From positions 62,001 through 126,000 of the forward strand of contig NZ_CAAHFB010000001.1 of assembly GCF_900880625.1 (NCBI RefSeq): a stretch of DNA of 64,000 nt, given 5' to 3'. The position numbers and the translations under genes are program-made. The DNA comes from Halorhabdus rudnickae. Lineage in GTDB: Archaea > Halobacteriota > Halobacteria > Halobacteriales > Haloarculaceae. Each line of letters begins with the position of its first letter. Position 1 is the stretch's first letter. Positions 1-64,000 of the stretch are shown in pieces. Below the pieces are notes generated by a model. It searched no databases and was not told the origin of the DNA. It saw only the letters and a program-made list of their open reading frames with translations.

Positions 1-345
1 GACAGTATCATCGAATCCCTTGGGGAGAACCAGCACGCGACGACCGCTTCCCTCACTTTCCTGACTCCACTCGGTCAGGTTGCGATCCGCGTCGAGATGC
101 TGCACGTCGAGCGCGTCAATTCCCTCGACGTTCTCGACGAACGTCGCCGAAAGGTTCGTCGGCTCGCCATCAGCCCTGATGTCCTGGTTCTGGACGGTGA
201 GGGCGAACGATGGGGCGCTACTGGCGAAGACGGTACTAAAGATAACCAGCAGGATGATCGGGAACAGCACGACGAAAAAGACCGTCTCCCGTGAGCGCGA
301 CCAATCGCGCAACAGCGCTACCAGCAGCGCGGCGACACGCCTCAT
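1..345 (-). CDS. ABC-2 type transporter permease, N-terminal part (runs off the window)
   Basis: The first 115 residues of an integral membrane protein are visible; the gene continues past the left edge. A short arginine-rich cytoplasmic N-terminus (MRRVAALL, RDWSRSRE) is followed by one strong membrane segment at about residues 20-41 and then an extracytoplasmic-looking stretch, as in ABC-2 permeases whose first helix precedes a large external loop. Its ATG overlaps the stop of the upstream ATPase gene by four bases (ATGA), so the two are almost certainly co-translated and form one exporter. The substrate cannot be told from this fragment. Confidence 0.8.
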   Translation of the reverse strand, partial: MRRVAALLVALLRDWSRSRETVFFVVLFPIILLVIFSTVFASSAPSFALTVQNQDIRADGEPTNLSATFVENVEGIDALDVQHLDADRNLTEWSQESEGSGRRVLVLPKGFDDTV

Positions 346-1310
346 TCTAGTTCACCCCTGGCATCCGGCGTCGCGCCGGCCAACCGCAGGAAGACGTCTT
401 CCATGCCTGCACTGATGAGATCGATCGCTTGCCCGCCACCGTGCTGGTGTAAGCGGCTGTAGGTCGCCTGGGCGCGTTCACGGTCGTCGAACAATCCGAC
501 GAGGTCGCCAGCGTCTGTGCGGTAGGTGTCCGTCGCGGCAGCTTCGAGTATCGAACGGAGTGATTCTTCCTCTGACGCTATCTCCGAGGGGCCACCCCGG
601 ACGACGACCTTTGTCGCCCCGCCGTAGCGGTCGATCAGGGCCGGGACGCGATCGATCGCCTCGATCTGTCCGTCGAGCAAGAGTGCGGCGCGGTCGGCGA
701 GGCGCTCGACCTCTTCCATGTAGTGGGTCGTGAGGACGACGGTCGTCCCGCGGTTGGCCAGCCGTTCGATCTGGTCCCAGGTCGTCCGTCGCGCGCCGGG
801 ATCGAGCCCCGTCGTTGGTTCGTCGAGAAACAAGACTGCAGGATCGCTCACGAGTGCCATCGCCATTCCCGTCCGGCGCTGTAGGCCACCCGACAGCGAC
901 TGGAATGATGTATCGGCCCACGAGTCGAGACCGAGTTCTTCGAGGACCCTTTCGACTGTCTGTCCGTCGTCGTACATCTGTCGGATAAGTGTGACGTTCT
1001 CGCGGACTGTTAGCCGGTCGAACGTGTGGAAAGACTGCGGGACGACGCCGATCTCGGCTTTGATCGCCCGGGCGTCGGTGGCGATGTCATTGCCGAGGAG
1101 CGTCGCCGACCCTCCGCTCGGCGTCCGCAGACACTCGAGCATCTCGACGGTCGTCGTCTTGCCCGCTCCGTTTGGGCCGACCAGCGCAAACACCTCCTTG
1201 GCCCGGATCTCGAAACTCACGCTGTCGACTGCCACCGTCTCGCCGTAGGTCTTCCGGAGGTCCGAGACCTCAATGACTGGCTCGCATCTCTCGACACTTT
1301 CCCCTGTCAT
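342..1310 (-). CDS. ABC transporter ATP-binding protein (ABC-2 exporter type)
   Basis: A 322-residue ATPase subunit that energises export by the adjoining permease. Visible motifs are Walker A GPNGAGKT at residues 45-52, a Q-loop glutamine near 92, the signature LSGG at 139-142, Walker B AVLFLDEP at 158-165 and the switch histidine in TTHYMEE near 196. About 80 residues after the nucleotide-binding domain form the C-terminal extension typical of CcmA/DrrA-type exporters. It is the first gene of a two-gene operon with a 4-bp overlap to the permease. The family includes drug, polysaccharide and Nat-type exporters, so the substrate stays open. Confidence 0.92.
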   Translation of the reverse strand: MTGESVERCEPVIEVSDLRKTYGETVAVDSVSFEIRAKEVFALVGPNGAGKTTTVEMLECLRTPSGGSATLLGNDIATDARAIKAEIGVVPQSFHTFDRLTVRENVTLIRQMYDDGQTVERVLEELGLDSWADTSFQSLSGGLQRRTGMAMALVSDPAVLFLDEPTTGLDPGARRTTWDQIERLANRGTTVVLTTHYMEEVERLADRAALLLDGQIEAIDRVPALIDRYGGATKVVVRGGPSEIASEEESLRSILEAAATDTYRTDAGDLVGLFDDRERAQATYSRLHQHGGGQAIDLISAGMEDVFLRLAGATPDARGELE

Positions 1311-1431
1311 CTCCCGGCGTTCTCCAGCGTTAGTGACATGCCGAATCGCATAGCGGTTTCTTCAGTTGGCACTTATGTATTGTGACCAGGGCTCCGCAAC
1401 ACCTAACCCCGGGTCGATCCTTCGACCGACA

Positions 1432-2916
1432 ATGACCGATTGGACGGAGAAACATCGTCCGTCGACCCTGACGGAGGTCCGGGGCAACGACAAGGCCCGT
1501 GACGCCCTCGAAGAGTGGGCTCAGACCTGGCCCGACCACCGCGAGGCAGTCATCCTCCATGGCTCGCCCGGTGTCGGGAAGACCTCTGCGGCCCACGCCC
1601 TGGCGGCCGATCTGGGGTGGCCGACCATCGAACTCAACGCCAGCGACACCCGGACGAAAGACGTCATCGAGCAGGTGGCGGGCGAGGCCGCCAAGAGCGG
1701 GACGCTGACCGAGGGTGGCTCCGGCCGCAGACTCGTCATCCTCGACGAGGCGGACAACCTCCACGGCAACGTCGATCGCGGCGGGACGCGGGCGATTACG
1801 TCCCTCGTCAAGGAAGCCGACCAGCCGATGGTGCTGATCGCCAACGAGTTCTACGAGATGAGCCGCGGGCTCCGGAACGCCTGCCGTGACATCGAGTTCC
1901 GGGACATCTCGACGCGCTCGATCGTGCCCGTCCTGCGGGACATCTGCCGCCAGGAGGGCATCGACTTCGAGGACGACGCTCTCACGGACATCGCCGAGAT
2001 GAACGGCGGGGATCTTCGTGGCGCGATCAAGGATCTCCAGGCACTCGCCGAGGGCACCGAGACCTTGACCAGCGAGGACGTGGTCACGGGCGAGCGCGAC
2101 CGGACGACAGGTATCTTTGAGTATCTGGATTCGGTCCTCAAGGAAGCCGACGCCCAAGAGGCCCTCGAGGAATCGTATGACGTCGACGAGACGCCGGACG
2201 ATCTCATCTCCTGGATCGAGGACAACATGCCCAACGACTACGAGGGGAGGGAACTCGCGAGAGCGTATCGCTCGCTCTCGACGGCCGACCGCTGGCTCGG
2301 GCGCGTCCGGGCCACGCAGAACTATTCGTTCTGGCGGTACGCCGCCGACAACATGACGGCGGGCGTCGCAGCGGCCCGGGACGGCGAGAAAGGGGGCTGG
2401 ACGCGCTACGGGCCACCGAGTTACTGGTCGAAACTGGGCCGGACGAAGGGTGCCCGTTCGACGCGGGACGACGTGGCGCGGGCGATCGCCCGGACCAACG
2501 GCGTCAGCATGAGCACGGCCCGCCGCGAGGTCGTCCCCTACCTGGAGACGATGACCCACCATTGCAAAAACCGCGAACTGACGGTCGCGATGGCCGCTCG
2601 CTACGATCTGGACACGGAACATGTGGCCTTCGTCACGGGCAGCGGCGAGGATACCAACAAGGTCCAGTCGATCGTCGAGGACGCACAGCAGTTGCGGGAA
2701 GAGGCCACCGTCGACGCTTCCGAAGGTGCCTTCGAACCGGGCGAAGATGAAGGGAGTGACGCTGAAAAAGACTCGACTGGGGCCGACTTATCGTCGAGTG
2801 AGACAGCGGGGACGGACGACCAGTCCGATACGGAGCGCGACGCGAGCGCTGACACGTCGTCCGACGAACAGGGGGCCGAGGACGACCAACAGACCGGGCT
2901 GGGCGACTTCGTCTGA
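1432..2916 (+). CDS. rfcL: Replication factor C large subunit
   Basis: Clamp-loader large subunit of 494 residues that, with RfcS, opens and loads the PCNA ring on primed DNA. The ATG giving MTDWTEKHRP was chosen because this is the family's usual N-terminus; upstream in-frame codons look non-coding. Walker A GSPGVGKT lies at residues 44-51 and Walker B VILDEADN at 102-109, followed by AAA+ lid and collar regions. The last 70 or so residues are a very acidic, serine- and threonine-rich tail ending in QTGLGDFV, a PCNA-interacting (PIP) box at the extreme C-terminus. It stands alone, divergent from the ABC operon and convergent with sdhA. Confidence 0.96.
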   Translation: MTDWTEKHRPSTLTEVRGNDKARDALEEWAQTWPDHREAVILHGSPGVGKTSAAHALAADLGWPTIELNASDTRTKDVIEQVAGEAAKSGTLTEGGSGRRLVILDEADNLHGNVDRGGTRAITSLVKEADQPMVLIANEFYEMSRGLRNACRDIEFRDISTRSIVPVLRDICRQEGIDFEDDALTDIAEMNGGDLRGAIKDLQALAEGTETLTSEDVVTGERDRTTGIFEYLDSVLKEADAQEALEESYDVDETPDDLISWIEDNMPNDYEGRELARAYRSLSTADRWLGRVRATQNYSFWRYAADNMTAGVAAARDGEKGGWTRYGPPSYWSKLGRTKGARSTRDDVARAIARTNGVSMSTARREVVPYLETMTHHCKNRELTVAMAARYDLDTEHVAFVTGSGEDTNKVQSIVEDAQQLREEATVDASEGAFEPGEDEGSDAEKDSTGADLSSSETAGTDDQSDTERDASADTSSDEQGAEDDQQTGLGDFV

Positions 2917-2940
2917 GGATCGTTTCCTGATACGACCCGC

Positions 2941-4782
2941 TCAGTAACTCCGATCGACCGGCTCGTAGGTCTTGTCTTCGCCGTCGAGAATCACGGGGAC
3001 GTAGTACAGATCGAGATCCCCGTCGTTCCAGGCGATCATCGTGTGCTTGAGCCACTCGTCGTCCTTCCGGGTCTGGTGTTCGGCCCGCCAGTGAGCGCCC
3101 CGGAATTCCGTCCGGGCGAGTGCGCCCAGCGCAATCGTTTCGGCGAGGTCGATGATGTTGCGCGTCTCCAGGGTGTGGATGAGGTCGGTGTTGAACGTCC
3201 GGGAGGGGTCCTCGACGGCGACGTCTTGGTAGGCTCGCCGGGCCTCTTTGAGTTCTTCGAGTGCCGTCTCGATGCCCTCCTCGGTCCGGAAGACGTTGAC
3301 GTACTCGGTCATCGTCTCCTGAACGTCGGCACGGATATCGGCGTGATTGGTCCCCTCGCGCTCCAGCAGATCCTCGATACGCTCGCGTTCGGCCTCGACT
3401 TCGCGTTCGACGACCGTCTCCGGATCGGCAAGGGCGCCACCGTCGGCGGCGACATCTTCGTCTGCATTGTCCGTCTCGGGGTCGACCGCGCCGGGCTCGA
3501 CTGCCGGGTTCACGTCGCTCGTTTCGCTCCGGGACGATGGGCCGGTTGGAATCTCCGCCGTTTTCATGTCTCGGCCAGCAACGTGATACCCCGCTCGCTT
3601 GCCGAAGACGAACAGTTCGGGGAGGGCGTTCCCTCCGAGTCGGTTCGCACCGTGGACCGAGACGCAGGCACACTCCCCGGCGGCGTACAGCCCCTCGATG
3701 CAGGTCTCGCCGTTTTCGTCGGTCTCGATACCGCCCATCTGGTAGTGCTGGCCCGGCTTGACCGGCATCGGCTCCTCCAGACCGTCGACACCCTCGAAGT
3801 CCGCCGCGAGATGGAGAATGTTCTCTAAGCGATCCATAATGCGCTCCTCACCGAGGTGGCGCATGTCCAAGTGGACGTACTCGTCTTCGATGCCACGGCC
3901 CTCGTTGATCTCGGTGAGTTCTGCCCGGGAAACCACGTCCCTGGAAGCGAGTTCGCCCTCGTTGTTGGCGTAGCCGTACTCGAACATGAACCGCTCGCCC
4001 TCGTCGTTGTAGAGGATCCCACCCTCCCCTCGGACAGCCTCCGAGATGAGGACGCCCGTCGATGGGAGCGAGGTGGGATGGAACTGGACGAACTCCATGT
4101 CCTCGAGGGGGACACCGGCACGGTAGGCCATCGCCTGCCCGTCGCCGGTGTTGGCGACGGCGTTCGTGGTGTGATCGAACACCTGGCCGAGCCCGCCAGT
4201 GGCGAGGATGACGCCGTCGCGGGCGTGAAAGCCCTCGATGTCGCCGTTCTTGATATCGTATGCGGCGACGCCGTGGCAGGTCCGCTCTTCGGGGTCGTCC
4301 TCGTCTGTCACCGCGAGGTCGGTGACGTACCACTCTTCGTAGACCTCGATCCCGCGCTTGACCACCTGCTCGTACATCGTGTGCAACAGGTGATGGCCCG
4401 TCTCCGCCCCGGCGTAGGTCGTCCGCGGGTACGAGAGACCGCCGAACGGGCGCTGGGAGACGGTGCCGTCCTCTTCCCGCGAGAAAGGCATTCCCCAGTG
4501 TTCGAGCTGGATGACGTCTTCCCGGGCGTCTTTTGTCAGGGTCTCGATTGCCGGGGCATCCCCAAGGAAGTCTGACCCCTTCATCGTGTCGTAGGCGTGG
4601 TCTTGCCAGGAGTCGCCCTCCTGGAGGGCGGCGTTGATCCCGCCTTCGGCTGCCCCCGTATGGCTGCGTACCGGGTGAAGCTTCGTGACGATAGCTACGT
4701 CAGCCCCCTCTTCTGCGGCCGCGATCGCCGCCCTGAGCCCCGCGCCGCCCGCGCCGACGACGATGACGTCGTGTTCGTACAT
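2941..4782 (-). CDS. sdhA: Succinate dehydrogenase flavoprotein subunit
   Basis: FAD subunit of complex II, 613 residues, oxidising succinate to fumarate on the cytoplasmic face. The start MYEHDVIVVGAGGAG puts the dinucleotide-binding motif at residues 10-15. SHTGAAEGG at 40-48 carries the histidine (H41) that bonds FAD covalently in this family, and RGEGG at 251-255 and the HPTSLP histidine (235) belong to the active site. It is the last gene of sdhC-D-B-A, 5 bp after sdhB. Odd feature: residues about 411-455 form a low-complexity acidic insertion between the flavin domain and the C-terminal helical domain. Confidence 0.97.
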   Translation of the reverse strand: MYEHDVIVVGAGGAGLRAAIAAAEEGADVAIVTKLHPVRSHTGAAEGGINAALQEGDSWQDHAYDTMKGSDFLGDAPAIETLTKDAREDVIQLEHWGMPFSREEDGTVSQRPFGGLSYPRTTYAGAETGHHLLHTMYEQVVKRGIEVYEEWYVTDLAVTDEDDPEERTCHGVAAYDIKNGDIEGFHARDGVILATGGLGQVFDHTTNAVANTGDGQAMAYRAGVPLEDMEFVQFHPTSLPSTGVLISEAVRGEGGILYNDEGERFMFEYGYANNEGELASRDVVSRAELTEINEGRGIEDEYVHLDMRHLGEERIMDRLENILHLAADFEGVDGLEEPMPVKPGQHYQMGGIETDENGETCIEGLYAAGECACVSVHGANRLGGNALPELFVFGKRAGYHVAGRDMKTAEIPTGPSSRSETSDVNPAVEPGAVDPETDNADEDVAADGGALADPETVVEREVEAERERIEDLLEREGTNHADIRADVQETMTEYVNVFRTEEGIETALEELKEARRAYQDVAVEDPSRTFNTDLIHTLETRNIIDLAETIALGALARTEFRGAHWRAEHQTRKDDEWLKHTMIAWNDGDLDLYYVPVILDGEDKTYEPVDRSY

Positions 4783-4787
4783 TGTGA

Positions 4788-5714
4788 TCACCAGAATTTG
4801 ATGTCTTCCTTGATCGCTTCGCGTTTCAGTTCCTGAATGTGCTCGGTTAGCGGGATGTCTTTCGGACAGACCTCGGTACAGGAGAACTGGGTCTGACATC
4901 GCCAGACGCCGTGTTCCTGTTTGACGATTTCCAGGCGCTCTTTCCGACGCTCCTCACCCTCGCGTTCGTCCATGACGAAGCGATAGGCCTTGTTGATCGC
5001 CGCCGGGCCGAGGTACTGGTTGTCCCCCGCCGCGACGTTACACGACGACGTACAGGCCCCACACTGGATACACCGCGTCGAGAGCTTGATCTTCTCGCGG
5101 TTCTCCCGCGTCTGGCGCTGTTCCTCTAAGTCCTCTTCGGGTTCCTCGTCGGGATCGAAGAAGGGTTCGACCGCGTCCATCTGCTCGTAGAAGTGCTGCA
5201 TGTCCACGACGAGGTCCTTGACGACCTCCCGGTGAGGGAGGGGCTCGATCTGTACTGGCGTATCGAGGTCGGATATTTGGGTCTGACAGCCCAGGCGCTG
5301 GGAGCCGTTGACGAACAGCGCGTCTGAACCACAGACGCCCTGCCGGCAGGAGTGCCGGAAGGTGAGACTCGAGTCGAACTTGTCGCGTGCGTAGATCAAC
5401 GCGTCGAGGACCGTCATCCCTTCCTCGATCGGAACGTGGAAGGCGTCAAACCGGGGTGTCGTCTTGCCTTCGACCTCCGGATCGTAGCGATAGACCCGGA
5501 TCTCGACGGTCTCGATGTCCGCGGCTGCGGTGTCCGCGGTGGCCTCCTCACGGACGAGCGCTTGCTCGTCTTTTTCTCGCATTCGCCGTTCCTGGTGGGA
5601 TTCCGCACCGGTGTCCGGAACGGACGGTTCCGGTTCGGTCTCGGTGGGTGGCGTGCCTGTGTCCGCCTCTGTCTGGGCCTCCACGTCCGCCTCGGCGTCG
5701 GTTTCGGCACTCAT
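4788..5714 (-). CDS. sdhB: Succinate dehydrogenase iron-sulfur subunit
   Basis: Iron-sulfur subunit of complex II, 308 residues, passing electrons from FAD to the membrane quinone site. The [2Fe-2S] ligands are seen at C123, C128 and C143 (CRQGVCGSD then LGC). CIQCGACTSSC and CTEVCP supply the cysteines for the 4Fe and 3Fe clusters. About 68 acidic, threonine-rich residues precede the conserved core, longer than in bacterial SdhB and probably a halophilic tail. The ATG overlaps the sdhD stop by four bases (ATGA), and sdhA follows 5 bp later, so the operon is tightly coupled. Confidence 0.96.
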   Translation of the reverse strand: MSAETDAEADVEAQTEADTGTPPTETEPEPSVPDTGAESHQERRMREKDEQALVREEATADTAAADIETVEIRVYRYDPEVEGKTTPRFDAFHVPIEEGMTVLDALIYARDKFDSSLTFRHSCRQGVCGSDALFVNGSQRLGCQTQISDLDTPVQIEPLPHREVVKDLVVDMQHFYEQMDAVEPFFDPDEEPEEDLEEQRQTRENREKIKLSTRCIQCGACTSSCNVAAGDNQYLGPAAINKAYRFVMDEREGEERRKERLEIVKQEHGVWRCQTQFSCTEVCPKDIPLTEHIQELKREAIKEDIKFW

Positions 5715-6079
5715 AGGCTGAACCCCGCCATTGCGATCGCGACACGGATTCCCTGGGCGATCAACAATACGCCGGCCAGCGTCAGGCCGTACTTGGCGAC
5801 GCGTTTGGGCATCCCGGTGATTCCCTGGTTGACCAGGGCGTTGTAGACGCCGTTGACGCCGTGGAACGTCGCTGCAATCAGGAAGACGACCATCGTGATA
5901 AAGTAGCCAACCTGGCTCATCCGGGCCTGCGTGCCGGCGAAGGTGATCTCGGCAGCGTGATTGACGAAGTGCAACAGGAAGAAGTGAAAGGCGAGCGTCC
6001 CGATCAGGATGACGGCAGTCACGCGCTGGAGGAACCACAGTCGACCGCCCTTGTTGAACGAAGAGTAGTATTCAGCCAT
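5711..6079 (-). CDS. sdhD: Succinate dehydrogenase membrane anchor subunit
   Basis: A 122-residue hydrophobic anchor with three predicted membrane helices (around residues 20-43, 54-75 and 92-118). The first carries histidines in FHFFLLHFVNH, candidates for quinone or heme contact. It overlaps sdhB by four bases and follows sdhC by 3 bp. The assignment rests on size, topology and the fixed place between sdhC and sdhB; anchor subunits are poorly conserved in sequence. Confidence 0.9.
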   Translation of the reverse strand: MAEYYSSFNKGGRLWFLQRVTAVILIGTLAFHFFLLHFVNHAAEITFAGTQARMSQVGYFITMVVFLIAATFHGVNGVYNALVNQGITGMPKRVAKYGLTLAGVLLIAQGIRVAIAMAGFSL

Positions 6080-6082
6080 GGA

Positions 6083-6472
6083 TCACACCCCCGCGAGGAA
6101 CGTCGGGACGCTGGCGACGGCGATCGCTCCCGTGACGATCAGCGACGCGTAGAAGGTCTGATCCTGTCGCTCGAGGCCGAGTCCCAGATCGACGAACAGG
6201 AGCCGGATCCCGTTGAGGATGTGGAAGACAGCGACTGCGAGTAAGCCGACCTCAAGCAATCGCACGACCAGCAGTGCCTCCAGTCCCTGCAGGGTGTCGT
6301 TGTACAGTTGGGTCCCCCCTGTTGCGGTACTGAGCACGGCGATGTGCGTGAACAGATAGCCGATGAGAACCCAGCCGGTGAACTTGTGGAGCACCCATGC
6401 CCACATGCCGGCGGAGAACTCCCGCCACCGGCCGACGTCCTCGACGGCCCCGCGGTCGTACGTTTGCGCCAT
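6083..6472 (-). CDS. sdhC: Succinate dehydrogenase cytochrome b556 subunit
   Basis: First gene of the sdhCDBA operon: 129 residues, three membrane helices. The start [16 protein letters not shown] was preferred over an in-frame ATG 51 bases upstream because that extension is arginine- and cysteine-rich and unlike the family. The motif [16 protein letters not shown] (H29, H43) in helix 1 and [10 protein letters not shown] in helix 2 fit the SdhC signature, with a histidine available for heme b. The operon promoter should lie in the 95 bp between this start and the GH3 gene's stop. Confidence 0.92.
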
Positions 6473-6567
6473 ACCCGCAAGCGACGGACCCGACCGGCAT
6501 AGTTGTTGTCCCCGGGGTATCACTTCGCCGGTTCTGGGGCTGTCAGGACGCGCGGTATCCCGCTGCT

Positions 6568-8814
6568 CTACTCGACGGTCGTCGGTTCGGCAACCGAGAC
6601 AGTCGCTTCGCCGAGAACGTCACGGGACGACTGACCGACGAAGATCGTGTACTCGCCAGCCGGCACTGTCCAGGTACCGCCGTCCTCGTCGTAGTACGCG
6701 AAGGATTGCGGTTCGATCCCCAAGTTGACGGTCGTCTCTTCGCCCGCTTCCAGGGCGACGGGCTCGAAGGCCGCCAACTCTCTGGGCGGCCGCGGCGCCG
6801 TCGAGTCCTCGGGACCGAGATACACCTGCACGACGTCTCGACCCTCGCGATCGCCGACGTTCTCGACGGTCACTTCCACGGTCGCTTCGGGGCCGTCCCC
6901 GGACTCGACGGCCACGTCAGTGTACTCGAAGTCGGTGTAACTGCGGCCGTGACCGAAGGGGAACTCCGGTTCGACGTTCTCAGCGTCGAAGTGTCGGTAC
7001 CCGACGAAGACGCCCTCGTCGTACTCGGCTTCGAGCCCGACGCCGGGATACTGTTTCTCGGTCGCCGCGGGATAGTCGTCGATCCGCCGGCCGAACGTGA
7101 CCGGCAGGCGACCGCCCGGATCGACGTCGCCGAACAGTACCGATGCCGTGATGTGGCCGTCCTCCTGGCCGGGATACCACGTCTCGACGATCGCTTCGAC
7201 GTCGCCGGCCCAGGGCATCCGGATCGGCCCCCCGGTGTTGCAGACGACGACTGTCCGGTCGGCGGCGTCGGCGACCCGAGCGACGAGTTCGTCCTGGTCG
7301 TCGGGGAGCCACAGCGAGCGATCCTCGCTCTCGGTTGCGTTGTCCTGAACGACCACGACCGCCACGTCGGCCCGTCGGGCCGCAGCCACGGCGTTCCCGA
7401 TCTCGGGATCTTCGCCGTCGTCGTTCAGGCCCGGTGCGTCGGACGCGGACACGCCGAGGTCCAGAATACCGCCCTCGTCGTGGGGATCCTCGATGCGCTC
7501 GACGCCGCGGGCAAACTCGATTGTCGTCCCACCGTCGACGCGTTCCTGGATGCCCGAGAGCGGACTGATCGACGCTGCGGGGGTGACCTCGGAACTCCCG
7601 CCGCCGCCGATCTTGGCCGCATCGGCGTTCGGGCCAATTACCGCGATCGAGTCGAGATCTTCAGACAGCGGCAGGGTCGCCTCCTCATTCCGGAGGAGGA
7701 CCGTCCCGCGCTCGGCGACGCGCCGTGCGAGATCGTGATGTTCCGGCGCATCGAGCGCTCCGTCGGGTTGTTCGTCGTCGAGGATACCGAATCGTTCCAT
7801 CTGTCCGAAGACACGACGGACCTTCTCGTCGATCGTCGTCTCCGGGACTTTGCCGCGTTCGACTGCCTCACGGAGGTCATCGCCGAAGACACTCTCCTCG
7901 AAGAGGTTCGGGTTGGTACCCTCGGGGAGCCACGGACTGGCGGCCAGTTTCGCGAGCGACCCCTTGGGGACGCTGTCGGGAAGTGCCCCGATCAGATCGT
8001 GTACGGCACTCTCGGCAGCGTGCCACTCGTGGAGGGGCACCCCTGGCATGTCCACATCCAGTCCGGCGTTGGCGGCCGCGACCCCGTCGGTCGTTGCCCA
8101 CCAGTCGCTGACGACGTACCCGTCGAAGCCCCACTCCTCTTTGAGTACGTCCCCCAACAGCCACTCGTGCTCGGTCGCATAGGTTCCGTTGATCCGGTTG
8201 TAAGCGGCCATGACCGAACCCACGTCGGCCTCCTCGACGGCCGCCTCGAAGGCTGGCAGGTAGATCTCGCGCAGGGCGCGTTCGCTCACCTCCGCGCTGA
8301 CCGCGTGGCGGTCCCGCTCTTGGTTGTTGGCGACGTAGTGTTTCGCGGTCGCGATCGCGCCCGCGTCCTGAACTCCTTCGACTGTCTCGACTGCCAGGCG
8401 ACTCGATAAATGGGGGTCCTCGCTGTAGTACTCGAACGTCCGCCCGCACTGGGGGACGCGAACGATGTTGAATCCCGGCGCCAGCAATACGTCGTGGCCG
8501 GCCCCCAGCACTTCGCGTCCGAGCGCTTCACCCTGTTCGTAGGCGAGGTCGGTGTCCCACGCCGAGGCCAGCGCGATCGAGGCCGGAAATGCGGTCGCCG
8601 TCACGTCCCGGACGCCCATCGGCCCGTCGACCATCGACAGCGATGGAATCCCGAGACGCTCGACTGACGGGACGTACCCGGTCGCCAGTCCGTCCGGATC
8701 GATCCCGCCGTGGATCAGGTCGATCTTCTCTTCGAGCGTGAGCCGGTCGATCAGTGACTCGATTCGCTCGCTCGTCGGTACGGCCGCGTCCGTTGGCGTA
8801 TCTGGATCTGTCAT
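6568..8814 (-). CDS. Glycoside hydrolase family 3 beta-glucosidase
   Basis: A 748-residue GH3 enzyme expected to release terminal beta-linked glucose (or xylose) from oligosaccharides. The start [16 protein letters not shown] precedes the (beta/alpha)8 domain. The nucleophile aspartate is in [11 protein letters not shown] and the acid/base glutamate in [14 protein letters not shown] in the second domain. The C-terminal fibronectin-III-like domain begins near [14 protein letters not shown]. No signal peptide, Tat motif or lipobox is visible, so it probably works in the cytoplasm on imported oligosaccharides. It is monocistronic and has a near-palindrome about 90 bp upstream. Beta-xylosidase activity cannot be excluded from sequence alone. 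Confidence 0.93.
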
Positions 8815-8898
8815 GGATAATTCTTGAGGCGGGCGGCTACTGGACTGTTGGACCAGGGCCTGTCTCCCGTCGGGCTCTCTTGACCAGTACGACGGCAC

Positions 8899-8913
8899 AG
8901 TACTAGTAACTGC
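8899..8913. promoter_or_regulatory. Near-palindrome upstream of the GH3 gene
   Basis: CAGTACTAGTAACTG, centred on ACTAGT, is nearly its own reverse complement and lies 85-99 bp upstream of the GH3 start. It could be an operator or a chance palindrome; no regulator is encoded nearby. Confidence 0.25.
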
Positions 8914-9027
8914 TGAAATTGTTCATCTCCCGTTTGGCTCGCTGGCCGACACTCGCTGACGAGTGTGTTTCTCCCGGAGAACGCCCGGATGAGACAGTGA
9001 CCAGACTCTTCACAAATAGGGCTCTCT

Positions 9028-9072
9028 GGGAGCGGATCTTGCGTCCGCTACCATTTCCAGGCTTAGCTACTC
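9028..9072 (-). pseudogene. Degenerate 5' half of a tRNA-Leu
   Basis: Read on the minus strand, this 45-bp stretch matches the 5' half of the intact tRNA-Leu (positions 9199-9243) at about 39 of 45 positions, covering D-arm and anticodon arm. The loop reads CGCAAGA instead of CTCAAGA, so the invariant U33 is lost, and acceptor, variable arm and T-arm are diverged or absent. It lies about 90 bp downstream of the intact gene in the direction of transcription. Between them, positions 9096-9104 repeat nine bases of the tRNA 3' end. It looks like the relic of a duplicated tRNA or of a recombination event. Confidence 0.75.
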
Positions 9073-9163
9073 GGATGTGTTCTCAGAGAAGTTTTTGCGA
9101 GGGAAGATGCCCCCAGAGGGAGAATCTTCCTGCACTGTTTGGGTGGCCGCATGGGCCCAGCAG

Positions 9164-9247
9164 TGCGAGGGATGCGATTTGAACGCATGGACCCCTACGG
9201 GAGCGGATCTTGAGTCCGCCGCCGTTTCCAGGCTTGGCTACCCTCGC
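9164..9247 (-). tRNA. tRNA-Leu (anticodon CAA)
   Basis: An 84-nt class II tRNA. The acceptor GCGAGGG pairs with CCCTCGC, discriminator A, and no CCA is encoded. The anticodon stem GCGGA/TCCGC holds loop CTCAAGA, giving CAA, which reads UUG. A long variable arm follows and the T-arm carries GTTCAAATC. No intron is seen. A decayed partial copy lies downstream. Confidence 0.95.
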
Positions 9248-9370
9248 ACGCAGTAGGTAGCACTCGGTTCGTGGGGTTAAATCACCCGATTTCAGTCCAG
9301 TTCGGACGGACGAGTACTCCGATTTCCCCGGGCGCTGGACTTACCCGTCAGCCGGCCGTTTTTCACGCTA

Positions 9371-9856
9371 ATGGATCGTCACACCCGTGATCCGTCGGTC
9401 TCACCACCGCAAGCGGGATCGCCGACCGGCTGGCACTCGACCGAAAACGAGTGGGAACACGCCACGCTCCGGCGCGCGGTCGTCCATGGCGTTGCGCTGT
9501 ACAACGACGGCGCGTTCCACGATTCCCACGATTGTTTCGAAGACGAGTGGTACAACTACGGCAGCGGGTCGACCGAGAGTGCCTTTCTCCACGGGATGGT
9601 CCAAGTCGCGGCGGGCGCGTACAAACACTACGACTTCGAGAACGACGATGGCATGCGGAGTCTCTTCGAGACGGCGTTGCAGTACCTTCGGGACGTACCC
9701 CACGATTACTACGGCGTCGACGTCCTCGACGTTCGGACCGTGGTCACGAACGCGACCGACGATCCCTCGGCACTCGACGACTGGAAGATTCGTCTCGACG
9801 AGGATCACCCGCGTGCGGACGAGTCGGATTACGCGTTTGCGGCCGGATTGGACTGA
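9371..9856 (+). CDS. DUF309 domain protein
   Basis: A 161-residue soluble protein. Residues about 35-90 ([17 protein letters not shown], then [15 protein letters not shown]) match the DUF309 pattern, a small all-helical domain with a conserved H-x2-x-E-x2-W core followed by an F-L-x-G-x-x-Q segment. The function of DUF309 is not established. The N-terminal 30 residues are a polar leader and the C-terminus is acidic. The gene is separated by 67 bp from the next gene on the same strand and may share a transcript with it. Confidence 0.8.
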
Positions 9857-9923
9857 TCGTAGCACTGTTTCCGGACGTGCGGGTTTCCAAAGCTCTATGC
9901 CCCGCTCGTCGCCAGTGTCGGCC

Positions 9924-10619
9924 ATGACTGTCTACGATCGCGGCGAGGCGACCGACCCCCAGGTCGTCGATCGCTTCGAGGGAGGCGTCGGCTGGATCGC
10001 CCACCCTGACGAGCGGGGGAAACGAGCGAGTCACGCCATCAGGGGCGATGACGGCGTCTGGCTGTTCGATCCACTCGACGTACCCAGTGTGGACGACCTG
10101 ATCACGGATCTCGGGGAGGTCGTCGGCGTCGCCGTGCTCTCGAATTGGCACACCCGCGACGCTGGGGTCTTTGCCGAACGCTACGACGTACCGATCTACC
10201 TTCCAGAGTGGATGGATCGCGTCCCCGAGAACGTCGACACGCCGATCGAACGCTACCAAGGCGCACTCGCCGGATCGGGGTTCGTTGTTCATCGGATTGA
10301 TCCGTTGCCAGGCTGGCGAGAGGGGGTCGCCTACCGGGAATCTGACGGGACGCTGTATACGCCAGATCTGCTGTCGACCCGCTGGACCGTCGGGGAAGAG
10401 CGCGTCACGCTGACGCTACCTTGTCGACTCTCGCCGCCGCGGGAACTCCTCGGTGATCTGGAACCGGACCGGATTCTCGTCGGCCACGGCGAAGGAGTTC
10501 AGGAGGCCGCTACGGGCGCACTCGCGGATACGCTCGACGGTGCTCGCCAGCGACTTCCGCGAGCCATCCTCGAACAGGGGCCGGCCCTGGCGGTCGGGAT
10601 CACGGCGGCGATGCTGTGA
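9924..10619 (+). CDS. Metallo-beta-lactamase-fold-like protein without the canonical metal motif
   Basis: 231 residues starting at MTVYDRGEATDPQVVDRF. The layout resembles a short beta-lactamase-fold hydrolase: an N-terminal strand region (GVGWIAHPDERGKRASHAI), a central segment LSNWHTRDAGVFAERYDVPIYLP where the HxHxDH motif would sit, and a later LVGHGEGV near the C-terminus. The central motif keeps one histidine and an aspartate (NWHTRDA), so binuclear zinc hydrolysis looks doubtful. No product can be named; it could be an inactive or mononuclear relative. Confidence 0.6.
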   Translation: MTVYDRGEATDPQVVDRFEGGVGWIAHPDERGKRASHAIRGDDGVWLFDPLDVPSVDDLITDLGEVVGVAVLSNWHTRDAGVFAERYDVPIYLPEWMDRVPENVDTPIERYQGALAGSGFVVHRIDPLPGWREGVAYRESDGTLYTPDLLSTRWTVGEERVTLTLPCRLSPPRELLGDLEPDRILVGHGEGVQEAATGALADTLDGARQRLPRAILEQGPALAVGITAAML

Positions 10620-10715
10620 GGGCCGGCCCGTGGCGGAAAGGCTGCAAGACGTGCCGGAAGTGCGATTCTCGCGGAAAACGGCAGGCCTTTGTGGACAACG
10701 AGCGAGGGTCGGGAC

Positions 10716-11993
10716 ATGGCAGACGGATACAATCAGGTCTCTGTACCCGCCGAGGGACAGCCGATCGAGGTCATCGACGAGGACGCAGACGAACTCGACA
10801 TTCCCGAGAATCCGATTATCCCGATCATCCACGGCGACGGGATCGGCAAGGACGTCGGTCCAGCCGCCCAGAAAGTACTCAACGCCGCCGCCGAGGCGAC
10901 CGGCCGCGAGATCGCCTGGATGCGGGTCTACGCCGGTGAGTCCGGCCGCGGGCGCTACGACGAGAACCTCCCCGAAGACACCGTCACCGCAATCGACGAG
11001 TTCCGCGTCGCGATCAAGGGCCCGCTGACGACGCCCGTCGGCGCCGGCTTCCGGTCGTTGAACGTCGCTCTTCGCCAGACGCTCGATTTCTACGCGAACG
11101 TCCGGCCGACGTACTATCTCGACGGCGTTCCCTCGCCGATGAAGGCTCCCGAGGAGATGGACATGGTGACCTTCCGGGAGAACACCGAGGACGTCTATGC
11201 CGGCATCGAGTGGGAGGAAGGGACTGAGGAGGTCGAGGAAGTTCGGGAGTTCGTCGAAGACGAGATGGGCTTCGACGAGACGATGCACGACGGCCCGATC
11301 GGCATCGGCATCAAGCCCATCACCGAGTTCGGCTCAAAGCGCCTCGTCCGGAAGGCCATCGACTACGCCATCGAGCACGACCGCGAGAAGGTCACGCTCG
11401 TCCACAAGGGCAATATCATGAAGTTCACCGAAGGGCAGTTCGGCGAGTGGGGCATGGAGGTCGCCGAGGAGGAGTACCCCGACGAGGAGGTCTTCGCCGC
11501 GCCGGACTCCCTATGGGAGACCCAGGACGAAGTGGATATTCCGGAAGACGCCGTCATGGTCGAGGAACGCCTCGCCGACGCAATGTTGCAGTGGATGCAA
11601 CTCCGTACCGACGAGTTCGATGTCCTCGCGATGCCGAACCTCAACGGCGACTACCTCTCAGACGCCGCTGGAGCACAGATCGGTGGCCTCGGTATCGCCC
11701 CCGGCGCGAACTTCGGCGACGCCCGTGTCCTGGCCGAGCCTGTCCACGGTAGCGCACCGAAGCGCGCAGGTCAGAACATGGCTAACCCGACCGCGATGAT
11801 CCTCTCGGGTCGCCTCATGTTCGATTACATGGGCTGGGACGAGGCGGCTGACCTCGTTCGTGACGCCGTCGAAGAAACCATCTCCAGTGGCAAGGTCACC
11901 TACGACCTCGAACGCCAGCTCGAAGACGCCGAGAAGCTCGGCACCGAGGAGTACGCCGACGAAATCGTCTCAAACGTCGAGAAGCTGGCCTAA
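10716..11993 (+). CDS. icd: Isocitrate dehydrogenase (NADP+)
   Basis: 425 residues, converting isocitrate to 2-oxoglutarate in the TCA cycle. The start MADGYNQVSVP was chosen over an in-frame ATG 27 bases upstream. Family marks are IPIIHGDGIGKDVG at the N-terminus, KGPLTTPVGAGFRSLN (substrate serine region), FRENTEDVYAGIEW, and LNGDYLSDAAGAQIGGLGIAPG followed by HGSAPKRAGQNMANP (coenzyme-binding loop). The length fits the homodimeric bacterial/archaeal type. It appears to be its own transcription unit. It complements the sdh operon in this window. Confidence 0.96.
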   Translation: MADGYNQVSVPAEGQPIEVIDEDADELDIPENPIIPIIHGDGIGKDVGPAAQKVLNAAAEATGREIAWMRVYAGESGRGRYDENLPEDTVTAIDEFRVAIKGPLTTPVGAGFRSLNVALRQTLDFYANVRPTYYLDGVPSPMKAPEEMDMVTFRENTEDVYAGIEWEEGTEEVEEVREFVEDEMGFDETMHDGPIGIGIKPITEFGSKRLVRKAIDYAIEHDREKVTLVHKGNIMKFTEGQFGEWGMEVAEEEYPDEEVFAAPDSLWETQDEVDIPEDAVMVEERLADAMLQWMQLRTDEFDVLAMPNLNGDYLSDAAGAQIGGLGIAPGANFGDARVLAEPVHGSAPKRAGQNMANPTAMILSGRLMFDYMGWDEAADLVRDAVEETISSGKVTYDLERQLEDAEKLGTEEYADEIVSNVEKLA

Positions 11994-12047
11994 GTCGGTC
12001 GTTTGTCCTCTCCGGTTTCACCGTGAGAATATCGAGAAGCTGGCCTA
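11977..12047. repeat. 16-bp direct repeat of the icd 3' end
   Basis: TCGAGAAGCTGGCCTA occurs at 11977-11992, where it contains the icd stop codon, and again at 12032-12047 in the intergenic region, 55 bp downstream. The flanks do not match. The second copy would read EKLA without the stop. Confidence 0.7.
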
Positions 12048-12183
12048 TCGCCAGCGCCCGAGCGTTCGCTGCTTTTCCAGACAACGAGCACAGATTGCGT
12101 ACAGTCCCGTCACAGCCGGGTTCCTCGTGACTGTTCGAGCGTAACACCCTTTGGCGAGAATGGAGTACGTTCGGTAGTTTCGA

Positions 12184-12618
12184 ATGACCGCCAACGACTA
12201 CCGGATCGAGGTCGAGGGCGACCGCGAAGACGCCTACGACGTTCGATTTGCCGTCTTTGTCGAGGAGCAGGGCGTCGATCCCGACATTGAGATCGACGAG
12301 CATGACGACGAAGCCACGCACTTCGTCGCCTACGCCGACGACGAACCGGTCGGGGCCGCGCGGCTGCGCGAACCCGAAGACGGTGTCGGGAAGATCGAAC
12401 GGCTGGCAGTCCTGCAATCCCATCGCGGGGAGGAACTCGGACGGCGACTCATGGAGGCCGTCGAGACGGAGGCGGCACGGCAGGGACTTACCCGACTCAA
12501 ACTACACGGCCAGGTTCGGGTCGCCGAGTTCTACGAATATCTCGGATACGAACAGGTCAGCGACGAGTTCGAGGAAGCCGGCATATCACACGTCGAAATG
12601 GTCAAATCTATCGCGTAG
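12184..12618 (+). CDS. GNAT family N-acetyltransferase
   Basis: 144 residues with the GNAT fold. The N-terminal VRFAVFVEEQGVDPDIEIDEHDD and THFVAYADDEPVGAARL resemble the ElaA/GCN5-like subgroup. The acetyl-CoA pyrophosphate loop is HRGEELGRRLM in helix 3, and the C-terminal FYEYLGY is the usual beta-5/beta-6 region. The acceptor is unknown; members acetylate small amines or proteins. The next gene follows 38 bp downstream on the same strand. Confidence 0.88.
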   Translation: MTANDYRIEVEGDREDAYDVRFAVFVEEQGVDPDIEIDEHDDEATHFVAYADDEPVGAARLREPEDGVGKIERLAVLQSHRGEELGRRLMEAVETEAARQGLTRLKLHGQVRVAEFYEYLGYEQVSDEFEEAGISHVEMVKSIA

Positions 12619-12656
12619 TCGCCGGGTTCAAGCCGGTCTGTTCGCACAGTGGAAGT

Positions 12657-13181
12657 ATGTACGCGGTCGTTGGCTGTTCGGAGTGCAGCGCACTGTGGGT
12701 CCTCGAGGGGCGTCCGGAGACGACGCAGTGTCCCCGCTGTGGCACGCGACGGAACTTCGAGTTACGACGGAAGTTCGCCGAAACTGAAGAGGCCGACGCG
12801 GCCAGGGAGATCCGGGCGAAGATGCTCGCCGAACGCCAGGATCTAGGCGAGGCCTTCGACGGTCTGGACAGTTACGCGGAAATGGAAACCCGCATCGAGG
12901 AGGCCGTCATCGACGACGAGACGTATCTGGAATCGAACGGCGTCGACAGCGACGCGACCGCCGCGGCCGGTCGCCGCGCCGGTGAGGGGACCGGCGGATC
13001 GACAAGTCGTCGCGACACCGTCATCGAGGCAGTAGAGCGGCTGGATTCGCCGGACGAGGACGATATTGTCGAGTACACTACCGAGCGTGGCGTCCCGGAG
13101 GGATACGCCCGACGTGCGTTGCAGTCGCTCGTTCGGTCGGGTGAGGTCTCGGAGACCGGTGGTTGCTATCGACGGCTGTAG
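12657..13181 (+). CDS. Zinc-ribbon protein with C-terminal winged-helix-like domain (DUF5817 type)
   Basis: 174 residues. The N-terminus has two cysteine pairs, CSEC (near residue 7) and CPRC (near 27), forming a zinc ribbon. A charged helical middle follows, then a glycine- and serine-rich linker and a C-terminal region (about 115-174, TVIEAVERLDSPDEDDIVEYTTERGVP) that looks like a small winged-helix. It ends in the GGCYRRL typical of DNA-binding wings. I recall this as a haloarchaea-specific family (DUF5817) and infer a nucleic-acid-binding role. Confidence 0.7.
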   Translation: MYAVVGCSECSALWVLEGRPETTQCPRCGTRRNFELRRKFAETEEADAAREIRAKMLAERQDLGEAFDGLDSYAEMETRIEEAVIDDETYLESNGVDSDATAAAGRRAGEGTGGSTSRRDTVIEAVERLDSPDEDDIVEYTTERGVPEGYARRALQSLVRSGEVSETGGCYRRL

Positions 13182-13185
13182 GCGG

Positions 13186-13305
13186 TTAGACGATCCCCAG
13201 CGCTCGAAGGAGTCCGAGAGCGAGCACCAGGATCGTGAGCGATCGCTTCACCAGCCCCAGCCAGGGCTGTACGCGTGCCGGTATTGATTCGTCGTTCGTT
13301 TCCAT
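13186..13305 (-). CDS. Tiny single-span membrane protein (39 residues)
   Basis: An open frame of 39 codons on the minus strand, from ATG at 13305 to TAA at 13186. It encodes a polar N-terminus (METNDESIPARVQPW) and one clean hydrophobic helix (SLTILVLALGLLRALGIV) to the end. It ends 5 bp from the convergent zinc-ribbon gene, filling an otherwise unexplained gap. Function unknown. Chance hydrophobicity in a GC-rich frame cannot be ruled out, but length, ATG and a tail-anchor-like design favour a real small protein. Confidence 0.5.
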   Translation of the reverse strand: METNDESIPARVQPWLGLVKRSLTILVLALGLLRALGIV

Positions 13306-13475
13306 GGGTGGCGGCGGCCACCGGTGCTCGCCGATCGGCCGCTATCGAAACGACGGCTGTTTCACATATACGTCTCGGCCTGGAGGCCATGGTGAAAGTG
13401 AAAGTCGAGGGGTGGGGGGAAGGCGATCGATTCGACCGCCCGGTTTCAAGAGGATTGAGGGTTAACCGGACAGAT

Positions 13476-13919
13476 GTGATCGATCAAAAACCGGACGGAC
13501 CGACCCGCTCGGCACCGATGGTGACCGGTATCGGCTTCGTCGTGGCGAGCGTCGTCGCGGCGGTGGCGACTGCGGTCGGCGTTTCGATCCGCGTCGGCGG
13601 GTTCGACGTGATCAGTCTCGGGGCTGGCCTGTTCGCGCTCGCGTTGCTCGTCTGGGGGCTGCGCTCGGCCACGAAGGGTGTCTACCGACAGGGCGTCGGC
13701 GCACTCTCCGGCGGCGCGGCGCTCGTACTCGTCTTTCTAGCTCCCCTTACCCGATCGAAACCGTTGTTCGTCGGGACTGGCGCGCTAATCCTGGCGTTCA
13801 GCGGGCTGTTTTTGATCGCTGAGGGCTTTGGCTACGTACTCGTTGCTGTCGACGACACCGATGGGGATTCAACGGCAATCGACGAGGAATCCGATTCCGT
13901 ATCTGAACCCGAAAGCTGA
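13476..13919 (+). CDS. Four-span membrane protein of unknown function
   Basis: 147 residues from a GTG (VIDQKPDGPTRSAPM). An in-frame ATG at 13389 would add 29 residues, but that stretch has low third-position GC, so I prefer the GTG. Four hydrophobic segments follow in pairs: MVTGIGFVVASVVAAVATAV, VISLGAGLFALALLVWGL, SGGAALVLVFLAPL and FVGTGALILAFSGLFLIAEG. An acidic cytoplasmic tail rich in Asp, Ser and Glu ends the protein. No family is recognised. It converges on hmgA with 2 bp between stops. Confidence 0.65.
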   Translation: MIDQKPDGPTRSAPMVTGIGFVVASVVAAVATAVGVSIRVGGFDVISLGAGLFALALLVWGLRSATKGVYRQGVGALSGGAALVLVFLAPLTRSKPLFVGTGALILAFSGLFLIAEGFGYVLVAVDDTDGDSTAIDEESDSVSEPES

Positions 13920-13921
13920 AT

Positions 13922-15133
13922 TCAGCGCCCGTGTTCCTCGTGTGCGCTGGCGAGGTGTCGGCCCGCGAGCGCGCCAAGCAGGGACAACTCGCCGGCAAGC
14001 CCTGCACTCGCAATAACCTCGGCGAGCGCGTTACCGTTGGTACCGACCGGATCGCCACCGCCTGCCAGTCCCAGGACCTCCAGGGCCTCGGACTGGGTGG
14101 GCAAGCCGGTGCCACCGCCGACAGTCCCGACCGGCAACGAGGAGAACGTGACGGAGGCGTAGAGGCCGTCTTCACGGGCCTCGACGCTAGTGATCACGTT
14201 CGACCCGTCGACGACGTGGGCCTCGTCCTGGCCCAGCGCGAGGAAGGCCGCCCCGACGACGTTGGCGGCGTGGGCGTTGAATCCCAGCGCGCCCGCTTTC
14301 GCGCTGCCGACGAGGTTCTTGCGGGTGTTGACCTCGGCGATGGCCTCGGCGGTCGTCCCGAAGCGGTCCTCGACGACATCACTGGGCACGAAGACGTCCG
14401 CCGCAACGGTGTACCCACGTCCCTCGACGGCGTTGATCGCAGCGGGTTTCTTGTCGTTACAGAGGTTGCCCGAGACCGCGACCAGCGAGGCGGGGGTGTG
14501 TTCCTCGACGATTTCGGCGACAGACCGGCTGGCGATGGTCACCATGTTCATTCCCATCGCGTCGCCCGTATCGTAGCTCAAACGCAGGAATACGTTGTCG
14601 CCGACGACGTACGGCGTGACTTCCTGGTAGGTGATGTGCGGGTCGGTCTCCTCGGCGACCTCCTCGATGAGGTCCTCGTTGTCCTCGACCCACTCGACGA
14701 CCGTAGCGGCCTCTGTGACGTCGGCCACCGAGAAGACGGGTGCGCGCGTGATTCCGTACTTCAGGACCTCCGCGTTGGCACCGCCGGCGTCCCGAATCGC
14801 CGCGATCCCACGGTTGACGCTGGCGACGAGCGCCCCCTCTGTCGTCGCGAGGGGGACGTGGAAGTCGTCGTCAGCGGCCGACCCGTCGATCGGCAGCGGG
14901 CCGGCTACACCCATTGGAATCTGGGCCGTCCCGATCATGTTCTCGATGTTCGGTTCGGCGTCGGCCGCGTCGATGCTGTAAGCGCCGATCGTCTCCAGGT
15001 CAGCGTCCGTCTCGCCGCCGACGTACTCGCGCCGTGCGGCGGCCGCGTCGTCCGGATCCGCGTGGTCTTCGAGTTCGTGCAACCGGAGTTCACCGCTGCG
15101 CACCTTCTCGACGAGGTCAGTCACGTCAGCCAT
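13922..15133 (-). CDS. hmgA: 3-hydroxy-3-methylglutaryl-CoA reductase (class I, NADPH)
   Basis: 403 residues, reducing HMG-CoA to mevalonate, the committed step towards archaeal isoprenoid lipids and carotenoids. Motifs are ENMIGTAQIPMGVAGPL (CoA-binding), GDAMGMNM (NADPH-binding), a catalytic lysine in CNDKKPAAINAVEGRG and the GQDEAHVVDGS region with the active-site aspartate. A final HLASAHEEH carries the catalytic histidine. No membrane segments are present, as in other archaeal forms. It appears monocistronic. Confidence 0.97.
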   Translation of the reverse strand: MADVTDLVEKVRSGELRLHELEDHADPDDAAAARREYVGGETDADLETIGAYSIDAADAEPNIENMIGTAQIPMGVAGPLPIDGSAADDDFHVPLATTEGALVASVNRGIAAIRDAGGANAEVLKYGITRAPVFSVADVTEAATVVEWVEDNEDLIEEVAEETDPHITYQEVTPYVVGDNVFLRLSYDTGDAMGMNMVTIASRSVAEIVEEHTPASLVAVSGNLCNDKKPAAINAVEGRGYTVAADVFVPSDVVEDRFGTTAEAIAEVNTRKNLVGSAKAGALGFNAHAANVVGAAFLALGQDEAHVVDGSNVITSVEAREDGLYASVTFSSLPVGTVGGGTGLPTQSEALEVLGLAGGGDPVGTNGNALAEVIASAGLAGELSLLGALAGRHLASAHEEHGR

Positions 15134-15352
15134 GTCCGGTGACTCGTCGGCCGATCCCCTAACAGTTTGCCTTCCGGGCTGGTCCTGTTCTCCGGATCGA
15201 GGGAGCCGACCGGCCGGCGGTCACCATCGAATCGGATCTACGTCATCGTCACCGGCCGTGTGGGTCCGAGACAATGTCTCCCCGCCAGGTCGACGCTCCC
15301 GCATCCGTTTTTCGGGGGTTCAGTTTATCAGGAGCGGCACGTTCCTCCGCGA

Positions 15353-15595
15353 TCAGTGGGTCAGAACCAGCAGTTGCTCGTCAGTCCGGACGAGACAGAA
15401 CGGGCCGGGCGGCGAATTGAAGGTGTGGGTTCGCTTTTCTGAGACCATGAGTTTCTCGAAGGCGCGTCCACAGGCCGGACAGGCAAATCCCTCGCGATTG
15501 GCCAGGTGCATCGTCTCGCGATCGTCCCGGAGGAGCTTCAGTCCGTGGCGGTACTCGTGGACGTCGAACCCCTCCGATACGTCCAACTCTTCCAT
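15353..15595 (-). CDS. Small haloarchaeal zinc-finger protein (DUF7385-like)
   Basis: 80 residues. One CPAC motif (FACPACGRAF) and a C-terminal FCLVRTDEQLLVLTH make up the recognisable core. The N-terminus reads MEELDVSEGFDVHEYRHGLKLL. Small proteins of this pattern are common in haloarchaea; one group has been labelled a flagella cluster protein, which I recall but cannot verify. Only one CxxC pair plus a later Cys is present, so metal binding is plausible but not certain. Function unknown. Confidence 0.65.
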   Translation of the reverse strand: MEELDVSEGFDVHEYRHGLKLLRDDRETMHLANREGFACPACGRAFEKLMVSEKRTHTFNSPPGPFCLVRTDEQLLVLTH

Positions 15596-15678
15596 GACTG
15601 GCGGTACGCTGTCGTCCCCAAAGAATGTGGGCGGGAGTGTTCAAAAGGCGTGGCAAAGCTAGAGCCCGGCAGGAAGCG

Positions 15679-16530
15679 TCAGACCGCGGCACCGACGTAC
15701 AGGGTGACGACGAGGAAGATCCAGACGGCGTCGACGAAGTGCCAGTACATCGAGACCGTGCTGACGGAGGTGTGGCGGTCGGCGCTGTACTGGCCGGCCA
15801 ACCCGCGGGCGTAGACGATCCCGAGCAGGATCGCACCCAGGGTCACGTGGGCGCCGTGCAGTCCTGTCAAGCCGTAGAACGCACTACCGAACGCGCCCTC
15901 GGTGATGGAAAAGCCCTCGCTCACGATGAACGTGTAGTACTCGTAGGCCTGGCCGGCGATGAACACGATCCCCAGTGCCAGCGTCACGCCGAGCAGCTGC
16001 TTGAACCGTTTGTGATTCCCACGCCGGAGGTAGACGTGCGCAAAGTGCAGCGTCACGCTGCTGGCGATCAGGATAGCGGTGTTGATGATCACGAGGCTTC
16101 CGAGCAGATGCGGGAGTTCCTGGGGCGGCCAGGCACCCGCTCTAATGAAGAAGTAATAGACGAACCCGGCGCTGAAGGTGGCGATCTCCGAACCCAGGAA
16201 CAGCAACATCCCAAAACGGAGCGCACTCGAGGATCGCGTCGCCGTCCCGCGACGCCAGAAGTCGGCGACGAAGGCGTGGTACAGCCAGCCGTACATCCCG
16301 ATCAACAGGAGCAACACACTCCCGGCGATCGCGGCCGGTCCGACCGTCGGCCCGACGAGGGCGTCCTCGCCCATGCCAAGTATCCACAGTGCGGCGCCGA
16401 CGTAGAAGCCGGCTCCCCCGACAGCGGTGATGAAGGGCCACCAGCTGGCCTCGCCGAACCCCCGTGGCCAGTCCTCCGTTGCGGGGAGGTGGTGACCGTC
16501 GTGTGTTTCCGAGTCCTCCACGATGCTCAT
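15679..16530 (-). CDS. coxC: Heme-copper oxidase subunit III
   Basis: 283 residues with seven membrane helices, the non-catalytic subunit III that stabilises the terminal oxidase. Characteristic segments are MLLFLGSEIATFSAGFVYYFF, LHFAHVYLRRGNHKR, GLHGAHVTLGAILL and the terminal SMYWHFVDAVWIFLV. No other oxidase subunit lies in this window, so the catalytic subunits I and II must be encoded elsewhere. It is divergent from the 475-residue membrane protein gene that follows. Confidence 0.93.
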   Translation of the reverse strand: MSIVEDSETHDGHHLPATEDWPRGFGEASWWPFITAVGGAGFYVGAALWILGMGEDALVGPTVGPAAIAGSVLLLLIGMYGWLYHAFVADFWRRGTATRSSSALRFGMLLFLGSEIATFSAGFVYYFFIRAGAWPPQELPHLLGSLVIINTAILIASSVTLHFAHVYLRRGNHKRFKQLLGVTLALGIVFIAGQAYEYYTFIVSEGFSITEGAFGSAFYGLTGLHGAHVTLGAILLGIVYARGLAGQYSADRHTSVSTVSMYWHFVDAVWIFLVVTLYVGAAV

Positions 16531-16664
16531 AGGATCCGATACCCAACCGACGGCTAAAAAGGCACCTTCGGGGGACCCTTTTGCCGCCGTCCGGTCGACT
16601 GTCCACCTACCCCGACGATGCCCGGTCGGAACTTACAGGGGGCAGACCGTCGAACGTCTCACCG

Positions 16665-18092
16665 ATGGATCGCCGTCCCGGTCGCCGGTTCCGTCGTCCG
16701 CTCGCAGCTGTGGGTACCCTTCTGGGCATACTCGTCATCGCCATACCAGTCGCGGCCCACGGTGGGAGTCTGGGTGCCGAGGCGCGCGAAACGGTCACGG
16801 TGCCGACGTGGCTGTTCCTGCTCACCGGTGGGGCGGCTGTCGGCGCGTCGTTCCTGCTGGCTTCGTTCGTCACCGATCGACGGCTGATCGATGCGATCCA
16901 CGGCTGGCGACGGACGATTCCAGCCCCTCGCTCGGGCGCTCTCGAACCGCTCGTCCGCGTCGCGGGTGTTCTCGGGCTGGCCGGGATCGTCGGGATCGGG
17001 TATCTCGGTCCGAGTCAGGGGCTGGGAAACCTCGCGGTGCTCGCGGTCTGGGTCGGCTGGTGGGCGGGGTATACGGCCACGGCCTACCTGATCGGCGAGT
17101 CCTGGCAGGTCCTCAACCCCTGGCGGACGATCGCCGGCTGGCTTCCGTCGTTCGGCCGAAACCTCCCCGCTGTCGGTGCCTGGCCGAGCGTCGTCGGCCT
17201 GTTGGCGTTGGTCTGGGTCGAAGTGGTGAGTCCACTCGCCGACGCGCCCGCACTCCTGACGACGGTCGTGCTCGGCTACACTGCCGTGACGCTTTCGGGT
17301 GCCGTCGTCTTCGGATCCGAGGCGTGGTTCGAGCGTGTCGATCCGGTCTCGCGGGTCTTTCGGTACTACGGCCACGTCGCGCCGGTGGCGAACACCGCGA
17401 CGGCGACCGGCACCGACCGGAGGGTGCTCGACGACGACCGGCGACTCCCCGTTCGTCTCCCTGGCGTCGGACTGACCCGGTCGGATCTGGTCACCGACGC
17501 GAGCGAGGTGGCCTTTGTCGTCGCTCTCCTGTGGGCGACGACCTACGACGGATTCGTCGCGACCCCGGCCTGGCGACAGGTGGCCCGCCCGCTGATCGAG
17601 GCCGGCGTCCCCGCCCATTTGCTTTACCCACTCGTTCTCGTCGCGGGGTTCGTGCTCTTCCTCGCGATCTATCGCCTCGCCTCTCGGTACGCCCGCCGGA
17701 CAGGGGAGACGTATCTGGCGGCCGCCGTCCTCGCGCGGCGGTTTGCCCCACCTTTACTGGCGATTGCCGCCGGCTACCACCTCGCTCACTATCTGGGATA
17801 TTTCCTCTCGCTCGCGCCGGTCCTGCTGACGGTGCTCGGGTCCCCCTTCTCTCCGCCCGCGACCGTGCCCGTGCTATCGCTACCGGGCTGGTTCACGGCC
17901 GTCCCGGTCGCGAGCGTTCTCGTGGGACACCTGCTGGCGATCTGGATCGCCCACGCGACTGCCTTCGAGTTGTTCCCGGGTCGCTTGCAGGCGATCCGGA
18001 GCCAGTACCCGTTCATCGCCGTGATGGTGCTCTATACGATGACGAGCCTCTGGATCGTCACGCAACCCTCGATCCAACCGCCGTTCCTCTAG
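16665..18092 (+). CDS. Multi-span membrane protein of unknown function, next to coxC
   Basis: 475 residues starting at MDRRPGRRFRRPL. The arginine-rich N-terminus, first helix (LAAVGTLLGILVIAIPVAA) and AHGG right after it look like a signal anchor with an external histidine. Around ten further hydrophobic segments follow. Histidine- and tryptophan-containing loops (WWAGYTATAYLIGESWQVLNPWR, YHLAHYLGYFLS) recur. No transporter signature is recognised. The position next to coxC suggests, but does not prove, a role with the oxidase, for example in assembly or metal delivery. Confidence 0.7.
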   Translation: MDRRPGRRFRRPLAAVGTLLGILVIAIPVAAHGGSLGAEARETVTVPTWLFLLTGGAAVGASFLLASFVTDRRLIDAIHGWRRTIPAPRSGALEPLVRVAGVLGLAGIVGIGYLGPSQGLGNLAVLAVWVGWWAGYTATAYLIGESWQVLNPWRTIAGWLPSFGRNLPAVGAWPSVVGLLALVWVEVVSPLADAPALLTTVVLGYTAVTLSGAVVFGSEAWFERVDPVSRVFRYYGHVAPVANTATATGTDRRVLDDDRRLPVRLPGVGLTRSDLVTDASEVAFVVALLWATTYDGFVATPAWRQVARPLIEAGVPAHLLYPLVLVAGFVLFLAIYRLASRYARRTGETYLAAAVLARRFAPPLLAIAAGYHLAHYLGYFLSLAPVLLTVLGSPFSPPATVPVLSLPGWFTAVPVASVLVGHLLAIWIAHATAFELFPGRLQAIRSQYPFIAVMVLYTMTSLWIVTQPSIQPPFL

Positions 18093-18120
18093 CCATGTCA
18101 ACTACCAGGACAGACTGTAC

Positions 18121-18402
18121 ATGACCATGCCCACCGAACACATCGACGACACGGACTTCGACGTGCCCGCCGACGCAGATCCGGTCCGCTGCCCCGACTG
18201 CGGTCGGCCGTTCGTCCGCGAGGACCTGCTGGTACTGCACCGTGGTTACGACCACCCGGGAGCGCTCGACGATGCGGAGACGAATGCGTTCGAGGACGCC
18301 TACGAGAGCGAGAGCGATCGGCTCAACGTCTTCCGGCTCAAAGCGTTGCTGGCGCTGATTCTACTTTACTTCGTGCTGTTGATGACCTACGCGGTGGTGT
18401 GA
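18121..18402 (+). CDS. Zinc finger plus single membrane helix protein
   Basis: 93 residues. A C2H2-like finger, RCPDCGRPFVREDLLVLHRGYDH, lies at about residues 23-45, then an acidic helix, then one C-terminal membrane span (LLALILLYFVLLMTYAVV). It is 28 bp downstream of the 475-residue membrane protein and probably co-transcribed. An in-frame ATG at 18127 is an alternative start. Its topology would put the finger in the cytoplasm beside the membrane. Function unknown; the link with coxC is contextual. Confidence 0.65.
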   Translation: MTMPTEHIDDTDFDVPADADPVRCPDCGRPFVREDLLVLHRGYDHPGALDDAETNAFEDAYESESDRLNVFRLKALLALILLYFVLLMTYAVV

Positions 18403-18420
18403 CGCCGAATTCGACGACGG

Positions 18421-19317
18421 CTACGACTCACTGTCGCCGACGGACAGCCCCGCCACCTGCTCGAAGAACTTCACGACCGCAGCCATGTCTTCGCCGCCGT
18501 GGCCCATGCTGCTTGCGGCACTGAACGTTTCGCGGGCGGCGGCCGTCTGTGGGAGCGGGACGCCTGCGTCGTTGGCTTCCTCGACGGCGTACCGGAGGTC
18601 TTTGAACTGCAGGTCGATGGGGAACCGCGGCTCGAAATCGTCCGCGGCGATGTTCTCGCCCTTGATCGAGAACAGCGGCGAGTCGACGGCCCCGGCCTCG
18701 ACGACCGTCTGCATGTCGTCGTAGGAAAGGCCCTGGGCGGTGCCGAACGCGAGCGCCTCGGCGAAGGCACCAATCATGTCTCCGAGCAGGAGGTTGACGA
18801 ACAGCTTCATCCGTGCGCCGTCGCCGACCGCGCCGCAGTCGACGATCGGCTCACCGATCGCTCCGAGAACCCCTTCGACGTCTCCGAGTAGATCGTCGGG
18901 GCCGGCTGCGAGCACCGTGAGTGTGCCTTTCTCGGCAGGCCCGACTGTCCCCGAAACCGGCGCGTCGACGTACTGCCCGCCGGCGTCCCGGACCGCCTCG
19001 GCTGCGGCCTCGGTCGCGGCCGGGGTGACGGTACTCATCTGAAGGACGATCGTGCCGTCGGTGAGGCCTGCGAGGACGCCATCGTCGCCCTCGAGGACAG
19101 CCTCCAGCGCCTCGTCGTCGGTGACAACCACGACCACTACGTCCGCTTCCCGAGCGACTTCTCGGACGGAGTCTGCCACTATCTCGCCACGTTCGGCGAA
19201 CGGTTCGGTTCGCGAGCGCGTCCGGTTGTAGACGACCAGCGGGTACCCGGCGTCGCTGACGTTCTCGGCCATCGGCGCGCCCATCGCGCCGAGACCGATG
19301 AATCCGACTGTCTGCAT
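18421..19317 (-). CDS. 3-hydroxyisobutyrate/beta-hydroxyacid dehydrogenase family protein
   Basis: 298 residues of the 6-phosphogluconate-dehydrogenase-like superfamily, which oxidise beta-hydroxyacids with NAD(P)+. The Rossmann motif GLGAMGAPMAENV is at the N-terminus. DAPVSGTVGPAEKGTLTVL is the substrate-binding signature, and the catalytic lysine is in GARMKLFVNLLL. The C-terminal all-helical domain is complete. The substrate (3-hydroxyisobutyrate, tartronate semialdehyde or succinic semialdehyde) cannot be told. It converges on the small zinc-finger gene. Confidence 0.88.
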   Translation of the reverse strand: MQTVGFIGLGAMGAPMAENVSDAGYPLVVYNRTRSRTEPFAERGEIVADSVREVAREADVVVVVVTDDEALEAVLEGDDGVLAGLTDGTIVLQMSTVTPAATEAAAEAVRDAGGQYVDAPVSGTVGPAEKGTLTVLAAGPDDLLGDVEGVLGAIGEPIVDCGAVGDGARMKLFVNLLLGDMIGAFAEALAFGTAQGLSYDDMQTVVEAGAVDSPLFSIKGENIAADDFEPRFPIDLQFKDLRYAVEEANDAGVPLPQTAAARETFSAASSMGHGGEDMAAVVKFFEQVAGLSVGDSES

Positions 19318-19428
19318 ACGAGTGGCATTCGGTCGCCGGCGATAGAAGGATTACGGCTTGCAGTACTCCTCACTGGTTGGGCCCCGAAAGCGACAACGCT
19401 CATGAGGGCGGGGGGTGAATGACCCAGT

Positions 19429-19878
19429 ATGAGCAGTGATTCCTGGAGCGAGCAGATCGCTACCGAACGGATGCAGACTGACCAGGAGTTCGCCGATCGC
19501 GTCGAGGCTTCGCCGCTGTCCAACCAACAGTGGGGGCTGGTTATGACGGCCGTCGAATTCGAGATCGACGGCCCCGAAGATCCCGACTCGGCCCGTCTCG
19601 TCGCCGACACAAGTCGTCTCTCGAGCGTCATGGACGAGATCAAACGCATGGACGAGCGTGGTGGCGGGGCAGCTATGTCGGCCGGCTCCGGGACCAGTAG
19701 TGGCGAAAGCGGTGGTCTGTTCAGCGGACTCAAGAACGCACTCGGTTTCGAGGGGGGCAACGATCAACTCCGTGAAGCGGCCGAAGAACTAGCCGAGGAA
19801 TATGTCGATCAGTTACAGTCACGCTTAGAGAAGCGAGGCCGGTGGGCGAACGTCTGTGAACTGGCCCGAGATACATAG
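19429..19878 (+). CDS. Conserved haloarchaeal protein (DUF5799 type)
   Basis: 149 residues, soluble and acidic. The N-terminal 75 residues (FADRVEASPLSNQQWGLVMTAVEFEI) form the conserved part. A glycine- and serine-rich linker (residues about 83-100) leads to a C-terminal helical region with charged heptads. I recall this as DUF5799, restricted to haloarchaea, with no known function. The last residues beyond SRLEKRG may be a divergent tail. It appears monocistronic. Confidence 0.65.
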   Translation: MSSDSWSEQIATERMQTDQEFADRVEASPLSNQQWGLVMTAVEFEIDGPEDPDSARLVADTSRLSSVMDEIKRMDERGGGAAMSAGSGTSSGESGGLFSGLKNALGFEGGNDQLREAAEELAEEYVDQLQSRLEKRGRWANVCELARDT

Positions 19879-19939
19879 CCAGGCCCTTCACCAGTTCCTC
19901 GCTTTTCGCCGGTCCGACCGCCAGGCCCTCGCCCGGGCT

Positions 19940-20089
19940 CTAAACCTCGTCGCCGGTCCGAAACAGCGTCAGTTCCTCGGCCTCGTAGATGTTGATCAGT
20001 TCAGTGACGATCTCGTCGTAGGATACGTCTTCGATCCGGAGGGCATCGAGTCGCTCGACGGTCTCCTCGTCGAGTTCGATTGATGTTAT
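19940..20089 (-). CDS. Small antitoxin-like protein (DUF7557 type) with no standard start codon
   Basis: On the minus strand, 49 sense codons end at TAG (19940) and read ITSIELDEETVERLDALR, then IEDVSYDEIVTELINIYE, a pattern I know from small haloarchaeal antitoxin- or RHH-like proteins of this length. Codon use is normal and there is no internal stop. The expected first codon is ATA (20087-20089), and no ATG, GTG or TTG occurs before the in-frame TAA upstream. A TATA-like GTTATATC lies about 42-49 bp upstream. It is either an intact gene with ATA initiation or one whose ATG mutated recently. Confidence 0.6.
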   Translation of the reverse strand: MTSIELDEETVERLDALRIEDVSYDEIVTELINIYEAEELTLFRTGDEV

Positions 20090-20130
20090 ATAATTGGATA
20101 TTTGACGGCAATCCCCTTAACCGACGGGGC

Positions 20131-20138
20131 GATATAAC
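20131..20138. promoter_or_regulatory. Bidirectional TATA-like element GATATAAC
   Basis: GATATAAC on the plus strand (GTTATATC on the minus) lies between two divergent genes. It is 58-65 bp upstream of the esterase ATG at 20196 and 42-49 bp upstream of the presumed small-gene start at 20089. A second AT-rich patch (TTATATAA) overlaps the small gene's first codons. Confidence 0.4.
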
Positions 20139-20195
20139 ACGGAATATGTGCGGACTCACGCGCCAACACGCCCACCCAGTCTGGGGTACCCGTCC

Positions 20196-20849
20196 ATGAC
20201 CGGGCCACATCAGGGACAGTCACTTGAGCGAACCGGCACGGATGTCGAATCCGCCGACGCCGCTGTCGTTTTGATCCACGGCCGGGGCGCGACCGCCCGG
20301 AGCATTCTACAGATGGCCGAGGCGTTCCCGGACGATGACGCTGTGTATCTCGCACCCCAGGCTGCCCGCAACACCTGGTACCCGAACCCGTTCACCGCGC
20401 CGGCCGAGTCGAACGAACCCGGCCGGTCCTCTGGGCTCGCAGCGATCGACGACGCTGTCAATGAGGCGACCGGAACAGGCATTCCGCGCGAACGGGTCGC
20501 CCTGGTGGGTTTCTCGCAGGGTGCGTGTCTCGCCAGCGAGTTCGTCGCCCGCAACCCGCGCCGATACGGCGCGCTCGCTGCCCTCAGCGGTGGTCTTATC
20601 GGCGAAACGATCGAGCCGACGGGTTACGATGGCGATCTTGCGCGGACGCCGGTCTTCCTGGGCTGTAGCGACGTGGATCCACATATCCCCGAGACGCGCG
20701 TTCACGAGACGGCCGAGGTGTTCGAACAACTGAACGGCGACGTGACGAAACGACTCTACGAGGGGATGGGCCACGGCGTCAACGAGGATGAGCGCGAGTT
20801 CGTCGCCGGGATGGTCGGGGCTCTCCGTGACGAAGCGTCGACCAATTGA
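20196..20849 (+). CDS. Alpha/beta hydrolase, carboxylesterase/phospholipase family
   Basis: 217 residues. The start MTGPHQGQSLERTG is preferred to an in-frame GTG 48 bases upstream. Hydrolase marks are the oxyanion loop VVLIHGRGATARS, the nucleophile elbow GFSQGACLA (serine), a catalytic aspartate in LGCSDVDPHIP and a histidine in GMGHGVNEDE. This is the YpfH/carboxylesterase 2 layout. The natural ester is unknown. It is divergent from the small antitoxin-like gene and convergent with fba. Confidence 0.9.
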   Translation: MTGPHQGQSLERTGTDVESADAAVVLIHGRGATARSILQMAEAFPDDDAVYLAPQAARNTWYPNPFTAPAESNEPGRSSGLAAIDDAVNEATGTGIPRERVALVGFSQGACLASEFVARNPRRYGALAALSGGLIGETIEPTGYDGDLARTPVFLGCSDVDPHIPETRVHETAEVFEQLNGDVTKRLYEGMGHGVNEDEREFVAGMVGALRDEASTN

Positions 20850-20916
20850 ACGAGATGGGGCTGGGCGGGCGACCGATGGACACCGAAACCGCAGGTGAAA
20901 ACGAGCCGGGATCGCG

Positions 20917-21909
20917 CTACTTGTAGAGGCTTCGGCCGGCGCTGCCCGAGACCTCGGCGAGTCCAGCGTAGACGTCAGCGATACGCTCACGAACGTCGCG
21001 ACCGCCGACGCGCGGGTCGAAGACGTCCTTGTTGGGCGACCAATCGAGGTCGTTGAAGAACGCGTCGCGCTGGTCCTCGACGCCTTCCGGCGGGACGAGT
21101 TCGTCGCCGTGCTCTCGGTAGAGATCGTAAAGGCTCCGGGTGTACTCGTACTGGTAGCGGGTGTCCTTGTTGACCTTACAGATGCCACGATCCATGAAGT
21201 CCGACAGTTGATCGGGCTGGAGCCCGGAGGAGCCGTGCAGCACCAGCGGCGTCTCCAGGCCGTGATCGGCGAGGGCCTCGTGGATCTCGGTCGCCAGATC
21301 GGGCTTCAGATCGAGGTCTTTGCCCTTGGCGACGCCGTGCTGGGTCCCCACCGAGATCGCCAGCAGGTCACAGCCCGTCCGATCGACGAACTCGACAGCC
21401 TGCTCGGGATCAGTGTAGAAGGCTTCCTCGGCGACGATCTCGTCTTCGACACCCTTGATCTGACCGAGTTCGGCCTCGACGAGGATCTCCTCGTCGGCCT
21501 GTTCGGTCTTCTGGACGACCTCTTTCGAGCGGGCGACGTTCTCCTCGAAGTCCTCGTGAGAGGCGTCGATCATGATCGAGGAGGGGATGGCCGTCTCGAC
21601 CTGCATGTCGATGAAGTCCATGTCCGTCTGGTGGTCCATGTTGAGGAACACGCCGACGTCGTACTGCTCGGCGATGACGTCCATGTAGTTCCCCATGGCA
21701 CGCAGGCCGGCCTCGGCGTCACCGTTGCCCGCGAACCGGCAGGCTCCGGCGCTCATCTGGATGAGCAGGTCCGAGTCTGCCTGTTCGGCCCCCTCCATCA
21801 GGCCCATCATCACGTTCGGTTCCGCGACGTTGCTCGCGACGAGTCCGAACCCTCCGTCGAGAGCCTCGTCGTACACATTAGCGAGTTCGTCTCCGCCGTA
21901 AAACGCCAT
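20917..21909 (-). CDS. fba: Fructose-bisphosphate aldolase, class II
   Basis: 330 residues, splitting fructose 1,6-bisphosphate into two triose phosphates with a divalent metal. Class II marks are the N-terminal [18 protein letters not shown], a metal-binding [12 protein letters not shown], the phosphate-loop [16 protein letters not shown], the glutamate in [14 protein letters not shown] and the second metal histidine in [13 protein letters not shown]. It lies 91 bp downstream of pfkB on the same strand, so the two consecutive enzymes are probably co-regulated and may be co-transcribed. Confidence 0.93.
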
Positions 21910-22000
21910 CAGTAGGTCACCACCGTGACGTTACGCTGCCGTCGTTAAAACGTATACGAAAATTCCCGCTACCGAACGAAATTTCAGTGGTGGTCGACGA

Positions 22001-22912
22001 TCAGCCGCGCATCGACCAGACGCGAACATCGTCCATCAGCGACTCGGGGTCGAGTTCGCGGATGCTCGGCCCTTTCACCTGAACGAGATGGGCGGACGTT
22101 GCCACGCCTGCCCGCAGTGCTCGTTCGTCCTCCCAGCCCTGCTCGTAGGCCCACAGCGCGCCGGTGAACATGGAGTCGCCGGCCCCGACCGTATCGACGA
22201 CATCGACGTCCAGTGCCGGGGCGTACAGCGTCTCATCGGGCGTGACCAACATCGCACCGTCTCCGCCCATCGATGCCAGGACGCGCTCGAAGCCCATCTC
22301 TTGGAGTTCCCGTGCCGCCTCGGCGCAGTCGTCGATCGTATCGATCTCGATCCCTGTCGCTTCGGTCAATTCCTCGCGGTTGGGCTTGCAGTACTCATAC
22401 TCGTTTTCGAGTTGCTGCATGAGATCACCGTGGACGTCCAAGGCGGTGTCCCAGTCGCCTGCCTGGGCGAGTCGGTCGACGTCGCTGGCGTCCATCATCG
22501 GGGGGAGACTCCCGCCGATGTTGATCAGGGACGGATCGTGATCCTGGATCGTATCGATCAGTTCGTCGACGGCCTCGCGTTCGACTTCCGGTCCCGACTG
22601 GTTGAGCTTGTACTCTTTACCCGGCGGCAGGATCGTCGTATTCATTCGCGTCGGCTGGTCGACCTCGACGAAGTCTGTCGTGACGTCGTAGGTCTCCAGA
22701 TCCTGCCTGATGAAATAACCCGTAAAGCCCCCGACGATGCCCGTCGAAACCGTCTCGAAATCGAGTGCCTGCAGGAACTGCGAGACGTTGATCCCGTTGC
22801 CTCCCGAGTCGAACTGTGCGTCCGTCGAACGCTGGACAGTGTCCGACTCGAGGTCTTCGCCGATCTCGATCGTCTGGTCGACTGCCGGATTTGGCGTAAT
22901 TGTCAGTATCAT
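22001..22912 (-). CDS. pfkB: 1-phosphofructokinase (PfkB/ribokinase family)
   Basis: 303 residues, converting fructose 1-phosphate to fructose 1,6-bisphosphate. MILTITPNPAVDQTIEI and SGGNGINVSQFLQAL are the PfkB signature 1 region. DTVGAGDSMFTGALWA holds the catalytic aspartate and anion hole of signature 2. The N-terminal ITPNPAVD is typical of 1-phosphofructokinase and LacC rather than ribokinase. With fba next to it, this is the lower arm of fructose catabolism; no fructose PTS genes lie in the window. An exact inverted repeat sits 17 bp upstream of the start. Confidence 0.92.
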   Translation of the reverse strand: MILTITPNPAVDQTIEIGEDLESDTVQRSTDAQFDSGGNGINVSQFLQALDFETVSTGIVGGFTGYFIRQDLETYDVTTDFVEVDQPTRMNTTILPPGKEYKLNQSGPEVEREAVDELIDTIQDHDPSLINIGGSLPPMMDASDVDRLAQAGDWDTALDVHGDLMQQLENEYEYCKPNREELTEATGIEIDTIDDCAEAARELQEMGFERVLASMGGDGAMLVTPDETLYAPALDVDVVDTVGAGDSMFTGALWAYEQGWEDERALRAGVATSAHLVQVKGPSIRELDPESLMDDVRVWSMRG

Positions 22913-22928
22913 CGTAGTGTCCTCCGAA

Positions 22929-22951
22929 ACGTCGGTCTATCGCCGACGTTC
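22929..22951. promoter_or_regulatory. Inverted repeat just upstream of pfkB
   Basis: AACGTCGG and CCGACGTT are exact inverted 8-mers separated by 7 bases, ending 17 bp before the pfkB start. Position and symmetry suit a repressor operator or a 5' leader hairpin. No regulator gene adjoins it. Confidence 0.45.
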
Positions 22952-23103
22952 CTTTTCCCGTCGAACTCTCTCGCTACACTGCCTTAAACGGGTCGATCTT
23001 GCCGGAACCGGGGCCATAGATCATCCTGCTCTCTCCGAGTTCTCCCGGGAATACGGCCTCGAGCGATAGCGTGGGTTCGGCCTTCCGTCGACCGACGTGG
23101 CAG

Positions 23104-24084
23104 CTACAACTGTTCGAGAACAGCCTCGGTGAACGCTTCCGTCGAGGCATCGCCACCGAGATCGGGCGTGCGCGGCCCCTCTTCGAGGACAGTCAGGACG
23201 GCTTCCCGGACGCGCTGGCCATCCTGATCGTAATCGAAGTATTCGAGCAACATCGCCGCCGAGAGGATCATCGCCGAGGGATTGGCGACGCCTTCACCGG
23301 CGATGTCGGGGGCAGACCCGTGGACCGGTTCGAACAGTGCGTTGTCTTCGCCGATATTGGCGCTCGGGAGCATCCCGAGCCCTCCGACGAGGCCCGCAGC
23401 AAGGTCCGAGAGAACGTCGCCGGCGAGGTTGGGCGTGATGATAACGTCGTAGTCCTCGGGGTGCATCACCAGATGCATCGCTAGTGCGTCGATCAATGCC
23501 TCGTCGTACTCGGCACCGTGTTTTTCGGCGACCTCGGCGGCAGTGTCGACGAACAACCCGTCGGTCTCTCGCATTACGTTTGCCTTGTGAGCGACCGTGA
23601 CGCGGTCGGCGTCGTGTTCCGTGGCGTACTCGAAGCCGTACTCGGCGATCTTTCGAGATGCGTCCTCGGTGATGAGGCGGGTCAGTGTCGTCACGTCGTC
23701 GGTGAGATTCGATTCGATCCCGGCGTAGACGCCCTGGGTGTTCTCCCGGACGAAAACGAGATCGGTCTCGGGCTTGACGGCGTCGACGCCCGGGTAGGCT
23801 CGTGCCGGACGGACGTTGGCGAACGAGCCCACGTCCTGCCGGAGTGGGAGGATGATATCGGCGGCGAGTTCGCCGGCAGCGCCGAACAGTGTCGCGTCGG
23901 CTTCGCGGGCCAGTTCGCGCGTCTCCTCGGGGAGTGGCGTTCCCTCGCGCTCGTAGACGGCGTTGCCGGCTTGCCCCTTCACGAATTCGAAGTCGCGGTC
24001 GAGCGCGCTCAGGACGTCGATCGCGGCCGGCAGCACTTCCTTTCCGATGCCGTCGCCGGGGATCGCGGCGATCTCTTTTGTCAT
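23104..24084 (-). CDS. leuB: 3-isopropylmalate dehydrogenase-like enzyme
   Basis: 326 residues of the beta-decarboxylating dehydrogenase family, distinct from icd above. Motifs: [32 protein letters not shown], the catalytic lysine in [15 protein letters not shown], and [30 protein letters not shown] with [15 protein letters not shown] for NAD. The length and NTQG pattern fit LeuB, which makes 2-oxoisocaproate for leucine synthesis. leuC and leuD are not in the window, so homoisocitrate or tartrate dehydrogenase remain possible. Confidence 0.82.
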
Positions 24085-24273
24085 GCGAATACCTCTCGGT
24101 GGGGTGAAAAAGAGCGTGTCGATCCGGCGGACGGATTCTGCTTCGGACTAGCGTGGTGTCGCCCACCGTTCGCGTCCGTTATTACTCTCTCCGTTCGCGT
24201 CCGCTGTCCCCTTCTCCGTTGGCGGCCCGATCTCGCCCCATGTTTTTTGTTCGGAGACGGAGACAGGGCGTCC

Positions 24274-24714
24274 ATGGCACGCAGTCGAGATGCCCGGCTC
24301 GGAACCGTCGAGTGGCTGCAACTCGGCTCGTTCGTCACCGTCTGTACGATCGTCCTCGTCGTCGTCTTCGTGGGGATCGGCGCGCTCGTCGAGGGGGTTG
24401 CCGGGTTCGAGGATCGCGTCCCCTTCTACGTCCTTACCATGGCACTTTCGTTTCTCGCTTCCGTCGTCGCTTTCGACGCCGAACTTGCCAATTCCCGGGC
24501 CAGCCTCCCATGGGCCTGTGCCGTCGGGCTCGGTACGTTCGCACTGGTCAGTTTGATGGGCGAAGGAACCGCGTACGTGGTGCAACGTCCGGACGGACTC
24601 GCGCTAGCCGAGGTCGCCTTTTACGTCCTCGCAGCCGCACTGGTCAGCTGCGGTATCGGCTACTGGTCGCTACAGAACTGGGAGACGCTGTCTCTCTCCC
24701 GATCCGCGCTCTGA
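24274..24714 (+). CDS. Four-span membrane protein of unknown function
   Basis: 146 residues starting at MARSRDARLGTVEWLQL. Four hydrophobic segments: FVTVCTIVLVVVFVGIGALV, VPFYVLTMALSFLASVVAF, WACAVGLGTFALVSLMG and VAFYVLAAALVSCGIGYWSL. Loops are short and there is no recognisable domain. The start was set at the ATG where hydrophobic coding character begins; the longer frame upstream is antisense to leuB. Divergent from leuB. Confidence 0.65.
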   Translation: MARSRDARLGTVEWLQLGSFVTVCTIVLVVVFVGIGALVEGVAGFEDRVPFYVLTMALSFLASVVAFDAELANSRASLPWACAVGLGTFALVSLMGEGTAYVVQRPDGLALAEVAFYVLAAALVSCGIGYWSLQNWETLSLSRSAL

Positions 24715-24770
24715 ACTCGTCGAGGACAGCCGCCAGGTCGCTCTCGATGGATTTCTCGGCCCGCGTTTGC

Positions 24771-26153
24771 TCAGTGATCCTCGACCATCTCGGCGGCCAG
24801 ACCCGTATACCCGGCCGGCGTGAGCGCTTCGAGTTCGTCTCGCACGTCGGAGCTGACGTCGAGATCCGCGAACAGCGTCCGAAAGTCCGCGAGGGTCACG
24901 TCCTGGCCGCGGGTCAGCGCTTTCACTTGCTCGTAGGCGTCGCCGTGGCCTTCCCGGCGGAGGATCGTCTGGACGGCTTCCCCGATGACTTCCGGGGTCG
25001 CTTCCAGGTCCTCACGCATCACCGCCTCGTTGGGGACGATCTTTCCGAGGCCGCTTTCGAGTTTCCGGTAACCGATGAGGCAGTGAGCGAGTGCGCTCCC
25101 GACGTTTCGCTTGACCGTCGAATCCGAGAGGTCCCGCTGGAGGCGCGAGTTCGTGACGTACCCCGCGAGGAACGCGAGATCGCTGTTGGCCTTCGAGAGG
25201 TTGCCCTCGCTGTTCTCGAAGTCGATGGGGTTGACCTTGTGGGGCATCGTCGAGGAACCGGTTTCGCCCGCCGCCGATTCCTGTCCGAGATACCGATCGG
25301 AGACGTACAGCCAGACGTCCAGGTCAAGATCCAGTAGAACGCGATTGGCTCCCTGGAGGGCGTCGAACAGCGCCGCGAGGTCGTCACACGGATTGACCTG
25401 CGTCGTCAGCGCCTCGTGTTCCAGCCCCAGCGAACCGACGAAGTTCTCGGCGAACGCCGGCCAGTCCACGTCGGGGTAGGCGACGTGGTGGGCGGCGTAG
25501 GTACCCGATGCGCCCGCGAGTTTCCCCGAGAGCGCGTCGGTGGCACGCTGGACCCGGCCGAGTGCGCGGCCGAGTCGTGAGGCGTAGACGGCCATCTCCT
25601 TGCCGAAGGTGGTCGGCGTGGCCGGCTGGCCGTGTGTCCGTGCCAGCATTGGTGTGTCCCGATACTCGCGGGCGAGATCTGAGAGGTCGTCTCGAACGTC
25701 CCGGAGCGCGGGCACGAGCACGTCCTCGACGGCGGGCTTGACTAACAGCCGGTGGGCGAGGTTGTTGACGTCCTCGCTGGTGAGGCCGAAGTGCAGCCAC
25801 TGCTCTGCGTCGAGATCGGCGGGCTGGCGCTCCCGGAGGAAGTACTCGACGGCCTTGACGTCGTGGTTCGTCGCGTCGTATTTCTCGGTCCCCTCAGTCT
25901 CGATCTGCTTGACGAATGTGGCGTCATCGTCGTCGAAGTCCTCGTAAATCGCCCGGAGTGACTGGCGTTGGTCGTCGTCGATCTCCAGTGGCGTCACATC
26001 GAGATCTGCGAGTGCGAGCAGGTATTCGACTTCCACGCGGACGCGGGCACAGATTAGTGCCGATTCGCTGGCGTAGGACACCAGCGGTTCAGTGTAGCGT
26101 GCGTACCGGCCGTCCAGCGGCGAAACGGCCGAGAGCGGATCGCGGTCAGTCAT
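24771..26153 (-). CDS. purB: Adenylosuccinate lyase
   Basis: 460 residues, acting twice in purine synthesis: SAICAR to AICAR and adenylosuccinate to AMP. The start MTDRDPLSAVSPLDGRY has the family's SPLDGRY opening. Other marks are THGQPATPTTFGKEMA (catalytic histidine region), the signature loop GSSTMPHKVNPIDFENSEGNL and LSDSTVKRN. The frame stays open upstream into tRNA-Ser on the opposite strand, which is an artefact. purNH, 5 kb away, uses the AICAR that this enzyme makes. Confidence 0.97.
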   Translation of the reverse strand: MTDRDPLSAVSPLDGRYARYTEPLVSYASESALICARVRVEVEYLLALADLDVTPLEIDDDQRQSLRAIYEDFDDDDATFVKQIETEGTEKYDATNHDVKAVEYFLRERQPADLDAEQWLHFGLTSEDVNNLAHRLLVKPAVEDVLVPALRDVRDDLSDLAREYRDTPMLARTHGQPATPTTFGKEMAVYASRLGRALGRVQRATDALSGKLAGASGTYAAHHVAYPDVDWPAFAENFVGSLGLEHEALTTQVNPCDDLAALFDALQGANRVLLDLDLDVWLYVSDRYLGQESAAGETGSSTMPHKVNPIDFENSEGNLSKANSDLAFLAGYVTNSRLQRDLSDSTVKRNVGSALAHCLIGYRKLESGLGKIVPNEAVMREDLEATPEVIGEAVQTILRREGHGDAYEQVKALTRGQDVTLADFRTLFADLDVSSDVRDELEALTPAGYTGLAAEMVEDH

Positions 26154-26245
26154 GAGTGGGGGTCCGCACAGCGAGCGAAAAAGATTGCCGGTCCGAGGTT
26201 CCGATCGACAGGATTTAGGGTACCCACCGGGAACCTGCGCGTGCT

Positions 26246-26327
26246 GGTGGGGTGGCAGAGCGGCCCATTGCGCCGGTCTTGAAAACCGGTGGCGCAAGCC
26301 TCCTGGGTTCAAATCCCAGCCCCACCG
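26246..26327 (+). tRNA. tRNA-Ser (anticodon TGA)
   Basis: An 82-nt class II tRNA. The acceptor GGTGGGG pairs with CCCCACC, discriminator G, no CCA encoded. The anticodon arm CCGGT-CTTGAAA-ACCGG gives TGA, reading UCA and UCG. The variable arm GTGGCGCAAGCCTC precedes a T-arm with GTTCAAATC. No intron. A cassette duplicating its 3' end follows immediately. Confidence 0.95.
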
Positions 26328-26447
26328 CTTTGCTCCGAGCAATTCGCGAGGAGCAACGGGGACAACTGGCGATTTGAACTACGCGAGTCGCAGCGCGAAC
26401 GGAGTGAGCGACCGTCTCGCCATCGAGTTCAAATCCCAGCCCCACCG
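26307..26447 (+). repeat. tRNA-Ser tail cassette: direct, inverted, direct T-arm copies
   Basis: The last 21 bases of tRNA-Ser (26307-26327) recur exactly at 26427-26447, 120 bp downstream. Between them, 26371-26379 reads GATTTGAAC, the exact reverse complement of the T-arm GTTCAAATC. It is followed by ACGCGAGTCGCAGCG (26381-26395), which recurs in the tRNA-Glu cassette. The spacer before the inverted copy holds TGCTCC and GGAGCA as an inverted pair. The block ends GTCTCGCCATCG before the second direct copy, again as in Glu. No protein is believable here. Confidence 0.85.
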
Positions 26448-26562
26448 TATTTTGACGCGAGTAGCGCAATCTTGCTATTCGATTGGAAACGCGATTTCCG
26501 ACGTCGTTTCGCGAACGATCACAAACAGCTTTGTAGGGTGTAAACGAACATCACAATTGAAG

Positions 26563-26715
26563 ATGTCATCCGAGACGTGTGCTGTCTGTGGCGGCCAGTT
26601 CCCCTTCGATAGCACCGTCCATTTGCTCGTGCATACGAACAGCGAGGAGGGGGCATTCGACTACTACGTCTGCCGGAGTTGTTACGAGGAGGAGCTCGCG
26701 CCGCTGGTCGCTTGA
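26563..26715 (+). CDS. Small double-CxxC zinc-finger protein (50 residues)
   Basis: From ATG at 26563, 50 residues: MSSETCAVCGGQFPFD, a middle with SEEGAFDYYVC, and CRSCYEEELAPLVA. Two CxxC knuckles (C6/C9 and C37/C40) would bind one zinc, the layout of the many CPxCG-like microproteins of haloarchaea. The longer open frame upstream runs through the tRNA-Ser gene and is not coding. It probably has its own promoter in the AT-rich stretch after the tRNA cassette. Function unknown; such proteins are often nucleic-acid- or protein-binding. Confidence 0.75.
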   Translation: MSSETCAVCGGQFPFDSTVHLLVHTNSEEGAFDYYVCRSCYEEELAPLVA

Positions 26716-26797
26716 AATTTCGATCTGTTCACTCAACGGTCGTGGTACCACCACTCTCGGAAGGGTTATCCCCCGAGCGACGCTACGATTGTTTGCA

Positions 26798-26992
26798 ATG
26801 GCAAACGGAACGGTGGATTTCTTCCACGACACTGGCGGTTACGGTTTCATCGAGACTGAGGACGAGGACGATGACGTTTTCTTCCACATGGAGGACGTTG
26901 GCGGCCCGGATCTCGAAGAGGGACAGGACATCGAGTTCGACATCGAACAGGCCCCCAAGGGCCCGCGCGCGACGAACGTCGTTCGCGCATAG
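26798..26992 (+). CDS. cspA: Cold-shock domain protein
   Basis: 64 residues, one complete cold-shock (OB-fold) domain. RNP1-like GGYGFIET and RNP2-like VFFHM are clear, with aromatic residues FFHDTGGYGF placed for single-stranded nucleic acid stacking. It should act as an RNA chaperone. The ATG at 26798 gives MANGTVDFF, the family's N-terminus. A 7-bp perfect stem-loop starts 11 bp after the stop. Confidence 0.95.
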   Translation: MANGTVDFFHDTGGYGFIETEDEDDDVFFHMEDVGGPDLEEGQDIEFDIEQAPKGPRATNVVRA

Positions 26993-27002
26993 ATCATCCG
27001 AA

Positions 27003-27020
27003 CACTGCCTCACGGCAGTG
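27003..27020 (+). terminator. Stem-loop after cspA
   Basis: CACTGCC, loop TCAC, GGCAGTG: a perfect 7-bp stem 11 bp after the cspA stop. No long U-tract follows, so it may be an mRNA 3'-end stabiliser as much as a terminator. Confidence 0.4.
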
Positions 27021-27181
27021 GTCTGGACGCAATGCTGATTCTTTCGAACTCGACGCTCGGAGCCGTTGCTTTCTGGATACTGACGTCACCGCTGAATGAT
27101 TGGCCTCTACGACTACCTTCGTCGGCTGGTCCTGTGTGCTGTTGTGCCGGTCAACGGAATAGCGGCGGCTGGTGCAGACCC

Positions 27182-29542
27182 TTACTTCTCAACGTCGAAG
27201 TCTTCGAGTCGAGCCTGCAGCTTCTCGGCCTGTTCAGCGAGCGATTCGACGCTGGCCGTGACTTCGGTCATCGAGGAGGCTTGTTCTTCAGCACTCGCCG
27301 AGACAGATTCGGCTTCGTTGGCTGTCGTTTGACTGATTTCGGAGACGCTATCAGCCATCGCCACGACCTCTTCGGCACTGGCCGCCTGGTCGTCCATTGC
27401 CTCACTGATCCCCTGGACGCCGTCGTTGGTCGTTTCGATGTTCTCGACGACATCGACGAACGCATCGACCGTCTCTTGGACGGCAGCAGTCGTTTCCCTG
27501 ACCTGCGTTTCCGCCGCCTGAATATTCTCGACAGTGCTTGAGGTTTGGTCTTGTACTTCCCGGACCAACTGTGCGACATCGTCGGCTGAGTCTTGCGTTT
27601 CCCCAGCTAGTTGCTTGACCTCTTCGGCGACGACAGCGAATCCCTCTCCGTCCCCCTCGCCATTTCCGGCGCGGGCGGCCTCGATGTTGGCGTTCAACGC
27701 GAGCATGTTGGTCTGCTCGGCAATGTCCGCGATGAGGTCGACGATCTCGTCGATTTCGGCCATCAGCGAATCGAGGCGTTCGACGTTGTCGACGGTCTCG
27801 ACCATCGTCTCTTGAACGTCTTCCATGTCCTCGATTGCCTGCTGGGCGGTTCCCTCACCCTGGGAGGCAACGTCTGCAGTTTCCTGTGAGGTATTGGCGA
27901 CGGTTTGTGCGGTAGATGCGACCTCTTCGATCGTCGCCGAGAGATTGTTCATTTCACTCGATATCTGTTCGAGCTGTTCACGCTGTTCGTCTGACCCGCT
28001 TGCGATCTCTTGGACGCTCTCACTGATCTGCTCGCTGGCTCGCTTTGCTTCTTGGGCTCCGATACTGGCTTGTTCGCTCCCGGCTGCGACTTCCTGGGAG
28101 AACGTCTGAATTTGGCTGATGGTTGATTCAATATCAGCTAGCATATCATTGACTGCCACAGCGATATCGTACATCGCGTCGTTGTCGATGTCGGTATCCA
28201 GTCGAGCAGTCAAGTCACCGTCGGCCGCCTGTTCAACTACAGTCCCGAACTGCTCAGCTTGGGCCTGCAGTTCTTCGGCCAGTTGCTCGGCCTCCTTGCG
28301 GGATTGTTCGGCGTCTTCCCGAGCAGTTTCAACGTCTTCAATGAATTGTTCGATATCTGTTCGCATCTGGTCGAGTGAATCCCCTAACCGACCAGGTACC
28401 GCTTCGTCGAGGACTGGCGCATCGAACTGCTGATCGGAGATCGCATCAGCTTGGTCGGCAACTGTTTCGAGATATGCTTTGATATCTCTGAACGCGGTTC
28501 GGACCTGCCCAACCTCGTCGATACGGCCGTTGTCGGTGATCGAGTTGTCAAGATCGCCGTTTGCCACTGCAGTCGCCTGTGTTGAGAGTTCTCTGAGCGA
28601 GCGCATCGGACCGCGACTAACCATCACACCTAACGCAAGAAGACCGAGTAGTGAGGCCACAATGAGCGCCGCCACATTGTTCCTGGCTTCACGCTCGGCC
28701 GTCAACGCGGTCGCTTTCGGCGCCCGTTTGATGACGACCCAATTCGAGTCTCCGCTGACAGATGTGAATGCGACCAGAGAGTCTGCCGTCGCGATCGTCC
28801 CCTCGTCGTTCGCCTTGATCGCGTTCAAAATCTCGGACCCACCGGGCCGATCGTATTGAGACAACACGGCTGCTTCGTCCCTGTCGAATAAGACATCACT
28901 CGTGGTACTACCGACGATTGTCGTCTCGGTGCCTTCGATCGTACTTTTGAACTTTTCAGCCCGCTCAGTTGTCTCGACGACCATCACTATCGCGTGATTC
29001 GAGTCCGGAACTGGCGAGAGCATCGCTATCGACGCACTGCCGGACGCCGATCGGTAGATCCAGGATTGTGTCACCTGCTGGGAATCGCTAAAGGAAAGCT
29101 CGCTGAACGCTGTGTTTTGCGGCCAGACAATCTCTGTATCTGATATTTGTTGCTGTTCGACATCCGATTGTGTGCTGACGGTGATTTCTCCCGTTTCGTA
29201 ATTAAGATAGTGAAGGGCAGCGACCTCAGAGGGGAACTTGTCTAGTTTCGCGTTCAAGGTCTCTCGAACGACTGTCTCGCTCCCTGAAACTACACCCCAG
29301 TTTTCGGATACAGCTCTTGTCGTTCGCTGTTGAGTATTGATCCACTGTAAGGCGCTATCTGCCTCAAGTTGAGCGTTGCCGAGGAGGCTCTGTTCCTGTT
29401 GTTGTGTCACCTCTGCAGATACCCGCGTCTGGGCATAGACGCCGATTGACGCAACAACGATCAATATCAATAACGCCGAGACCGCGAACTTGCGCGTGTA
29501 ACTCGTACGTAGTACCGTCGGAAGTTTCCGTTCGAAATCCAT
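27182..29542 (-). CDS. Methyl-accepting chemotaxis transducer (halobacterial transducer)
   Basis: 786 residues. A first membrane helix (about 18-37) and a second (about 288-308) bracket an extracellular sensor of about 250 residues resembling a dCache-type domain. HAMP-like segments follow ([18 protein letters not shown], then a second around [15 protein letters not shown]). The C-terminal signalling coiled coil has the hairpin tip [20 protein letters not shown] and [17 protein letters not shown]. Glutamate/glutamine pairs on the coil are candidate methylation sites. The ligand is unknown. No other chemotaxis genes are nearby. Confidence 0.94.
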
Positions 29543-30021
29543 GTGTTTGTCCTCTGACCGGTGGTCTGTACTTCATTTTGCCCGCCGCGAACCAGCGTGT
29601 TTTCCTCGGGTTAGGATATTCAAAAACCACTCCCCCTAGTTATCGAATTCGAAAAGCGGGTACGATTATTCAGTATATATCCAACGGCAGTTGCCCCTGT
29701 TGCACTCCGTCGTGCTATACAGATCCGATCGTACTGTGTGCACATGTCGGCCTGCCCAACGACACAGTGGAACCATTTCATTGAGCGGGCAATTCAGTTG
29801 GCTTGAGGGCTGTCGCTCACGACTGTTTACAGCCCTCGAAATGACAGTACACACTCCACTAACACATTGCTTTGCTCTGTCTCAGAGATCGAGAGAATAC
29901 GACGCCCTGGATGTTACTTGACGATGACAAATCATCTGTGGATTGGCTTATGACGGCTACGATGGAGTCGGCCGGATCAACTTATCCACGCCATGCGACG
30001 GATTGTTGCGACAGCAACGAC
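29543..30021. other. Long intergenic region without a convincing gene
   Basis: About 480 bp between the transducer and the metallophosphoesterase, visibly AT-richer than its surroundings. No frame shows haloarchaeal codon character. It should hold the transducer promoter at its left end. The main structure is an inverted repeat at 29805-29837. It may be decayed sequence; I recognise no transposase or RNA gene. Confidence 0.5.
29805..29837. repeat. Inverted repeat (hairpin) in the 29.5-30.0 kb gap
   Basis: GAGGGCTGT and ACAGCCCTC, exact 9-bp inverted arms with a 15-base loop. It could be a transposon-end relic, a terminator or an RNA structure. Confidence 0.55.
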
Positions 30022-31389
30022 TTACTCAAGGTCATCCCCAGAGGTTGGCTGCGAGGAGGTCTTCTCGCCCTGTATCGTAGCCGACGATACTGTCGAGTCG
30101 CCGACGACCACCCGATCGGGAATCTCTGGATCCGGCACCCGGCCCACGGTCAGCAACCGTTCTGTGAGTGTTAGATCCGTTCTCGCGGGGTCGGGCTTGT
30201 CCATCGTCTCGTACTCGACGGCTACACCCCCGTCCTCGGCGGCGATTCGGACGATGCTCAGACGGAACGTCGGGTGAAAGACCGGGGGAAGCAATCCCGC
30301 GATCACGGGCCGGCGATGGAAGCGTTTCAACCACGTTCCCGTGTTCACGATGGCCCGTTCGTCAACTGTCTCGACCGCCGGTCGGTGAGTGTGTCCGTAA
30401 CAGAAGACGGCCGTCTCCGGCTGCGTCTCGAAGACGTCTCTCGCCGCAGCGACGTATGGCTCGCTCGGGTCGACAGTGAATTCTGTCTCGACGAGGCCGA
30501 ATCGATCGATCGTACGCTTGAAGTCCTGGACGATAAACCGCAGTGGGATCCAGACCAAGACCAGTATCCCGACGATGGCCACGTTGATCGCCAGTATCGA
30601 GAACGCGAACGTCCCGGCGGATCCGAGTCGACCGAACGCCCCTTCGATGGCGTCAGTCGGCATCGACCAGACGCCGATCAGGTCGAGGCCGGCGCCGACC
30701 GCGACGAGCGCGCTCAGATTGAACAGTAGCAGGAACGGGACGGCGGCGTACCGCAGCAGGGGGTGCATCTCGTTGTAGAAGTACTTCGAGAGGAACCATA
30801 CTGGGACCCGCTCGGTGGGCGTGACCGCCTGGATGTCCTTCAGCCAGTTGCGCCGCCCGCGGTCGGACACTTGGCCGGCCCGACTCGTCACGAGCGTGTT
30901 GTAGTGGTAGCCAAGCGGCTTCTCGTAGGGGTTGCCAAAGTCCGCAAAGCGGTTGTTCGGGTCACGCTGGTTGCCGTGCTCGAAGTGGATCACACGCTCG
31001 CCGACTGGACGAGTAATCGCCTGTTCCTGGACGAGGTCCACGTTGTACTGTGCGAACCGCGTTACATACTCGTCGTAGGCGGCGAGTTCGTGGTCGTGAT
31101 TGCCCGGCAGCAGCGTAATCTGGATGTTTTCGCCGGTCGAACGGAACTGTTCGAACAGTTCCGGGTAGCGTGCGACCAGCGCGTCGAACTTCTCGACACC
31201 CTTGATCCCAGTGAACTCCCAGAGTCCGAACGCGTCGCCGTTGATAAGTAGCTCCGCGTTCTCGTCTGTTGTTTCGAGTCGTTCGAGAAACGCGAGCAGT
31301 TCATCCAGAAACTCGACGTGTTCCAGTTGCTCGTCGCCACCGATGTGGAGGTCGCTGATCGCGTAGTAAACCGTCTCGGCGTCACCCAT
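30022..31389 (-). CDS. Metallophosphoesterase with an internal membrane segment
   Basis: 455 residues from MGDAETVYYAISDLHIGG. Calcineurin-type motifs are DLH (D13, H15), INGDAFGLWEF near 50, LLPGNHDHE near 98, a histidine in HFEHGNQRD near 140, and GHTHRP near 355. Residues about 215-310 hold two hydrophobic spans (AAVPFLLLFNLSALVAVGAG and ILAINVAIVGILVLVWIPL), inserted between the fourth motif and the final GHTH. The catalytic halves would meet on the cytoplasmic side. It may cleave a lipid-linked or nucleotide pyrophosphate, as LpxH-like relatives do, but the substrate is unknown. The very long frame upstream is antisense to purNH. Confidence 0.8.
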   Translation of the reverse strand: MGDAETVYYAISDLHIGGDEQLEHVEFLDELLAFLERLETTDENAELLINGDAFGLWEFTGIKGVEKFDALVARYPELFEQFRSTGENIQITLLPGNHDHELAAYDEYVTRFAQYNVDLVQEQAITRPVGERVIHFEHGNQRDPNNRFADFGNPYEKPLGYHYNTLVTSRAGQVSDRGRRNWLKDIQAVTPTERVPVWFLSKYFYNEMHPLLRYAAVPFLLLFNLSALVAVGAGLDLIGVWSMPTDAIEGAFGRLGSAGTFAFSILAINVAIVGILVLVWIPLRFIVQDFKRTIDRFGLVETEFTVDPSEPYVAAARDVFETQPETAVFCYGHTHRPAVETVDERAIVNTGTWLKRFHRRPVIAGLLPPVFHPTFRLSIVRIAAEDGGVAVEYETMDKPDPARTDLTLTERLLTVGRVPDPEIPDRVVVGDSTVSSATIQGEKTSSQPTSGDDLE

Positions 31390-31503
31390 TCGTCTGTTCG
31401 TGCGAGCCCAGACCCAAAACATCTCGGTCGGAAAACAGCCAGCTTGATCGACGAATTCGCCCGATCCGCAACTACTTTGCTGGCGGCCCGCGCCTCCCCG
31501 CAC

Positions 31504-33084
31504 ATGAAGCTCGCCGGCATGGCCTCGAACAGGGGGCGTAATCTGATGAACATCGACGATCGTGCGCCGGGTGGGGCGGAGTTCGCCGTCGTCCTGACCA
31601 ACGACGGTGACGCGCCAGTCCTGGAGAAGGCTGCCGACCGCGAAATTCCAACCGAAGTCGTCGAACGCGGCGATGACGAATCTCGCGAGGCCCACGAGGA
31701 ACGCGTCCTTGATACCCTCGCCGACTACGAGTTCGACCTCGTGGCGCTCGATGGTTACATGCGCATCCTGAATGAGACGTTTCTGGAGGCCACGCCGACG
31801 ACGCTGAACGTCCACCCCGCACTGTTGCCGGCGTTCAAAGGCATGAGTCCCCACGAGGACGTTCTTGAGGCGGGCGTGAAGACGACGGGCTGTACGGTCC
31901 ACGTCGTCGACGAGACGGTCGACGACGGGCCGATCGTCACCCAGGAACCCGTTCCCGTTCGGGAGGACGACACCGTCGAGGACCTCAAAGAGCGGGTCCT
32001 CCACGAGGGTGAATTCAAGGCGTATCCCCGTGTAATCGAATGGTTCGCCGAGAATCGCGTCGAGATCGATCGGGAATCCGGAACGGTTTCCGTCGAGGGC
32101 GATGACGGCGGCGCGTACCCCGCCCGACGGATCGACAGCGACGATCGCGTCCGCAAGCTCCGATACGGCGAGAACCCCCACCAGGCCGCCGCGCTGTACG
32201 CTGATCGGACCTGTGAGGAGGCCAGCGTCGTCCACGCCTCCCAGCTCAACGAGGGCGCGAAGGGGATGGGATACAACAACTACAACGACGCCGACGCGGC
32301 GCTCAATCTCGTCAAGGAATTCGACGAGCCTGCCTGTGCGGTCATCAAGCACACGAACCCGGCGGGCTGTGCGGTCGCCGACTCGATCAGTGAGGCCTAC
32401 GCCGATGCCCTCTCGACCGATCCCAAGAGCGCCTTCGGCGGGATCGTCGCACTGAACCGCACCTGCGACGAAGCGACGGCCGAGCAGATCATCGACTCCT
32501 TCAAAGAGGTCGTCGTCGCGCCGGGCTACACCGACGACGCACTGGACGTGCTCTTCGAGAAGGAGAACCTCCGGGTCCTCGACGTAAGCGAGCAGTTCGA
32601 TCCCACCGAGACGCTGACCGAGAAGCCGATCGTCGGCGGCCGACTCGTTCAGGATCGGGACCTGCAGGCGGTCACCGAGGACGATCTGGAGGTCGTCACC
32701 GAGCGCGAACCGACAGACGAACAGCTTGAGTCGATGCGCTTTGCCTGGCAGACCATCAAGCACGTCAAATCGAATGCGATCCTCTTCGCGAAGGGGACCG
32801 AGACGGTCGGCGTCGGCGCAGGCCAGGTCTCCCGTGTCGACGCCGTCGAGATCGCGAAAATGAAAGCTGAGGCTGACGCCGAAGGCAAGGACGCCGAGGG
32901 GGCCGTGATGGCCAGCGACGCGTTCTTCCCGTTCCCGGACGGTATCGACGCGGCCGACGAGGCCGGTATCGAGGCGGTCATCCAGCCCGGCGGAAGCGTC
33001 AACGACGAGGACGTGGTCGAGCGGGCCGACGAACTCGACATGGCGATGGTCTTCACCGGGTCGCGGGCGTTCCGACACGACTGA
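31504..33084 (+). CDS. purNH: PurN-PurH fusion: GAR formyltransferase / AICAR formyltransferase
   Basis: 526 residues joining two folate-using purine enzymes. Residues 1 to about 180 are a GAR transformylase: PTTLNVHPALLPAFKGM carries the catalytic NxHPxLLP and TGCTVHVVDETVDDGPIV the HxV...D loop. From about residue 195, RYGENPHQAAALY, GKGMGYNNYNDADAAL-like and KHTNPAGCAVADS are the AICAR transformylase domain of PurH. The IMP cyclohydrolase domain of bacterial PurH is absent, so the last step needs another enzyme such as PurO. The start MKLAGMASNRGRNL replaces the usual PurN opening. Divergent from the phosphoesterase gene. Confidence 0.92.
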   Translation: MKLAGMASNRGRNLMNIDDRAPGGAEFAVVLTNDGDAPVLEKAADREIPTEVVERGDDESREAHEERVLDTLADYEFDLVALDGYMRILNETFLEATPTTLNVHPALLPAFKGMSPHEDVLEAGVKTTGCTVHVVDETVDDGPIVTQEPVPVREDDTVEDLKERVLHEGEFKAYPRVIEWFAENRVEIDRESGTVSVEGDDGGAYPARRIDSDDRVRKLRYGENPHQAAALYADRTCEEASVVHASQLNEGAKGMGYNNYNDADAALNLVKEFDEPACAVIKHTNPAGCAVADSISEAYADALSTDPKSAFGGIVALNRTCDEATAEQIIDSFKEVVVAPGYTDDALDVLFEKENLRVLDVSEQFDPTETLTEKPIVGGRLVQDRDLQAVTEDDLEVVTEREPTDEQLESMRFAWQTIKHVKSNAILFAKGTETVGVGAGQVSRVDAVEIAKMKAEADAEGKDAEGAVMASDAFFPFPDGIDAADEAGIEAVIQPGGSVNDEDVVERADELDMAMVFTGSRAFRHD

Positions 33085-33156
33085 GTCACAATCCTCGCGC
33101 CGTCCGCTTTGGGACAGGACTGAGTCGTCGTCCTCACGCTGTCCGTTTCGAGACCC
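33079..33156. repeat. Imperfect 39-bp tandem repeat at the purNH end
   Basis: Two adjacent 39-bp units (33079-33117 and 33118-33156), both starting GACTGAGTC and sharing a CCTC...GTCCG core, match at about two thirds of positions. The first includes the purNH stop codon. Confidence 0.5.
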
Positions 33157-33178
33157 CAGCGAGGGAAGAGACGCTTCC

Positions 33179-33184
33179 TTTTTA
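33179..33184 (+). promoter_or_regulatory. TATA-like box of the first lipoprotein gene
   Basis: TTTTTA lies 30-35 bp before the ATG at 33214, the spacing of a haloarchaeal promoter with a very short leader. Confidence 0.4.
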
Positions 33185-33213
33185 CGCACTCACGGAAAGC
33201 ACGGACGAGAGAC

Positions 33214-34008
33214 ATGCGACGACACACGGTTGCCCTGATTGCCATCCTCGGGATGGTTGTTCTCGCGGGATGTAGCGGTGGGGCGACGACGACGGTTAAA
33301 CCGGTCGACGGAGAGCAGGCCCAGTCAGATACTCTTGCGGCGATGGAGGCCGTCGAGTCCTATCACGTCACGTCGAACACGACGGTCGTGCAGTCGGTAA
33401 CCAACCAGACACGGCGTCAGACGATCGATTCCGTGGGAGCGTTCGACCGGACGAACCAGCGGATGCAGATCAACCGGACAGTCTCGGTGAGCGGGATGTC
33501 CCAGCAAGCGAGTGTGTACCTTCTGAACGGCTCGATTTACGAGTACAATCCCGCTTACACCAGCCAGTATGGTTCGGAGTGGGTGACCACCGAGGTTGGA
33601 GACGCGTTTTTCGAGCAGCAGGACACGCTCACCCGCCAGCGGGGGTTCCTGGCGAACGCCTCGGTAACGACGAACGGGACTGAAACCGTCAACGGGACCG
33701 AAATGCGCGTCCTCGAGGCCGATGTCGACGAGGCGGCGACGAGCCAGGTGATCATGGCCCGCCTCGGTGGCGCCTCGGGCGTCGAGTACAACGTAACGAA
33801 CGTCGATCAGCGCCTCTGGGTCGATCCTGAGACCGACCGCCCTGCTCGGAGTACGGTCTCGATGAACGCGACGGTCACGCAGATGGGGCAGACGGTCGAT
33901 CTGACGATGGACCTCGAACTGGCGTTCGCATACGACCGTGACGTCTCCGTTACGCTTCCTGAGGAGGCCGACTCGGCGGTCTCACTCGATAACGAGACCA
34001 GTTCGTAG
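33214..34008 (+). CDS. Secreted lipoprotein, first of a tandem pair
   Basis: 264 residues. A signal peptide with lipobox VVLAGC gives a lipidated cysteine near residue 20, followed by a threonine-rich linker. The mature part has many N-glycosylation sequons (NTT, NQT, NRT, NGS, NGT). A repeated signature, SDTLAAMEAVESYHVTSNTT and QYGSEWVTTEVGDAFF, is shared with the next gene. It resembles the haloarchaeal LolA/LppX-like lipoproteins (recalled as DUF7537). Function unknown; anchored on the cell surface. Confidence 0.78.
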   Translation: MRRHTVALIAILGMVVLAGCSGGATTTVKPVDGEQAQSDTLAAMEAVESYHVTSNTTVVQSVTNQTRRQTIDSVGAFDRTNQRMQINRTVSVSGMSQQASVYLLNGSIYEYNPAYTSQYGSEWVTTEVGDAFFEQQDTLTRQRGFLANASVTTNGTETVNGTEMRVLEADVDEAATSQVIMARLGGASGVEYNVTNVDQRLWVDPETDRPARSTVSMNATVTQMGQTVDLTMDLELAFAYDRDVSVTLPEEADSAVSLDNETSS

Positions 34009-34061
34009 CACCACGGTGGAGACTTCCTCCGAGCTCCGCGGACCGACTCGGCTTAGCCGGG

Positions 34062-34067
34062 TTTATT
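34062..34067 (+). promoter_or_regulatory. TATA-like box of the second lipoprotein gene
   Basis: TTTATT lies 25-30 bp before the ATG at 34092. This fits separate transcription of the second paralog with a nearly leaderless mRNA. Confidence 0.45.
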
Positions 34068-34091
34068 TCGATCGATCCCGTTGAGAGAGAC

Positions 34092-34904
34092 ATGACGACT
34101 CGTGTACATCTAGCTCTCCTCCTCGCGACCGTCTTACTTGCCGGGTGTGTCGGGGGCGGAACGACGACGCCGACGGCGACCGAAACCGTCGACGATGACC
34201 CGCCCGGGGCGAACGAGTTGCGGGCCGACACGCTGGCGGCGATGGGGAACGTCTCTGCCTACACCGCCGACCAGAACGCGACGATCGTCCAGCATCTCGA
34301 AGACGGTGATCTGACAACCACAGTCGACGTCGCGTATGCACTAAATCGGACCAGCCGATCGCTGGTCTCCCATCGGACGCAAGCACGGTCCGGTCAGCAG
34401 GTCGCCATCGATCGGTACGTCCTCGATCAGACGCTCTACCAGCGTAGCGAACAGTTCCAGGCGGAGTACGGTTCCGAGTGGATCGAACGCGACGTCACAG
34501 AGAGCTTCGCGCGCCACTGGGCCCTCTACGATCAGCTCCGACTCCACGAGTTCTTCCTCGATAACGCCTCGCTGTCCGGCGTCGAGACGACCACCCTCGA
34601 CGGAGATGCGATCTACGTCTTGGACGCCGAGGTGGATCGTGCCGAACTGAACAGGGGATTGCGGGACGCCCTTGACCTGCCGCCCGGCGTCGAGGCCAAC
34701 ACGACTCTTCGGGCGACATTCTGGATCGATTCCGAGACGTACCGACCGGTCCGAATACAGCGGTCGGCCGCCGGTACCCAGACAATCGACGGACAGTCCG
34801 TCGACGTCGATCGAGAAATTGCGACTCGCCTCTCCTATGGGAACGTCTCGGTCTCGCTCCCCGAGAGCGCGGAGGACGCCAGCATCGTCGGCGGGGGTGA
34901 GTGA
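34092..34904 (+). CDS. Secreted lipoprotein, second of a tandem pair
   Basis: 270 residues, paralog of the preceding gene: lipobox LLAGC, then GGGTTTPTATETV, ADTLAAMGNVSAYTADQNAT aligning with the neighbour's TLAAMEAVESYHVTSNTT, and EYGSEWIERDVTESFA aligning with QYGSEWVTTEVGDAFF. The C-terminal LSYGNVSVSLPE matches the neighbour's FAYDRDVSVTLPEE. It was duplicated long ago, as overall similarity is low. Sequons are fewer. It probably shares the unknown surface role. Confidence 0.75.
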   Translation: MTTRVHLALLLATVLLAGCVGGGTTTPTATETVDDDPPGANELRADTLAAMGNVSAYTADQNATIVQHLEDGDLTTTVDVAYALNRTSRSLVSHRTQARSGQQVAIDRYVLDQTLYQRSEQFQAEYGSEWIERDVTESFARHWALYDQLRLHEFFLDNASLSGVETTTLDGDAIYVLDAEVDRAELNRGLRDALDLPPGVEANTTLRATFWIDSETYRPVRIQRSAAGTQTIDGQSVDVDREIATRLSYGNVSVSLPESAEDASIVGGGE

Positions 34905-34996
34905 TCGATCGGTCGAAAGGTGCGGGTACACGACCGAGAGAACGGGAGACAACTGACTCCGATAGGCTAAAGCGCGCCGACCTGATGCCAACAACC

Positions 34997-37435
34997 ATGC
35001 GCTATCACGAGGCCGCAAACTTTCTTTTCGACCTCCGTCGGTTCTCGCCACGTCCTGGCACCGAGGCGACGCGGGAGTTGCTCGGGTATGTAGACGACCC
35101 ACAGGAATCACTCACTGCGGTCCAGATCGCTGGCTCTAACGGCAAGGGAAGCACTGCACGGATGCTCGAGACGGTGCTTCGGGAGGCGGGACTGGACGTC
35201 GGGATCTACACCTCACCGCATCTTGATGACGTTCGTGAGCGTGCCCGGGTCAACGGACGAAAACTGTCGAAGGCGGCGCTCGTCGAGTTCGTCGAGCGGA
35301 TCGAACCGTACGTCACCGAGAACGCGGCGGCGGGCGACGCGCCGACGTTCTTCGAGACGCTGACGGCCATGGCGCTGTGGGAGTTCGGCCGCCGCGAGGT
35401 CGACGTCGCGATCCTGGAGGTCGGCATCGGCGGTCGTCACGACGCCACGAGCGTGGTCGATCCCGTCGCCAGCGCGGTCACGAGCATCACCCTCGAACAC
35501 ACGGACTTCCTCGGCGAGACGATCGAAGAGATCGCGAGCGACAAAGCTGCGGTCGCCCCCGCGAAAGCGCCGCTGGTGACGGCCGCGACCGGTGACGCAC
35601 TGGCCGCCATCCGCGGCGAGGCCGGTGAGGTCTGCCGGGTTGGAACTGACGACGACGCCGCGGTCACGGTCGGCGCCGCCGGGCGGGACGGCCTGGAACA
35701 ACTCGTCACGCTGTCCGGGACGGACTGGGCATTCGAGGCGCGGCTCCCGCTGCTGGGCGCCCATCAGGCGCGAAACGCTGGCGTCGCGGCGGCACTCGCC
35801 CGACAGGTCGCTGATGTGGACGACACCGACCTCGAAGGCGGCCTCCGACGGGCTACCTGGCCGGGACGGTTCGAAGTCCTCGACCGCGAACCACTGGTCG
35901 TCCTGGACGGCGCACACAACCCCGGGGGCTGCGAGCAGGTCGATGAGACGCTCTCGACGTTCGAGTACGACGATCTGCACCTCGTCGTCGGCGCGATGTG
36001 CGACAAGGACCACCGCGGCATGGCGGCGGCGCTGCCCGAACCTGATACTGTTATCACTACCCGTCCGGATGTCGGCCGGGCGGAGGACGCGGGCGTCCTC
36101 GCCCGGGCGTTCGTGATCGAGACCGACGCTGACGTCGAGACCCGTTCGACGGTGGCCGATGCGCTGGATCTGGCACTCGAGTCTGCCGGCCCGAATGACG
36201 CCGTCCTCGTCGTGGGTTCGCTGTACGCCGTCAGGGAGGCGCGCTCGCGCTGGACGCGACCGAAGATCCCGAAGCGCGTCGAGTCACTCCCGGAAGCCCA
36301 GGCAGTTCTCGAAGACGCTCACGTCACCGACACGGACGCCTGGGAGACCCGAACTCAGGGAGTCCATCGCGTCTTGAAGACGCGCCTCCAGCCGCGCGAA
36401 GCTCGGACGCTCGAAGATGCGCTCCGTTCGGTAGGCGGGGAGTGTGCGGTCTCGGCCGTCGACGATAGCGACCGCGAACGCGTCGACATTGTACTCATGG
36501 GTACCCACGCGCAGTTCGAACGCGTCGTCGGACGACTCGACGACCGCGCCGACGTCGGATCGTCGCTGGCCGCGGAACTCCGCGAGGCGCTCTCGGTCGA
36601 CACCGTCCCAAACGACCACGGTCTCCCTTGGGAGGACGGCACAGCCGTGATGGGGATCCTCAACGTCACGCCCGACAGTTTCCACGACGGCGGCGAGTAC
36701 GACGCCCTGGCGGATGCACTCGACCGCGCAGAAGAGATGATCGAGGCAGGCGTCGACATCGTCGACGTGGGGGGCGAGAGCACCCGGCCCGGTGCCGATC
36801 CGGTGTCCGTCGAGACCGAGCGCGAGCGCGTGGTTCCGGTGATCGAGCGCCTCGCCGACCGGGACGTGACTGTCTCGGTCGACACGCGGAAAGTCGACGT
36901 CGCGGAAGCGGCCCTGGAAGCCGGCGCGGACATCCTCAACGACGTCTCCGGACTCGAAGATCCCGGCATGGCTCATCTCGCTGCCGAGCACGATGCGTCG
37001 ATCGTCGTCATGCATAGTATCGACACCCCCGTCGATCCCGACCACGAGGTTCATTACGACGACATCGTCGAGGACGTCCTTGCGGAACTCACCGAACGCG
37101 TCCTACTGGCCGAGAAGGCCGGCCTCGACCGCTCGCGGATCCTCGTCGATCCCGGGATGGGCTTCGGGAAGAGCGCCGCGGAGAACTTCGAACTGCTCGA
37201 TCGCCTCGAGGAACTCCGCGGGCTGGGTTGCCCGGTCCTGATCGGACACTCTCATAAGTCGATGTTCGGGCTGATCGGCCGCGAGGCCGGCGAGCGCTAC
37301 GAGCCAACGATCGCAGCTACCGCCCTGGCGGCCGATCGCGGCGCCGACGTGATCCGCGTCCACGACGCGGCAGCCAACGTCGCGGCCGTCCACGTCGCAC
37401 GCACGGCCGCCGATCCGGATAGCTCCGGAAAATGA
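34997..37435 (+). CDS. folCP: FolC-FolP fusion: folylpolyglutamate synthase / dihydropteroate synthase
   Basis: 812 residues with two folate-pathway enzymes. Residues 1 to about 413 are FolC: the P-loop AGSNGKGSTARML, LEVGIGGRHDAT, ITLEHTDFLGETIEEIA and LDGAHNPGGCEQV. Residues about 550-812 are dihydropteroate synthase: MGILNVTPDSFHDGG, DVGGESTRPGADPVS, VSVDTRKVDVAEAALEAG and LIGHSHKSMFGLIGR. A spacer of about 135 residues between them fits neither domain. MRYHEAANFLFDLRRF was taken as the start; an ATG 12 bases upstream is possible. Fused folCP genes are known in haloarchaea. Confidence 0.94.
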   Translation: MRYHEAANFLFDLRRFSPRPGTEATRELLGYVDDPQESLTAVQIAGSNGKGSTARMLETVLREAGLDVGIYTSPHLDDVRERARVNGRKLSKAALVEFVERIEPYVTENAAAGDAPTFFETLTAMALWEFGRREVDVAILEVGIGGRHDATSVVDPVASAVTSITLEHTDFLGETIEEIASDKAAVAPAKAPLVTAATGDALAAIRGEAGEVCRVGTDDDAAVTVGAAGRDGLEQLVTLSGTDWAFEARLPLLGAHQARNAGVAAALARQVADVDDTDLEGGLRRATWPGRFEVLDREPLVVLDGAHNPGGCEQVDETLSTFEYDDLHLVVGAMCDKDHRGMAAALPEPDTVITTRPDVGRAEDAGVLARAFVIETDADVETRSTVADALDLALESAGPNDAVLVVGSLYAVREARSRWTRPKIPKRVESLPEAQAVLEDAHVTDTDAWETRTQGVHRVLKTRLQPREARTLEDALRSVGGECAVSAVDDSDRERVDIVLMGTHAQFERVVGRLDDRADVGSSLAAELREALSVDTVPNDHGLPWEDGTAVMGILNVTPDSFHDGGEYDALADALDRAEEMIEAGVDIVDVGGESTRPGADPVSVETERERVVPVIERLADRDVTVSVDTRKVDVAEAALEAGADILNDVSGLEDPGMAHLAAEHDASIVVMHSIDTPVDPDHEVHYDDIVEDVLAELTERVLLAEKAGLDRSRILVDPGMGFGKSAAENFELLDRLEELRGLGCPVLIGHSHKSMFGLIGREAGERYEPTIAATALAADRGADVIRVHDAAANVAAVHVARTAADPDSSGK

Positions 37436-37487
37436 CCGTCGAAAACGATGTGAACGGGTGCGAGTGACGCACGAACGATGTGACGAC

Positions 37488-38522
37488 TCACTCTATCGTC
37501 GTGTGCTCTGACTCCTCGTTCAGCGCGAGGTTCGTCGCGATCTCGGCGTTTCTGACCGCGTACTGGGCCGTCTCCTGAAGGGCGACCAGGACGTCCCTGA
37601 CCGCCAGCAGGTCGCTATTCGGCATCTCATCGAGGCCCGCCAACAGTTCGTCCTCGAGGTCGTCGATCTCCCGAAAGCGCGCACGGACGTCGTTGGCGAT
37701 CTCGAAGTCGCGTTCGACGACGGCTCTGACGGCAAGTGCGGTGAGTTCGTCGACCTGTTCGGTCAGGTCTCTGATCCGCTCCATGGTTTCGGTGTCCACG
37801 TTGAGTCGATGTCCGTCCGTCTCCAGGGCGATATCTGCAATGTCCTCGGCGTTGTCGGCGGTCAACTCAAGGTTTTTCGCGACTGACCGATACCCGACCA
37901 GGGGAAACCCATCCTCCAGTCCCACGGCGTGGGCGAGGTTGGGGTTCTGATAGGCGGTAAAGATCAGCCGCAACAGCAGGACGAAGATCTTGTTGGCCTG
38001 CCGTTCGCGGTTCAACGCCCGCTGGGCGAGATCGGGGTTGCCGTGTGCCAGTGCCTTGATCGCCTCGGTCCGCATCGTACTTCCTGTACTCTCTAGGCGT
38101 TCGAGCAAGTTTTCGAGGCTGAAATCCGCCGGATCGACCGAACACCGGATAGCGATCCGATTTGGCGTCTCTTCGATGACACCCAGCCCCATCAGCTGCG
38201 TCTCGGCGTTGTAGACGGCGTTGATGTGCGAACTCGGCAGCGTCTCGTCGTCGTCGACCTCGACATGGATCACTCGCCGACCGAGGACGTACTGGGCGAC
38301 GATGGCTCGCTCGACGGAATCCGCATCGAGGGTCGAGACGTGGATCGTCGCCTCTGACTCCCCCGAGTCGACGGACTCGGGAAAGACAGTCAACATGCCC
38401 TTGCCGCCGATTCGCAGGGAGACTTCGTCACCTTTCTCGACGCCGTTCTCGCTCGTCCAGTCGGCCGGGAGCGTCATCGCCAGGGTCGATGGACCGAGCT
38501 GCTGGACCTTCCGCGTATCCAT
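37488..38522 (-). CDS. AbrB/SpoVT-like and PhoU domain regulator
   Basis: 344 residues. MDTRKVQQLGPSTLAMTLPADW and KGDEVSLRIGGKGMLTVFP form an AbrB-type swapped-hairpin DNA-binding domain (1 to about 45). About 75 residues link to two PhoU-like helical bundles (about 120-344) with repeated E/D-x-x-D metal-binding patterns. In haloarchaea this architecture is taken to regulate phosphate uptake or related transport. The start at the second ATG has a good promoter 24-30 bp upstream. No pst or pho genes are in the window. Confidence 0.85.
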   Translation of the reverse strand: MDTRKVQQLGPSTLAMTLPADWTSENGVEKGDEVSLRIGGKGMLTVFPESVDSGESEATIHVSTLDADSVERAIVAQYVLGRRVIHVEVDDDETLPSSHINAVYNAETQLMGLGVIEETPNRIAIRCSVDPADFSLENLLERLESTGSTMRTEAIKALAHGNPDLAQRALNRERQANKIFVLLLRLIFTAYQNPNLAHAVGLEDGFPLVGYRSVAKNLELTADNAEDIADIALETDGHRLNVDTETMERIRDLTEQVDELTALAVRAVVERDFEIANDVRARFREIDDLEDELLAGLDEMPNSDLLAVRDVLVALQETAQYAVRNAEIATNLALNEESEHTTIE

Positions 38523-38545
38523 ACACACTGTATGTGACCAGTCGT

Positions 38546-38552
38546 CCTTAAG
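38546..38552 (-). promoter_or_regulatory. TATA-like box of the AbrB/PhoU gene
   Basis: CTTAAGG on the minus strand lies 24-30 bp before the ATG (38522), in an AT-rich island, which suggests a leaderless mRNA. Confidence 0.45.
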
Positions 38553-38604
38553 TCTATCAATATATGGGGGTATGCCTAGATTGCCAAAAGAAATATCCTA
38601 GGCG

Positions 38605-39687
38605 TTAGACGACTCGGACGAGCCGGCTTTCGACGCGCCCGACTCGAACGCGGTGCCAGCCGCGTAGTCGTTCCTCAAGGGCGCGGTCACCGGTGTCTAC
38701 CCTGAGGACGCCGATCCCGTCGAGTTTCCGGCGCGAGGCGACGATCCGGATGTCGGACTGTCGGAGGACATCGGGTGAGAGTTGCTGATTGCCGCGACCG
38801 AGGACGAACCCCTGGCCGCCGATCGGTGAGACGATCACGACGTTGTCTGTCCCGAGGTTCGCGAGAATCTCGGATTCGCTGCCGTCTTCGATCAGGACCT
38901 CTCCGTCCCGCCAAACGTCGACGCCCAGCGGCGATCCCTCGAACCCGAGCCGTGATTCGATCGCGCCGACGGTACTCCCCGGCCCGAACACGTAGGTCGT
39001 TCCGGGATCGACTTCGGCCGCGACGCCCGCCGCGAGCGTCTCCACCGTCCCGCCGACTCGCTGCTTGGGGGACTGCCGTCGCCGATCGGCCGGTGTCGTC
39101 GCCGTCGAGCGCAATTCCGTCGAGACCACCCCCTCTCGGAAGGCGTTCTCGTCGAGATCGAGGACGTCTCCGGGTTCGGTCTCCTCGAAGGTGGCAACGA
39201 TCTCCGCGGCGGCCGTCGGATCGACGGCGAAGACGCCCGAGTAGACTTTCACGCCCGCCGGGACGCCGAGCATCGGTATCTCGCTCCCGAGCGCCTCAAG
39301 CGTCTCCGCGACGTCGACAGCAGTACCGTCGCCCCCGACGAACACCACCACGTCGACATCCGCGGCGACCAGCGCGGCGACGGCACGTCGGGTGTCCGCC
39401 GCCGTCGTCTCGCCGATCGTCGCCGCCGGTCCTGCGGCCGGTTCGGCGACGACCGTGGGATCGAACCCAGCCTCGCGGGCGGCGTCGGCTCCCATGACCC
39501 CTGGCACCGTCACCAGTGTCACATCGCCGTGGGGTGCCAGTGCGTCGAGCGTCTGTTGCGCTCTGTCGGGCGCCCGCGGTTTCGCTCCGCGTTCGCGGGC
39601 CTCGGCGACCTTACCGTCGGTCCCTTTCAGCCCGACGCGCCCGCCCATGCCGGCGATCGGGTTGAGCAGGAAGCCGACCCGTCGCAT
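38605..39687 (-). CDS. ATP-NAD kinase-like protein
   Basis: 360 residues. MRRVGFLLNPIAGMGGRVGLKGTDG is the N-terminal strand and loop. VVVFVGGDGTAVDVAE carries the GGDGT motif of the NAD kinase/diacylglycerol kinase superfamily. VPAGVKVYSGVFAVDP resembles the AcoX-like group (COG3199), which is longer than true NAD kinases. IVSPIGGQGFVLGRGNQQLS is the second conserved block. The product could be an NAD(H) kinase paralog with changed specificity. It lies 82 bp from the AbrB/PhoU gene on the same strand. Confidence 0.82.
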   Translation of the reverse strand: MRRVGFLLNPIAGMGGRVGLKGTDGKVAEARERGAKPRAPDRAQQTLDALAPHGDVTLVTVPGVMGADAAREAGFDPTVVAEPAAGPAATIGETTAADTRRAVAALVAADVDVVVFVGGDGTAVDVAETLEALGSEIPMLGVPAGVKVYSGVFAVDPTAAAEIVATFEETEPGDVLDLDENAFREGVVSTELRSTATTPADRRRQSPKQRVGGTVETLAAGVAAEVDPGTTYVFGPGSTVGAIESRLGFEGSPLGVDVWRDGEVLIEDGSESEILANLGTDNVVIVSPIGGQGFVLGRGNQQLSPDVLRQSDIRIVASRRKLDGIGVLRVDTGDRALEERLRGWHRVRVGRVESRLVRVV

Positions 39688-39789
39688 ACGCCCCCCTAGG
39701 TCCTGATCCGGCAAAAGCACGGGGATCGTCCCCGGTCGCGCGGGTCTCCGGGAGCGATCACCCGAGAGCGGAGCGACATCGGAACGGAG

Positions 39790-40602
39790 TCATTCCGGAC
39801 GGTGGTGCCAGGGGGCGCTGTCGAAGTCGACGTGGCGCTCGGTCCGGTCGATGGCGTCGATGGCCGCGACGTCTTCCCCGTCGAGTTCGAGATCGAGGCT
39901 CTCGAAGTTGTCCCGGATGTGGGCCTCGCTCGTGGCCTTTGGGATCGGATAGGCACCCTTCTGGCGGACCCACGCCAGGCTGACCTGGGCCGCGCTGACG
40001 CCGTGTTTCTCGGCGATCTCCATGATCTCGGGCACGTCGAAGATATCTCCGCGGGCGAGCGGGGAGTACGCGACGACGTGATGATCGTGTTCATCGGCGT
40101 ACGCGCGCAGTCGCTCCTGGGGGAGCAGCGGGTGCAGCTCGATCTGGTTGGCGAACAGCGGCGCGTCAAGGACGTCCAGAGCGCGATCGAGGTTGTACGG
40201 TTCGAAGTTCGAGACGCCAACGTGTTCGATCGCCCCGCGCTCGCGGAGTTCGTCGAACGCCGGCAGCGTCTCCTCGGGATCGTACTCGCCGGTCGGCCAG
40301 TGGACGTACAGCAGATCGAGGGACTCGACGCCGAGGCGCTCGCGGCTCTTGTCTGCGGCGTCGAGGACGTCTTCGTAAGCGACGCCCGTCGCGGACGGAT
40401 GGACCTTCGTCGCAAGGAAGATCTCTTCACGATCGACGTCGGCCCGGGCGATCCCCTCGCCGACGGCGTCCTCGTTGCCGTAGAACTCCGCGGTGTCGAC
40501 GTGCCGATAGCCCATCTCCAGGGCGGTCCGGACGCTCTGGGCACACTGTTCGGGGTCCTCGTTCTGCCAGGTTCCGAGGCCGATTTCGGGTAGCGCCGTC
40601 AT
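39790..40602 (-). CDS. Aldo/keto reductase
   Basis: 270 residues, NADPH-dependent carbonyl reductase fold. Motifs: GLGTWQNEDPEQ, GYRHVDTAEFYGNEDAVGEGI (catalytic Asp and Tyr), FLATKVHPSATGVAYEDV with the catalytic lysine, LLYVHWPTGEYDPEETL with the catalytic histidine, GVSNFEPYNLD, and IPKATSEAHIRDNF for the 2'-phosphate of NADPH. The length fits the DkgA-like group. The substrate is unknown. Apparently monocistronic, downstream of dnaK. Confidence 0.92.
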   Translation of the reverse strand: MTALPEIGLGTWQNEDPEQCAQSVRTALEMGYRHVDTAEFYGNEDAVGEGIARADVDREEIFLATKVHPSATGVAYEDVLDAADKSRERLGVESLDLLYVHWPTGEYDPEETLPAFDELRERGAIEHVGVSNFEPYNLDRALDVLDAPLFANQIELHPLLPQERLRAYADEHDHHVVAYSPLARGDIFDVPEIMEIAEKHGVSAAQVSLAWVRQKGAYPIPKATSEAHIRDNFESLDLELDGEDVAAIDAIDRTERHVDFDSAPWHHRPE

Positions 40603-40742
40603 GTGCGATCACAGGTGTGGCACTCGTATGGGTGTTACCATCCACGGCGAAAAATCACGTCAGGCCTTTCGAACGGGTCCGTGGCGGGATCGGTCAGGTC
40701 TTATGATTTCTGCGCGACCGGTCCCGTTCGTCCACTGCGAGT

Positions 40743-42677
40743 TTACTCTTCGTCGTCTTCGTCGTCTACTTCTTCGAAGTCGGCGTCGACGTACTCCTCG
40801 TCGTCGGCACCACCCGCCGCGCCCGGGCCGGCACCGGCCGCGCCGCCAGCGGGACCACCGCCCATACCGCCCATGCCGCCGGCACCGGCCGCGCCGCCAG
40901 CCCCGGCGCCCGCACCGGCTGCGCCTTCGGCGGCTTGCTCTTGGTACATCTGCTTGCCGATCTCCTGGAGCGCCTCGGTCAGGTCCTCCGTGGCGCTCTC
41001 GTAGTCTTCCTTCGTGGCGTCGTCGCCCTCGAGAGTCTCCTCGACGGCCTCGATCTTGCCCTCGATGTCCGTCCGGAGGTCGTCGTCGACGGCTTCTTCG
41101 TTCTCTTCCAGCAGCGTCTCGGCCCGCTGGATGGCACTTTCGGCCTCGTTGCGGGCCTCGATGCGCTCGCGACGCTTCTGGTCTTCCTCGGCGTGTTGTT
41201 CGGCCTCTTCTTGCATCTCATCGATCTCCTCGTCCGAGAGGCCGACGCCGCCCTCGATGGTGATCTCCTCGGAGTTACCGGAGCCCTGGTCTTCCGCGGA
41301 GACGTTGACGATACCGTTCTCGTCGATCGAGAAGGTCACCTCGATCTGGGGTGTTCCAGCGGGCGCCGGCGGGATCCCGGATAGCATGAACGCGCCAAGC
41401 AGTTCGTTCTCCTCGGCGATCTCACGTTCGCCCTGGAAGACGCGGATCTGTACCGATGTCTGGTTGGCCGCCGCCGTGGTGAAAATCTTCGACTCCTCTG
41501 TCGGGATGGTGGTGTTTTTCTCGATGAGCCGCTCGAAGAGACCGCCCTTGACCTCGACACCGAGGCTCAGGGGCGTCACGTCCAGCAGGACGATATCGTC
41601 GACATCTCCAGAGAGGACACCGCCCTGGATCGCCGCGCCCAACCCGACTGCCTCGTCGGGATTGACGTTCTTCTTCGGTTCCTTGCCCGTGAGTTCCTCG
41701 ACTTTCTCCTGAACCTGGGGCATCCGGGTCGACCCACCGACCAGCAGCACCTCGTCGATGTCCGATTTCGCGTATCCGGCGTCATTGAGGGCCTGCTCGG
41801 TCGGCTCGACGGTGCGCTCGATCAAGTCCTCGGTCAGACTCTCGAAGGTCGCCCGCGTGAGGTCCGTCTCCAGATGGACGGGGCCGTCGTCGGTCGACGT
41901 GATAAAGGGGAGGTTGATCTCCGTCTCCTTGCGCGAGGAGAGTTCGACCTTGGCCTCCTCGGCAGCGTCCTTGAGTCGTTGGAGGGCCTGGCGGTCCTCA
42001 CGGAGATCGATCCCGTGTTCGTTCTCGAAGTCCTCGGCCAGCCAGTCGATGACGGCCCGGTCCCAGTCGTCCCCACCGAGGTCGTTATCGCCGTTGGTGG
42101 CGACGACCTCGTAGACGCCGCCACCCAGGTCCAGAATCGAGACGTCGAACGTCCCGCCGCCCAGGTCATAGACTAGCACTGTCTGGTCGGATTCATCGTC
42201 TAATCCGTAGGCCATCGAGGCCGCCGTCGGCTCGTTGATGATGCGCTCGACGTCGAAGCCGGCGATCTCGCCGGCGTCTTTCGTTGCCTGGCGCTGGCGG
42301 TCGTTGAAGTACGCCGGTACCGTGATGACGGCCTTCTCGACGTCGTCGCCGAGGTACTCCTCGGCGTCACGTTTGATCTTCTGGAGGATCATCGCCGAGA
42401 CCTGCTCGGGCGTGTACTCCTCGCCGTCCAGCTCGACGGTGTAGTCGTCCTCGCCCATATGGCGCTTGATCGACTGGATCGTCTCCTCGGGGTTCTTGAC
42501 GGCCTGGTTTTTCGCCGGTTTGCCGACGAGTTGCTCGCCGTCGTCGAACGCGACGACCGACGGGGTCGTGCGGTCGCCCTCGCTGTTGACGATGATCTCC
42601 GGATCGCCACCCTCCATCACTGCGAACGCGCTGTTGGTCGTCCCCAGGTCGATTCCGAGAATCTTGTTGCTCGCCAT
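40743..42677 (-). CDS. dnaK: Chaperone DnaK (Hsp70)
   Basis: 644 residues. The N-terminal ATPase starts [21 protein letters not shown], with [17 protein letters not shown] and [13 protein letters not shown] as the other nucleotide motifs. The linker [14 protein letters not shown] leads to the substrate-binding domain. The lid ends in a glycine- and alanine-rich stretch ([16 protein letters not shown]) and a very acidic C-terminus that in haloarchaea replaces the usual EEVD-type tail. The 13-residue extension upstream of MASNK is not used. grpE lies 196 bp upstream on the same strand; dnaJ is missing. Confidence 0.98.
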
Positions 42678-42873
42678 CTTGGCCACATCTACCGGCTTGT
42701 CCCGGTTAAACATTACTAGACAGGCCGAACCACGCTCCGGAGTTGCCCCGCTTACGTCTGGCGATTAGGGTCAGCGGGGCCGTTTACAGTCGAGGGTTTT
42801 ATACAGAAGTGCCGACCCACCCCTGTCCGGACCCGTCGGGTTGGCGGACTGTGTCCGTTCCGTATTTGTCGTC

Positions 42874-43578
42874 TTAGCTGTCGGTTTCGTTCTCGTCGTT
42901 CGAGCCGTCACTGACGGCCACCTGCGCCGGACGGAGTACTTTCTCGCCCATCTCGTAGCCTGGCCGGTGGACGTCTGCGATCGTGCCTTCGGGGTAGTCG
43001 GCCTCGATCTGGGCCAGCACCTCGTGACCTTCTGGGTCGACCTCGTCACCGGGTTCCGGCTCGATCGGGGCAACGTTCTCTCGGTCGAGTTCCCGTTCGA
43101 ACTGCCGGAACGTCGACTCGACGCCGTCCCGGAGGTCCGCGGGGTCGTCCTGTTCGAGAGCGCGCTGTAAGTTGTCTCGAACGTCGAGAAGACGCTCGAC
43201 GAGGTCTTCCGTGGCACGTCGTTTCTCCTCTTCGCGTTTGCGTTCCATCCGCTTTTTGTAGTTCTGGAAGTCCGCCTGCTTGCGTTTGAGACGGGAATTG
43301 AGGTCCTCGATCTCCGCCTCGTGCTCCGCGACGGTCTCCTCCAGTTCGTCGATCTCGGCCCGAAGCGTCTCGATCTCGAGTTCGCGGGCGGCGATCTCGT
43401 CGGCGAGTTCCGCGTCGTCGGTCTCCTGTACCTCCTCCAGCAGCTCCTCACGAAGGGAGGCGACGCTCTCGGAATCGGATTCGGGCGTTTCTGCCGAGCC
43501 GTCGGACGCACCGTCGGCGTCAGTCGCCCCCTCGTCGGTCCGCTCGACGCTCCCGTCGTCCTGCTCGGTCTCAGTCAT
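42874..43578 (-). CDS. grpE: Nucleotide exchange factor GrpE
   Basis: 234 residues starting at MTETEQDDGSVERTD. A long acidic N-terminal tail precedes the coiled coil (about 55-125, LEIETLRAEIDELEETVAEHEAEIEDL). The core reads FQNYKKRMERKREEEKRRA, LLDVRDNLQRALEQDD and GYEMGEKVLRPAQVAVSDG, the GrpE signature. It releases ADP from DnaK. The gap to dnaK contains no gene and probably a separate dnaK promoter. Confidence 0.96.
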   Translation of the reverse strand: MTETEQDDGSVERTDEGATDADGASDGSAETPESDSESVASLREELLEEVQETDDAELADEIAARELEIETLRAEIDELEETVAEHEAEIEDLNSRLKRKQADFQNYKKRMERKREEEKRRATEDLVERLLDVRDNLQRALEQDDPADLRDGVESTFRQFERELDRENVAPIEPEPGDEVDPEGHEVLAQIEADYPEGTIADVHRPGYEMGEKVLRPAQVAVSDGSNDENETDS

Positions 43579-43687
43579 GGTCGATACGTGCCCGTCGGCG
43601 GATAAAAGGGTTGAGAAACCCGTCCCCTCCGGACGCGGCATCGCTTCAGGTGAAACCTTTAGCATACCGACCGACCAAGCTGCGGTA

Positions 43688-45046
43688 GTGGTCGTCCTCA
43701 CCTACGAATCCGGAACCATCCGTGTCGAGGGGGATCCCCCGGAGTCGATCACGTCGATGGACGGGGTCCACTTCGATGCGCGTTCTGAAACCTGGCGAGT
43801 GCCGGGCCATCGCTACGCTGCCCTGCGGCAGACGATCGCAGACCGCGGGCTCGAGGTCGAGGATCGCGTCCTTTCGGCGCCGTCGATCGACGTGACTTCG
43901 ACCTATCGTCTCCGGGAGTATCAGCGGACGGCCCTCGACGCCTGGCGTGACGCCGACGAGTACGGTGTCCTCGAACTGCCGACCGGCAGCGGCAAGACCG
44001 TGATCGGGATCGCTGCGATCGAGGCCCTGGGGACGGCGGCGCTGATCGTCGTCCCGACGATCGACCTGCTTGAGCAGTGGCGCGAGGAACTCGGGACGGA
44101 GTTCGACGTGCCGATCGGTCAGTTGGGCGGTGGCGAGCAGCGCTTGGAGGCGATCACCGTCACGACGTACGACTCTGCGTACCTCCGGGCCGACGAGATC
44201 GGCGACCGGTTCGGGCTGGTGATTTTCGACGAAGTTCACCACCTCGGCGGGGAAGGATATCGAGATATCGCTCGCTTGTCGGCCGCCCCCGCTCGCCTCG
44301 GGCTGACGGCCACTTTCGAACGGCCGGACGGAGCCCACGAGGTGATCGCCGAGTTGATCGGCGGGCCAGTCTATCGACTCGACCCGGCGGACCTCGCTGG
44401 CGAACACCTCGCCCCCTACGACGTCAAGCGGATCGAGGTCGAGCTGACCGACGCTGAACGCGAAACCTACGAGGAAAACCAGGAGACGTTCACCGACTAC
44501 CTCGCGAGTTCGGATCTGCAGTTGACTTCCGGTTCGGACTACCGGAAGCTCGTGATGCGTTCGGGGTCGGATCCACGCGCCCGCGAGGCCCTGCTGGCGA
44601 AAGAACGCGCCCGGACGGTCGTCCGGACGGCCGACCGGAAGGTCGATGTCCTCGCCGACCTTCTCGATCGTCACGCGGACGATCGGGTCATCGTCTTCGC
44701 CGCCACGACCGACTTCGTCTACGAAGTATCCGAGCGATTCCTCCGACCGGCGATCACTCACGAGACGGGTACCCGCGAGCGCCGCGAAATCCTCGAGAAC
44801 TTTCGGTCTGGCACGTACTCGACGGTCCTCACGGCGAACGTGCTAGACGAAGGTGTAGACGTGCCGGCGGCCAACGTCGCAATCGTCCTCGCCGGGAGCG
44901 CGAGCCAGCGGGAGTTCACCCAGCGGCTCGGACGGATCCTTCGGCCGACCGACGAGGACGCCCGGGCGCTGCTGTACGAGGTCGTCGCAGCTGAGACAGC
45001 CGAGGAGCGTGTCGCCCGACGACGTCGTTCGGCGAATGGGGTGTGA
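43688..45046 (+). CDS. XPB/Rad25-type DNA helicase
   Basis: 452 residues from a GTG start (VVVLTYESGTIRVEG). An N-terminal damage-recognition-like domain (1-70) precedes the two RecA lobes. Motifs: LREYQRTALDAW (Q motif), LPTGSGKT at 97-104 (Walker A), FDEVHH near 181 (motif II), LTATFERPDG (motif III), and QRLGRILRPTDEDA (motif VI). The middle holds an RED-like region expected of XPB. A Bax1 nuclease gene follows at once, the classical archaeal repair pair. Divergent from grpE. Confidence 0.9.
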   Translation: MVVLTYESGTIRVEGDPPESITSMDGVHFDARSETWRVPGHRYAALRQTIADRGLEVEDRVLSAPSIDVTSTYRLREYQRTALDAWRDADEYGVLELPTGSGKTVIGIAAIEALGTAALIVVPTIDLLEQWREELGTEFDVPIGQLGGGEQRLEAITVTTYDSAYLRADEIGDRFGLVIFDEVHHLGGEGYRDIARLSAAPARLGLTATFERPDGAHEVIAELIGGPVYRLDPADLAGEHLAPYDVKRIEVELTDAERETYEENQETFTDYLASSDLQLTSGSDYRKLVMRSGSDPRAREALLAKERARTVVRTADRKVDVLADLLDRHADDRVIVFAATTDFVYEVSERFLRPAITHETGTRERREILENFRSGTYSTVLTANVLDEGVDVPAANVAIVLAGSASQREFTQRLGRILRPTDEDARALLYEVVAAETAEERVARRRRSANGV

Positions 45047-45114
45047 CCGCCGATGGCATATCCCGGCGACACCTGTCCGTCGCTTTTTCGGTCACCGGAC
45101 GAGAACACCACATC

Positions 45115-46617
45115 GTGCTGAGAAAAGACCTGCTGCGGGTCTCTCGGGCTGGCGGCGACTATCAGCCCCAGTTCGTCGACGGGGACCATCGCGACCTCGC
45201 TGCCCGGACGATCGGCGTCTTCCAGGGCCACGTCGGCGAACACCGCCGCACCCTCGAGGCGGCACTGTCCGACCTAGAGCGGGCGGCACCGGACTTCAAA
45301 CTCGTCCGCGGGTTCGCGTCGCTGCTCGAACGGGATGCGACCTTCGAGACGCGGGCGCCACTCCGGCCCGAGCGTGCTCGGCGTGCGGCCTTCGGCGCTG
45401 CCGAGACGGTAGGGGTCGTCACGGCCGAGGACCGTCAGCGGGCGCTCGAACGGGCCGGCGATCAACTCGGCGCGGACGCCACGGCCGTCTCGGCATCGTT
45501 GTACGCCGACCGGGAGGCCGAACAGGTCCTGACGGCGTTCGATCCACGCTGGACACCGGCGGAATTGCTCGAACAGTATGACCTCTCGCTGGCCCAGACG
45601 GCGCTGTTCGACGCCACTGAAGTTCGCGTCCGGTCGAGTGATCCCCGGACATTGGTCTCGGTAGTCAAGCGGCTCGGATTGCTCTATGAAGTCACCAAAG
45701 TCGACGGCGAATGGGAATTGCACGTCACGGGACCGGACGCGCTGTTCGCATCTACCCGGCGGTACGGAACCCGCTTCGCCCGCCTGCTTCGGAGCGTGGC
45801 GACGACCGGGCAGTGGCACCTCGCGGCGACGATCGACGACGACGGCACTGAACGGCGGCTGGAACTGTCCGACGCTGATCTGACGGTCCCGGGTGTCGAA
45901 CCCGTCACGGACCCGAGTTACGACAGCGAGGTCGAGGCCGACTTCGCGACCCGGTTTGCGTCGCTGTCGCTCCCCTGGGAACTCACGCGCGAGCCGGAAC
46001 CGCTGGAAGCCGGTGCGAGCGTCGCTATCCCCGATTTCGCTCTCGACTACCGCCACGGCGACTTCCGGGTCTACTTCGAGATCATGGGCTTTTGGACGCC
46101 CGAGTACGTCCGGAAGAAACTCGCACAGTTCGACGCGATCGAGGACGTGGAGTTGCTCGTCGCCTTCGACGAAAGCCTGGGCGTCGGTGAAGAGATCGAG
46201 GCGCGCGATCACCGGGCGATCCCGTACTCCGGGCGGGTCAGAGTCAAGGCCGTCCGGGCGGCGCTCAGGCAATACGAGGCCGAGCTAGTCAACGAAGCGG
46301 CGGCCACGCTGCCCGCCGAACTCGAACCCGACGCGGATGTGATCACGCTCGCGTCGCTGGCCGCCGAGCACGGCGTCAGCGAGAGCGCCATCGAACAGGT
46401 GGCGTTCCCCGCCCACGAGCGGGTCGGGCGCACGCTCGTCCGCCCTCGCGTGCTGGATGCGCTGGGAGATGCGATCGAGGCCGGGATGGACCTCGACGAT
46501 GCGGAAGGGGTCCTCGAGGAGTACGGGATCGACGACGCTAGTGCCGTGCTCTCGCGGCTGGGATACCGCGTCGAGTGGGAGGGGCTGGGCGGCGGGACAC
46601 TCCAAATGACAGAGTGA
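45115..46617 (+). CDS. Bax1-type nuclease (DUF790), XPB partner
   Basis: 500 residues taking the GTG at 45115 as start (LRKDLLRVSRAGGDYQPQF), which matches the family's N-terminus. An in-frame GTG at 45043 overlapping the helicase stop would add 24 residues. The N-terminal part is the XPB-binding region. The nuclease domain around YFEIMGFWTPEYVRKKLAQ has the PD-(D/E)xK-like strand IPDFALDY and a downstream K. In Sulfolobus the pair unwinds and incises DNA bubbles. It lies 68 bp after the helicase. Confidence 0.88.
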   Translation: MLRKDLLRVSRAGGDYQPQFVDGDHRDLAARTIGVFQGHVGEHRRTLEAALSDLERAAPDFKLVRGFASLLERDATFETRAPLRPERARRAAFGAAETVGVVTAEDRQRALERAGDQLGADATAVSASLYADREAEQVLTAFDPRWTPAELLEQYDLSLAQTALFDATEVRVRSSDPRTLVSVVKRLGLLYEVTKVDGEWELHVTGPDALFASTRRYGTRFARLLRSVATTGQWHLAATIDDDGTERRLELSDADLTVPGVEPVTDPSYDSEVEADFATRFASLSLPWELTREPEPLEAGASVAIPDFALDYRHGDFRVYFEIMGFWTPEYVRKKLAQFDAIEDVELLVAFDESLGVGEEIEARDHRAIPYSGRVRVKAVRAALRQYEAELVNEAAATLPAELEPDADVITLASLAAEHGVSESAIEQVAFPAHERVGRTLVRPRVLDALGDAIEAGMDLDDAEGVLEEYGIDDASAVLSRLGYRVEWEGLGGGTLQMTE

Positions 46618-46723
46618 GACGCCGTCTGAGTTCTCGGAGTGACTTACAGCGCCGATGGGTTATTCGACGCTGTGGTACGGTTATCCGGAGAACGGAACCC
46701 ACGACTCGGCGACACCAATCCGC

Positions 46724-46733
46724 AAAATTAAAT
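46724..46733 (+). promoter_or_regulatory. TATA-like AAAATTAAAT
   Basis: An AT-rich box 28-37 bp before the ATG at 46761, the spacing expected for a leaderless haloarchaeal mRNA. Confidence 0.45.
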
Positions 46734-46760
46734 TGCTTACAGTCGAGTTGATCTATCTAG

Positions 46761-47015
46761 ATGACAGAAAAGACGTGGTTCGACAGTACGTTCGACGAAC
46801 ATTTGCTCCTCCGGGACATGGTGCTTGTCGTTGTTCTGGTCTTCGGGTTCGGCATTCCGATGGGGGCCTTCCTGGAGTTTGGCTTCCGCTGGGGTATCGC
46901 ATCCGGCGTCGTCTTCGCAGCGCTGTTTCTTGCTGTCATGGAAAGCCTCGCCCGGCGGAACGGCGAGTCAATGTTCCGGTACTTCCTGGGCGGCGACCCA
47001 CTGGCCAAGGAATAG
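46761..47015 (+). CDS. Small two-span membrane protein of unknown function
   Basis: 84 residues, MTEKTWFDSTFDEHLLL at the N-terminus. Two hydrophobic spans with a short turn (MVLVVVLVFGFGIPMGAFL and GIASGVVFAALFLAVMESL) and a polar tail GGDPLAKE. It has a clear promoter and good codon usage, so it is likely expressed. I do not recognise a family. Convergent with the DUF7122-like gene. Confidence 0.65.
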   Translation: MTEKTWFDSTFDEHLLLRDMVLVVVLVFGFGIPMGAFLEFGFRWGIASGVVFAALFLAVMESLARRNGESMFRYFLGGDPLAKE

Positions 47016-47140
47016 TTCAAGGGGCTCTCGAAGCCGAATCGGCTGTTTCTGTTGACGAAGGCCGCTTCGTTCACGGAGGCGGAAATCACTATTCATCAGC
47101 CAGTGGATCCGGCGTGTTGGAACACCTGTCTCGATCGGGC

Positions 47141-47713
47141 TCAACTTCGGAGCTCACGTCGCCGCCCCTTGGGCACTTGCGAGCGGAGTTCGTCGTAGAC
47201 GTACAGCCCGACGCCGAGCGGTTCCCGTTCGCCGGCGAGGTCGTGCGTGACGATCAGGTAGCCCCAGTCGCCGTCCCACTCGGGCTCTTGGTCCTCGCCG
47301 GCGAGGAACGTCCGGGCTTGCTCGCGAGAGAGGTGGATCACGTTCTTCTCGGCGTGACCGCCAAAGCGCTGGACGGCCTCCAGGGTCGGCTTCCAGTGTT
47401 CCTGTCGCGTCCGCAGGAACGCCATCCCGAGCGCTTCGATCTCGACGGGCGACGGGAGATCTCCCTGGAATGCCCAGATCTTCCCCGAGCCACGCTCCCA
47501 GAAGGAGTGCTCGTCGAACGTCTCCGGCGGGACACCGAACCGCTCCGCCCAGAAATCGAGGACTGCCTCCCGAGTCGGCCGTCCCGGGACCTCGCGTTGG
47601 CTCTCGGTCGCCGGCAGTCGATCGAACCGTCCGCTATCGTTTTCGGGAGCGCCCGCACCGCCCCCCTGCGTGTCGTCTCCGCTATCCCTGCCGTTCCCGT
47701 CCGGGTCGGTCAT
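47141..47713 (-). CDS. PUA-like protein coupled to an RNA methyltransferase (DUF7122 type)
   Basis: 190 residues. A polar leader of about 45 residues precedes a compact domain (LDFWAERFGVPPETFDEHSFWER, then KIWAFQGDL, ALGMAFLRT, and WGYLIVTHDLAGEREPLGVGLY). This resembles the C-terminal PUA-like module of RsmF and NOP2-type enzymes. Its ATG overlaps the methyltransferase stop by four bases, so it is translated together with it. I infer that it supplies the RNA-binding module that the neighbour lacks. Confidence 0.72.
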   Translation of the reverse strand: MTDPDGNGRDSGDDTQGGGAGAPENDSGRFDRLPATESQREVPGRPTREAVLDFWAERFGVPPETFDEHSFWERGSGKIWAFQGDLPSPVEIEALGMAFLRTRQEHWKPTLEAVQRFGGHAEKNVIHLSREQARTFLAGEDQEPEWDGDWGYLIVTHDLAGEREPLGVGLYVYDELRSQVPKGRRRELRS

Positions 47714-48618
47714 CCAGTCACCTCCAGTTTCGCGACGAAGAACCCGCCCGTATCGTTGAAATGCGGATAGATCCGCCGGGCTTTCCGGACACTCGGGTCG
47801 TAGGATTCACCCTCCCACTCGGTGACGCCGGGACGAGACTCCAGGGGCAGATCAACGTCGAGAAGCCGGCAGGGGAGTCCATCCAGGGCGTCGTCTAAGA
47901 CGGCCTCGTTCTCCTCGGGGGCGAACGTACACGTCGAATAGACGATCGTCCCGCCCTCGCAGGTTACCTCTACTGCCCGCCGGAGGATCCCCTTCTGGAC
48001 GCCGGCGACTCCCTGCACGTGCTCGAACGTCCACTGTTCGAGGGCATCGGGGTTCTTCCGGATCGTCCCCTCACACGAGCAGGGGACGTCCACCAGCACC
48101 CGGTCGTAGGGCTCGCCGTCGAACGGTTTCAGCGAGTGGTTGCGGGCGTCCTCGTTCGTGACAGCGACGTTCGTCACCCCCAGGCGCTCGGCGTTCGACC
48201 GGAGCGCCGAGAGCCGACCCAGATTGTTGTCCGTGGCGACGAGCAGGCCCTCGTCGTCCATCAGCGCGGCGAGTTGGGTCGTCTTGCTGCCCGGCGCAGC
48301 AGCGGCGTCCCAGACACGCTCGCCGGATCGAGGATCGAGCACGCGCGCCGGCAGCGCCGAGACTTCCTCTTGGCCGTGGAGCCAGCCCTGTACGTACGGC
48401 CAGTTCGAGCCGGGATCGCCCGCCGGGAGTTCGAACAACCCCTCGTGCCAGTCTGTGGGTTCGTAGGCGATTTCCTCGTCATCGAGCGCGTCCCGTGCCC
48501 GCTCGACGGTCGTCTTCAGCGTATTCACCCTGACGACCGAGGGGAGCGGCCGCTCACAGGCCGCCCGGAATGCCTCGAAGTCCTCGACGATCGGCTCGTA
48601 ACGCCGCAGTACGTCCAT
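47710..48618 (-). CDS. RNA m5C methyltransferase, NOP2/Sun (RsmB) family
   Basis: 302 residues from MDVLRRYEPIVEDFEAF; an in-frame start 99 bases upstream is less likely. The family's order is complete: VRVNTLKTT, AAAPGSKTTQLAAL (SAM loop), DNNLGRLSALRSN, VDVPCSCEGTIRKNP with the PC motif cysteine, and YSTCTFAPEENEAV with the nucleophilic cysteine TC. It methylates cytosine in tRNA or rRNA. No PUA domain is included, and the overlapping downstream gene may provide it. Confidence 0.93.
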   Translation of the reverse strand: MDVLRRYEPIVEDFEAFRAACERPLPSVVRVNTLKTTVERARDALDDEEIAYEPTDWHEGLFELPAGDPGSNWPYVQGWLHGQEEVSALPARVLDPRSGERVWDAAAAPGSKTTQLAALMDDEGLLVATDNNLGRLSALRSNAERLGVTNVAVTNEDARNHSLKPFDGEPYDRVLVDVPCSCEGTIRKNPDALEQWTFEHVQGVAGVQKGILRRAVEVTCEGGTIVYSTCTFAPEENEAVLDDALDGLPCRLLDVDLPLESRPGVTEWEGESYDPSVRKARRIYPHFNDTGGFFVAKLEVTG

Positions 48619-48729
48619 CGACTGGGCTTGGCCGGCCCCGGGCTTGTCGGTTTCGAACGGCAGGTGGTAGCTCCCGGCAACACCAGCCGTCCCCGCACGT
48701 TTTTGTCCTCCGGACAATCACGTTGACGT

Positions 48730-49464
48730 ATGGCACACGTTGCCGTCCACGAGGAGCTCGCTCTCGAGGAACCGGTGTTGATCGAGGGCTTTCCCGGTAT
48801 CGGCCTCGTCGGGAAGATCGCCGTCGATCACGTCGTCTCGGAGCTCGAGATGACCCACTACGCGACCTGTCACTGTGAGGGGCTGCCGGAAGTCGCGGTC
48901 TACCACGAGGGCGAGGCCGCTATTACCGGCGCAGTCAGGATCTACGCAGACGAACAGCGGGACCTGCTTGCACTCCAGAGTGACGTACCGGTCTCGCCGC
49001 GGGCGGCCGGCGAGTTCGCAAGCTGTGTCAGTGGTTGGCTCGAAGAGGAAGGGGCCCTTCCCGTCTACCTCAGCGGGATCCCGGCTGATCCTGACGGGGA
49101 ACGAGTGCTGTACGGCGTCGCGACGGGTGAAGCAGAGTCGCTTCTCGGAGCCCATGACATCGATCCGCCGGCCGAACGCGGCGCGATCAGCGGCCCGACC
49201 GGCGCGCTCATGTACGAGGCCAGTCGCCGTGATCTGGACTGTCTGGGACTTATCGTCGAGGCGGCCTCGCAGTTCCCTGATCCCGCCGCCGCGAAAGTCC
49301 TCCTCGATGAGGGAATCAAGAAGTTCGCCCGGATAGATGTCGGGACTGACACGCTTCTCGAACAGGCCGAGGAAATCCGGACGGCCCGGAAGCAACTCGC
49401 CAGACAGATGCAACAGGCACAGGAGGAGAGTTCCCGGGCAGAACCCGTCGGGATGTACCAATAA
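48730..49464 (+). CDS. PAC2 / proteasome assembly chaperone-like protein
   Basis: 244 residues. GFPGIGLVGKIAVDHVVSELEM and the long middle PLPVYLSGI-like segment match the PAC2 fold shared with eukaryotic proteasome assembly chaperone 2 and archaeal relatives. The C-terminal 40 residues form a charged coiled coil (ARKQLARQMQQAQEESSR). The archaeal function is not settled; proteasome assembly or RNA-related roles have been suggested. Divergent from the RNA methyltransferase. Confidence 0.88.
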   Translation: MAHVAVHEELALEEPVLIEGFPGIGLVGKIAVDHVVSELEMTHYATCHCEGLPEVAVYHEGEAAITGAVRIYADEQRDLLALQSDVPVSPRAAGEFASCVSGWLEEEGALPVYLSGIPADPDGERVLYGVATGEAESLLGAHDIDPPAERGAISGPTGALMYEASRRDLDCLGLIVEAASQFPDPAAAKVLLDEGIKKFARIDVGTDTLLEQAEEIRTARKQLARQMQQAQEESSRAEPVGMYQ

Positions 49465-49559
49465 GTCTGACAGACCATCTCTCTCCGACGGTCGGCACGA
49501 TGTGAGCGGCCCGGCACAACTCGACATCCTTTTCGGCGAATCCGGACTACTGTCGGGTG

Positions 49560-50258
49560 ATGGTAGTCGCCGGAGTGGTCGCGACCGGGCTGGCAGGCGT
49601 CGTCTTCGGGCTGGCGCTTGCGGCCCCACCGGGACCGATGAACGCCGTCATCGCCGAGGAGAGCGTCATCCGTGGATTTCGGTCGGGCGTCATTGCCGGC
49701 TGTGGCGCGATGGTCGCCGACGCGACGTTTTTGGCGCTCGCTGCGCTGGGCGTCGTCTCGATCGTCCGTGACGTGACGGCCCTCCAAGGCACAATGGTGG
49801 CCGTCGGCGGTCTCCTGATGTTGTACTTCGCCATCGACGCCGTTCGGGAAATCGATCAGACGTTTACCGATTTCGACGACGAGCCACCGGGATCAGACGC
49901 CCGCGGGTTCAAACGGGCGTTCCTGCTGGCGCTGACCAACCCCTATCAGATCGTCTTCTGGCTGACCGTCGGCGTCGGTCTGCTGACGCCCGGCACTGTC
50001 GATGTTTTCTCGCAAGTACCCTACGTCGGTGACGCACTCGCCGGGTTGCTGGTCGTCCATACAGGCGACCCGGCGCTGATCGTCGGGCTGTTCGGCGGTA
50101 TCGTCGTCTGGATCGTCGGGTTCCCGGCGACACTCGTCGGGGCCGGCCGTCGGATCGATCGGTTTGCGTCCGCTGTGGCGGCGATCAGCGCACTCTTCCT
50201 GGCGGGGTTCGGCGTAGTCTTCCTGGCGGATGCCCTCGGTACGTTCGGCGTGTTGTGA
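49560..50258 (+). CDS. LysE family amino-acid exporter
   Basis: 232 residues, six membrane helices. The N-terminal APPGPMNAVIAEESVIRGFRSGV is the LysE/RhtB motif (PGP within the first helix, then RG-x-R-x-G). LGVVSIV, MLYFAIDAV and LLALTNPYQIVFWLTVG follow at the expected places, with NPY the usual kink. It probably exports an amino acid or similar small metabolite. A GTG three bases upstream is an alternative start. Confidence 0.88.
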   Translation: MVVAGVVATGLAGVVFGLALAAPPGPMNAVIAEESVIRGFRSGVIAGCGAMVADATFLALAALGVVSIVRDVTALQGTMVAVGGLLMLYFAIDAVREIDQTFTDFDDEPPGSDARGFKRAFLLALTNPYQIVFWLTVGVGLLTPGTVDVFSQVPYVGDALAGLLVVHTGDPALIVGLFGGIVVWIVGFPATLVGAGRRIDRFASAVAAISALFLAGFGVVFLADALGTFGVL

Positions 50259-50271
50259 CGGTCCCGTCAAC

Positions 50272-50964
50272 TCAGTTTTCGGCGTCCGTTTCGGGTTCGA
50301 TGGCGGCGACTTCCTCCTCTAGCCATTCCTTGAACCACCGGACGCGCTTGAGTCGTCGGTGGAGGTGACTCTCGGCGGCGTCGCTCTCGATGCGCTCACG
50401 GGCGTCCTCGCCGCGATCGACGACCCGTTCGACCATCTCGGCAGCGTCAGTGTGGCTCCGGGACTCATAGCCCATCCGCAACAGCAAGAGTGCGACCCCG
50501 TTGGACCCGACCTTATCGAGGACATCAGCCTCGATGAGACAGCGCGTCTCTAGGGGCAGGTCCATCAGGTCGCCCTGGTAGGAGTGATCCCGGATTGCTT
50601 CGACGACCTGCTCGACGAACGATCCCGGATAGTCCCCATGTGTCGTGAGGAACTCCTTGGCGATGCGAGCGCCCGCCTCGGCGTGCTCGTCCTGTTCGGC
50701 TTCGAGTTTCGCAATATCGTGAAAGAGGGCCGCGACACGGGTGACCTGGACGTCGGCGCCCTCTTTCCGGGCGATGTCTGCCGCGAGTTCGACCACGTTG
50801 AGGATGTGATTGTACCGGTACTCTGCGGAGTGCCAGGGGTACCACCGCATCCGGCCGCCCGCCTGCTCGTTCTCGACGCTGGCTTCGAGATAATCGTGGA
50901 CGAACCGCTTCATCTCCTCGACGTCCGCATCCGAGACGGGTGACTCCCGGATTTCAACACCCAC
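50272..50964 (-). CDS. HD-domain phosphohydrolase
   Basis: 230 residues. Metal-binding HD-superfamily residues appear as HSAEYRYNHILNVV (first histidine), ALFHDIAKLE (the HD pair), HAEAGARIAKEFL and AIRDHSYQGDL. A helical tail ends in an acidic patch. Members of this group hydrolyse nucleotides or nucleotide signals, but no specific substrate is indicated. It converges on the LysE gene with 13 bp between stops. Confidence 0.86.
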   Translation of the reverse strand: MGVEIRESPVSDADVEEMKRFVHDYLEASVENEQAGGRMRWYPWHSAEYRYNHILNVVELAADIARKEGADVQVTRVAALFHDIAKLEAEQDEHAEAGARIAKEFLTTHGDYPGSFVEQVVEAIRDHSYQGDLMDLPLETRCLIEADVLDKVGSNGVALLLLRMGYESRSHTDAAEMVERVVDRGEDARERIESDAAESHLHRRLKRVRWFKEWLEEEVAAIEPETDAEN

Positions 50965-51182
50965 AGAACCACCTCCGGCGTCTTCGCGTAGTGCTCATCT
51001 TGGCTAATAAATGGCGGGTTCGGCTCTTTAGCGTTACGACACCGATAGAAACCGCCAGACCCGTCGAAACGGACTCAGTCCCACTGTTCCCGTGTCACGG
51101 ACCACTTGTCGTTCTCTGTACTGCCACGAACGCTTGGACGGTCGCCGGTTCGCTTAAGAGGACCGATCACACAATGCGTACC

Positions 51183-51938
51183 ATGGAGATACGCACTGCG
51201 ACACCGAGTGACAAACCAGCGATCCGGGACGTCGCCAGACGCTCGCTCCAGTCGTCGTATTCACTGAGTCCTCAAACGATCACCAGCGGGATCGAAGAGT
51301 GGTACGGGGAGCAACAGCTCGATGCGAGTCTCGAGTCCACCGATCGGAGACTGCTCGTCGCCGAATCCAACGACCAAGTCGTCGCGTTTTCCGAGAGTAC
51401 GCTGACGGCCGATCGGCCGTGGGTCACCGGTGAGGAGGATCAGGGGCGGGACGCTCTCATGCTGTGGCTACACGTCGATCCCGAACACCGTGGCGAGGGG
51501 GTCGGGACGACGCTGTTCGACGAGACGATCGATCGGCTCCGCGAATCGGGTGCGACGACCGTCCAGGGACGAGTTCTCGCGAACAACCAGGCTGGGACTG
51601 ACTTCTTCGAGGCCCACGGTTTCGAACGCGTCGGTCGAACCGAGATCGAGATCGGCGGCCGGACTCACGTCGAGTACCGCTACGTCGCCGAGCCGACGGG
51701 ACTGGAACCGCTCGAATCGGGTTCCCAGACCGTTTACGTCGATCACGACGAGTCCGAAGGTGGATCGGAAGCCCCGTTCCACATCGTCTACACCGATCCA
51801 GACCGGGAGAACCGCTATGGCTACTACTGTGACAACTGCGGACAGCTTGCTAACGCGATGGACGCGATGGGCCGTATCGAGTGTGACGATTGTGGAAACC
51901 GACGGAAACCGACTCGCTGGGACGCCGCGTATCTCTGA
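51183..51938 (+). CDS. GNAT acetyltransferase fused to a zinc ribbon (DUF5816-like)
   Basis: 251 residues from MEIRTATPSDKPAIRD. Residues 1 to about 165 form a GNAT domain: LMLWLHVDPEHRGEGVGTTL is the acetyl-CoA loop and NNQAGTDFFEAHGFE the last part. Residues about 180-251 form an appended zinc ribbon with YYCDNCGQL and IECDDCGNRRKP, four cysteines in two CxxC pairs. The ribbon may target the enzyme to a protein or ribosomal substrate. An ATG at 51174 is an alternative start. Confidence 0.85.
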   Translation: MEIRTATPSDKPAIRDVARRSLQSSYSLSPQTITSGIEEWYGEQQLDASLESTDRRLLVAESNDQVVAFSESTLTADRPWVTGEEDQGRDALMLWLHVDPEHRGEGVGTTLFDETIDRLRESGATTVQGRVLANNQAGTDFFEAHGFERVGRTEIEIGGRTHVEYRYVAEPTGLEPLESGSQTVYVDHDESEGGSEAPFHIVYTDPDRENRYGYYCDNCGQLANAMDAMGRIECDDCGNRRKPTRWDAAYL

Positions 51939-52082
51939 ACGGGCGCCCATCCGCACTGATTGGAGCTCGGCTCGTCTGCTTGCGATCGGCCGTTCTGTCC
52001 TCCCGTCGACCTCCGTTCGATCGTGGCCACTGCACGAACGTGTGCTTTGTTAGGGCACCTCTAGACTCTTATCGAATACATT

Positions 52083-52100
52083 CCAGAAAATAACTTCTGG
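52083..52100. promoter_or_regulatory. Inverted repeat upstream of the Gfo/Idh/MocA gene
   Basis: CCAGAA and TTCTGG, exact 6-bp arms around AATAAC, lie 66-83 bp before the start at 52166. The AT-rich centre could be bound by a sugar-responsive regulator. Confidence 0.35.
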
Positions 52101-52165
52101 TCATCCCAGCTTCAACGGCCGGCAGATCCCGGGTATTCAAGACGGGGCCGTACGGAGGTGCAGGT

Positions 52166-53146
52166 ATGCGATTTGGCATCATTAGCACGGCCGGCATCGC
52201 CCGTAAGACGCTCATCCCGGCGATCGAACGAAGTCCACACGAGGTGACAGCCATCGCCTCCCGGCACGGCGATCGTGCTACAGCGGTCGCGGAGGACCTC
52301 GACATCCCGAATGCCTACGGCAGCTACGAAACCATGTTCGAGGACGCACCGATCGACGCCGTCTACAATCCGCTCCCGAACGGTCTCCATGCGGAGTGGT
52401 CGAAACGGGCAGCTGACGCCGGCTTGGACGTTCTCTGTGAGAAACCGATCGCCGAGGACGCCGACCAGGCGGCAGAGATGTTCGAGTACTGTGCCGACCG
52501 AGACGTGACGCTGATGGAGGCGTTCATGTATCGCTTCCACCCGCGAACCGAACGGGCGGCCGAGATCGTTCAGAACGAACTCGGGGAGGTCCGGGGTGGT
52601 TCCGCGACGTTCACCTTCCGGCTCGATGACCTCGAGGACATCCGTCTCGATCCCGATCTCGCCGGCGGCTCCCTGATGGATCTGGGCTGTTACACTGTCA
52701 GTGCGATGCGATTGTTCCTCGGTGAGCCCGAGCGAGTCTACGCTCGGAGTGTCGACACCCGCGATAGCGGCGTGGACACGCAGTTAACCAGCGTACTGGA
52801 GTTCGAGTCGGGCGCGACAGCACGGATGCACTGCGGGTTCGACACCCCCTTTGTCGAGTCCTACCGGGTCGAGACCGAAGACGGGTGGCTCGAAGCCGAG
52901 AACGTCTTCGGAGCCGACCCCGACCAGACCGTCTCTATCGAGTACGGGACCGATGGCCGACGGACGACCGAAGAATTCGACCCGGTCGACCCCTATCAGC
53001 GAGAGGTTGAACACTTCGCCGATGCCGTCGAGGCTGGCGAGACTCCCCGGATCGACGATGTGGAGTCCCTCCGGAACATGGCTGTCATCGACGCCCTCTA
53101 TGAGAGCGCCGAGTTGGGCGAAGTTGTGACCGTCGAATCATATTAA
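52166..53146 (+). CDS. Gfo/Idh/MocA family sugar dehydrogenase
   Basis: 326 residues. An N-terminal Rossmann domain starts MRFGIISTAGIARKTLIPAI, where the usual GxGxxG has a relaxed form. YNPLPNGLHAEWSKRAADAGLDVLCEKPI carries the EKP motif with the catalytic lysine. GGSLMDLGCYTVSAMRLFLG supplies the substrate-binding Asp and Tyr. The pattern is close to D-xylose/glucose-fructose oxidoreductase relatives (recalled from the haloarchaeal xylose pathway), but no other xylose gene is nearby. Monocistronic. Confidence 0.88.
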   Translation: MRFGIISTAGIARKTLIPAIERSPHEVTAIASRHGDRATAVAEDLDIPNAYGSYETMFEDAPIDAVYNPLPNGLHAEWSKRAADAGLDVLCEKPIAEDADQAAEMFEYCADRDVTLMEAFMYRFHPRTERAAEIVQNELGEVRGGSATFTFRLDDLEDIRLDPDLAGGSLMDLGCYTVSAMRLFLGEPERVYARSVDTRDSGVDTQLTSVLEFESGATARMHCGFDTPFVESYRVETEDGWLEAENVFGADPDQTVSIEYGTDGRRTTEEFDPVDPYQREVEHFADAVEAGETPRIDDVESLRNMAVIDALYESAELGEVVTVESY

Positions 53147-53222
53147 TCGGGTGTGCTGTCGTCAGTCGTCTCTTTGGCCTCTTTCGCTATTGTTTGTAAA
53201 AACGCCATAATTTATACTAACC

Positions 53223-53230
53223 TTTTTATC
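53223..53230 (+). promoter_or_regulatory. TATA-like TTTTTATC
   Basis: 27-34 bp before the ATG at 53257, in an AT-rich island that also holds TTTATA further upstream. It suggests a leaderless mRNA. Confidence 0.45.
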
Positions 53231-53256
53231 TGTGACTCGCCAACCATATCGAGAAG

Positions 53257-53628
53257 ATGGTACCCTCTAGCCCGGGATCGGACAGTAGTCACAGATCGCC
53301 GAGACGGAAGTCCGTGCTGTTCTGTGCCAACTGTGGTCACGACAGCCACGTCCAGGGAGACTGGGTCCTCCACGAGCGACGCGGCTCGCGGTCGGTCTGG
53401 TACCAGTGTCCGGAGTGTGGTCGCGCGGTGTCGGTCCGGCCGACACGGTCACTGGAGGAGTCACGCCTCCCGTCACCCATCTCGGCAGGGGGTTCCCGGA
53501 AGACCTACGGGACGCCGCCGAGAGAGCGATCCGATGTCGATCTCTGGACGAACTTCTGGGACACCTACCGACATGTGACGACGGCCTGGCTCCGACCCTG
53601 GAGTGAGGTTGACGTCACGGCCGATTGA
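53257..53628 (+). CDS. Haloarchaeal zinc-ribbon protein (DUF8106-like)
   Basis: 123 residues. A zinc ribbon at about residues 20-60 has CANCGHDS and YQCPECGRAVSV, preceded by KSVLF. The C-terminal half has low complexity and then a tryptophan-rich end (WTNFWDTYRHVTTAWLRPW). The ribbon is widespread in small haloarchaeal proteins (recalled as DUF8106); the C-terminal part is not recognised. Its stop lies at the edge of the decayed DUF429 gene on the other strand. Function unknown. Confidence 0.65.
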   Translation: MVPSSPGSDSSHRSPRRKSVLFCANCGHDSHVQGDWVLHERRGSRSVWYQCPECGRAVSVRPTRSLEESRLPSPISAGGSRKTYGTPPRERSDVDLWTNFWDTYRHVTTAWLRPWSEVDVTAD

Positions 53629-53639
53629 ACGCCGTCGTT

Positions 53640-54000
53640 CGACGAACGAGATTCCACGCCTGATTTTGGATACTGAAGTCAGCTTCTGCTTCTCGGTGAC
53701 GCTGCTTTCCCGTCTCAATGTTGTTTGCGTAGACTGCCTCCCGAATTGGGGTCAAAAAGACAGTACTTTGTTGTCGTGGGCCGATGTATGCTTTTGTCCA
53801 CGTCGCAGATTCGCTTTTTATCCTCACAGAGTCCGATCGGAATGTCGACGAGCATTCGCTTGATATCGTCTCGTCTCTCACGCCACAGGTTCTACAGTGT
53901 CGGATAAAACGTGCTTTCACAGTCACCGTCCGATGTCAGGAACACGGCGAACCAGCCCGTCCCGGCCCAGTCGACACCAGCGTACAGACGCTCCTCTCGA
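53640..54000 (-). pseudogene. Decayed DUF429 family gene (nonsense codon, frameshift, truncated)
   Basis: On the minus strand, one frame gives RLYAGVDWAGTGWFAVFL and EST-FYPTL, then TAG at 53892-53894, then NLWRERRDDIKRMLVDIPIG and LCEDKKRICDVDK. A shift near 53790-53796 leads to the next frame, YIGPRQQSTVFLTPIREAVY and SIQNQAWNLVRR. Read together these give the order of a DUF429 protein: GVDWA, DIPIGL, GPR..SVF, PIREAVYA, QAWN. About the last 130 residues are missing. It lies between a zinc-ribbon gene and the tRNA-Gln cassette, a spot that has seen rearrangement. Confidence 0.8.
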
Positions 54001-54069
54001 AGGCGACCAACGTACAGATTGGGGTGAACACGGTACCGTGGAAGTTTAAACCCAAGTGGAGATTGCCAA

Positions 54070-54189
54070 GCGGATTCGAACCGCCGTCGTTCCACACCGC
54101 TTCACTCCCTGCTTCGAATCCGCGAGGTGATTCGTCGCTCGCGTGTTTGCTCGCGACAGAATAGTCCCGGGCGGATTCGAACCGCCGTC
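54070..54189 (-). repeat. tRNA-Gln tail cassette: direct, inverted, direct T-arm copies
   Basis: Read in the tRNA direction, the T-arm block of tRNA-Gln (54189-54171, 19 bases) recurs exactly at 54088-54070, 101 bp downstream. Between them, 54123-54111 reads GCGGATTCGAAGC, whose GGATTCGAA is the reverse complement of the tRNA's TTCGAATCC. The downstream flank diverges from the acceptor. The spacer holds GTCGC and GCGAC as an inverted pair. The layout is that of the Ser and Glu cassettes, but the inverted motif follows this tRNA's own T-arm. Confidence 0.8.
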
Positions 54190-54234
54190 AGAGGCTCCAA
54201 AGGCCTCTATGATTGGCCACTACACCACGGGACT
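54162..54234 (-). tRNA. tRNA-Gln (anticodon TTG)
   Basis: A 73-nt tRNA. The acceptor AGTCCCG pairs with CGGGACT, discriminator A, no CCA encoded. The anticodon stem GAGGC/GCCTC with loop CTTTGGA gives TTG, reading CAA and CAG. The T-arm carries GGTTCGAATCC. No intron. Followed downstream by a T-arm cassette. Confidence 0.95.
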
Positions 54235-54398
54235 GCAAGAAATCCTTGATGTCCGGCATATAATAGCGTTATCCTTGGCACCGATCGCTGGACTGGACCG
54301 GTCTTGTTCCGGTAACACTTCACGAACCCGCCGACCGATATGGACTGGGGCGTTCTCGACTAATAACCCTTTTCTGGCCTCCCTCGAACAGGTAGCCG

Positions 54399-55559
54399 AT
54401 GGAGGAGCGAACCCGTGCGTATCTCCGAGGTCGGTTCGGTGACCATTATCGCCGCACAGCGGTGACGCTGCCACCTGACGCCCACGAACGCGAGTGGGGA
54501 TACATCCCCTGGACAGCGAGTCCCGGGGAAACGATGGTTCGCCACGAGTCGCTGCTGAATCTGGGTGATCTTGAATCGTTTCTCGCACGGGAGCGGCCCC
54601 GCCACGTCTACTTCTCGGCGGGTCGCTACGCCGATCCGAGCGCGTCCTCGATGGCGGCCAAGGACTGGCGCGGTTCGGACGTGGTCTTCGACCTGGACGC
54701 CGATCATCTTCCGTCTGTCGACCCTGCCGAGGCGACCTACGCCGAGATGCTGGCCGCCTGTAAGGACGCCCTTTTGCGACTGCTTGACTTTCTGGAGAAC
54801 GACTTCGGCTTCGAGGACCTGACAGTTGTCTTCTCGGGCGGTCGGGGGTATCACGTGCACGTTCGCGACGATAGGATCCAACAGCTCGAGCGCGAGGCCA
54901 GACGGGAGATCGTCGACTACGTCCGCGGGATCGGTCTCGACCCCGACGGCCTGGTCACAACGAAGATGCGGGGCAACGTCACCGCTCGAGCGCTCAAGAC
55001 CGAAGGTGGATGGGGCAAGCGCGTCCACGAGTCGTTGTTGGCCTTCGTCGACGAGATCGAATCACTTTCCGACGAGGAGGCGATGGCTCGCCTCCAGGAA
55101 CTCGATGGGATCGGTGAAGGTCGGGCCAAGACGGTCTACGGGGCGATCGAGGCCAATCACCGGGCTATCGAGGACGGCAACCTCGAAGCGGGCGGCCCGG
55201 GGATCCGGAAACTTGTCGAGGCACTAACGAGCGAAGTCGTCGATACGCAGCACGCGCCGATCGACGAACCCGTCACGACGGACACGAATCGCCTCATCCG
55301 ACTGCCTGGCAGTCTTCACGGCGGGAGCGGGCTCGCGGTTCGGCGGATCGACCGCGACGCCATCGAGCATTTCGATCCCTTGGTCGACGCCGTCCCGGAG
55401 ACGTTCGAGGGCCACGATATCGCCATCGAGGTGACAGATCCGGGAGAGGTCGAGCTCGCTGGCGATAGCTTTACACTCTCTGAGGGAGACAGTATCGTTC
55501 CGGAGTACCTTGGCGTGTTCCTCATGTCGCGAGGGCGCGCCGAGAAAGGCCCCGAGTAG
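54399..55559 (+). CDS. priS: DNA primase small (catalytic) subunit
   Basis: 386 residues, the archaeal/eukaryal-type primase that makes primers with PriL. The catalytic acidic pair is in VVFDLDADH (D98, D100). HVYFSAGRYADPSASSM and VVFSGGRGYHVHVRD are the substrate-binding blocks. A cysteine zinc knob is not evident, as in some haloarchaeal forms. The GINS gene starts 9 bp downstream, so the two replication proteins form an operon. Confidence 0.96.
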   Translation: MEERTRAYLRGRFGDHYRRTAVTLPPDAHEREWGYIPWTASPGETMVRHESLLNLGDLESFLARERPRHVYFSAGRYADPSASSMAAKDWRGSDVVFDLDADHLPSVDPAEATYAEMLAACKDALLRLLDFLENDFGFEDLTVVFSGGRGYHVHVRDDRIQQLEREARREIVDYVRGIGLDPDGLVTTKMRGNVTARALKTEGGWGKRVHESLLAFVDEIESLSDEEAMARLQELDGIGEGRAKTVYGAIEANHRAIEDGNLEAGGPGIRKLVEALTSEVVDTQHAPIDEPVTTDTNRLIRLPGSLHGGSGLAVRRIDRDAIEHFDPLVDAVPETFEGHDIAIEVTDPGEVELAGDSFTLSEGDSIVPEYLGVFLMSRGRAEKGPE

Positions 55560-55568
55560 CCGACGACC

Positions 55569-56507
55569 ATGGACCTAGACGAGATTCAATCAGTACAGAG
55601 CCGCGAGCGCCAGACAGACAGCCTCCAGCAACTGCGCGATTCCTTCTACGAGGAGGCTGGTGAATTCGTCCGCGCGCTACGCGAGGAGCGCGAGCGCGCC
55701 GCCGAGCGTGCCGACGATCCCTTCGACGCCCCCCAGGTCAACCGGCTGAGCGACGACATTGCGACTGCCGAACAGACCCTGGAGGCGATCTACGAGCGCC
55801 GCGTCGGCAAGATCGTCAAGATGGCATCGCTTGCGGCTGCGGATATGCCAACCGAAGACGAGGGACTCACGACCGAGGAACGTGACCTCTTCGAGTCGCT
55901 CGTCGGGTCTATCGAGCAGAGTCGCAACCACGTCTTTGACGTGCTGGAAGGTGAGACGACTGGCGGGAACCCGGACGTGGATACCAGCCCCTCAAACGAA
56001 ACAGATCTGAATCGAGGGCAGCCCGTACCTGAGGACGAGTCCCAATCGATCGAACAATCGCCGGAGCAGCGTTCCGAACCTGCGGACCACCTAGATCCGG
56101 AATCGGTCTCTGCCGCCGACTTGATGGGTGCGGACGGGGGGACGCCGACCGGTGGATCGTCGGAGGACTCATCCGCGGACGGCGAGGCACAATCACGACC
56201 GGTTCCAGACGAACAGCCCCCGCAAGCGGCGGTTGGGGAGTCTCCACGTCGGGACGGCGGTACCGCGCCGGTCGAGCCATCGTCCGAGGCAAGCGGAATG
56301 GGCGAGTCGACCGCTGACGACGACAACACGTCCACACGATCGGATCCCACCGTCGAACGGACGACAGTCCGTATCATGGACGACGTTGGAGAGATCCTCG
56401 GCGTCGACGATCGAGCCTACGATCTGACTGCCGACGACGTCGTCACGCTGCCGGCAACGAACGCCGATCCGCTGGTCGAACAGGGTGCTGCCGAGCGTCT
56501 CGAGTGA
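55569..56507 (+). CDS. GINS complex protein (Gins51-type)
   Basis: 312 residues. The alpha-helical A domain comes first (1 to about 125, MDLDEIQSVQSRERQTDSLQQ, AEQTLEAIYERRVGKIVKMA). A long acidic, proline- and serine-rich linker (about 125-260) follows, then the small beta B domain (RTTVRIMDDVGEILGVDDRAYDLTADDVV). A-before-B order marks the Gins51/Sld5 type, which can assemble alone as a homotetramer in some archaea. The linker is unusually long. It is 9 bp after priS, a conserved archaeal pair. Confidence 0.88.
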   Translation: MDLDEIQSVQSRERQTDSLQQLRDSFYEEAGEFVRALREERERAAERADDPFDAPQVNRLSDDIATAEQTLEAIYERRVGKIVKMASLAAADMPTEDEGLTTEERDLFESLVGSIEQSRNHVFDVLEGETTGGNPDVDTSPSNETDLNRGQPVPEDESQSIEQSPEQRSEPADHLDPESVSAADLMGADGGTPTGGSSEDSSADGEAQSRPVPDEQPPQAAVGESPRRDGGTAPVEPSSEASGMGESTADDDNTSTRSDPTVERTTVRIMDDVGEILGVDDRAYDLTADDVVTLPATNADPLVEQGAAERLE

Positions 56508-56514
56508 GGTTTTC

Positions 56515-57636
56515 TCAGACCGCCGGTCGTGCTCCGATATCGACAGTCACCGTCTCCGCGTTCCCGTCGCGGATGATGCGTAGATCCGTCGGCTCGCCGG
56601 GCACCGTCTCTAACGCCAGGACGCTCGAGAGGGTGGCCCTCGTGGGGACAGGCTCCCCGGCGAGATGAGTGATAACGTCGCCACCCGCGGGGGCCAGCCC
56701 GCCGTCGGCTGACTGCTCGCCGGTCGATCCCTGTAGAACGCCTGCCGACGGTCCATCTGCGACGACGCGAGACACGTAGACTCCCGTGGCTTCTTCGAGA
56801 TCGTTGGCAGCCGCGATCGCGGGCGTGACGTTTTCCAGGCCAACGCCGAGGTAGGGATGGTCGTACGACCCGGTCTCGATCAAGGCGGGCACGACTTGCC
56901 GTGTCAGTGGTGCCGAGATGGCCAGTCCGATGTTGTCACCGCCCCCGGCACTGATGACGCCGACGACGCGTCCTTCGAGATCGACCAGCGGCCCGCCGCT
57001 GTTGCCGGGATTGACCGGCGCATCGGTCTGGATCGTATCGGGGATCGAGAAGTTGTTCGGGGCCGACAGTGTCCGGTCGACGCCGCTGACGATTCCCGAG
57101 GAGACTGTTCCCGAGAGTTCGTAGGGGTTGCCGATCGCGACGACTTCGGTTCCGACCGGTGGATCCCGGGAGCGCAAGGGGAGAGCGGTTGCAACGTTGG
57201 GTCGATCGTCGACACGCAGGACCGCTAGGTCGCTGTAGGTGTCGGTCCCCTCGATCGTGGCGTCCCGCCAGCCTGTGGTTCGATAGCGAACGAACAGATC
57301 CTGGGCGTTCGCGACGACGTGTTCGTTCGTTACGAGGTGTGTGTCGTCGTAGACGAATCCGGTTCCGGCCCCGGTTCCTCTGGCCCCGGTACGGACCCTG
57401 ATTTGCACCACCGAATCCCGGACGGCACGATAGACTTCGGAGAAGCGAGAGACGTTGGTCCCGTCGAGTTCTTTGATCGTCTCATTCCTACCACCGAGCG
57501 GCGTTTGTGTCGTCCTCTCGGGTGTCAACGGGTCCGTCTCCTCCTGGGGGGACTCGGCACAGCCGGCGAGAGCGAGAACGGCTGTGGCACCGATGCCACG
57601 GAGAAACCCCCGACGAGAGACGTCATCTGGGGACAT
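56515..57636 (-). CDS. HtrA/DegP-like serine protease, Tat lipoprotein
   Basis: 373 residues. SRRGFLRGIG (7-16) is a Tat motif and LALAGC (C26) a lipobox, so the folded enzyme is exported and anchored outside. The catalytic triad is H106 (TNEHVVA), D136 (SDLAVL) and S213 (GNSGGPL). A single PDZ domain occupies about residues 265-373. It probably handles damaged envelope proteins. Convergent with GINS and divergent from the UPF0173 gene. Confidence 0.93.
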   Translation of the reverse strand: MSPDDVSRRGFLRGIGATAVLALAGCAESPQEETDPLTPERTTQTPLGGRNETIKELDGTNVSRFSEVYRAVRDSVVQIRVRTGARGTGAGTGFVYDDTHLVTNEHVVANAQDLFVRYRTTGWRDATIEGTDTYSDLAVLRVDDRPNVATALPLRSRDPPVGTEVVAIGNPYELSGTVSSGIVSGVDRTLSAPNNFSIPDTIQTDAPVNPGNSGGPLVDLEGRVVGVISAGGGDNIGLAISAPLTRQVVPALIETGSYDHPYLGVGLENVTPAIAAANDLEEATGVYVSRVVADGPSAGVLQGSTGEQSADGGLAPAGGDVITHLAGEPVPTRATLSSVLALETVPGEPTDLRIIRDGNAETVTVDIGARPAV

Positions 57637-57731
57637 ACCTGGTTAACGGTTCCGTCCCGCATAAACGCTTGGCCGCCCCGGAATCATCGTATGCATCATT
57701 AAGTATGTGACTACCCTACTCACTGACGACC

Positions 57732-58445
57732 ATGGAACTCACCTGGCACGGTCACTCGACCTGGAGTGTCGCCCTCGGAGACACGCAACTGTTGATCGAT
57801 CCCTTCTTCGACAACCCGAAGACGTCGCTGTCGCCCGCAGACGTCGAGCGCCCCGATTTCGTCCTGTTGACCCACGGCCACGCCGATCACATCGCGGACG
57901 TCGATGCGTTCCCTGATGCGACGGTCGTTGCGACGCCGGAACTGGCCGGCCACATCGAAAACGAGCACGGCAACGAGACCGTCGGAATGAACCTCGGCGG
58001 CACCGTCGAGGCCGGGGACGCCTTTGTGACGATGCATCGGGCGGATCACACCAACGGGATCAACACGACCCACGAGATCGGATCGGCGGGAATGCCGGCC
58101 GGGTTCGTGATCTCCGACGCCGAGCCGACCCAGGTAAGCGACGACGAGGCCACGGCGTTCTACCACGCCGGCGACACGGGACTGATGACGGAGATGCGCG
58201 ACGTCATTGGGTCATTTCTCGAACCCGACGCCGCTGCGGTCCCGATCGGCGATCACTTCACGATGGGACCGGAGCAGGCCGCGATCGCCGTCGACTGGCT
58301 CGATGTCGATCACGCCTTCCCGATGCACTACGACACGTTCCCGCCGATCGAACAGGACGCCGATATGTTCGCCCGCGAGGTGAACGCCGTCGGCAGCGAC
58401 GCCGACGTTCACGTCCTCGAGGGCGACGAGACGTTCGAGCTCTGA
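57732..58445 (+). CDS. UPF0173 metal-dependent hydrolase (beta-lactamase fold)
   Basis: 237 residues. [25 protein letters not shown] opens as in UPF0173. [11 protein letters not shown] is the intact HxHxDH zinc motif, [13 protein letters not shown] the metal-bridging aspartate and [13 protein letters not shown] the family block, ending with [15 protein letters not shown]. The substrate of the family is unknown. It is a complete, active-looking contrast to the degenerate relative at 9.9 kb. Confidence 0.92.
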
Positions 58446-58472
58446 GCGCCGGTCGTTCGACGCCCGTTTTCG

Positions 58473-59315
58473 TTACCACGTCGACTCGAGGTCGATTCCG
58501 TAGACGGAGGCGGGCGTCTCGATGTGGGCTGTCCGGACGGCATCCACTCGTCCCCTGTCAAGCAGCCACTCCACGCGTCGAGGCACTGTCTTCGGGCCGA
58601 GTACCGCGCCCGGACGGTCCGGGTCGTCGATGAAGTCTGTCTCCATCAGGAACGGTTCGTCCTCCGCGACGGCGACCTCCAGTTCGTCTTTGTCCGAGAG
58701 GACGCTCTTGGTCGGTCCCTGGAGGTGCCCACCCGAGTAGTGCTTGACGACGCGTTTGGCGGGCAATCCCCGCTCCTCGGCCCAGGTTGCGACTTCGTTG
58801 AAATCCTCGCCGCCCTCGGTGTGTAACTGGACGGCACAGCCCGTCTCCGCCCCGAGTTCGAAGGCATGTTTCATCACGTCGTTCGAGGCCGCCCAGATAG
58901 GATCGCCCACGTCGTAGTGTGGACGACCTGACTTCAGCGCGAGCGCCGGGCCGTCGGCGACGAATTCCGCGGCGACGTCCAGCCCCGCCTGCATGATGTC
59001 GCGTGCTTCCTCGGGCGTGTAGCCCCGCCCAGTCAGTTTCGAGATTAGTGCGGGATGGACCCCAAGTACTGGCCAGGCCCGTCCCGGGAGGACCTCGCTG
59101 GCCCGTTCGACCGTCTCGACGGTCGTCTCGAAGACTGCCCGGAATATCGACTCGTCGTCGGCGACGTCTTCGAGCATCCAGGACGGCTTGTTCACGACGA
59201 GCAGGTGGGTCCCGCCAACGCGGACGAAGTCTTCGACGGCGTCGATACCCTGGCCGTGCTCGGGATCGAGGTGGAGGTGGTTGTCCAGAATCGGTCCGTC
59301 GTACTCCTCGCTCAT
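58473..59315 (-). CDS. TatD-related metal-dependent hydrolase
   Basis: 280 residues of the amidohydrolase superfamily. DNHLHLDPEHGQGIDAV carries the HxH metal site. LGVHPALISKLTGRG, a histidine in CAVQLHTEGGEDFNEV, RVVKHYSGG and LMETDFIDDP supply the remaining metal ligands in TatD order. It resembles the archaeal TatD-related group (COG1099), distinct from DNase TatD. The substrate is uncertain. Convergent with UPF0173. Confidence 0.86.
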   Translation of the reverse strand: MSEEYDGPILDNHLHLDPEHGQGIDAVEDFVRVGGTHLLVVNKPSWMLEDVADDESIFRAVFETTVETVERASEVLPGRAWPVLGVHPALISKLTGRGYTPEEARDIMQAGLDVAAEFVADGPALALKSGRPHYDVGDPIWAASNDVMKHAFELGAETGCAVQLHTEGGEDFNEVATWAEERGLPAKRVVKHYSGGHLQGPTKSVLSDKDELEVAVAEDEPFLMETDFIDDPDRPGAVLGPKTVPRRVEWLLDRGRVDAVRTAHIETPASVYGIDLESTW

Positions 59316-59384
59316 GGTCGAACGGGGGAGTCACTCGCCCAAAAGCCGTTCGTCTCTCCGTGTGCGTATCGCCTGCGAAACTAT

Positions 59385-59831
59385 TCACTTATCGAGGGTA
59401 TGGCTCTCGTGGGCCGTACTCGCCAGCGCGTCCGAGCGCCCGTGCTCGCCCGGGGCGATCGCGACGGTCCGACACCCCCGTTCGGCGGCCACCTCCAGTA
59501 CAGGCTTGAAATCCGTGTCCCGGGAGGCGACGACGAGCGTGTCGATCTGCCCCTCGGCGACCGCCCGTGTCGCGTCGACGGCGAGTTTCACGTCCACGTC
59601 GCCACTGGTCGTCACGACCCCGAAGCCGTGTGCTTCCCCGGCCTGGATGAGGCCCGGCGTCGCGTGTTCGTCGAGGTAGAGGCAGGCCGACGCGAGCCGG
59701 CCGTGCTCGGCCGCGATCATCCGGAGGTTGTCGAGGTCCACGTCGAACTCCGAACGGAGCACGTTCGGCCCGTCGACGAACAGACCGACGCCGCCCGACC
59801 GCCGGCCGCGGACGCGATCTAGCAATCCCAT
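59385..59831 (-). CDS. NYN-domain (PIN-like) protein
   Basis: 148 residues from MGLLDRVRGRRSGGVGLFVDGPNV. The acidic active-site layout of NYN/PIN nucleases is visible: VDGPNVL (first Asp), DVDVKLAVDATRA, and VVASRDTDFKPVLEVAAERG (the SxDxDF motif). It ends with a short tail. Such proteins are likely RNases in RNA processing. The in-frame ATG 63 bases upstream was not used since its residues are unlike the family. Confidence 0.88.
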   Translation of the reverse strand: MGLLDRVRGRRSGGVGLFVDGPNVLRSEFDVDLDNLRMIAAEHGRLASACLYLDEHATPGLIQAGEAHGFGVVTTSGDVDVKLAVDATRAVAEGQIDTLVVASRDTDFKPVLEVAAERGCRTVAIAPGEHGRSDALASTAHESHTLDK

Positions 59832-59958
59832 GGCCAGGTCGACGGCAGGAACGGACTTGGAGATTCCGTCTCGAAATCTGTGGGTACCTAACACGCCACA
59901 GAGGCGACGCGATTGACGGCATTTATTACGGAGCGGTCCATCGATCCTGATGTAGCTC

Positions 59959-60033
59959 GCTCGGTTGGTGTAGTCCGGCCAATCATTTCGGCCTTTCGAG
60001 CCGATGACCTGGGTTCAAATCCCGGACCGAGCA
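59959..60033 (+). tRNA. tRNA-Glu (anticodon TTC)
   Basis: A 75-nt tRNA. The acceptor GCTCGGT pairs with ACCGAGC, discriminator A, no CCA encoded. The anticodon stem TCGGC/GCCGA with loop CTTTCGA gives TTC, reading GAA and GAG. The T-arm carries GTTCAAATC. No intron. A tandem tail array follows. Confidence 0.95.
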
Positions 60034-60210
60034 TTCTGCGACGAACGCACGTGAGTAGCGAATGCGAAAGGAGGGATTTGAATCACGCGAGTCGCAGCGT
60101 TCGAGTGACCGCAGGGAGCGAGGACATCCGTCTCGCCATCGGGTTCAAATCCCGGACCGAGCATTCTACGAGAAACGTACGTGAGCAGCGAAGCGAGAGA
60201 CGAGATTTGA
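60013..60210 (+). repeat. tRNA-Glu tail array: one full and one truncated cassette
   Basis: The last 21 bases of tRNA-Glu (60013-60033) recur exactly at 60143-60163, 130 bp downstream; with flanks the match is 27 bases (60011-60037 and 60141-60167). GATTTGAA at 60075 is the inverted T-arm, followed by ACGCGAGTCGCAGCG to 60099, as in the tRNA-Ser cassette, and CCGTCTCGCCATCG precedes the second direct copy in both. A second inverted GATTTGA at 60204-60210, 129 bp after the first, shows a second unit that breaks off at the stop of the tiny gene on the other strand. Confidence 0.85.
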
Positions 60211-60211
60211 C

Positions 60212-60352
60212 TCATGGCAGACCGAGCGTATCGAGGTCTGGCATCGGGATCAGCTCCCGATCGAACACGTAGTAGGCGACTACTGCGAGCAGGTAGATCA
60301 CGAACAGTCCGCCCAGGGCGAGGCTCGCGGTCGTACTCAAGCCGCTGGTCAT
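60212..60352 (-). CDS. Tiny single-span membrane protein (46 residues)
   Basis: 46 codons from ATG (60352) to TGA (60212): a short N-terminus MTSGLSTTASLALGG, one strong helix LFVIYLLAVVAYYVF and a polar tail DRELIPMPDLDTLGLP. It has good haloarchaeal codon use and fills the gap between the tRNA-Glu array and the nucleotidyltransferase gene. Its stop codon overlaps the truncated end of the array, so the array may have invaded up to the gene. No family recognised. Confidence 0.6.
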   Translation of the reverse strand: MTSGLSTTASLALGGLFVIYLLAVVAYYVFDRELIPMPDLDTLGLP

Positions 60353-60532
60353 CGTGACCGTTGGTCTCGCGAGTTACACCCTACAAGTGCCGGTTCTCTC
60401 TTGGCAGATCGGACAGACGGCCGAGGGTCCGGAACGCACCAGTCATCGACACTGACGAGATGTGGTTGGGGGAACAGATCAGGAAGAATCGAGAGCGGCA
60501 GGCCTATCCGTGACCGTCCAGAGATGTCGGGC

Positions 60533-61714
60533 ATGCAAGCAGTCGTGCTCGCCGCTGGACAGGGCACGCGAATGGCCCCGCTCACTGATAACACGCCCAA
60601 ACCCATGTTGCCCGTGGCCGGGCGACCACTCGCCGCCCACGTCGCCGATGCGGCTGTCGACGCCGGAGCCGACGAACTCGTTTTCGTCGTCGGCTACGAG
60701 GCCGACGATGTCCGATCGTATTTCGGGGGTTCCTATCGAGGGGTGTCCGTGACATACGCCGTCCAGTCGGAACAGGCTGGAACCGCTGACGCGCTCCGCG
60801 CGGCCAGCGACGAACTCGAGGGCGCGTTCGCCGTACTCAACGGTGATAACCTCTACGACTCGGCCGAGATCGAGCGGCTCTTCGCCGACGGCCCGGCGCT
60901 CGGCACCTACGAGGTACCGGACCCCTCGAACTACGGCGTCGTGTCGATCAACGACGGATCCATCGCGGAGATCGTCGAGAAGCCCGACGATCCGCCGACA
61001 GATCAGATAAACGCCGGCGCGTACGTTTTCCCGTCGAAGGCCCGAGAATGGGTGGCTGTCTCCGAGAGTGAACGCGGGGAGTACGAGATCACAGACATCC
61101 TTGCGAGAGTCATCGATGACTACGACGTGACGCCGGTCGCGTTCGATCGATGGATGGATGTCGGACACCCCTGGGAATTGCTGGAGGCCAACGAGTTGTT
61201 GCTCGAGGGGATCGACCGCGACGTCAGCGGGACCGTCAGCGACGCGGCCGACCTCCGTGGGACCGTCGTCGTCGAGGACGGAGCCACGATCGAACCCGGC
61301 GTCGTGATCGAGGGGCCAGTGTACGTCGCAGCGGGTGCCGAGATCGGCCCGAACGCCTACCTCCGAGGATCGACCTACCTGGGAGAGGACGTACACGTCG
61401 GCAACGGAGTCGAGATCAAAAACAGCGTGATCCGGGCGGGTTCGGCTGTCCCGCACCTCTCGTACGTTGGCGATAGCGTGGTCGGGTTGGACGTGAACTT
61501 CGGTGCAGGGACGAAGGTAGCCAACCTCCGCCACGACGAAGCTGACGTCCGCGTCACGGTGAAAGGCGAACGTGTCTCGACCGGGCGGCGCAAGATGGGG
61601 GTCGTGACCGGCGACGACATCAAGACCGGTATCAACACAAGTATCGAACCGGGCGTCGTTCTCTCGTCCGGAACCCGCATCGAACCTGGTGAGCGTGTCT
61701 CTCGGGATCGCTGA
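60533..61714 (+). CDS. Sugar-1-phosphate nucleotidyltransferase with acetyltransferase-like domain
   Basis: 393 residues from MQAVVLAAGQGTRMAPLT; an ATG 9 bases upstream is an alternative. The nucleotidyltransferase domain (1 to about 225) has the LAAGQGTRM loop, KPMLPVAGRP, LNGDNLYD and EKPDDPPTDQINAGAYVF. The C-terminal left-handed beta-helix (VVVEDGATIEPGVVIEG and following repeats) resembles GlmU and archaeal dual-function sugar-1-phosphate enzymes. It likely makes a UDP- or dTDP-sugar for glycan or S-layer glycosylation. Confidence 0.9.
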   Translation: MQAVVLAAGQGTRMAPLTDNTPKPMLPVAGRPLAAHVADAAVDAGADELVFVVGYEADDVRSYFGGSYRGVSVTYAVQSEQAGTADALRAASDELEGAFAVLNGDNLYDSAEIERLFADGPALGTYEVPDPSNYGVVSINDGSIAEIVEKPDDPPTDQINAGAYVFPSKAREWVAVSESERGEYEITDILARVIDDYDVTPVAFDRWMDVGHPWELLEANELLLEGIDRDVSGTVSDAADLRGTVVVEDGATIEPGVVIEGPVYVAAGAEIGPNAYLRGSTYLGEDVHVGNGVEIKNSVIRAGSAVPHLSYVGDSVVGLDVNFGAGTKVANLRHDEADVRVTVKGERVSTGRRKMGVVTGDDIKTGINTSIEPGVVLSSGTRIEPGERVSRDR

Positions 61715-61844
61715 CCTGTCATCAAGTCGTCCGGGATCGAACTGGCTGGACTCGCTATCGAATTGCCTGTGTCACCGATCCTGACCGGGCCGTGCTCCAG
61801 GCCTTCAAACACATTTCGAAGCGAACCCAAAACCTTGAATATTG

Positions 61845-61858
61845 ACTAAACGTTCAGT
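61845..61858. promoter_or_regulatory. Palindromic operator-like site (centre AACGTT)
   Basis: ACTAAACGTTCAGT is palindromic except for one pair of positions and lies 90-103 bp upstream of the start at 61948. This is a typical TetR-type operator size, and a TetR gene lies 1 kb downstream in the same direction. Confidence 0.5.
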
Positions 61859-61947
61859 TATTCTATGCACCGGGTGTCACGGATAGACAGATTCGTTCCA
61901 GGGAGCGCCGAGGCCCCCGGATCAGGCAAGAGAGAGGGCCAGTGACT

Positions 61948-62766
61948 ATGGACGGGGTACTGCAACGCGATGGGGGGCAGACAAATCAGGAAGCGATCGA
62001 CCGGCAGATCCACTCCTGGCTGACCGGCGCGCCGACCCAACTCGCCGCCGATGCTGCCCGACCGTTCGACACAGACAGCGACCGGTTCCGTGGTCGATTT
62101 CTGTTGTTGGGAATGGCCACGACGGGCGAGCGCCAGCCGGACGATCTAGGAGTTCAGGCGGCAGCGACCGTCGAACTGCTCTATGGGCAGGCATTGTTGA
62201 ACGGACGGGCGTCGGGCCTCCTCGATACAGGCGTTCAGGGCATCGATCGCTCGCGCGCGTTACTGGCGAGCGATTACCTCCACTCGTTGGCGTACGCAGG
62301 CCTCCGTGATCTCGACGTTGAGCCGTCGATCGGGAAGGCGTGCTTTCGGTCCGTTTCGGCGGCCAGCAGCCGACTTGCCTCCGCCTGGGAACGCGTCGAA
62401 GAGAGTGGGTCGGAATCGATCGATCGCGTCCCGATCGAACCGATCGTTACGGCGACGGCGGGCGATCTCGCCGGCTTGCTCGGGCGTGCGGACGAGGACT
62501 GTCGGCGGGCGTTGCGGACGACCGGAGCTGTCTTGGGTGTCGCCCGGGGCCATTCCGACAGGGATAACTTCGAAACGGACCAACTTCAGTCGGTGAACGA
62601 TCTGCTTCCCGAGGAGTGGATGGAATCTGTCTTCGGAGACGGGATCGGTACCGACAATGTCGACGAACTTGTGGCACCACTGCCGGATTCGCAACCCCTC
62701 TCTCGCCTTCGGGAGCTTGCCGACTCTGTGTTCGCTGGATCAACGAATCGAATCACGCATGACTGA
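61948..62766 (+). CDS. Polyprenyl-synthetase-like protein (DUF7114 type)
   Basis: 272 residues from MDGVLQRDGGQTNQEAIDRQ; a GTG 6 bases upstream is an alternative. An all-helical protein with ATVELLYGQALLNGRASGLL and RALLASDYLHSLAYAGLRD, echoing the helix pattern of prenyl synthases. The DDxxD metal motifs are absent, so catalysis is unlikely as in true synthases. I recall this as a haloarchaeal family (DUF7114). A TetR regulator follows 107 bp downstream, and an operator-like palindrome sits upstream. Confidence 0.65.
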   Translation: MDGVLQRDGGQTNQEAIDRQIHSWLTGAPTQLAADAARPFDTDSDRFRGRFLLLGMATTGERQPDDLGVQAAATVELLYGQALLNGRASGLLDTGVQGIDRSRALLASDYLHSLAYAGLRDLDVEPSIGKACFRSVSAASSRLASAWERVEESGSESIDRVPIEPIVTATAGDLAGLLGRADEDCRRALRTTGAVLGVARGHSDRDNFETDQLQSVNDLLPEEWMESVFGDGIGTDNVDELVAPLPDSQPLSRLRELADSVFAGSTNRITHD

Positions 62767-62873
62767 TAGATTGTACGCACCGTCTCGAACGATGTGCCGA
62801 TGGGACGGAGTGCCGGCCGCTCGCGGTAGAACCTGTCTCGTCACGGCGGCCCGAGGCGGATTCAGACGGAGGG

Positions 62874-63485
62874 ATGTCTGTGATTGATGCTGATCCTGAC
62901 GGTGACACGTCGACTCGAGAGGCTATCATGCTCGCGACATTCCAGGCGTTGTGTACCCACGGGTACGCAGGGACGAGCATCTCCCGTATTGCCGAGGAGT
63001 TCCCGAAGAGTAAATCATTATTGTACTATCACTACGAGGACAAGGAGGAACTGCTTTCGGACTTCCTCGCTCACCTCCTCGACCAGCTCGAATCGGAACT
63101 ACATGACGATGTGGATGAGGCCCCGCTGGAACGCCTCGAAACGCTGCTCGATCTGCTCGCTCCCCACGACCCATCTGAGGAACGCATCCGGTTTTTCCAG
63201 GCGACGATGGAGATGCGGGCACAGGCGCCACACGAACCGGCCTATCGCGAGCAGTTCCAGCGGACGGACGACCTGGTTATCACGGTCTTCGTCGACGCAA
63301 TCGAGGACGGCATCGCGGACGGGACGTTCCGTGACGTCGATGCCGAACGGATCGCGGAGTTTATCCTGACGTCGCTGTACGGGACCCTCGACCGATCGGT
63401 TCTCCTCGAGGACCCCGAGCGTCTCGAAAACCTGCGTGACGAACTCGACCGATATATCGAGGAAACGCTACTCGCCGACGACTAG
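62874..63485 (+). CDS. TetR/AcrR family transcriptional regulator
   Basis: 203 residues. The N-terminal helix-turn-helix is standard: REAIMLATFQALCTHGYAGTS, ISRIAEEFPKSKSLLYYHYED (recognition helix SLLYYHY) and KEELLSDFL. The helical C-terminal ligand-binding domain has no recognised ligand. It lies just downstream of the polyprenyl-synthetase-like gene and may bind the palindrome at 61845. Convergent with leuS. Confidence 0.9.
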   Translation: MSVIDADPDGDTSTREAIMLATFQALCTHGYAGTSISRIAEEFPKSKSLLYYHYEDKEELLSDFLAHLLDQLESELHDDVDEAPLERLETLLDLLAPHDPSEERIRFFQATMEMRAQAPHEPAYREQFQRTDDLVITVFVDAIEDGIADGTFRDVDAERIAEFILTSLYGTLDRSVLLEDPERLENLRDELDRYIEETLLADD

Positions 63486-63544
63486 TCGTCGTGGTTGTCC
63501 CGTCCGATGGGAGCCGTGCGGGACGCGATCGTTCTCGTGGACGG

Positions 63545-64000
63545 CTAGTCGATGTGGATGGCCGGCTTGCCGGGTTCGGCACGGTCGGCCAGTTCCACGT
63601 TCTCGGTCGTGTCCGCTGGTTTCACGACGACCGTCACGTCGAACTCCTCGCGGAACAGCCAGCCGGCCCGTTCCAGCAGCGCACGTTCCCGTTCCGGATC
63701 GAGCACTGGTTCCAGCGAGCGACGGCGCTGTTCTAACTCCCCGAGATAGGGGCCGGCCGCCTCGCGATGTTCGGCGACGAGGTCGTCCTCGAGGGCCTGA
63801 CTGACGACTGCTTCGTCGGGATCGGCGTGGCGAACTGCCTCGTAGGCGTTGAACTTCCACTCGGGGGCGACGACGAACGTGATCCGTTCGGGGTGCTCGA
63901 TCCCGGCGACCTCGGTGATGTCCCGGACGTCTTCGCGCGTCCGGTCGATCAGCGCTCGTTCGATGCGATAGTCGTCGGTATCTCCCGCCGAGTCGGGCCA
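63545..64000 (-). CDS. leuS: Leucyl-tRNA synthetase, C-terminal part (runs off the window)
   Basis: Only the last 151 residues are visible; the gene begins beyond the right edge. The frame reads DYRIERALIDRTREDVRDIT, FVVAPEWKFNAYEAV and ends EPGKPAIHID. The pattern and this ending match the C-terminal tRNA-binding region of haloarchaeal LeuRS as I know it. The catalytic core is not in view. It converges on the TetR gene with about 59 bp between stops. Confidence 0.82.
   Translation of the reverse strand, partial: WPDSAGDTDDYRIERALIDRTREDVRDITEVAGIEHPERITFVVAPEWKFNAYEAVRHADPDEAVVSQALEDDLVAEHREAAGPYLGELEQRRRSLEPVLDPERERALLERAGWLFREEFDVTVVVKPADTTENVELADRAEPGKPAIHID

Follow-up and report, generated by a model that had tools for sequence, protein, structure and literature searches.

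A degenerate 5′ half and a hairpin trailer behind tRNA-Leu(CAA) in Halorhabdus rudnickae: the probable stump of an old tandem copy

Why is a complete tRNA-Leu(CAA) gene of the archaeon Halorhabdus rudnickae followed, at a distance of only 92 nt, by a damaged copy of its own 5′ half? The window, that is, the whole stretch of 64,000 nt that was analyzed (G000:C1:62001-126000, where G000 is the window's genome and G001-G006 are six Halorhabdus relatives), had been inspected earlier without database searches, and this sequence-only reading left two answers side by side: an old complete tRNA duplication or the att remnant of an integrated element. It is partly supported, in that the duplication finds support and the att remnant does not.

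The tRNA-Leu(CAA) locus and its 5′ half

The 92 nt between the gene and the half hold hairpins only, and the locus is composed as follows.

9163 to 9247, minus strand: intact tRNA-Leu(CAA) gene (ARAGORN), discriminator A at 9164
9132 to 9166, minus strand: hairpin H1, stem GCACTG/CAGTGC, starting with the last three bases of the tRNA, GCA (fold, relatives)
9102 to 9130, minus strand: hairpin H2, stem GGAAGAT/ATCTTCC (fold, paired changes in relatives)
9096 to 9103, minus strand: copy of the acceptor 3′ strand plus discriminator, CCCTCGCA, its first two bases doubling as the base of the H2 stem
9028 to 9070, minus strand: 5′-half copy of tRNA-Leu(CAA), tRNA positions 7-49, loop CGCAAGA (direct repeat, alignment)
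6568 to 8898, minus strand: GH3 glycosidase gene, the next gene downstream (Pfam)
9371 to 9856, plus strand: DUF309 gene, divergent, upstream of the tRNA (Pfam)

In the 3′ direction from the tRNA, the order is thus H1, H2, the octamer CCCTCGCA, the motif CTTCTC slightly further on, and then the half. The tRNA at 9163-9247 is called by ARAGORN and is missed by the Rfam tRNA model even at E values up to 5; across 8900-9300, the Rfam covariance models yielded zero matches at E up to 5, the genuine tRNA being missed along with everything else. By motif search, GH3 also lies downstream in G002 and G003 and is absent within 4.1 kb in G001, G004, G005, and G006. On the other side, tRNA-Leu(CAA) occurs within the fetched flank (up to 3 kb) at 60 of the 80 named DUF309 loci. 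The motif of the upstream neighbor was recovered at 8 of 83 loci, an uninformative count, since the upstream sequence available at about 60 of these loci was limited to some 100-350 nt.

The degenerate half is real, a 43-nt direct repeat (9028-9070 versus 9199-9241, 88%) on the same strand as the neighboring gene. The 38 of 43 bases that match in the alignment come close to the approximately 39 of 45 given in the sequence-only reading, and the anticodon-loop mutation noticed there holds as well, CTCAAGA having become CGCAAGA, that is, U33 changed to G. When each of the 43 G000 tRNAs was aligned, by its first 45 nt, to the 300 nt downstream of the same gene, Leu(CAA) scored 29 and the other 42 tRNAs at most 10; the half is therefore beyond chance and, as had been claimed, peculiar to tRNA-Leu among the loci of the window. 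Judged by its sequence, it cannot be a tRNA, because the acceptor strand and the T arm are missing and U33 is a G. Its fold alone does not stand out (z -1.6; 11 of 200 shuffles reach as low an energy), and the 3′ part of the second copy is entirely gone in the 1500 nt read from this species. Same-strand homology, loss of functional parts, and fuller copies in relatives mark it as a pseudogene of tandem duplication, and it is most likely functionless, a product of ordinary decay.

Tandem copies in Halorhabdus and the origin of the half

A region search of 97 genomes gave matches in 95, of which 12, mostly distant, were left out; the 84 loci read from the other 83 genomes came down to 83 CAA loci from 82 genomes (G031 twice; ARAGORN) once the TAA locus of G062 was dropped. 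A set of 126 Leu(CAA) loci, with identical rows merged and without the 20 of 80 named DUF309 loci that have no CAA tRNA, served for the counts that follow. In this set, 5′ copies scoring 17 or more occur at 24 loci in the 600 nt downstream of the gene and at no locus upstream of it, some 60 loci having only about 100-350 nt upstream.

In all seven Halorhabdus species, tRNA-Leu(CAA) is followed by at least one tRNA-like copy, which is either truncated or complete with an interruption and lies some 90 nt to 2.2 kb from the gene. In G001, the tRNA and the trailer (the H1-H2 pair) are followed by a longer 5′ copy (tRNA positions 2-55). In G002, a copy that has the acceptor strand, an altered T arm, and about 135 nt inserted in the variable arm precedes a second trailer, and in G003 (L071), about 1.2 kb with a DUF2971 gene leads to an interrupted copy with T arm and acceptor strand, again with a second trailer. 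The copy of G004 (L072) is followed by HicA and DUF7387 genes; the 5′ copy of G005 (L073) lies 2.2 kb off, past an open reading frame with PQQ repeats; and G006 (L074) has a copy, a second trailer, and then two more 5′ copies that flank RHH and ParE-like genes, the latter assigned at a score under the Pfam cut-off. The copies of G002, G003, and G006 thus include the T arm and acceptor strand, with the variable-arm insert interrupting them, and in the same three genomes the trailer is repeated after a copy. The anticodon stem is retained in most Halorhabdus copies, and the 5′ acceptor strand and D arm vary by species and are often lost. Single genes or pairs resembling toxin-antitoxin modules lie between the array units or just behind them in G003, G004, G005, and G006.

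The change of U33 to G recurs in the copies of G000, G001, G002, G003, G004, and G005 and in one of the three copies of G006, with one further loop change in G003 and G006; beyond Halorhabdus, it was seen in G024 and G048, which belong to other genera. Since each species has at least one copy with U33G, the copies are old, rather than the outcome of seven recent duplications, although in G006 one copy has a normal loop and another a loop different from U33G, so that not all copies need have one origin. The half in the window is best understood as a truncated old tandem copy, because fuller versions exist at the same locus in the relatives and have U33G in common. G002 and G003 differ in the order of the short and long forms of H2, one being the reverse of the other, an arrangement expected of unequal exchange.

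The sequence-only reading had held that an intact second tRNA-Leu at this locus in relatives would reduce the half to simple gene decay, and here the outcome is divided. In the six Halorhabdus relatives, there is no intact second tRNA-Leu, ARAGORN calling one tRNA per fetched locus of about 4.4 kb, and the full duplication is therefore only reconstructed from the interrupted copies. An uninterrupted second tRNA-Leu(CAA) was found among the fetched loci only in G031, from another genus, 2.07 kb off and with a changed discriminator. In G031 (L053, L128), the first tRNA-Leu(CAA) has an H2-type trailer and the second ends in CCCTCGCC, with no acceptor-strand copy within 500 nt downstream of the latter. 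Near-identical matches to tRNA-Leu also lie elsewhere in G025 and G051.

It appears likely, with a probability of roughly three in four, that the 5′ half is what is left of an old tandem copy of tRNA-Leu(CAA) and that the hairpin trailer, including the nine-base match to the tRNA 3′ end, is a separate, conserved feature. A plausible history would begin with a local tandem duplication of the tRNA together with its trailer, which would have founded the array; the array would then have acquired a hairpin insert in the variable arm; unequal recombination would have reshuffled and shortened it; and in the species of the window, the second copy would have been lost past position 49.

The hairpin trailer and copies of tRNA 3′ ends

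If the half itself is ordinary, the pattern of trailer and copies around it may not be, and it merits a specialist's look. The nine-base match to the tRNA 3′ end that had been placed between the gene and the half, TCCCTCGCA, is present at 9104-9096, but it does not belong to the duplication: it is the foot of H2 in a two-hairpin trailer present at most of the haloarchaeal Leu(CAA) loci examined. The joint fold of H1 and H2 has an energy of -33 kcal/mol (z -3.2); 200 shuffles averaged -22.9, and none was as low. The pattern of an intrinsic terminator is not seen by eye in H1-H2, where H2 is followed by CTCGCAAAAACTTCTC and no T run.

At 116 of the 126 Leu(CAA) loci, the octamer formed by the gene's acceptor strand and discriminator recurs without mismatch in the 500 nt downstream, and the copy follows the gene. 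Where the gene octamer is CCCCCGCA, all nine loci have CCCCCGCA copies and none CCCTCGCA; where it is CCCTCGCA, 107 of 116 loci have CCCTCGCA copies, two of them also CCCCCGCA; and the single locus with CCCTCGCC has no downstream copy. In the upstream stretches, about 60 of them short, CCCCCGCA turned up at one locus and CCCTCGCA at none. Among the ten loci lacking an exact octamer, which include the second G031 locus (G031b, discriminator C), G012, G041, and G053 keep the seven-base strand but end in a different base. Outside the set stand four loci whose acceptors differ (L188, L192, L193, and L213): Halogranum rubrum (L188) has CCCTTTGCA in the tRNA and in two downstream copies, and H. amylolyticum (L192) has only a degenerate downstream copy. 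In the 260 nt downstream at the two Halegenticoccus loci among the four, an acceptor copy is absent. On a poorly resolved DUF309 tree of 58 rows, in which 3 of the 9 CCCCCGCA loci are present, two changes are required for the CCCCCGCA type (3 rows), one of them forced by well-supported branches, and two for the other types; because so few changes are needed, the independent events of matched acceptor change seem to be few as well, maybe two or three.

An H2-type 3′ arm stands before the gene's own seven-base acceptor strand at 116 of the 126 loci, a set not identical to the 116 with the exact octamer. Of these 116 segments, 98 were short enough and 78 distinct, and the 5′ arm rule removed 4, leaving 74 in which the arms were placed by sequence, not by pairing. 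Over the seven pairs of the stem, these 74 segments show 92% standard pairs and 72 cells changed on both sides, against 79% and 21 on average, and 84% and 42 at most, over 1000 rounds in which whole 3′ arms were exchanged; the two-sided changes count sequences, not events, and related genomes share them, a relatedness that the exchange does not remove. A separate stem search was set aside, since a random-position control nearly matched the real data. From the paired changes in H2 and from the way in which the copy tracks the acceptor sequence, we infer that selection acts on the trailer, probably because of a role in the precursor RNA.

Copies of tRNA 3′ ends are by no means confined to Leu(CAA). 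The observation that every tRNA locus of the window carries tRNA-derived debris downstream is borne out at all four, the other three having exact 3′-end copies.

26246 to 26447: tRNA-Ser(TGA) locus, exact 21-nt 3′-end copy at 26427-26447 (T arm and acceptor strand)
54070 to 54234: tRNA-Gln(TTG) locus, exact 19-nt 3′-end copy at 54070-54088 (T arm)
59959 to 60163: tRNA-Glu(TTC) locus, exact 23-nt 3′-end copy at 60141-60163 (T arm and acceptor strand)

At these three loci, 100-130 nt separate gene and copy, start to start, with hairpin-like sequence between them by eye. Across G000, the last 35 nt of the tRNA are copied within 300 nt downstream for 24 of 43 tRNAs at a score of 12 or more and for 18 of 43 at 19 or more, the best upstream score being 10. 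With predicted tRNAs masked and equal stretches of 300 nt on each side, 51 of 91 tRNA genes in three haloarchaea from different families have a downstream copy of their own 3′ end (19 of the 33 in G000, out of 43, with 300 nt on both sides; 14 of 29 in G059; 18 of 29 in G077), compared with 1 of 63 in two archaea known only to belong to the same phylum (G104, 0 of 32; G099, 1 of 31), where the samples for G059, G077, G104, and G099 are partial sets, namely the tRNAs in the 30 best-scoring Rfam loci of each. Upstream copies number 0 among the 154 tRNAs of these five genomes. Downstream 5′ copies (score 15 or more) are rare in the same genomes, with one each in G000, G059 (Phe), and G099 (Ile) and none in G077 and G104.

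Among the 126 Leu(CAA) loci, 43 have a longer copy comprising T loop, T stem, and acceptor. In 42 of these 43, spread over seven T-stem types, the T stem of the copy is that of the gene, where 11.7 would be expected if the two were independent, relatedness not being removed from this comparison, and a pattern search recovered the left arm expected to pair with the copied T arm in only 24 of the 43. By eye, a typical unit runs from the tRNA end through a T-rich hairpin start, GGATTTGAA, an inner hairpin, and GGTTCAAATCC plus acceptor, often followed by the trailer hairpin again. In integron attC cassette arrays, units with hairpins likewise follow one another behind a fixed site and in some cases include one or two genes. 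The tRNA units would seem to resemble them in this serial hairpin layout; their ends, unlike those of attC arrays, are tRNA sequence and differ between tRNAs. Unit interiors are common to different tRNA genes, such as Ser-GGA and Asp-GTC in G059 or Pro-TGG of G000 and Val-GAC of G077, and a comparison of interiors gave means of 20.4 for the same tRNA across genomes (20 pairs), 15.6 for different tRNAs within a genome (276), and 14.3 for different tRNAs across genomes (524 pairs), the differences among the three classes being small. Behind tRNA-Met of G000 (L035, C1:801764-801838), two units in series bring three 3′ ends within about 240 nt. The first hairpin after many G000 tRNAs, for example at 60034-60062 of the window, reads by eye as TTYTG-stem-GARCAA..CGYGAG-stem-CAAA and may be a family of its own.

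That about half of the tRNA genes in three haloarchaea have a copy of their own 3′ end demands explanation, as does the agreement of the Leu(CAA) copies with the gene across differing T stems and acceptors, and the candidates are a constant renewal of the copies, gene conversion acting on very short stretches, and a function in the tRNA precursor. It is possible, if on balance doubtful, that very small elements inserted repeatedly at tRNA 3′ ends and that the tRNA-end copies, with that at H2 among them, are the scars, each insertion having left a new copy of the end. The close match of the copies to their own tRNA, as in the T-stem agreement, would fit such a history, as would the interiors and trailers held in common by different tRNA genes such as the Ser-GGA and Asp-GTC pair. 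However, H2 has the same form across the families examined, and is therefore old, yet its copy tracks later acceptor changes, which one ancient scar would not do, and no recombinase or circular form came to light in a search short of genome-wide. A rather unlikely proposal, which we offer only tentatively, is that the short units trailing haloarchaeal tRNA genes form a family of their own, in which a trailer hairpin and an inner hairpin are combined with a copy of the host's own T arm and acceptor, the copies being continually regenerated or kept matched by selection; such units would spread between tRNAs, their ends adopting the host sequence, and would sometimes hold a gene, for example a toxin-antitoxin pair, the Leu(CAA) array being a worn instance. 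For haloarchaea, the copies bear on the annotation of tRNA fragments and also on the calling of integrated elements from partial tRNAs, because copies within 300 nt of the gene leave no room for an element.

Element remnants, RNA switches, and known partial tRNAs

The other half of the sequence-only reading, that the 5′ half is the att remnant of an element integrated at tRNA-Leu(CAA), is very unlikely to be right. Gene-bearing DNA does lie near the array units (DUF2971 in G003, the PQQ-repeat frame in G005, RHH and ParE-like genes in G006, HicA and DUF7387 in G004), and, in the accessible text of two reports, haloarchaeal elements leave partial tRNAs behind (PMC7921747, PMC3119063). The geometry, however, is wrong. 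A 3′-end att would leave a 3′ piece at the far end, and a 5′-half att of the pTN3 type, as the accessible part of a review describes it (PMC8371274), should by our reasoning put the half upstream of the rebuilt gene, whereas here a 5′ half sits downstream of a complete gene at a spacing of 92 nt; since this fits no known att geometry and no element lies between, the att remnant was rejected. None of the six insert proteins run against Pfam is an integrase, and no integrase or element gene adjoins the repeats, the two neighboring window proteins being GH3 and DUF309 by Pfam. IMG/VR held no stretch with TTCAAATCSCWTCCCTCGCA (exact pattern) and none with the pattern of the Leu T arm plus acceptor; the end of the T-arm unit occurred in two stretches of one sequence, at a locus without a tRNA, and a 15-letter pattern in 43 stretches, none of which passed a filter for tRNA-Leu-like sequence nearby.

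What has been reported of partial tRNAs in archaea, as far as the accessible texts go, differs from the Halorhabdus locus in instructive ways. Haloferax gibbonsii LR2-5 has 11 partial tRNAs, several adjoining a full gene (PMC7921747), but the short remark devoted to them there describes no hairpin trailer, no copies that track the gene sequence, and no 5′ half. Two partial tRNA genes of Haloquadratum have been linked to prophages (PMC3119063), and a review of tyrosine recombinases treats att positions within archaeal tRNA genes (PMC8371274). Like the Halorhabdus half, the att duplications of these two sources repeat part of a tRNA gene in direct orientation close to it; there, a kilobase-scale element separates the copies, which are mostly 3′ pieces (a 5′ half for the pTN3 type), whereas in Halorhabdus 92 nt of hairpins intervene and the piece is a downstream 5′ half. 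Archaeal tRNA gene fragments mistaken for genes, attributed to element integration or CRISPR activity, are likewise non-functional tRNA pieces in the genome, but short arrays behind a gene are not described for them in the accessible text (PMC9897764). A description of haloarchaeal units combining a hairpin with a tRNA end was not found in the literature searched, as far as its accessible passages go.

We also considered, and hold to be highly improbable, an RNA switch in which H1 covers the tRNA 3′ end while the downstream acceptor copy takes over the pairing with the 5′ acceptor strand. H1 does start with the terminal GCA of the tRNA; when the copy is paired, all three of these bases are paired downstream in 77 of 84 loci, and the computed energy prefers the alternative in 82 of 84. 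A first energy comparison, in which the native pairing was the better one in 1 of 70 loci, became meaningless once the trailers were shuffled: shuffled trailers favor the alternative equally (mean -6.4 against -5.96 kcal/mol observed), and the observed value falls below the shuffled mean in 37 of 84 loci, under a fold model without tRNA tertiary structure. Because shuffled trailers give the same preference, it reflects the model rather than the trailer, and the energetic switch between native and downstream acceptor was dropped.

Hardly credible, finally, is a functional tRNA-like RNA with an enlarged variable arm of which the half would be a part, for although the same kind of insert occurs in several genera (TCGTGAG...CTTCCGGTG, 9 of 126 loci by pattern) and the anticodon stem is mostly kept, the variable and often missing 5′ acceptor strand and D arm, the absence of the whole 3′ part from the window copy, and the half's unremarkable fold all speak against it. 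The tRNA-Phe units of G059 and G077 also contain the insert found in the Leu copies (CTCGGAAGAC...GTCTTCCGGTG); there, in two haloarchaeal families, a tRNA-Phe-like piece precedes this insert module.
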